Below, one piece after another: positions 1 through 20,305 of a DNA stretch of 20,305 nt. The notes beneath the pieces were generated by a model. The model did no database searches and had not been told where the DNA came from. It saw only the letters and a list, made by a program, of their open reading frames with translations. Source of the DNA: a virus. Made by a program: the position numbers and the translations under genes. How positions within the stretch are numbered: the stretch's first letter is position 1; each line of letters starts with the position of its first letter. Location of the stretch: positions 1 through 20,305 of the IMG/VR virus record IMGVR_UViG_3300031785_000075; one strand, given 5' to 3'.

Positions 1-1
1 G

Positions 2-250
2 ATGAAAAAAAATTTAGAAGAAACCTTGGAAGGAGATGAAGAACTTACTATCAGAACAGAACTTGTCGGTGGCATGGGTAAGTATGGTAGGTTGCTTGGT
101 TGGTTATACGTTGGCGATGATGATGTATCACTCAACGAAAAAATGATCACCGAAGGATATGCATGGGCATATGATGGTGGTACAAAACAAAAAAACTTCG
201 AGGAACTTCGTGAAATACGAAGGTCTTTCGGTACATTACAGGAGGGTTAA
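2..250 (+). CDS. Thermonuclease (SNase-like) C-terminal part, truncated by window edge
   Basis: This frame is open from the left edge, so the visible 82 residues are the C-terminal half of a longer protein; the ATG at base 2 is probably internal. The segment GKYGR-LGWLYV (residues 26-37) followed by LNEKMITEGYAWAY (44-57) matches the staphylococcal-nuclease family pattern 'KYGR-LAYVY...VNE-LV-EGLA-AY'. Arg30 aligns with the family's second catalytic arginine (Arg87 in S. aureus nuclease). The first catalytic Arg and the Glu would lie to the left of the window. Family members are calcium-dependent phosphodiesterases cutting DNA or RNA. In a lytic phage such an enzyme could degrade host nucleic acid, which is inference. 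A strong AGGAGG lies at its 3' end, serving the next gene two bases downstream. Confidence 0.75.
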   Translation: MKKNLEETLEGDEELTIRTELVGGMGKYGRLLGWLYVGDDDVSLNEKMITEGYAWAYDGGTKQKNFEELREIRRSFGTLQEG

Positions 251-252
251 TC

Positions 253-486
253 ATGTTACAAAAAATTATCAATGGAATCGCTATTGCAAGTGGTGTTGTA
301 TCTATCACCGTCGTTGGTGCTGTTGGGATTGTATATCTCAATAAGGATGCGATTATCGAAAACGTCAAAAGTAAGGTAATGGAATCAGTATTACCTAGTG
401 GACTTGGTTCAGGTGGATTAGGTTTACCATCACCTTCAACACCTACACCAGAGGCACCTGCATCACCAATACCATTAGGATTTTAG
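253..486 (+). CDS. Small single-pass membrane protein with Pro-rich tail
   Basis: The 77-residue product has one hydrophobic segment (about residues 5-29, rich in Ile, Val, Ala and Gly), a short charged helix (30-45), and a Gly/Pro/Ser-rich tail (48-77) with repeated 'PxPxxP' spacing. ATG 253 is chosen because an AGGAGG Shine-Dalgarno lies about 8 bases upstream. It is the second gene of a tightly packed plus-strand run: its TAG stop overlaps the GTG start of the next gene by one base (TAGTG), implying coupled translation. I recognise no family. One membrane anchor plus a flexible Pro-rich tail would fit an envelope-associated phage protein, but no function is assigned. Confidence 0.7.
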   Translation: MLQKIINGIAIASGVVSITVVGAVGIVYLNKDAIIENVKSKVMESVLPSGLGSGGLGLPSPSTPTPEAPASPIPLGF

Positions 487-695
487 TGAAACTGTTATTG
501 AAAATTGGTGTTGGTATATCTATAGGTATCAACCTTTTTATTTTTACTGCTTTATTATACAACATAAACAGGTATGATAAAAGAGTTGATGAGAATCGAA
601 AATGGTTGAAAGAAACTATCGAGAAAGAGGTTTACGATCAAATTAAATTTGTGATGCCTAAAGAATCTGGTGGTGTATATGTCCCCAATAAATGA
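486..695 (+). CDS. Small membrane protein with short helical tail
   Basis: This 69-residue product starts at GTG 486, overlapping the previous stop by one base. An N-terminal hydrophobic segment (about residues 5-27) follows a basic N-terminus (MKLLLK). A charged, probably helical stretch comes next (residues 30-56, with NRYDKRVDENRKWLKETIEK). One transmembrane anchor followed by a helix is the general shape of inner-membrane spanin subunits and many small phage membrane proteins, but the helix is too short for a confident lysis assignment. The last 17 bases overlap the start of the following gene in another frame. Function unknown. Confidence 0.65.
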   Translation: MKLLLKIGVGISIGINLFIFTALLYNINRYDKRVDENRKWLKETIEKEVYDQIKFVMPKESGGVYVPNK

Positions 696-1449
696 AATTG
701 AAGTACCAAATATTACAATACCTAATGTTGTAAGTAATCAACATTGGTTGAATGGTATACCTAATATTCCAAGTAATCATCCACCAATCACAACACAAAT
801 AGGATTTCCGATTGTAGAAATACCTGGTTGTGTGGAGATGCATCAGGATAATAAAGATCACGTATCAAAATTACCTTTTGATAAAGATTTGGTAAATCAA
901 GACGAAAAAGGTACAACAACTCTGTGTCCTCACGGTGAATATCCATCATATGAAGCGATGGAATATACACCAGAACAATTACTAATACAAAGAGAAATAC
1001 CCCCACCACCTGTAGAACCACCACCAGAGATTGAACCACCTGAGATACCTGATACTGGTGACTTAGGAAAGAAAGAAGATGTTCCTTGTCCTGGTCCAGG
1101 TAATTTAAGAGTTGGTGACTTAACACAATCAGGTGATGAAAGAGTTGTAGGTCATAAGTTAAGTGATGATGGTAAGGTCTGTGAGACAATATATGAACCT
1201 ACTACACCACTCGAAAAATTTATACCATCTACAAATCAGGCAACCAACGCACTTGCTATCGCAGTTATCGCAACAGCAGGTGCGACTGCGACACCAATTA
1301 TATTGAGAATAGTTAAACCGATACTTACAAAGATATGGAAAACGATACAAAAAAAGATGGGTAAGAAAATTGAACCACCTACCCGTTCTGAGATTATATC
1401 AAATAAGTATCGTGAAAAGAAAGGACTACCACCTTTGAAGAAAAAATAA
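679..1449 (+). CDS. Pro-rich protein with C-terminal membrane helix and basic tail, unknown function
   Basis: ATG 679 gives 256 residues; GTG 670 is an in-frame alternative adding three. The start lies inside the preceding gene (17-base overlap). The N-terminal third is rich in Asn, Ile and Pro. A proline block (about residues 107-125, PPPPVEPPPEIEPPEIP) precedes a Cys/Gly/Asp-containing linker. Residues about 188-213 (LAIAVIATAGATATPIILRIV) form the only good membrane segment. The last 40 residues are strongly basic (KKMGKK...KYREKKGLPPLKKK). The shape is a large soluble domain, one C-terminal anchor and a cationic tail. With the two preceding membrane proteins it forms an overlapping translational unit. 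I recognise no family. Confidence 0.7.
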   Translation: MSPINEIEVPNITIPNVVSNQHWLNGIPNIPSNHPPITTQIGFPIVEIPGCVEMHQDNKDHVSKLPFDKDLVNQDEKGTTTLCPHGEYPSYEAMEYTPEQLLIQREIPPPPVEPPPEIEPPEIPDTGDLGKKEDVPCPGPGNLRVGDLTQSGDERVVGHKLSDDGKVCETIYEPTTPLEKFIPSTNQATNALAIAVIATAGATATPIILRIVKPILTKIWKTIQKKMGKKIEPPTRSEIISNKYREKKGLPPLKKK

Positions 1450-1454
1450 TTATT

Positions 1455-1967
1455 GTGAAAACAGGAATAGAAAAATTTAAAAATACTATAGATTCTGAAA
1501 CTTGTGATTTACTAATCAAATATTTGGAAGATAATCTACATGACGCTACTGATCTGGCACACAGCGATGCTCAAAATGTTATTGGTAAACAAATTTTGTT
1601 ACGACCACATACAGAGTTAGATAATATGGTTTTTAAAACAATTGAAGACGTGTTAGAAAAATATGGAGAAAAGTATCCTTTCTTTAGAGTTCGTAGTGAT
1701 ACAGGTTATCAACTTAGAAAAATAACAGGTAATACCAGAGAACATGTAGATAAAAATCTTGATAATGAAGATCATAGAAATGTAAGTGTAATTATAGGTT
1801 TAAATAATGACTATGAAAAAGGAGAGTTTCATTTTCCATTTCAAGATTATACAACTACTGTAAAACGTGGAGAGGCAATAGTCTTTCCTGTCTATTTTAT
1901 GTATCCACATTATGTAGATGAACCTATTGGTAATAGATACACTATTAATACTTGGATGATTGGATAA
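1455..1967 (+). CDS. 2-oxoglutarate/Fe(II)-dependent oxygenase, prolyl-4-hydroxylase-like
   Basis: The 170-residue protein carries the full double-stranded beta-helix signature. HVD (His97, Asp99) is the first pair of iron ligands. The strand pattern GEFHFPFQDYTTTVKRGEAIVFP (residues 123-145) is typical. His152 (PHYV) is the distal iron ligand, and Arg161 (NRYTINTW) is positioned to bind the 2-oxoglutarate 5-carboxylate. This class uses O2, Fe(II) and 2-oxoglutarate to hydroxylate substrates, often prolyl residues, and is common in T4-like marine phages. GTG 1455 is the only reasonable start, six bases after the previous stop. The protein is compact compared with cellular prolyl hydroxylases. 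Its target is unknown; collagen-like fibres encoded about 3 kb away are candidates. Its TAA abuts the stop codon of the convergent minus-strand gene. Confidence 0.85.
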   Translation: MKTGIEKFKNTIDSETCDLLIKYLEDNLHDATDLAHSDAQNVIGKQILLRPHTELDNMVFKTIEDVLEKYGEKYPFFRVRSDTGYQLRKITGNTREHVDKNLDNEDHRNVSVIIGLNNDYEKGEFHFPFQDYTTTVKRGEAIVFPVYFMYPHYVDEPIGNRYTINTWMIG

Positions 1968-2663
1968 TTATTTCTTAGTATTACCGATTGATATTTCTTT
2001 CAATACACTTGCATCCGTACTGATGGGTGGTTTTGTATTTATTTCGTGAGTATGATTTGCAACGACACCTGGTGGATTTATTAACATTACATCTGCACAT
2101 ACCTTCGCATATTCAGTGCCTGGTTTAAATATAATTCCAGCCTTCATTAGTTCACCACAGTTCTTTAATCTTGCAATTTCAAAGTCTAATCTTTTATTTG
2201 CAACAGATTGATTCATTAATGCTATATTTGCTTCTGCTGCCTGTTTACATTGCTCTTGTAATTTCTTATCTAATGGTTTTGACCAAGTGGCAGATATACC
2301 CACTGATAATGTACTACTATCTTTTTGTCCTGTCCGAGTTGGTTTATAATATAAAATTTGACCAGGATTGTCTGGCACATCGTCATTATCTGCGTCTACA
2401 TTATTGTACACTGGATCCATATAGTAAGATTCGTAAGGACGCTTTACTGCAATATTTCCTGTGGCGAAGGGTGTTATGTTCATGGTAGGACCTTGACATT
2501 GTATCCCATTACCATATGTGTTTGTTATATACGGACCTTGTAAAACTTGTATTGCCTGGTTGGTCACTGAGCCAGAACTATTCGCTACTGGATTTGCTGT
2601 AGCAGAAACACCCCCGATGTCTGAAGCGAATGATGGGGTTGCTGTTCCAACTGTGAGACACAA
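1968..2663 (-). CDS. Exported protein of unknown function, last of a three-gene minus-strand set; start codon uncertain
   Basis: The reading frame encodes a signal-peptide-like segment (VLKLISLCLTVGTATPSFAS, probable cleavage after FAS), a low-complexity Asn/Gly/Pro region, an acidic turn (DNDDVPD), and a Cys-containing helical C-terminus (QEQCKQAAEAN; RLKNCGELMKAG; YAKVCADVM) that may be disulphide-linked. No ATG or GTG stands at the front of the signal peptide. In-frame options are TTG 2663 (used here, 231 aa, short leader), CTG 2672 (234 aa, overlapping the upstream TGA as CTGA), or ATG 2840 (290 aa, 172 bases inside the upstream gene and giving a non-signal N-terminus). A ribosomal frameshift from the upstream gene is another possibility. 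Function unknown. Confidence 0.65.
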   Translation of the reverse strand: MCLTVGTATPSFASDIGGVSATANPVANSSGSVTNQAIQVLQGPYITNTYGNGIQCQGPTMNITPFATGNIAVKRPYESYYMDPVYNNVDADNDDVPDNPGQILYYKPTRTGQKDSSTLSVGISATWSKPLDKKLQEQCKQAAEANIALMNQSVANKRLDFEIARLKNCGELMKAGIIFKPGTEYAKVCADVMLINPPGVVANHTHEINTKPPISTDASVLKEISIGNTKK

Positions 2664-2668
2664 TGATA

Positions 2669-3103
2669 TCAGTTTGAGAACGTGCTTGTCGTGTTTGTGA
2701 CGCTTTGGATAGTGGTGGTTCTCTGTATTATTGTGTGATTTGAGAGCCCTGGTCCAGAATAACTTTCTGTGAATTGAAAGGGTTCTCCTGGTGTTACCAG
2801 AGTGAAGTTTGGTTTTTGTGTATGGTCTAAACCAGTCCATGTCGAAGTCACTCCATTTATTGTATTACTATTTTGGTCAGTATTAGGTGCCGAAATAGTG
2901 TTACCATCGTGTTGTATATTTGTGCCCGTTATCACATATTGATACCCAGTATCGTAATTCATAGAATTTATGGTCTCCGACACCGTGGAAGTCGTTTCCG
3001 TATTTGAGGTCATCGAGCCCTGCGTAAAATTCGGGACCACAGGCACTGCATAAGCAGATGGTATGATACTAAAAAGAAGTAGTAGTATACTATATCTTTT
3101 CAT
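2669..3103 (-). CDS. Exported Thr/Asn/Ser-rich protein, unknown function
   Basis: This 144-residue protein begins with a clear signal peptide (MKRYSILLLLFSIIPSAYA, cleavage about 19/20). The rest is rich in Thr, Ser, Asn and Gln, with short beta-prone segments (YQYVITGTNIQ) and no cysteine. The start is ATG at 3103, 12 bases after the stop of the upstream gene; no convincing Shine-Dalgarno is visible. The C-terminus (TTTIQSVTNTTSTFSN) runs into the signal-peptide coding region of the downstream gene. Composition fits a secreted fibre, adhesin-like or surface-exposed protein. It resembles no enzyme I know. It is probably co-transcribed with its two neighbours. Confidence 0.7.
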   Translation of the reverse strand: MKRYSILLLLFSIIPSAYAVPVVPNFTQGSMTSNTETTSTVSETINSMNYDTGYQYVITGTNIQHDGNTISAPNTDQNSNTINGVTSTWTGLDHTQKPNFTLVTPGEPFQFTESYSGPGLSNHTIIQRTTTIQSVTNTTSTFSN

Positions 3104-3115
3104 GATACCACAAAA

Positions 3116-3616
3116 TTAGTTTACGGTCAACTCGTTGACGAATTGTCCAGTTGCAACAGTACCAGCTCCACCACCAGTTACCGTCATCGCTCCTGAAGTT
3201 GTAATAGTACCTGCAAGAGTACCCGCTGTGCCTGATGCTGTTGAAACTTGATCTGAGAAGTTACTTACAGCACCAACGGATGGAGCAGATTGTGATAATG
3301 CATCACCTTGAACAAATGACTGACTTAAGCTGAAACTTGCACCTGGAACATCCTGTGTGAACGTAGTATCTGCTACCGTACCAACTCCTGATGAGAAAGT
3401 CATTCCACCGATACCATTAGTTACAGCATTGTCACCAGAACCATAAGTACTATCGAGACCGTTTCCACTTACAGCGTATGTATTACCAACCCTCTCAACC
3501 TGTGTTGCAGCTGCGTTCACGGTTAGTTGGACACTAGAACTTAGTTTATGAGTTATATCTGCAAAAGCAGGAGAACTAAATCCTGCGAACAATAATATAG
3601 GCAATAGTTTTTTCAT
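3116..3616 (-). CDS. Exported Gly/Ser/Thr-rich protein, first gene of the minus-strand set
   Basis: The 166-residue product has a textbook signal peptide (MKKLLPILLFAGFSSPAFA, cleavage about 19/20). The mature chain is dominated by Gly, Ser, Thr, Ala and Val with repeating small-residue beta-type segments (GTVADTTFTQDVPGASFSLS; GTAGTLAGTITTSGAMTVTG) and has no cysteine. This resembles secreted beta-structured surface proteins, perhaps fibre-forming ones, but there is no diagnostic curli repeat. It starts at ATG 3616 with a weak AGGT about 11 bases upstream. A CTAAATA box on the minus strand at 3644-3650 suggests late transcription of the set. Function unknown. Confidence 0.72.
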   Translation of the reverse strand: MKKLLPILLFAGFSSPAFADITHKLSSSVQLTVNAAATQVERVGNTYAVSGNGLDSTYGSGDNAVTNGIGGMTFSSGVGTVADTTFTQDVPGASFSLSQSFVQGDALSQSAPSVGAVSNFSDQVSTASGTAGTLAGTITTSGAMTVTGGGAGTVATGQFVNELTVN

Positions 3617-3643
3617 CTGTAAATTTACCTATTGATGTAGCTT

Positions 3644-3650
3644 TATTTAG
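3644..3650 (-). promoter_or_regulatory. Late-promoter-like box for the minus-strand exported set
   Basis: On the minus strand the bases read CTAAATA, 28 bases upstream of ATG 3616. The same heptamer stands upstream of the gene at 13248, and related TATAAATA/AATAAATA boxes precede fibre genes here. T4-type late promoters consist of such a lone -10 element without a -35 box. The assignment rests on motif and position only. Confidence 0.45.
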
Positions 3651-3675
3651 CAGGAATATAATTGTATCTTAACAC

Positions 3676-3704
3676 TTGACACACTTATAGTATAGTGCTA
3701 TACT
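3676..3704 (+). promoter_or_regulatory. Near-consensus sigma-70 promoter
   Basis: TTGACA (3676-3681) and TATACT (3699-3704) are separated by exactly 17 bases, matching the bacterial housekeeping consensus at 11 of 12 positions. It points right, with transcription expected near 3711, into the structured leader and the beta-barrel gene at 3828. In T4-like phages this architecture marks early promoters read by unmodified host RNA polymerase. Confidence 0.8.
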
Positions 3705-3705
3705 A
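3688..3705. repeat. Palindrome overlapping the -10 element, operator-like
   Basis: TAGTATAG (3688-3695) and CTATACTA (3698-3705) are perfect 8-base inverted arms around a 2-base centre. The right arm contains the -10 box at 3699-3704. A symmetrical site here could be bound by a dimeric repressor that occludes RNA polymerase, but no regulator is identified. AT-rich -10 regions can be palindromic by chance. Confidence 0.5.
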
Positions 3706-3710
3706 AATAC

Positions 3711-3810
3711 CATTACATAGAACAACGGGATCGAAAGATCGTGCCCCTGCGTAGAATGTAAAAATCTTTAGTCGAAAGATTTTCCATCCGCAGGTTTTTT
3801 AGTATCTGCG
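3711..3810 (+). ncRNA. Structured 5' leader or small RNA with mutually exclusive pairings
   Basis: Between the promoter and ATG 3828 lies a 117-base non-coding stretch with dense potential structure. Hairpin A is GATC (3729-3732), a GAAA GNRA-type tetraloop, then GATC (3737-3740). Hairpin B is AAAATCTTT (3761-3769), loop AGTCG, then AAAGATTTT (3775-3783), nine perfect pairs. An outer stem pairs CCTGCG (3746-3751) with CGCAGG (3789-3794) around hairpin B and is followed by six T. Two alternatives compete: CGCAG (3789-3793) can instead pair with CTGCG (3806-3810), and ATCTTT (3764-3769) can pair with either of two AAAGAT copies (3734-3739, 3775-3780), which sit in a repeated TCGAAAGAT. This looks like an attenuator or a free ~90-nt small RNA. 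I cannot tell whether it matches a known cyanophage RNA family such as the manA motif. Confidence 0.55.
3746..3800 (+). terminator. Terminator-like structure inside the leader (possible attenuator)
   Basis: The stem CCTGCG/CGCAGG encloses hairpin B (3761-3783) and its 3' arm is directly followed by TTTTTT (3795-3800). This is the layout of an intrinsic terminator, although the G+C stem is only six pairs and it closes over a second hairpin rather than a short loop. It would end transcription before the beta-barrel gene unless CGCAG pairs with the downstream CTGCG. Confidence 0.45.
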
Positions 3811-3827
3811 AGATAAAATAAAACAAA

Positions 3828-4187
3828 ATGTCTATTAAATCAACAATCGCTGCAGTAGCAGCATCTCCATTCCTATTCGCTGGTGCAGCCTTTGCTGGTC
3901 CATACGTCAATTTGGAAGCAACTGGTTCATACCCTGATGGTGCATACACCTCTGGTGGATTAGAAGCAGTAGTTGGATATGAGGGAGAAACACCTGGTGG
4001 AATTGGTTGGTATGTATCTGGTGGTCCAACAGTGACTCATACAGAAACAACTGACGAGTTCGGTGATGTAGAATTCATCGGGTATGTCGGTGGTTCATAC
4101 GATAAGTTCTACGGAGAAATCTCTGGTGTAACTGCAGAAGATGACGTTGACTGGTCTGCAAAAGCAGGTGTGAAGTTCACATTCTAA
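3828..4187 (+). CDS. Small exported protein, predicted outer-membrane beta-barrel
   Basis: The 119-residue product has a signal peptide (MSIKSTIAAVAASPFLFAGAAFA, cleavage about 23/24). The ~96-residue mature chain alternates aromatic/hydrophobic and polar residues in short strands (PYVNLEATGSY; LEAVVGYEG; GWYVSGGPTV; VEFIGYVGGSY; KFYGEISGV; WSAKAGVKFTF). It ends in phenylalanine after an alternating strand, as BAM-assembled outer-membrane proteins do. About six strands would be short for a barrel, so oligomerisation or a partial barrel is possible. It sits alone between its own sigma-70 promoter and a strong terminator, suggesting independent, probably early expression. A phage-made envelope protein could alter host permeability or receptor access; this is inference. 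The start codon is preceded by an A-rich stretch without a clear Shine-Dalgarno. Confidence 0.72.
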   Translation: MSIKSTIAAVAASPFLFAGAAFAGPYVNLEATGSYPDGAYTSGGLEAVVGYEGETPGGIGWYVSGGPTVTHTETTDEFGDVEFIGYVGGSYDKFYGEISGVTAEDDVDWSAKAGVKFTF

Positions 4188-4207
4188 GTCGGTAACGATC
4201 TAATACA

Positions 4208-4236
4208 AAGACCTCTACATAGTAGGGGTCTTTTTT
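4208..4236 (+). terminator. Intrinsic terminator after the beta-barrel gene
   Basis: AAGACCTCTAC (4208-4218) pairs with GTAGGGGTCTT (4222-4232) through 11 pairs including one G-U, with a 3-base loop, running into a T-rich tail (4231-4236). It closes the transcription unit that starts at about 3711. Confidence 0.88.
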
Positions 4237-4241
4237 ATATA

Positions 4242-4385
4242 ATGAATTTACTCAAACATCCATTGTTTCAGATCAATATGATATTGGTCTGTTCTCTTGT
4301 GTTCATAGAGTTGTTACACGTTAATTATCACAGAACAGCACCACCTTGTCCTGTACAAGAAATAGAAATGGAAGATGATTGGTGA
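4242..4385 (+). CDS. 47-residue membrane protein, unknown function
   Basis: A short ORF starts at ATG 4242 just after the terminator U-tract. It encodes a basic N-terminus (MNLLKHP), a hydrophobic segment (about residues 8-25, FQINMILVCSLVFIELL), then a Pro/Cys-containing acidic tail (APPCPVQEIEMEDDW). The coding content is small, but the membrane segment and the GTGA overlap of its stop with the next gene's probable start (4382) support it as real. No Shine-Dalgarno is visible. Confidence 0.5.
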   Translation: MNLLKHPLFQINMILVCSLVFIELLHVNYHRTAPPCPVQEIEMEDDW

Positions 4386-4579
4386 TATATAGTTATGATA
4401 TCGTAACATTTGTAATGACTAGTAAAGCAAAGACACTATTAAAAGTTGGATTACCACTCGTTATAGTAATTCAACTTATCTCAATCACATTTTTATTGGC
4501 GAAGATGAGTAGAGATAAAGCATTCTCCTGTAAAGCAGTCGGTAATTATTTTGTGTGTAGACAAATAAAACTAAAATGA
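4382..4579 (+). CDS. Small membrane protein, unknown function
   Basis: The 65-residue product from GTG 4382 (overlapping the upstream stop as GTGA, with GGA 8-9 bases upstream) has one transmembrane stretch (about residues 20-44, KVGLPLVIVIQLISITFLLA). A short Cys-containing basic tail follows (FSCKAVGNYFVCRQIKLK), whose two cysteines could form a disulphide if periplasmic. ATG 4415 is an alternative start giving 54 residues with the same membrane segment. With the preceding 47-residue protein it makes a pair of tiny membrane proteins. No family recognised. Confidence 0.55.
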   Translation: MIYSYDIVTFVMTSKAKTLLKVGLPLVIVIQLISITFLLAKMSRDKAFSCKAVGNYFVCRQIKLK

Positions 4580-4591
4580 TATATAAAGAAA

Positions 4592-4876
4592 GTGAATGAA
4601 GCACAGGTTAGAATGTTAAAGATGGAACCAATCAGAGTAAGATGTCGTGCATGTAATAAAGAAGTAAGAGCACGAGCAGGGAAATCAGTATGTTGTGGAT
4701 GCTCAAACATGACCACAATTAAAGGAGATGTTATATCTGCAGTAGATTTAAGTCAGGTTATTATGTTAAATACCTATTCAGTAAAAGAAGATAGTGGGTT
4801 ATCAAATGAGCAACTTGAATGGCAGGAAGCAAGAAGTAGAAGGAAGATAACCAAAATGGACTTTGAAATTAGGTAG
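4592..4876 (+). CDS. Small zinc-ribbon-like protein
   Basis: The 94-residue product starts at GTG 4592; an in-frame ATG at 4613 is an alternative. Residues 19-37 contain CRAC and CCGC spaced by about 11 residues, a CxxC...CxxC arrangement typical of a single zinc ribbon. The remainder is polar, with a basic segment (ARSRRKITK) near the C-terminus. Such small zinc-ribbon proteins in phages may bind nucleic acid or a transcription or replication partner; no specific role is shown. Its 3' end runs up to the late promoter of the first fibre gene. Confidence 0.65.
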   Translation: MNEAQVRMLKMEPIRVRCRACNKEVRARAGKSVCCGCSNMTTIKGDVISAVDLSQVIMLNTYSVKEDSGLSNEQLEWQEARSRRKITKMDFEIR

Positions 4877-4884
4877 TATAAATA
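4877..4884 (+). promoter_or_regulatory. T4-type late promoter of the first fibre gene
   Basis: TATAAATA at 4877-4884 is an exact T4 late-promoter -10 box. It lies 16 bases before ATG 4901 in the A/T-rich gap after the zinc-ribbon gene. No -35 element is expected for this class, which depends on the phage late sigma factor and sliding clamp. Confidence 0.75.
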
Positions 4885-4900
4885 TTTAAAAAAGTAGATA

Positions 4901-7567
4901 ATGCCTCTGAATTTTCCAAATAGTCCGTCGTTAAATGACTTCTTCGTTGCAGGAGGTCGTAGATGGCAGTGGAATGGAACTGCATGGCAGAGAATACCTG
5001 ATCCTGGTGCTCAGGGTGTGCAAGGTGCAACAGGTAATACAGGACCTACTGGTGCTCAAGGAACCGCAGGTGCTCAAGGTGCTGCTGGTGCTCAAGGTGC
5101 GACTGCTGCTGCTGGTGCTCAAGGTGCTGCTGGTGCTCAAGGAGCCGCTGGTGCTCAGGGTGCACAAGGTGTAAATGGTAACTTTGGTGGAGCTTCTTTT
5201 GAATACACTTTCCTTACAAATACTACAGACAGCGATCCTGGTGCTGGAAGTTTAAAGTTCAATAATTCTAATTTAACATCGGCAAGTATTCTTTATATTG
5301 ACGATACTGATGGGGGGAGCACTAATACAGATATACAACCATTTCTAAGAACCATTGATGACTCTACATCTACAATCAAGGGTCATGTAAAAGTTTCAAC
5401 CAAAACAAATCCAGAAGAATTTGTTTTATATACAATCGCATCATTAGTAGAGGCAACAGGATATTTTAAAGTCACAGTAGCGTATGTTTCAGGTAGTGTT
5501 ACATCATTTACGAATAGTTCTGATGTATCCATTACATTTGCAAGAACTGGTGACGCTGGATCAACAGGTGCTCAAGGTGCTGCTGGTGCTGCTGGTGCTC
5601 AAGGTGCTCAAGGTGCTTCTGGATCTGCTGGATCTCAGGGTGCTGCAGCAGGATTAACAATATCTACAGGTGCACCTAGTAGTCCAAGTGCTGGCGACTT
5701 ATGGTGGGATAGTGATGATGGTGATCTACACACTTACTATAATGATGGAAATAGTAGTCAGTGGGTGGCGATAAACGTAGGTCCTATGGGTGCTCAAGGT
5801 GCTACAGGATCAACTGGTGCTCAGGGTGCTACAGGAAATACAGGTGCTACAGGTGCTCAGGGTGCTTCTGGATCTGCTGGTAGCACAGGTGCTCAAGGTG
5901 CTCAAGGTCATCAAGGTGCCACTGGTGCTACTGGTGCGACTGGTGCTCAAGGTGCAACAGGACCAACTGGTGCTCAGGGTGCAACAGGATCAACAGGACC
6001 AACAGGACCAACTGGTGCTCAAGGTGTAACAGGAAACACTGGTGGCACAGGTCCAACTGGTGCACAAGGTGCTCAAGGTCATCAAGGTGCTACAGGACCA
6101 ACAGGTGCTCAAGGTGATACTGGTGCTGTTGGTGCACAAGGTGCTCAAGGACATCAGGGTGCTACAGGACCAACAGGTGCTCAAGGTGCTACTGGTGCTA
6201 CTGGTGCTCAAGGTGCAACAGGACCAACAGGTCCGACAGGACCAACAGGTGCTCAAGGTGCTACAGGACCAACAGGTGCTCAAGGTGCTACAGGTGCAGG
6301 TGGATCAACTGGTGCTCAAGGTGCTACAGGTGCAGGTGGATCAACTGGTAACACAGGTGCTCAGGGTGCAACAGGACCAACAGGACCAACTGGTGCACAA
6401 GGTGCTACTGGTGCAGGTGGATCAACTGGTGCTCAAGGTGCAACTGGTGCTCAAGGTGCAACGGGTTCAGGTGGATCTACAGGACCTACTGGATCAACTG
6501 GTAGCACAGGTGCTCAAGGTGCTACAGGAAGTACAGGTGGATCAGGACCAACTGGTGCTCAAGGTGCAACAGGACCTACAGGACCTACAGGACCAACAGG
6601 ATCCGTTTCGGTATCCAATAACGCAAATAATAGAATCATAACAGCGACTGGTGGAGCAACTGCAAATGCTGAATCAAATTTAACTTTTGATGGAACAACA
6701 TTTGATATTGGTGGAAGCAAAATGAATCTACCTACAGGAACATCTAATCCAAGTTCACCAGTATCTGGATCAAGTTATTTTAATACAACAGCTGCAGAGT
6801 TGAGAATTTATGATGGAACTCAATGGGGTGGACTTGTAGTTAGTAAAGGAACTGCATCTAATCCTGCGTCAAGTGCAGGAGATTTAAATGCCACTGGAGC
6901 ACTTTCACAATATTACTTTAGTCCTGATGGAGGAACAGCTTTCCAACAATGGGCTGCTGGTGGAATATCAAACTTAGGCACAATTCCATCTGGAGGACCA
7001 TCTTGGGTAGGTAGTCATGGTTCAATTGTAATAATTGAGCAAGGGAAGATGAACACAACATCAAGTAAGACTATGAGTCAGGCAAACTTTCTTAAGTTTA
7101 TAGCTGAATCAATAAGTAGAACTAGTAATAACGCTACACCTTATATTTACTGGTCAGTATTTGATAGTGGAACTCTCTGGGGTGTATGGAGAATCCAATG
7201 GAGAAATGCAACGTATAGTTCATGGCAGAGTAATCATAACTACACTGAAGGATCAAATACAGCACCTAGTGGAACTCCATACTCTGATGTATGGAAAACT
7301 GGATCAGGAACTAGTGGTGTTGGAAGTGGTTCTTACACAATTACTAACAATACAAATCTAAATAGAGCAGTTCTACCTGACCAATATTATAATGGTCAGG
7401 GTAATTCTAGGGGTATTCACTATAAGAGATTGAGTTCTGGTGAACATTATCCTTGGAGAAATTCAAGTTATGTTATGAACAGCAATGGATATTTTTATCC
7501 ATCAAGTTCCTATAGCATGGGAACAGATACCAGATACGATCACTACATCTACTTTTCAGACAGTTAA
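4901..7567 (+). CDS. Collagen-like tail fibre protein 1
   Basis: This 888-residue modular fibre starts with a module shared by all three collagen fibres here (residues 1-32: [10 protein letters not shown]...W-WNGTAW). Gly-X-Y repeats follow (36-95), then a beta-domain (96-215) homologous to one in fibre 2. A short second repeat block (217-249) leads to a Trp-rich module (251-296, [19 protein letters not shown]) shared with fibre 3. The main stalk (294-568) holds about 90 triplets, mostly GAQ, GAT, GPT and GST. The unique C-terminus (569-888, rich in Trp, Tyr, Ser and Asn) is the probable receptor-binding tip. In repeats Pro occurs at X and Thr/Gln at Y. Such proteins trimerise as collagen-type helices. 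The 65-residue chaperone-like gene directly downstream fits a fibre-plus-chaperone pair. Confidence 0.88.
5780..6604 (+). repeat. Main collagen-like Gly-X-Y repeat tract of fibre 1
   Basis: About 825 bases of degenerate 9- to 18-base units (GGTGCTCAAGGTGCTACAGG and variants) encode about 90 consecutive Gly-X-Y triplets. The period makes alternative frames open on both strands. Such tracts are prone to slippage and recombination. Shorter tracts of the same type lie at 5006-5185 and 5549-5647. Confidence 0.9.
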
Positions 7568-7570
7568 ATT

Positions 7571-7768
7571 ATGACTACAGACGAAATTATACAAATGAAA
7601 GCAGATATGCTTAAGAATACTGATTGGACTCAACTTCCAGACTCTCCTCTTGATAATGATACAAAAGCAAAATGGGCAACTTATCGACAGGCAGTAAGAG
7701 ATATAGATCAAAGTGATCCGAGTTCTATTACCTGGCCAATAGCACCATATGCTGATCCAGCGACTTAA
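7571..7768 (+). CDS. Tail-fibre assembly chaperone-like protein
   Basis: The 65-residue protein reads ...LKNTDWTQLPDSPL..KAKWATYRQAVRDID...ITWPIAPY. The pattern 'TDW-QLPD-PL...W--YRQA-RDI...WP--P' is characteristic of the phage tail assembly chaperone family (Pfam Phage_tail_APC). Members lie directly downstream of fibre genes and are thought to aid folding or trimerisation of the fibre tip. It starts three bases after the fibre 1 stop, so it is co-transcribed. A paralogous C-terminal domain occurs in the gene at 13248-13610. Confidence 0.75.
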   Translation: MTTDEIIQMKADMLKNTDWTQLPDSPLDNDTKAKWATYRQAVRDIDQSDPSSITWPIAPYADPAT

Positions 7769-7774
7769 TAAATA
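7767..7774 (+). promoter_or_regulatory. Late-promoter-like box before fibre 2
   Basis: AATAAATA at 7767-7774, one base from the T4 late consensus TATAAATA, overlaps the stop of the chaperone gene and lies 18 bases before ATG 7793. Spacing and surrounding A-tract closely match the region before fibre 1. Confidence 0.55.
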
Positions 7775-7792
7775 TTAAAAAAATAAGTAATA

Positions 7793-10351
7793 ATGGCTGC
7801 ATTCGATTTCCCAAATAGTCCTAGTGTAAATGATACGTACACCGCAAATGGTACTACGTATACTTGGAATGGGACAAAATGGGTAAGAACCTCTCCTAGT
7901 ATAGGAGCACAAGGTTCTACAGGACCAACAGGTGCTCAAGGTACAACAGGATCAACAGGTGCTCAAGGTGCTGAAGGAAACTTTGGTGGTGCTACATTTT
8001 ATTATACGTTTGAAGCAAACACAACAAATGCAAATCCAGGTGCAGGAGATTTAAGATTAGATAACTCTACACAAAACGCTGCGACAGGAATTTATATTTG
8101 CGATACTGATGAAGATGGAACAGATATAGCATCCTTCTTACAAACTATTGATGACTCTACGAGCACTATCAAGGGTCATGTTAAGATTACTAATAAATTA
8201 GATTCAAGTCAATTCATATTATTTACAATTTCAAGTTTGACTGATAACACAGGTTACTTTGATATTACAGTAAGTCCTGTAGATTCATCAGCGACTAGTC
8301 CATTTAGTGCGAATGAAGATATTTTAATTACTTTTGCTAGAACTGGTGATAAAGGAGAAACAGGTGCTCAAGGTGCTGCTGGTGCTCAGGGAGCCGCAGG
8401 TGCCCAAGGAGCTGCTGGTGCTCAGGGAGCCGCAGGTGCTCAAGGATCTGCTGGTGCACAAGGTAATGCTGGTGCACAAGGTAATGCTGGTGCTCAAGGT
8501 GCAACAGGACCAACAGGTGCTCAAGGTGCTACAGGTTCTACAGGACCTACAGGAAACACGGGTGCTCAAGGTGCTGCTGGTGCTCAGGGTGCAACAGGAT
8601 CAACAGGACCAACAGGACCAACTGGTGCTCAAGGAACTGCAGGTTCTCAAGGTGCAGCAGGTTCAGGAGGATCAACAGGATCAACTGGTGCCCAAGGTGC
8701 AACAGGATCAACTGGACCTACAGGACCAACTGGACCTACAGGATCAACTGGTGCTCAAGGTGCAACTGGATCAGGAGGATCTACAGGTGCACAAGGTGGG
8801 ACAGGACCAACTGGTGCTCAAGGTGCAAGTGGATCTACTGGTTCAACAGGACCTACAGGACCTACAGGACCTTCAGGTTCAGCAACAATATCAAACAATG
8901 CAGACAACCGAGTTATAACTGGTGGTAGCGGAACTAATTTAAATGGTGAATCAAACTTAACTTTTAATGGATCTAAATTAGGAGTGATGGGTTCTCCTTT
9001 ATGTACTATTGATGCATCAAGTGCTTCTGATGCAATTCAAGTTCCGAACGGTACAACAGGAGAAAGACCTTCTGGATTAACAGCAGCTCAACAATACGGA
9101 ATGATGAGATATAATGAGTCACTAGGATTAGTTGAAAAATATGATACTAATGGATGGGGTGTGATAGATAATCCTCCCGTTATTTCAGGTTTCTCAGGTA
9201 TAATTAACGAAAATAATTCTACTACAATAACAGTCAGTGGTAGTAACTTCCAAAGCGGAGCAGTTGTATCCATAGGAGGAGCTGCTACCAGTAATAGTAA
9301 TCGTAATCTAACAACTTCATATAGTAATTCATCAACTCTTACTGCAAACACAAATGCTTCTAGTGTAAATTATGTTGATAATGCTTCATTTAATATCACA
9401 GTAACTAACCCATCTGGATTGGCTAATACTCTAGCTGCTGCTGGAACCATTGACTCTACTTTAACTTGGAGCACAAGTGCTGGTTCACTGGGAACTTGGA
9501 ATGATGGAAGTAATTCAAATAGTGTGACTGTATCTGCATCAGATCCAGATGGAACTTCTGTAACTTACGCTCTTACCTCTGGATCTTTACCACCAAGCAC
9601 AAGTTTAAATACGTCAACAGGTGCGATTTCTACGAGTGGCACTGGAAATCTTAGTAGTAATACAACATATTCATTTACGATCACTGCTACATCAAATAGT
9701 ATTAGTGTTGCAAGGGCATTCTCTATAACAGTTAATCAGACAAAAGATGGAGCCTCTGCTGCTCGTGCAACATCACCAGATTACCTAAGAAATACTCTAA
9801 GCATAACCACAGATGGTTACTATTGGGTTAAAGTGAGTCCAATGTCCAGTGCAAGACAGATGTATATTAATTTTGGTATGCGTGACAGTAAAGATTGGTG
9901 TTTGATGGCTCATTGGAATCAATCAAGTTCAAATAGTGGAAGTCTACAAAATATCAATCAACAGAGTCAAACTGATCATAAAGGTTATGATATTCCTTGG
10001 AAAGGATTCCTTTTTGATGATGATGGTACTCACTATTACTCATACTTTAGTTCATATCAAGCTTATAATAACAGAGGATATGGAAATGGAACTACATCAG
10101 GCGGTAACAAAAGTGGATACCAAGTTTTCATAGGAGGATCTGGGCAAATGGGTTTTTATAACTCTGGTCAACAACCTTGTAACTGGAGTTCTGATAATGG
10201 TATGGTAGGTTCAGGTTACGATGGAACTTGTGGTACTTATCCTACTAGTTTAAGATTTGGTTTTGGTTATGATAGTGATCCATTCATAGATGCATACATA
10301 ACAGGTCAAGTTAAAATGTGGATATGGATGGATAACAAACAACCTTCATAA
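7793..10351 (+). CDS. Collagen-like tail fibre protein 2 with Ig-like domains
   Basis: The 852 residues divide as follows. The shared N-terminal module (1-32, [28 protein letters not shown]) is followed by short Gly-X-Y repeats (38-62) and the beta-domain shared with fibre 1 (63-184). The main collagen stalk (186-362) has GAA-rich triplets first and GPT/GST triplets later. The conserved stalk/tip junction (363-400, [16 protein letters not shown]) leads to an IPT/TIG-like Ig domain (about 460-548, [20 protein letters not shown]) and a putative-Ig (He_PIG-like) domain (about 555-648, with [20 protein letters not shown]). A Trp/Tyr/Gly-rich C-terminal tip (about 655-852) follows, whose start (DGYYWVKV) faintly recalls fibrinogen-like domains. 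It is followed by an oxygenase gene. Confidence 0.88.
8348..8878 (+). repeat. Collagen-like Gly-X-Y repeat tract of fibre 2
   Basis: About 530 bases encode close to 59 Gly-X-Y triplets. The first part is a run of GAQ-GAA/GNA units; the second shifts to GPT, GST and GSG units. The first-half composition differs from the second, suggesting separate expansion events. A short tract also lies at 7904-7978. Confidence 0.88.
8875..8925 (+). repeat. Stalk/tip junction module, copy 1
   Basis: These 51 bases match 12061-12111 in fibre 3 at 48 positions and encode the [17 protein letters not shown] junction. Fibre 1 has a diverged protein-level version ([18 protein letters not shown]). The near-identity marks recent duplication or gene conversion between fibre genes. 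Confidence 0.85.
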
Positions 10352-10391
10352 TTTAAAAAAAGTGTTATAATTAAAATATTATGGTTATATT

Positions 10392-10979
10392 ATGGAAAGT
10401 CGAAGTTTACAATTGTTCCCTACCCTAATTAAACAGTTTCGTGAAGTTATAACTGAGAAAGAAAGATTAGAAATAATTGAAATATTAAAAAAACATAATA
10501 CATCTGATGATGGACTAGTTAAAGGTGGTAAATCATCTTTCAATGTAGAGTATAACATTCTTTCGTTTTTGGGTGATGAATTGTCTCAAAAAATACAGAA
10601 GATGTTTGATGAATATGCACAGGAGGCTGGGGTACATCAAGTAAAGATAGTTCAATCTTGGTACAGTATTCAAGATGTAGGTGGTATTTTAAAAGAACAT
10701 CGTCACTCTAATAGTTTTTTGTCTGCAGCATTTTATATTAATGTGGATTCTTTTAGTAGTCCTCTACATCTAGTAAATCCAAATCCGATGATACCTGCTA
10801 TTTGGAATGGTAATATAACATATGGAACTCCTTATAATTTTTATGCTCATACTTTCAGACCAGTTAACGGTGATTTAATAATTTTTCCCAGTTGGATTGA
10901 ACATGGTAGTCAAGGAATGTCTAATCAAACAGTGGATAGAACAGTGATAAGTATCAACGCTCTTCATAAAACTAATTGA
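10392..10979 (+). CDS. 2-oxoglutarate/Fe(II) oxygenase-like protein inside the fibre cluster
   Basis: The 195-residue protein resembles the phage 2OG-Fe(II) oxygenase family of the TIGR02466/PF13759 type. HRH (His103, His105) stands where the first iron ligands occur, followed by SNSFLSAAFYIN. Then come VNGDLIIFPSWIEH (residues 158-171), supplying distal His171, and DRTVISINA with Arg183 for 2-oxoglutarate. The usual HxD is replaced by HxH, seen in this family, so catalysis is likely but not certain. It is only distantly related to the 1455-1967 oxygenase. Lying between fibres 2 and 3, it may hydroxylate a fibre or another phage or host substrate. ATG 10392 follows an A/T-rich gap without a clear Shine-Dalgarno. 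Confidence 0.75.
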   Translation: MESRSLQLFPTLIKQFREVITEKERLEIIEILKKHNTSDDGLVKGGKSSFNVEYNILSFLGDELSQKIQKMFDEYAQEAGVHQVKIVQSWYSIQDVGGILKEHRHSNSFLSAAFYINVDSFSSPLHLVNPNPMIPAIWNGNITYGTPYNFYAHTFRPVNGDLIIFPSWIEHGSQGMSNQTVDRTVISINALHKTN

Positions 10980-10986
10980 ATAAATA
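10979..10986 (+). promoter_or_regulatory. Late-promoter-like box, first of two
   Basis: AATAAATA begins on the last base of the oxygenase stop codon, 59 bases before ATG 11046. A second copy lies closer to the gene, so this one may be redundant or fortuitous in A/T-rich sequence. Confidence 0.35.
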
Positions 10987-11031
10987 ATAAAAAAATTAAT
11001 ATTTACTAGATGTATTCGATTTGTTCTTACA

Positions 11032-11039
11032 AATAAATA
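11032..11039 (+). promoter_or_regulatory. Late-promoter-like box before the 107-residue gene
   Basis: AATAAATA lies six bases before ATG 11046. This is very close for an untranslated leader, so transcription would start near or within the start codon unless a later start is used. It belongs to the same family of boxes as those before the fibres. Confidence 0.4.
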
Positions 11040-11045
11040 ACTAAA

Positions 11046-11369
11046 ATGACTTTAACTTGGGCTATCACATCACTTGATATTATTAAAACTGATATTGATA
11101 ACAGACAAATTGTGCGAAATATTGGTTGGAAATTAACAGGAACAGACAGTGGAGTTTCATATACTGAAAATGGAAAGGCAACTAATTTAGCACTACCATC
11201 TGGAACTTATACTGAATATGCTTCGTTAACAGAATCAGATGTTATTGGATGGTTGAAATCACATTTAGGATCTTCTGAAGTAACCTTTATTGAAAATAAG
11301 GTGACTGAAGAGGTTAATTCCTTGCTTTATTCTATTGAAGTAGAGGAAAATAAAACATTACCGTGGTAA
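11046..11369 (+). CDS. Small conserved phage protein of the fibre cluster
   Basis: The 107-residue protein begins MTLTWAITSLDI, has a central strand-rich part (NIGWKLTGTDSGVSYTENGKA) and a helical C-terminal half (SLTESDVIGWLKSHLG...FIENKVTEEVNSLL), and ends in LPW. I recall small phage proteins with this layout (a W-ITSL start, 'W-LTGTD', 'LTE--VIGWLK--LG', final LPW) near tail-fibre genes, but know no function. Position directly before fibre 3 suggests a structural or assembly role. No signal peptide or membrane segment is present. Confidence 0.6.
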   Translation: MTLTWAITSLDIIKTDIDNRQIVRNIGWKLTGTDSGVSYTENGKATNLALPSGTYTEYASLTESDVIGWLKSHLGSSEVTFIENKVTEEVNSLLYSIEVEENKTLPW

Positions 11370-11375
11370 TAAATA
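11368..11375 (+). promoter_or_regulatory. Late-promoter-like box before fibre 3
   Basis: AATAAATA overlaps the stop of the preceding gene and lies 14 bases before ATG 11390, the same arrangement as before fibres 1 and 2. Confidence 0.55.
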
Positions 11376-11389
11376 ATTAAAAAGATATA

Positions 11390-12586
11390 ATGGCTGCCTT
11401 TAATTTTCCAGCGAATCCTAGTAACGGTGATACGTATACACTCAATAGTGTTACGTATCAATGGGATGGTACTAAGTGGGTAAGATATTCAGCAGCAGTT
11501 GGTTCACAAGGTGCAATAGGATCTACAGGTGCTCAAGGTGCTCAGGGTTCTCAAGGTCATCAGGGATTGCAAGGTGCTCAAGCACACATTAGCACATCTG
11601 CACCAAGTAGTGGTGTCAATAATGGTGATTTATGGTGGGAAAGTGATACTGGAGATTTAGCAATATATTACAATGATGGTAATAGTTCACAGTGGATTGA
11701 TATAAACACAGGACCAAGAGGAGCACAAGGTGGCACAGGACCAACTGGTGCTCAAGGAGCAACAGGTGCAACAGGTGCTCAAGGAGCAACAGGACCTACG
11801 GGTGCACAAGGTACTGCTGGTGCTCAAGGAGCTACCGCTGCTCAAGGTGCACAGGGTGCCACAGGCACCACAGGATCTACAGGTAATACTGGTGCTCAAG
11901 GAGCCACTGGTTCAACAGGACCTACAGGACCAACTGGTGCTCAAGGTGCTACAGGTTCAGGAGGTTCTACTGGTGCTCAAGGTGCTACTGGTTCAACAGG
12001 ACCAACAGGTTCTCAAGGTGCGACAGGATCTACAGGTGCCCAAGGTGCAACAGGTTCTTCAGGTTCGGCAACAATATCAAACAATGCAGACAACCGAGTC
12101 ATCACTGGTGGAACAGGAACTAACTTAGTTGGTGAATCAGCGTTTACTTTCAATGGTAGTAGATTAACATTAGACGGTGATCTATGGGTAGAGGGACAAT
12201 CCAATGCAAGTGGTCATTTACGTTTAGTTCATGATTCAGGTAATCAGAATCATGATTACTGGAGGTTTGAATCTAATAAAGATACTCACGCATTAAATAT
12301 TCAAGGTTATGGAACTGGATCATATGTTGATGCACTTACAATCTCTCAGAATACAAGGAGTGTGGGAGTAGTAACGGGTAATATAGATTCAGCAAACTTA
12401 TCAAACCCAGTTGGTGCTGGTCATTCATTAGTTGGATTGTATATTGGTGATGGATCATTATTGTTCAGTAGTGCATTAAGTAGAACAGGTGGATATTATA
12501 TTTCTACAGATGTAAATGCACTTAATGCAGGACCAGTAACTCTAAATAGCAATATGAAAATTGATGGTACTTGGACAATCGTATAG
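11390..12586 (+). CDS. Collagen-like tail fibre protein 3 (short)
   Basis: The 398-residue fibre has the shared N-terminal module (1-32, [28 protein letters not shown]) and a short repeat block (38-64). The Trp-rich module (66-108, [19 protein letters not shown]) is shared with fibre 1. A collagen stalk (108-226) and the conserved junction ([16 protein letters not shown]) follow. The shorter C-terminal domain (about 245-398) contains beta-type repeats ([38 protein letters not shown]) and ends ...[10 protein letters not shown]. It lacks the 120-residue beta-domain of fibres 1 and 2. The C-terminus resembles generic phage 'fibre shaft' repeats rather than a receptor tip. The separate 209-residue protein immediately downstream may therefore supply or extend the tip. 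Confidence 0.87.
11711..12067 (+). repeat. Collagen-like Gly-X-Y repeat tract of fibre 3
   Basis: About 40 Gly-X-Y triplets ([15 protein letters not shown]) with a single interruption near GATAAQG. The unit composition resembles the second half of fibre 2. Confidence 0.87.
12061..12111 (+). repeat. Stalk/tip junction module, copy 2
   Basis: This is the near-identical counterpart (48 of 51 bases) of 8875-8925, marking the border between collagen stalk and C-terminal domain in fibre 3. Confidence 0.85.
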
Positions 12587-12592
12587 AAAACC

Positions 12593-13222
12593 ATGGGAAC
12601 ATTAAATTTAGGAACAAACGGAAAAATACAAGCGACCAATATTGATTTAGATGGTGCTTGGTCAGATGCTCCAGCAGGAACGATTATCAAAACTGGTCAC
12701 TGGTCTACTGGATATGGAACAAATTCAGGACTGGTTACATCATCAACATCACTTTCAGATATTGATTTAACAGGAACCAACGCAAATGGTTTTGGTGTTA
12801 CAGCGAGTGGGGCAGAACTTACTTTTACTAAAATAAGTAGTAATAGTCACTTACTCATAACAATTCACTTTCCAGTATATCAAAATGGCTCTGGTGGATC
12901 TTCAACAAGTGGAGCAATGGTTGGATACGCTATGCATGATGGATCTAACTATATAAGAATTGATAGCACTCCTACACATGGACCTTGGGATTATTGGGGT
13001 GCTTTCGGATATGGTGGATCAAGTGCTGGTTCACTAAGTTATACTTTCTCAACAAGCACTTTATCTTCTTCAAGGAGTGCATTTTTAACTAAGACAGGTG
13101 CAGTAAAAATAAAATTTCAAGGTAGATCACATAATGGATCAGAAACTGTTTATTTCTTAACTTATGGTGGTTCCAACCCAAAAGAGGGAACAATCCAAAT
13201 TCATGAAGTCATTGCTTCATAA
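12593..13222 (+). CDS. Probable tail-fibre tip or adhesin protein
   Basis: The 209-residue product opens with MGTLNLGTNGKIQATNIDLDGAWSDAPAGTIIK, a strand-rich N-terminus like those in phage fibre-tip proteins. A beta-rich body rich in Gly, Ser, Thr and Tyr follows (LLITIHFPVYQNGSGG; VGYAMHDGSNYIRID; AVKIKFQGRSHNGSETVYFL) and it ends in a strand (GTIQIHEVIAS). The alternation looks like a C1q/TNF-type jelly roll; the proteins at 13614 and 14156 share the ending style (IMMEVSA, ITAMEISG). It starts seven bases after fibre 3 and is likely co-expressed. The tip role is inference from composition and position. Confidence 0.65.
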   Translation: MGTLNLGTNGKIQATNIDLDGAWSDAPAGTIIKTGHWSTGYGTNSGLVTSSTSLSDIDLTGTNANGFGVTASGAELTFTKISSNSHLLITIHFPVYQNGSGGSSTSGAMVGYAMHDGSNYIRIDSTPTHGPWDYWGAFGYGGSSAGSLSYTFSTSTLSSSRSAFLTKTGAVKIKFQGRSHNGSETVYFLTYGGSNPKEGTIQIHEVIAS

Positions 13223-13225
13223 GAC

Positions 13226-13232
13226 CTAAATA
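13226..13232 (+). promoter_or_regulatory. Late-promoter-like box (CTAAATA)
   Basis: CTAAATA lies 15 bases before ATG 13248 in a 25-base A/T-rich gap. It is the same heptamer as the minus-strand box at 3644-3650. Confidence 0.45.
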
Positions 13233-13247
13233 AAAATAAAACATATT

Positions 13248-13610
13248 ATGAAATACGACATTCCAGCAGCACTGCAAGAATTAAAACCAGGAGCACAGTG
13301 GGTTCTTAGAGGTTTTGACTACTCTGGTCTTGAGTGGGTTGATAGTGGTCAAACAAAACCTACAGAAACAGAATTAACAGATAAAATCGCAGAACTTGAT
13401 GCAGCGGAACCAATGAGATTATTGCGTGAAGAAAGAGATAAAAGAATTGCATTAACCGATTGGAGAGCGTCATCAGATTTAACAATATCAGATGCTTGGA
13501 AAACATATCGTCAGGCACTGAGAGATTTACCTGCAAGTGCAACTCCAAAGTTAGATTCTAGTTTTAAATTAGATCTTACCTCAGTCACTTGGCCAACTGA
13601 ACCCTCATAA
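13248..13610 (+). CDS. Tail-fibre assembly chaperone-like protein, larger paralogue
   Basis: The 120-residue product has an N-terminal half (MKYDIPAALQELKPGAQWVLRGFDYSGLEWVD) that resembles the start of other phage fibre-associated proteins. The C-terminal half shows LLREERDKRIALTDWRASSD...DAWKTYRQALRDLPAS..VTWPTEP. The 'TDW...W--YRQALRDLP...WP-EP' signature places it in the phage tail assembly chaperone family, as for the 65-residue gene at 7571-7768, here with an extra N-terminal region. It sits between the 209-residue protein and two further tip-like genes, so it may serve fibre 3 or those proteins. Confidence 0.75.
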   Translation: MKYDIPAALQELKPGAQWVLRGFDYSGLEWVDSGQTKPTETELTDKIAELDAAEPMRLLREERDKRIALTDWRASSDLTISDAWKTYRQALRDLPASATPKLDSSFKLDLTSVTWPTEPS

Positions 13611-13613
13611 ATC

Positions 13614-14156
13614 ATGGCATCAGAATTAAGAGTCGATAAAATAGTTCCAACTTCTGGTGTGCCCAGTGGAGGGGGAGGTGGTGTAATTCAAGTTACTCAA
13701 GGTTCTAGAACTTCTCGTTCTCAAACTACTTCAACTAATTATGTTGCATCAGGATTAAGTGGAACTATTACTCCAAAAGTTAATACAAGCAAAGTTCTAG
13801 TTACAGTAACAACTACTGCTAATTGGGTTTCTGGAGCAGCAACAGCAGCATTTATTATTCGTAGAAAAGTTGGAGGATCATATGTAGCAAATAGTCCATT
13901 AGGTAATACTGGTCATGGAGGTGTAAACAACCCAGATGGTGCAACAATGGCTGCTTATACAAATGATGGTAGTGGTTCTAACAATCAAATGCCTATGACT
14001 GTTCAATGGTGGGATTCACCTGCAACTACTTCAGCTATAACTTATGAATTATGGATGGCTGCAAATGGTTCCTCTGGATGTGGAATTGGTGGTTTAGGTG
14101 ATCAGGAAGGGTATAATGTTTACAATCAAATTATTATGATGGAGGTATCAGCATAA
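13614..14156 (+). CDS. Tail fibre/spike-like protein, first of a tandem pair
   Basis: The 180-residue protein starts MASELRVDKIVPTSGVPSGGGGG, an N-terminal motif (SELR-DKIVP--G) I associate with marine phage tail proteins. A Gly hinge and a jelly-roll-like beta-domain follow (VIQVTQGSRTS; SGLSGTITPKVNTSKVLVTVTT; AAFIIRRKVGGSYV; AITYELWMAA), ending YNQIIMMEVSA. The pattern 'F/S-DSGL--TITP--SSSKILV' is typical of virion-attached C1q-like domains. It is clearly paralogous with the next gene in N-terminus and fold order. It starts three bases after the chaperone-like gene. Confidence 0.7.
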   Translation: MASELRVDKIVPTSGVPSGGGGGVIQVTQGSRTSRSQTTSTNYVASGLSGTITPKVNTSKVLVTVTTTANWVSGAATAAFIIRRKVGGSYVANSPLGNTGHGGVNNPDGATMAAYTNDGSGSNNQMPMTVQWWDSPATTSAITYELWMAANGSSGCGIGGLGDQEGYNVYNQIIMMEVSA

Positions 14157-14686
14157 TGTCAGAATTAAGAACTAATCGAATCATTCCGAGAGATGGACTC
14201 TCTGCAAATTGTTATGGTGGTATCATACAGATAAAGCAAAGTGTATTAACAACATCTTCTGCGATTGCAACAGGACATAACTTTACCGATTCTGGTCTTG
14301 CGGTAACAATAACTCCAACAAGATCTGATAGTAGAATTTTAGTTATGAGCGATATATCTTGTGGATTATCTAATAGTTATGGTGGTTGTCTTCGATTATT
14401 AAGAGGTTCAACACACATTTACAAAGGAGATGCTGATGGAAATAGACCGATAGTTACAAAATGGTTTTGTGATTATAAAGCTAGTAATGATATATACTCG
14501 ACATTTTTTCCACATTTCCAATTTATTGATTCTCCTAGTACAACTAGTGCGACTACCTATAAGATCCAGTTAGCAGCGTACTCCTCTGTCGTTGTGTATG
14601 TGAATCGAAGTCATGCTCACCAAAATCAATCAGAGTATGATGGAGTTCAGGCATCATCTATTACAGCGATGGAAATATCAGGATAG
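14156..14686 (+). CDS. Tail fibre/spike-like protein, second of a tandem pair
   Basis: The 176-residue product (MSELRTNRIIPRDGL...GGIIQIKQSVLTT...NFTDSGLAVTITPTRSDSRILVMSDI...ITAMEISG) matches the order of elements of its upstream neighbour at modest identity, pointing to an old tandem duplication followed by divergence of the exposed loops. Its ATG overlaps the upstream stop by one base (TAATG), so the two are translationally coupled. Candidate role: receptor-binding or decoration subunit at a fibre end. It ends the late adsorption block; the next promoter begins two bases later. Confidence 0.7.
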   Translation: MSELRTNRIIPRDGLSANCYGGIIQIKQSVLTTSSAIATGHNFTDSGLAVTITPTRSDSRILVMSDISCGLSNSYGGCLRLLRGSTHIYKGDADGNRPIVTKWFCDYKASNDIYSTFFPHFQFIDSPSTTSATTYKIQLAAYSSVVVYVNRSHAHQNQSEYDGVQASSITAMEISG

Positions 14687-14687
14687 G

Positions 14688-14715
14688 TTGACATACTGAA
14701 ATATACTGTTAATAT
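14688..14715 (+). promoter_or_regulatory. Possible sigma-70 promoter
   Basis: A perfect TTGACA (14688-14693) is followed after 16 bases by TAATAT (14710-14715), a weak -10 match. It lies 26 bases before the gene at 14742, directly after the last fibre-type gene, and would mark the change from late to early-type transcription. Confidence 0.45.
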
Positions 14716-14741
14716 AGATAATAAAATTCTAATGTGATACC

Positions 14742-15125
14742 ATGATCAAAACATTAATCACAGAATTCCCGCTAAGTGAAGTTCTTGTAGAGAGAACAGT
14801 CACAGAGGAAAAAATTCGTAAGTACACATACTCTAAAGAAGAGGTTGATGCTCTGATAGCTGATGCTGTAAAGGAAGCAGTCGCAGAAGCAACAAGAATT
14901 GATGAAGAGTCAATGGCGAAGCACAATCGTGATGCTACAATCATCAGTATGATTCTTGGTTTTACAACTCTTGCACTATTTGTAGATGGATTACTTAGAA
15001 TGTTAGGTATCATTCCACCATTCATGGATCTTGATGTTAATATATTAGATAAGATAGAAACTGATATTGTAGATAAGATTAAACAAGTTCCTGTACAAAA
15101 ATTATTTCAACACGGTTTCAGATAA
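14742..15125 (+). CDS. Membrane-anchored protein with coiled-coil-like helix, unknown function
   Basis: The 127-residue product has a charged N-terminal part and a long acidic/alanine-rich helix (about residues 31-60, SKEEVDALIADAVKEAVAEAT). One hydrophobic segment follows (about 66-92, TIISMILGFTTLALFVDGLLRMLGIIPP), then an amphipathic helical tail (97-127). There is no signal peptide. The topology suggests a cytoplasmic coiled-coil domain tethered to the membrane. One membrane span plus a helical tail would be unusual for a holin, and nothing else supports lysis. Function not recognised. It is flanked by two sigma-70-type promoters and is probably expressed separately from the fibres. Confidence 0.65.
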   Translation: MIKTLITEFPLSEVLVERTVTEEKIRKYTYSKEEVDALIADAVKEAVAEATRIDEESMAKHNRDATIISMILGFTTLALFVDGLLRMLGIIPPFMDLDVNILDKIETDIVDKIKQVPVQKLFQHGFR

Positions 15126-15129
15126 TTAC

Positions 15130-15158
15130 TTGACTATACCTAGTGTATGCCTTATAAT
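15130..15158 (+). promoter_or_regulatory. Strong sigma-70 promoter of the sugar cassette
   Basis: TTGACT (15130-15135) and a perfect TATAAT (15153-15158) are 17 bases apart, 11 of 12 consensus positions. Six-base inverted arms TATACC (15135-15140) and GGTATA (15161-15166) flank the -10 box and could be an operator. It drives the run of overlapping genes from 15179 to beyond the right edge, which contains no later visible promoter. Confidence 0.8.
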
Positions 15159-15178
15159 AGGGTATATACAATTTTATT

Positions 15179-15406
15179 ATGATTGAAGTACTTGTACAGA
15201 ATGATCCATACAGGTATGTGAAGATGCCTGATCCACTTGATAATGGTCAACCAGACTATCGTATACAGAAGTGGAACACTCACAATGGTTACAAAGATAT
15301 GTACCTTTGTGATAATTTTATGCAGTTGAAAACTGCGATTGATGACTTTGAATACACCAAATGGTTAGATCCTGCAGGTGTGCCTTGCTACGTACATGAT
15401 GTCTAA
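15179..15406 (+). CDS. Small soluble protein of unknown function leading the sugar operon
   Basis: The 75-residue product ([20 protein letters not shown]...[39 protein letters not shown]) is polar and Tyr/Asp-rich, with no membrane segment or recognised motif. It is the first gene after the promoter at 15130-15158 and its last codons overlap the start of gmd, so it is the leader gene of the cassette. I do not recognise a family. Confidence 0.6.
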
Positions 15407-16403
15407 AGTTGCTTTAATTACTGGTATTACAGGACAGGACGGTTCCTACCTTGCAGAACTTCTATTAGAGAAGGGATATGAGGTTCATGGAATCGTTCGT
15501 CGTGCTTCATTAATTAATACTCATAGAATAGATCACATATATGAACAGATTAAACTTCATTATGGTGATCTTACAGATGCGATGAGTGTTACAAATCTCA
15601 TCAAAGATATTGAACCAGATGAGATTTATAATCTAGGTGCACAGAGTCATGTAAAGGTTTCTTTTGAGATACCAGAATACACAGCACAGGTAGATGGTCT
15701 TGGAACACTTCGTGTTCTGGAGGCGGTTAGATTGTTAGGTATGGAGATGAAGACTCGTGTATATCAAGCATCTACATCTGAATTATATGGTGAGGTTCAA
15801 CAAACCCCACAGACAGAGACAACACCTTTTTATCCACGATCACCTTATGGTGTAGCAAAATTATATGGATATTGGATAGTTAAAAATTATCGTGAGTCTT
15901 ATGGTATTCATGCAAGTTCTGGAATTCTATTCAATCATGAATCACCAAGAAGAGGTGAAACATTTGTAACCAGAAAGATCACAAGAGGACTATCTAGAAT
16001 ATCTGTCGGTGAACAAGAGTGTTTATATCTTGGTAACTTAAATGCGAAGAGAGATTGGGGTCATGCTAAAGATTATGTCGAAGCGATGTGGTTGATGTTA
16101 CAGCAAGATGAACCAGATGACTATGTGATTGCAACTGGAGAGCAATATTCTGTAAAAGATTTTGTAGATAAGGCAGCACCATTCTTTGGTTTTAATATTG
16201 AGTGGATGGGTGAAGGTGAACTTGAATTTGGTTATGATTGGAATACAAAAAGAAAAGTAATATCAGTAGATAAAAAATATTTCCGTCCTGCAGAGGTAGA
16301 GTCTTTGTTAGGAGATGCAAGTAAAGCAAAGCAAAAATTAGGTTGGGAACCTAAAATAAGTTTTGATCAACTAATTGAGGATATGGTGCTTTATGGACAG
16401 TGA
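15399..16403 (+). CDS. gmd: GDP-mannose 4,6-dehydratase
   Basis: From ATG 15399 (or ATG 15396, one codon earlier) the product has about 334 residues, close to bacterial Gmd length. It is a short-chain dehydrogenase-fold enzyme: GITGQDG (residues 9-15) is the NADP-binding glycine motif. STSELYG (125-131) supplies the catalytic Thr/Glu and YGVAK (Tyr150, Lys154) the catalytic dyad. The Gmd-specific segment [16 protein letters not shown] is intact at 179-194. It converts GDP-D-mannose to GDP-4-keto-6-deoxy-D-mannose in the cytoplasm. The start overlaps the upstream 75-residue gene, and the end overlaps fcl by 11 bases, indicating one operon. All signature residues are present, so an active enzyme is expected. 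Phage copies like this are probably host-derived. Confidence 0.95.
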
Positions 16404-17307
16404 AAGTAGAGTTTATGTTGCAGGTAATACTGGACTTGTAGGGTCTGCTATTGTTCGTACACTTCATTGGAAAGGTTATACAAATATATTATCAAGTCCA
16501 TCTCATCATTGGGATCTAAGAAATCAGATGGACGTAGAGAGATTCTTTAGAGTGAATGAACCAGAGTATGTCTATCTAGCTGCTGCAAAGGTTGGTGGTA
16601 TAGGAGCAAATGCATATTATCCTGGTCATTTCATCTATGATAATTTAATGATTCAAACAAATGTAATTCACGCAGCAAGAAAGTTTGGTGTTAAAAAATT
16701 ACTTTTCTTAGGATCATCTTGTATCTATCCTAAGTTCGCTGAACAACCAATTACAGAAGATCAATTACTAGGTGGACATTTAGAACCAAGCAATGATTCA
16801 TACGCAATAGCAAAGATTGCAGGTATAAAAATGTGTCAGGCATATCGTAAACAGTATGGTTTCAATACAATCAGTTTGATGCCTACAAACTTGTACGGTC
16901 CTAATGATAATTATGATTTAGATTCATCACATGTTCTTCCTGCAATGATAAGAAAATTTCATGAAGCAAAAGATAAAGTTACACTATGGGGTGATGGATC
17001 TGCAATGAGAGAATTTTTATACGTAGATGATCTCGCTGAAGCAGCATTTAAATGCATGGTAAATTATGATTCAGAAGAGATTATAAATGTTGGAACTGGT
17101 AAAGATATTACAATCAAAGAACTTGCTACTACTATTGCTGATGTGGTAGGATTTAAAGGTGAAGTAGTGTGGGATAAATCAAAACCAAACGGAACACCAA
17201 GAAAAGTTTTAAACGTTGATAAAATAAAATCATTAGGTTGGGAACCAAAAGTTGGTTTGCGTGAAGGTATTGAAAAAACATACGAACTATACAAAGAAAG
17301 TTTATGA
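16393..17307 (+). CDS. fcl: GDP-L-fucose synthase (epimerase/reductase)
   Basis: ATG 16393 gives 304 residues. The N-terminal nucleotide-binding motif is [10 protein letters not shown] (residues 11-20) instead of the usual GHRGMVGSA. GSSCIYP (107-113) contains the active-site Ser/Cys and YAIAK (Tyr137, Lys141) the catalytic pair. [13 protein letters not shown] and [14 protein letters not shown] are fucose-synthase-specific segments. The enzyme epimerises GDP-4-keto-6-deoxymannose at C3 and C5 and reduces C4 with NADPH, giving GDP-L-fucose (also called WcaG). The start lies inside the end of gmd, and its stop overlaps the next ATG (ATGA), so the genes are coupled. Together with gmd it completes GDP-fucose synthesis, matched by the GT11 transferase at 20040. 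Confidence 0.94.
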
Positions 17308-18005
17308 AAAATTTAGCACTTGGATTTGTATCGTTAAGACCTGCACAACTACAAGAACATGTATGTGATGCTAGAGAGGATGAGTATCTGATTTGTTTGA
17401 AGCAATTAGAGAGAGTTCTACCAAAATCATTTGATTTTTTAGTGTGTGAGAATACTATAGATGATCCTGCAGAGATTAAGAATGAAGAACTTAGAGAATA
17501 TCTTAGCAACACAGAGATGTGTGCTACAGGAAGTGAAAGTAACATAGGAACATCTAATAAAGGTATGGGAGAGTTACTACAACTCAAAACTGCCTTGGAT
17601 CAAACTGATATAGATAAGTATGAGAATATATGCTATGTTACTGCTAGACGTTTTTATACTTGTCCATATGTTTTTGAGAGAACAGAAACCTTAAAAAAGA
17701 AAGCATTGCTTTCAAATCCAGATTTCATTTTTCTGGACGGTAGAGTTCTTGAATCATATAAAGGACCTTTGTATAATGATATGTTTTTCTCCATGAAATC
17801 AAAATATATGGTAGAATATGCAGAGTATAGTATGGAACAATTAAATACAAATCTTTCTAAACAAATTGGTTCAGAATATAATCTTTATAATTTTGTTCAA
17901 AAAAATAATATAGATTATGAATGGATTGAATGGTTAGGAATTATCAGGAACGCTTGGGAGATAAATGGTAACACATCAGATCTCTCTAACTTTCATATAT
18001 CATAG
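17304..18005 (+). CDS. Possible glycosyltransferase-like protein of the sugar operon
   Basis: The 233-residue product is cytoplasmic by sequence (no signal, no membrane segment). Conserved-looking segments are SNKGMGELLQLKTAL (84-98), ICYVTARRFY (109-118), NPDFIFLDGRV (138-148) and NDMFFSMKSKYMVEY (158-172), followed by GSEYNLYNFVQKNNI. The arrangement of a buried strand ending in a polar motif, 'FFSMKSKYM' and a late 'E..LY' helix recalls small GT-A-type glycosyltransferases that act in capsule or LPS assembly, but there is no clear DxD. I do not recognise a specific family. Its ATGA overlap with fcl and position between nucleotide-sugar genes are the main support. Confidence 0.55.
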   Translation: MKNLALGFVSLRPAQLQEHVCDAREDEYLICLKQLERVLPKSFDFLVCENTIDDPAEIKNEELREYLSNTEMCATGSESNIGTSNKGMGELLQLKTALDQTDIDKYENICYVTARRFYTCPYVFERTETLKKKALLSNPDFIFLDGRVLESYKGPLYNDMFFSMKSKYMVEYAEYSMEQLNTNLSKQIGSEYNLYNFVQKNNIDYEWIEWLGIIRNAWEINGNTSDLSNFHIS

Positions 18006-18013
18006 GAGTCAAA

Positions 18014-19180
18014 ATGGAAATTCGTGATAAAATGTTATCTGTCCTTCAACCTTTAGGTGGTAAGGAAGAGGTTGAAGAATTAAGAGATACCATTGAAAGT
18101 GGATGGTGGGCTAAAGGTCCAAAGGTTGCAAAGTTTGAAAAAGAATTTGCGGAGATGGTGGGTGCAAAGTATGCAGTCGCAGTATCAAGTGCAACTCATG
18201 GTCAAGATTTAATTTTCAAAGCATTGAATATAAAAGATTGTGATGTTATAAATCCTACCATTTCATTTATGACTACTGCTGTTGTTCCTCTTTGGAATAA
18301 TTGTACAACAAATATAGTTGACGTTGATCCATATACAATGTGTATTGATCCAGAAGATGTTAGAAGAAGTTTAAAACCAAATACCAATGCGATGATTGTT
18401 GTAAATCAAGCTGGTGTTCCTGCTGATGTTGATAGTATAAGACAATTTTATGATGGATTTATATTAGAAGATTGTGCTCACAGTTGTTATACACCAGGTG
18501 CAGGTACAAAGGGTGATATTGCAGTTTGGTCATTTCAAGCAGTGAAGACTATGCCTTGTGGTGATGGTGGTATGATTACTCTGAATGATAAAGAGTTATA
18601 TGAAAAGTTAGTATCCATGACTTGGTTGGGTATTACTAGCACATACTCTCGTGTTAAGAATGTGCATAGTGGTAAACCAGGATATAGTTGGGATTATGAA
18701 GTTGATCTTTTAGGATATAAGTGTTACATGATTGATATCATGGCATCTATATGCTTACAACAAATGAAGAAGTTACCAAAGCATTTAGAGTGGAGAAGAC
18801 ATATACAAAAAAGATATAATACTGAACTAGCAGATTGTATTCAAGCACCACCACATAGTGAAACTGTGCAATACTACTGTGCTAAAGTTCCACCTGATCA
18901 TCGTGATAGTTTGATAGATTATCTTGCTTCAAAAAATATTCATACTAGTGTTCATTTCAAACCTTTACACAAGTATAATGTGGTGAAAGGAATGAATCAA
19001 CGTGAGTATCCTGTTGCAGATGTAGAGTGGAAAAAACTTATAAGTTTACCATGCCATCCTGCAATGACTGAGGAAGATATTACATATGTAATATATTGGG
19101 TGAAGGAGTATTTCACGATAAACAAACTTATAAACAATAACAACGTATTCAAAAGTTTTCTTAAAATATTTTACTCATAA
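18014..19180 (+). CDS. DegT/DnrJ/EryC1/StrS family PLP-dependent sugar aminotransferase
   Basis: The 388-residue product has the family architecture: GWWAKGPKVAKFEKEFAEMVGAKYAVAVSSAT (residues 30-61, binding the nucleotide-sugar/PLP phosphate), LEDCAHS (151-157, Asp153 pairing with the PLP nitrogen), and SFQAVKTMPCGDGGM (173-187, Lys178 the PLP lysine). Lys178 argues for aminotransfer rather than the His-containing dehydratase branch (ColD). The likely substrate, judged by neighbours, is a 4-keto-6-deoxy sugar such as the Gmd product, which would give GDP-perosamine-like amino sugar; specificity cannot be read from sequence. AGGAG at 18004-18008 is a strong ribosome site, the best in the operon. 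The last ~25 residues (NKLINNNNVFKSFLKIFYS) look like an untypical Asn-rich extension. Confidence 0.88.
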   Translation: MEIRDKMLSVLQPLGGKEEVEELRDTIESGWWAKGPKVAKFEKEFAEMVGAKYAVAVSSATHGQDLIFKALNIKDCDVINPTISFMTTAVVPLWNNCTTNIVDVDPYTMCIDPEDVRRSLKPNTNAMIVVNQAGVPADVDSIRQFYDGFILEDCAHSCYTPGAGTKGDIAVWSFQAVKTMPCGDGGMITLNDKELYEKLVSMTWLGITSTYSRVKNVHSGKPGYSWDYEVDLLGYKCYMIDIMASICLQQMKKLPKHLEWRRHIQKRYNTELADCIQAPPHSETVQYYCAKVPPDHRDSLIDYLASKNIHTSVHFKPLHKYNVVKGMNQREYPVADVEWKKLISLPCHPAMTEEDITYVIYWVKEYFTINKLINNNNVFKSFLKIFYS

Positions 19181-20043
19181 TGTATCTTGATCAATATAAA
19201 ATAGACGGTACGATCAACAATGATCAGAACCCTTGCTTTCATGACGAAACAACCTATCCTCAATTTCAAGAGGAGTTAGAGGAGTTCAAACATCTATTAA
19301 TTGAACTTGTATATCTAAAAGAACCAAAAACATTTTATAAGTTTGGCGACGGTGATTATTATTTTTTAAATAAAATACCAACAGGCAGTGCTACGCCTGG
19401 TCGTAGAGCGTTAAGTAAATCTTATGATGAGATAAACCATGATGCTTTTGTGAAGGGTGCTCAAGAATGTGACTATTATACTTGTGAGATATATCCAGAA
19501 AACAGAGTGAACTTTATAGATGTTATACAACGTAGAATTGATTACCCTGCTGAGTTTGGATATGGTCTAGTGGCTAACAAATGGTTACTTAAAACCTTCG
19601 CTGGACAGATAGGATTGATAGGTGCAGGAGCAAAATTAAATATTATAAAAAATTTGATGGAAGCACCACAATATCAAGAATATCTTGGATTAGAAAAATT
19701 TGAAGATTATATTTCACTACCTCAAAAATTTGCATGTGATGATTTAGAAGCAACAGAGAAAATGGTAGCATCACAGTTGATGAAATCTACATCAAATATA
19801 TTTTTAATGGGTATGGGACATGTAAAGTCTGGTTTGATACATCGACTATCAAAATATCGTAACGCTGTTTTCCTAGATGTAGGTGCTTCGATTGATGCAT
19901 TAGCAGGTATCATAGACGTTGATAGACCATACGCAGGTGACTGGACTAACTATCAGATTGATGATGTTCAATTATATAAAGGTATAGATTTCCTTGCTTA
20001 TGAAGGTAAAGGAAAACATATAGTTTTAGAACGTGAATTATGA
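19180..20043 (+). CDS. Putative GT-D-type (DUF1792-like) glycosyltransferase
   Basis: The 287-residue product begins one base into the previous stop (TAATG). FYKFGDGDYYFL (52-63) resembles the 'RFGDGE' start motif of the GT-D/DUF1792 glycosyltransferases, with Asp in place of the usual Glu. GLIGAGAKLNII (145-156), NIFLMGMGHVKSGLIHRL (206-223) and NAVFLDVGASIDALAG (228-243) match the later Rossmann-like part with its 'D-G---D---G' signature. RPYAGDW (249-255) is also typical. There is no membrane segment. Such enzymes extend glycans on proteins or polysaccharides. Its ATGA overlap with the GT11 gene fits consecutive glycan assembly steps. The family link is from memory of motifs, not a search. 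Confidence 0.6.
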   Translation: MYLDQYKIDGTINNDQNPCFHDETTYPQFQEELEEFKHLLIELVYLKEPKTFYKFGDGDYYFLNKIPTGSATPGRRALSKSYDEINHDAFVKGAQECDYYTCEIYPENRVNFIDVIQRRIDYPAEFGYGLVANKWLLKTFAGQIGLIGAGAKLNIIKNLMEAPQYQEYLGLEKFEDYISLPQKFACDDLEATEKMVASQLMKSTSNIFLMGMGHVKSGLIHRLSKYRNAVFLDVGASIDALAGIIDVDRPYAGDWTNYQIDDVQLYKGIDFLAYEGKGKHIVLEREL

Positions 20044-20305
20044 TGATTACATTTAATAATCTTGGTAATCTTGGACGACTTGCAAATCAGATGTTTCAGT
20101 ATGCATCACTGAAAGGTATCGCAAGAAATCGTGGATTTGAATTTATGATTCCACCTGGTAGTGCGTTCGGAACTAGGGATCTAATGGTCAAACAAGATGG
20201 AACAAATATCTACGACATATTTGATTTGAGTGATAATAATTATGGACTACAAGTTAATCAAGTTTGCATGGAAAGAATGCATACTTTTGATGAAGAACTT
20301 TTTAA
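20040..20305 (+). CDS. GT11 family fucosyltransferase (alpha-1,2-type), truncated by window edge
   Basis: The frame starts at ATG 20040 (ATGA overlap with the previous gene) and remains open to the right edge, giving 88 residues of what is normally a ~280-300 residue enzyme. LGRLANQMFQYASLKGIARN (residues 11-30) matches the family N-terminal signature GRLGNQMFQYA-L--IA, with Ala instead of the second Gly. GT11 enzymes transfer fucose from GDP-fucose, commonly in alpha-1,2 linkage to galactose in O-antigens. Presence directly after gmd and fcl supports fucose as donor. The donor-binding motifs lie outside the window. Confidence 0.85.
   Translation, partial: MMITFNNLGNLGRLANQMFQYASLKGIARNRGFEFMIPPGSAFGTRDLMVKQDGTNIYDIFDLSDNNYGLQVNQVCMERMHTFDEELF

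Follow-up and report, generated by a model that had tools for sequence, protein, structure and literature searches.

A conserved structured leader RNA of the Phage_OMP gene in cyanomyoviruses, with an attenuator-like module in one lineage

In the virus record analysed here, a leader of ∼117 nt lies between a promoter (3676-3704) and the start codon of the Phage_OMP gene, and by comparison with its homologs this leader is a genuine conserved structured RNA, beyond what chance would give. Its core, which is conserved in cyanomyoviruses, consists of a hairpin P2, an invariant CAUC, a second hairpin P3 (strand B, CGCAGG, paired with strand C, CTGCG) and a final AG. Leaders of the type present in the window (the whole 20,305-nt stretch of DNA), here called type I, carry in addition what appears to be a lineage-specific attenuator-like module, in which strand B can pair instead with an upstream arm A. 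Comparative analysis established the conservation of the leader, covariation in P2 and P3, non-random A:B pairing, the association of A with a U-run and the linkage to one gene. As to function, the evidence tips slightly towards a cis-acting 5′ leader RNA of Phage_OMP that would work as an attenuator in the lineage found on Prochlorococcus.

RESULTS

Layout of the leader and its downstream gene

Gene content and homologs suggest that the 20.3-kb record comes from a marine T4-like cyanophage. The features of the leader and its gene are as follows, with the basis of each assignment.

3676-3704, + strand: sigma-70-type promoter, TTGACA (3676-3681), 17 nt, TATACT (3699-3704); promoter scan
3727-3746, + strand: 5′ hairpin P1/P1′, GGG-AU-CGA(AAGA)UCG-UG-CCC; motif shared by every type I leader retrieved through the protein
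3746-3751, + strand: arm A, CCTGCG, 5′ strand of the terminator-like stem; pairing with B in 152/152 leaders and arm-swap test
3761-3783, + strand: hairpin P2, AAAATCTTT-AGTCG-AAAGATTTT; covariation, local pairing kept in 89%
3785-3788, + strand: CAUC linker between P2 and P3; invariant in 59 core sequences, which had been selected for it
3789-3794, + strand: arm B, CGCAGG, common to A:B and B:C; arm swap, duplex energies and folding
3795-3800, + strand: U-tract, six T; sequence, with a U-run in 135/152 type I and 0/81 type II leaders
3805-3810, + strand: arm C, TCTGCG (CTGCG at 3806-3810), 3′ strand of P3; P3 covariation
3811-3812, + strand: AG after P3; invariant in core sequences, which had been selected for it, and followed 15 nt on by the start codon
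3828-4187, + strand: Phage_OMP gene (PF24653, formerly DUF680); Pfam 107 bits, cut-off 27
4207-4233, + strand: ordinary terminator-like hairpin 3′ of the gene; terminator scan

The positions of CCTGCG, CGCAGG, the six T and CTGCG, and that of ATCTTT (3764-3769), had been given correctly by an earlier sequence-only reading, which had also called the promoter near-consensus; with 11 of 12 matching bases and a spacer of 17 nt it is indeed the joint-best match in the window, and TTGAC together with the −10 is kept in 154 of 162 homologous leaders. A T4-late-like CTAAATA (3703-3709) overlaps the −10, and nTAAATA is found in 130 of the 162. From this promoter we infer a transcription start near 3711. 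The 3′ strand of the P1/P1′ hairpin extends into arm A. The leader has a predicted folding energy of -27.0 kcal/mol against a mean of -17.8 kcal/mol for dinucleotide shuffles (z -2.8), and it beat 200 of 200 of them.

The Phage_OMP product (119 aa), whose score passes the PF24653 gathering threshold, belongs to a family of cyanophage outer-membrane-protein-like beta barrels annotated as DUF680 in phage genomes. An AlphaFold2 model has six strands and a low-confidence N-terminus, and its matches to PDB structures were weak. Elsewhere in the window, long ORFs with collagen-like G-A-Q-G-A-T repeats (4901-7567, 7793-10351 and 11390-12586) are probably tail-fibre-like proteins, and two ORFs at 15378-17307 resemble, by eye only, the sugar-nucleotide enzymes GDP-mannose dehydratase and GDP-fucose synthase; Rfam covariance models detected no wcaG or manA RNA in the whole window. 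Small annotated ORFs that overlap the leader in related phages, S-TIM4 ORF_223 (L447:519-701) and PRSM4_230 (L082:2391-2501), are probably spurious.

Covariation in the conserved core

Eighty IMG/VR loci were collected via the downstream protein, and their upstream DNA was read. In a 59-sequence core alignment all 10 base pairs of P2 and P3 had changed on both sides, so the compensatory changes in homologous leaders on which the sequence-only reading had staked itself are present throughout both hairpins. Paired cells in P2 and P3 amounted to 89.4%, compared with 65% after shuffling and at most 56% when the columns were slid; none of 500 shuffles reached the covariation score, and sliding partner columns by 1-3 abolished the covariation signal. 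The P3 helices were 98.9-100% paired in the 59 core sequences, a percentage that favours P3, as core extraction demanded CATC, a five-pair P3 and AG. Protein searches had supplied the leaders themselves, and lists to which no such filter was applied show the P3 variants as well as CAUC. Pair 1 of P3 was U-A in 30 and C-G in 29 sequences, pair 3 C-G in 47 and U-A in 11, and pair 4 G-C in 29 and A-U in 26. A mutual-information scan of the core alignment, run with no structure supplied, put the pairs of P2 and P3 at the top. A scan of this kind on A1 and A2, aimed at pseudoknots, again recovered chiefly pairs of P2 and P3, with no further helix that was convincing. The G-U pairs fit the + strand. 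P2 is conserved in structure and variable in sequence.

Further helices were considered and rejected. An upstream helix P0 (UUACAU:AUGUAA) occurs in the window's clade, and across leaders 37 of 300 permutations were as good, which is no excess. The sequence-only reading had also proposed a second pair of exclusive partners for ATCTTT, through a repeat of TCGAAAGAT. The repeat does exist, at 3731-3739 and 3772-3780, but the pairing of ATCTTT with the upstream copy, possible in the window, reaches ≤-5 kcal/mol in only 2.6% of 153 homologs, 89% of which retain the local P2 hairpin; the switch built on this repeat was dropped, as its pairing is not conserved among homologs and the repeat is put down to chance.

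Two leader types

Type I leaders have the order promoter, GG..CGAAAGATCGT..CC hairpin, A, variable P2, CATC, B, T-run, C, AG, ATG. Their arms vary: A is CCTGCG or CCCTTTGCG, B is CGCAGG or CGCAAGGG, and C is CTGCG, CTTGCG, CCCATGCG and others. Leaders whose B is CGCAAGGG in place of CGCAGG often have CCCTTTGCG as A, and their C is CTTGCG, CCTTGCG or CCCTATGCG. Type II leaders, obtained from more distant Phage_OMP genes and by blastn, have neither A nor the T-run and keep P2, CATC and P3 (e.g. CUGCGGGUAACCAUUCCGCAAG). A U-run was found in 135 of 152 type I leaders and in none of 81 type II P3 loops, and the A:B stem ends 0-1 nt 5′ of it. The 17 type I leaders that fail the U-run test include several with no U-run at all; L039, L064, L374, L413 and L099 are natural variants of this kind, in which arm A is kept (e.g. 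CGCAGGAATAGTATATCTTGCG).

The two types differ in their phages. Searches by blastn with the window-type leader returned only phages isolated on Prochlorococcus and single-cell marine virus records, plus one chance match (E 0.7), whereas type II leaders were found by blastn in 207 phage records, nearly all of them Synechococcus phages, Syn9 among them. P-RSM4 has a type II leader despite its isolation on Prochlorococcus MIT9303; experimental evolution of its relative S-TIM4 used hosts of both genera, Prochlorococcus and Synechococcus (PMC6224464). Of the leader structure drawn by the sequence-only reading, the B:C hairpin is therefore common property, and the terminator-like part is lineage-specific, the Synechococcus phages having neither A nor the U-tract.

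Two additional elements were seen in the collection. Upstream of P2, the type II leaders L186, L238, L174, L184 and L092 have a conserved GCCUCAAYUACUCGC, often inside a hairpin (CAAACC..GGUUUG in L238) and sometimes followed by an internal sigma-70-like promoter before P2; a second element, at the RNA or the DNA level, may lie here. A palindrome, AACTGKCACA...TGTGMCAGTT, recurs between or near promoter and leader core in L006, L012, L013, L083, L127 and L242, and in many cyanophages.

Competition between A:B and B:C

All 152 distinct type I leaders can form an A:B duplex of ≤-8.5 kcal/mol, a level reached by 5.5% of shuffled A arms, and all 152 a B:C duplex of ≤-7.5 kcal/mol, which supports the earlier proposal of competing stems that share CGCAGG. 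Exchanging arms between leaders weakened A:B from -11.5 to -10.7 (sd 0.19) and B:C from -9.7 to -8.2 (sd 0.27), and in both cases none of 5000 permutations, which ignore relatedness among the leaders, was as good as the native combination. A:B escapes the terminator scan, which is limited to loops of 3-8 nt; the loop of A:B is of ∼37 nt and includes P2.

Folding of the window leader at increasing RNA length predicted A:B for 3′ ends at 3794-3808 and B:C from 3810 on, with B:C plus the 5′ hairpin once C has been made. For RNAs ending at the U-tract, more than 3 A:B pairs were predicted in 141 of 152 leaders; for longer leaders (n=152), more than 3 pairs were predicted in B:C for 90 and in A:B for 67. 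In these models the A:B and B:C states would be near balance and ordered in time, so that the terminator-like hairpin can form first. The P1′ hairpin forms in predicted read-through structures and overlaps A, its sequence being too conserved to show covariation; in L012 an extended P1′ is predicted to take up A in a 9-bp helix.

Copy number, gene linkage and known RNAs

Of 23 phage records, 21 have a single match to the core model, apart from one weak additional match (E 0.15); podovirus S-RIP1 has none. Two DNA-pattern scans independent of the protein gave 166 stretches, 154 of which have Phage_OMP 80-110 nt downstream; the others run off contig ends (8) or lie on unrelated contigs (4). P-SSM2 has two DUF680 genes and one RNA copy, upstream of one of them; the second gene (L085:3125-3481, adjoining pstS) has no leader RNA copy. 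In 151 Prochlorococcus genomes and 300 of the family, the core model gave no host copy that we accept: the one convincing match is directly upstream of Phage_OMP, on a contig of a single-cell genome that is likely phage, and two weak matches, antisense over the end of a host gene, were taken as chance.

The sequence-only reading had suggested a comparison with known RNAs such as wcaG, manA and PhotoRC, and the leader matched none of them. With all 4227 families of Rfam 15 (including manA, wcaG, PhotoRC-I/II and the glutamine riboswitches), nothing passed gathering cut-offs over the leader, either in the window or in homologous loci of both types, and relaxed searches (E<5) gave no more than chance-level matches there. 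As a positive control, manA and PhotoRC-II were picked up by these searches near some homologous loci: within ∼2 kb of homologous leaders, manA lies at L015:1377-1564, L075:1540-1735 and L065:1355-1552, and PhotoRC-II at L008:1230-1322 and L102:2259-2353. In the open-access literature we found no described RNA upstream of Phage_OMP/DUF680.

DISCUSSION

A model for the type I leader

In the type I leader, A:B and the U-run provide the GC-rich stem directly before a U-tract that is expected of an attenuator. We suppose that when RNA polymerase is at the U-tract, A would capture B to form the terminator hairpin, and the U-tract would then terminate or pause transcription. If P1′ retains A, or if the polymerase reads on, C would be made, P3 (B:C) would replace A:B and the gene would be expressed; the core P2-CAUC-P3-AG, just upstream of the ribosome-binding region, would then be part of the readable mRNA. 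A protein, ion or metabolite might set the choice. The sequence-only reading had seen the logic of an attenuator here, and its terminator-like hairpin with U-tract stands. The part that does not is B:C as antiterminator: polymerase has already passed the U-tract when C is transcribed, so B:C comes too late to prevent termination at that point. P1′ alone is in place in time and shares bases with A, and the candidate antiterminator is thus the 5′ hairpin, which likely plays this role in type I leaders, with P3 presumably a structure of the readable message. Against an efficient terminator, the A:B stem unusually encloses ∼37 nt with P2. As type II leaders have no A and no U-run, attenuation would not be the general function of the leader.

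A broader version of the model, which we put forward as tentative and consider somewhat unlikely, is that strand B is shared by the terminator and the message hairpin so that a single strand exchange decides both, that the terminator module occurs only in Prochlorococcus phages, where it would tune an outer-membrane protein costly in other hosts, and that such leaders would form a new class of leader RNA.

Other explanations

An unlikely but serious alternative is that the leader acts mainly on message stability or translation. P2 and P3 would then make up a structured 5′ UTR, which might protect the mRNA, from host RNase E for instance, or serve as the binding site of a regulator near the ribosome-binding region; A:B would be a folding alternative and the U-run an unpaired loop. 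This reading is consistent with the presence of P2 and P3 in both types, including type II with no A or U-run, with the position of P3 close upstream of the start codon (GCGAG to ATG 13-18 nt across leaders), and with the up-regulation of host RNase E during cyanophage infection reported in PMC9692554. However, it leaves unexplained why A:B pairing is kept in 152/152 type I leaders and why U-runs occur only with A. Sequestration of the Shine–Dalgarno sequence by P3 was rejected: many type II leaders have, by eye, a purine-rich SD-like stretch of their own downstream of P3 and ahead of AUG, which P3 would leave unmasked.

We consider it improbable that the leader is a metabolite- or ion-sensing riboswitch, with P1′ (GG..CGA(AAGA)UCG..CC) as aptamer and A:B versus P1′ plus P3 as expression platform. 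The near-invariance of P1′ beside a variable P2, its overlap with A and the balanced states would suit such a device, but P1′ is small for an aptamer and could be read equally well by a protein, the Rfam riboswitches give no match, and the core motif precedes no host gene in the genomes searched. Still less probable, and in our view remote, is a self-terminated trans-acting small RNA of ∼90 nt released at the U-tract; promoter, compact fold and U-tract would fit it, and against it C and AG are conserved beyond the U-tract, C covaries with B, the linkage is always to the same gene, and several type I leaders have no U-run. A DNA-level element or chance complementarity with no functional RNA, for which the intergenic, AT-rich context and the chance TCGAAAGAT repeat might speak, is scarcely credible and for P2 and P3 is refuted by covariation: both sides of the pairs change in a compensating way, and G-U pairs, which fit one strand only, are among the changes.

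Relation to known leader RNAs

The attenuator that we favour for type I resembles transcription attenuators with intrinsic terminators in its exclusive stems, its GC-rich hairpin directly before a U-tract and an upstream hairpin that shares bases with the terminator 5′ arm. It differs from them in that the terminator loop contains a whole conserved hairpin, the terminator 3′ arm serves again in a hairpin that is completed beyond the U-tract, and no leader peptide or ligand is known here. Like manA (RF01745), wcaG (RF01761) and PhotoRC-II (RF01717), it is a structured 5′ leader RNA of T4-like cyanophages; unlike these, which have other downstream genes and whose covariance models do not match it, the Phage_OMP leader is single-copy and tied to Phage_OMP. 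Comparative genomics has also described Ocean-V (RF01714) and Ocean-VI as marine-only candidate RNAs (Weinberg 2010, PMC2864571): Ocean-V, an Rfam family, gives no match to the leader, and Ocean-VI, listed with no Rfam accession, lies outside the Rfam comparison. With no match among the families of Rfam 15, we regard the leader as a new family within a kind of RNA that is already known.

Significance

When S-TIM4 was evolved experimentally, its ORF224, which is the Phage_OMP gene, acquired many disruptive mutations during passage on Synechococcus WH8102, where together they came close to 100% of the populations; on the other hosts such mutations did not accumulate (PMC6224464). Because ORF224 was disrupted during passage on WH8102, control of Phage_OMP dose is plausible, and it may be relevant to host use. 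Few leader RNAs are known from cyanophages, and the one described here adds to them a well-supported and widespread RNA family, tied to one common gene.
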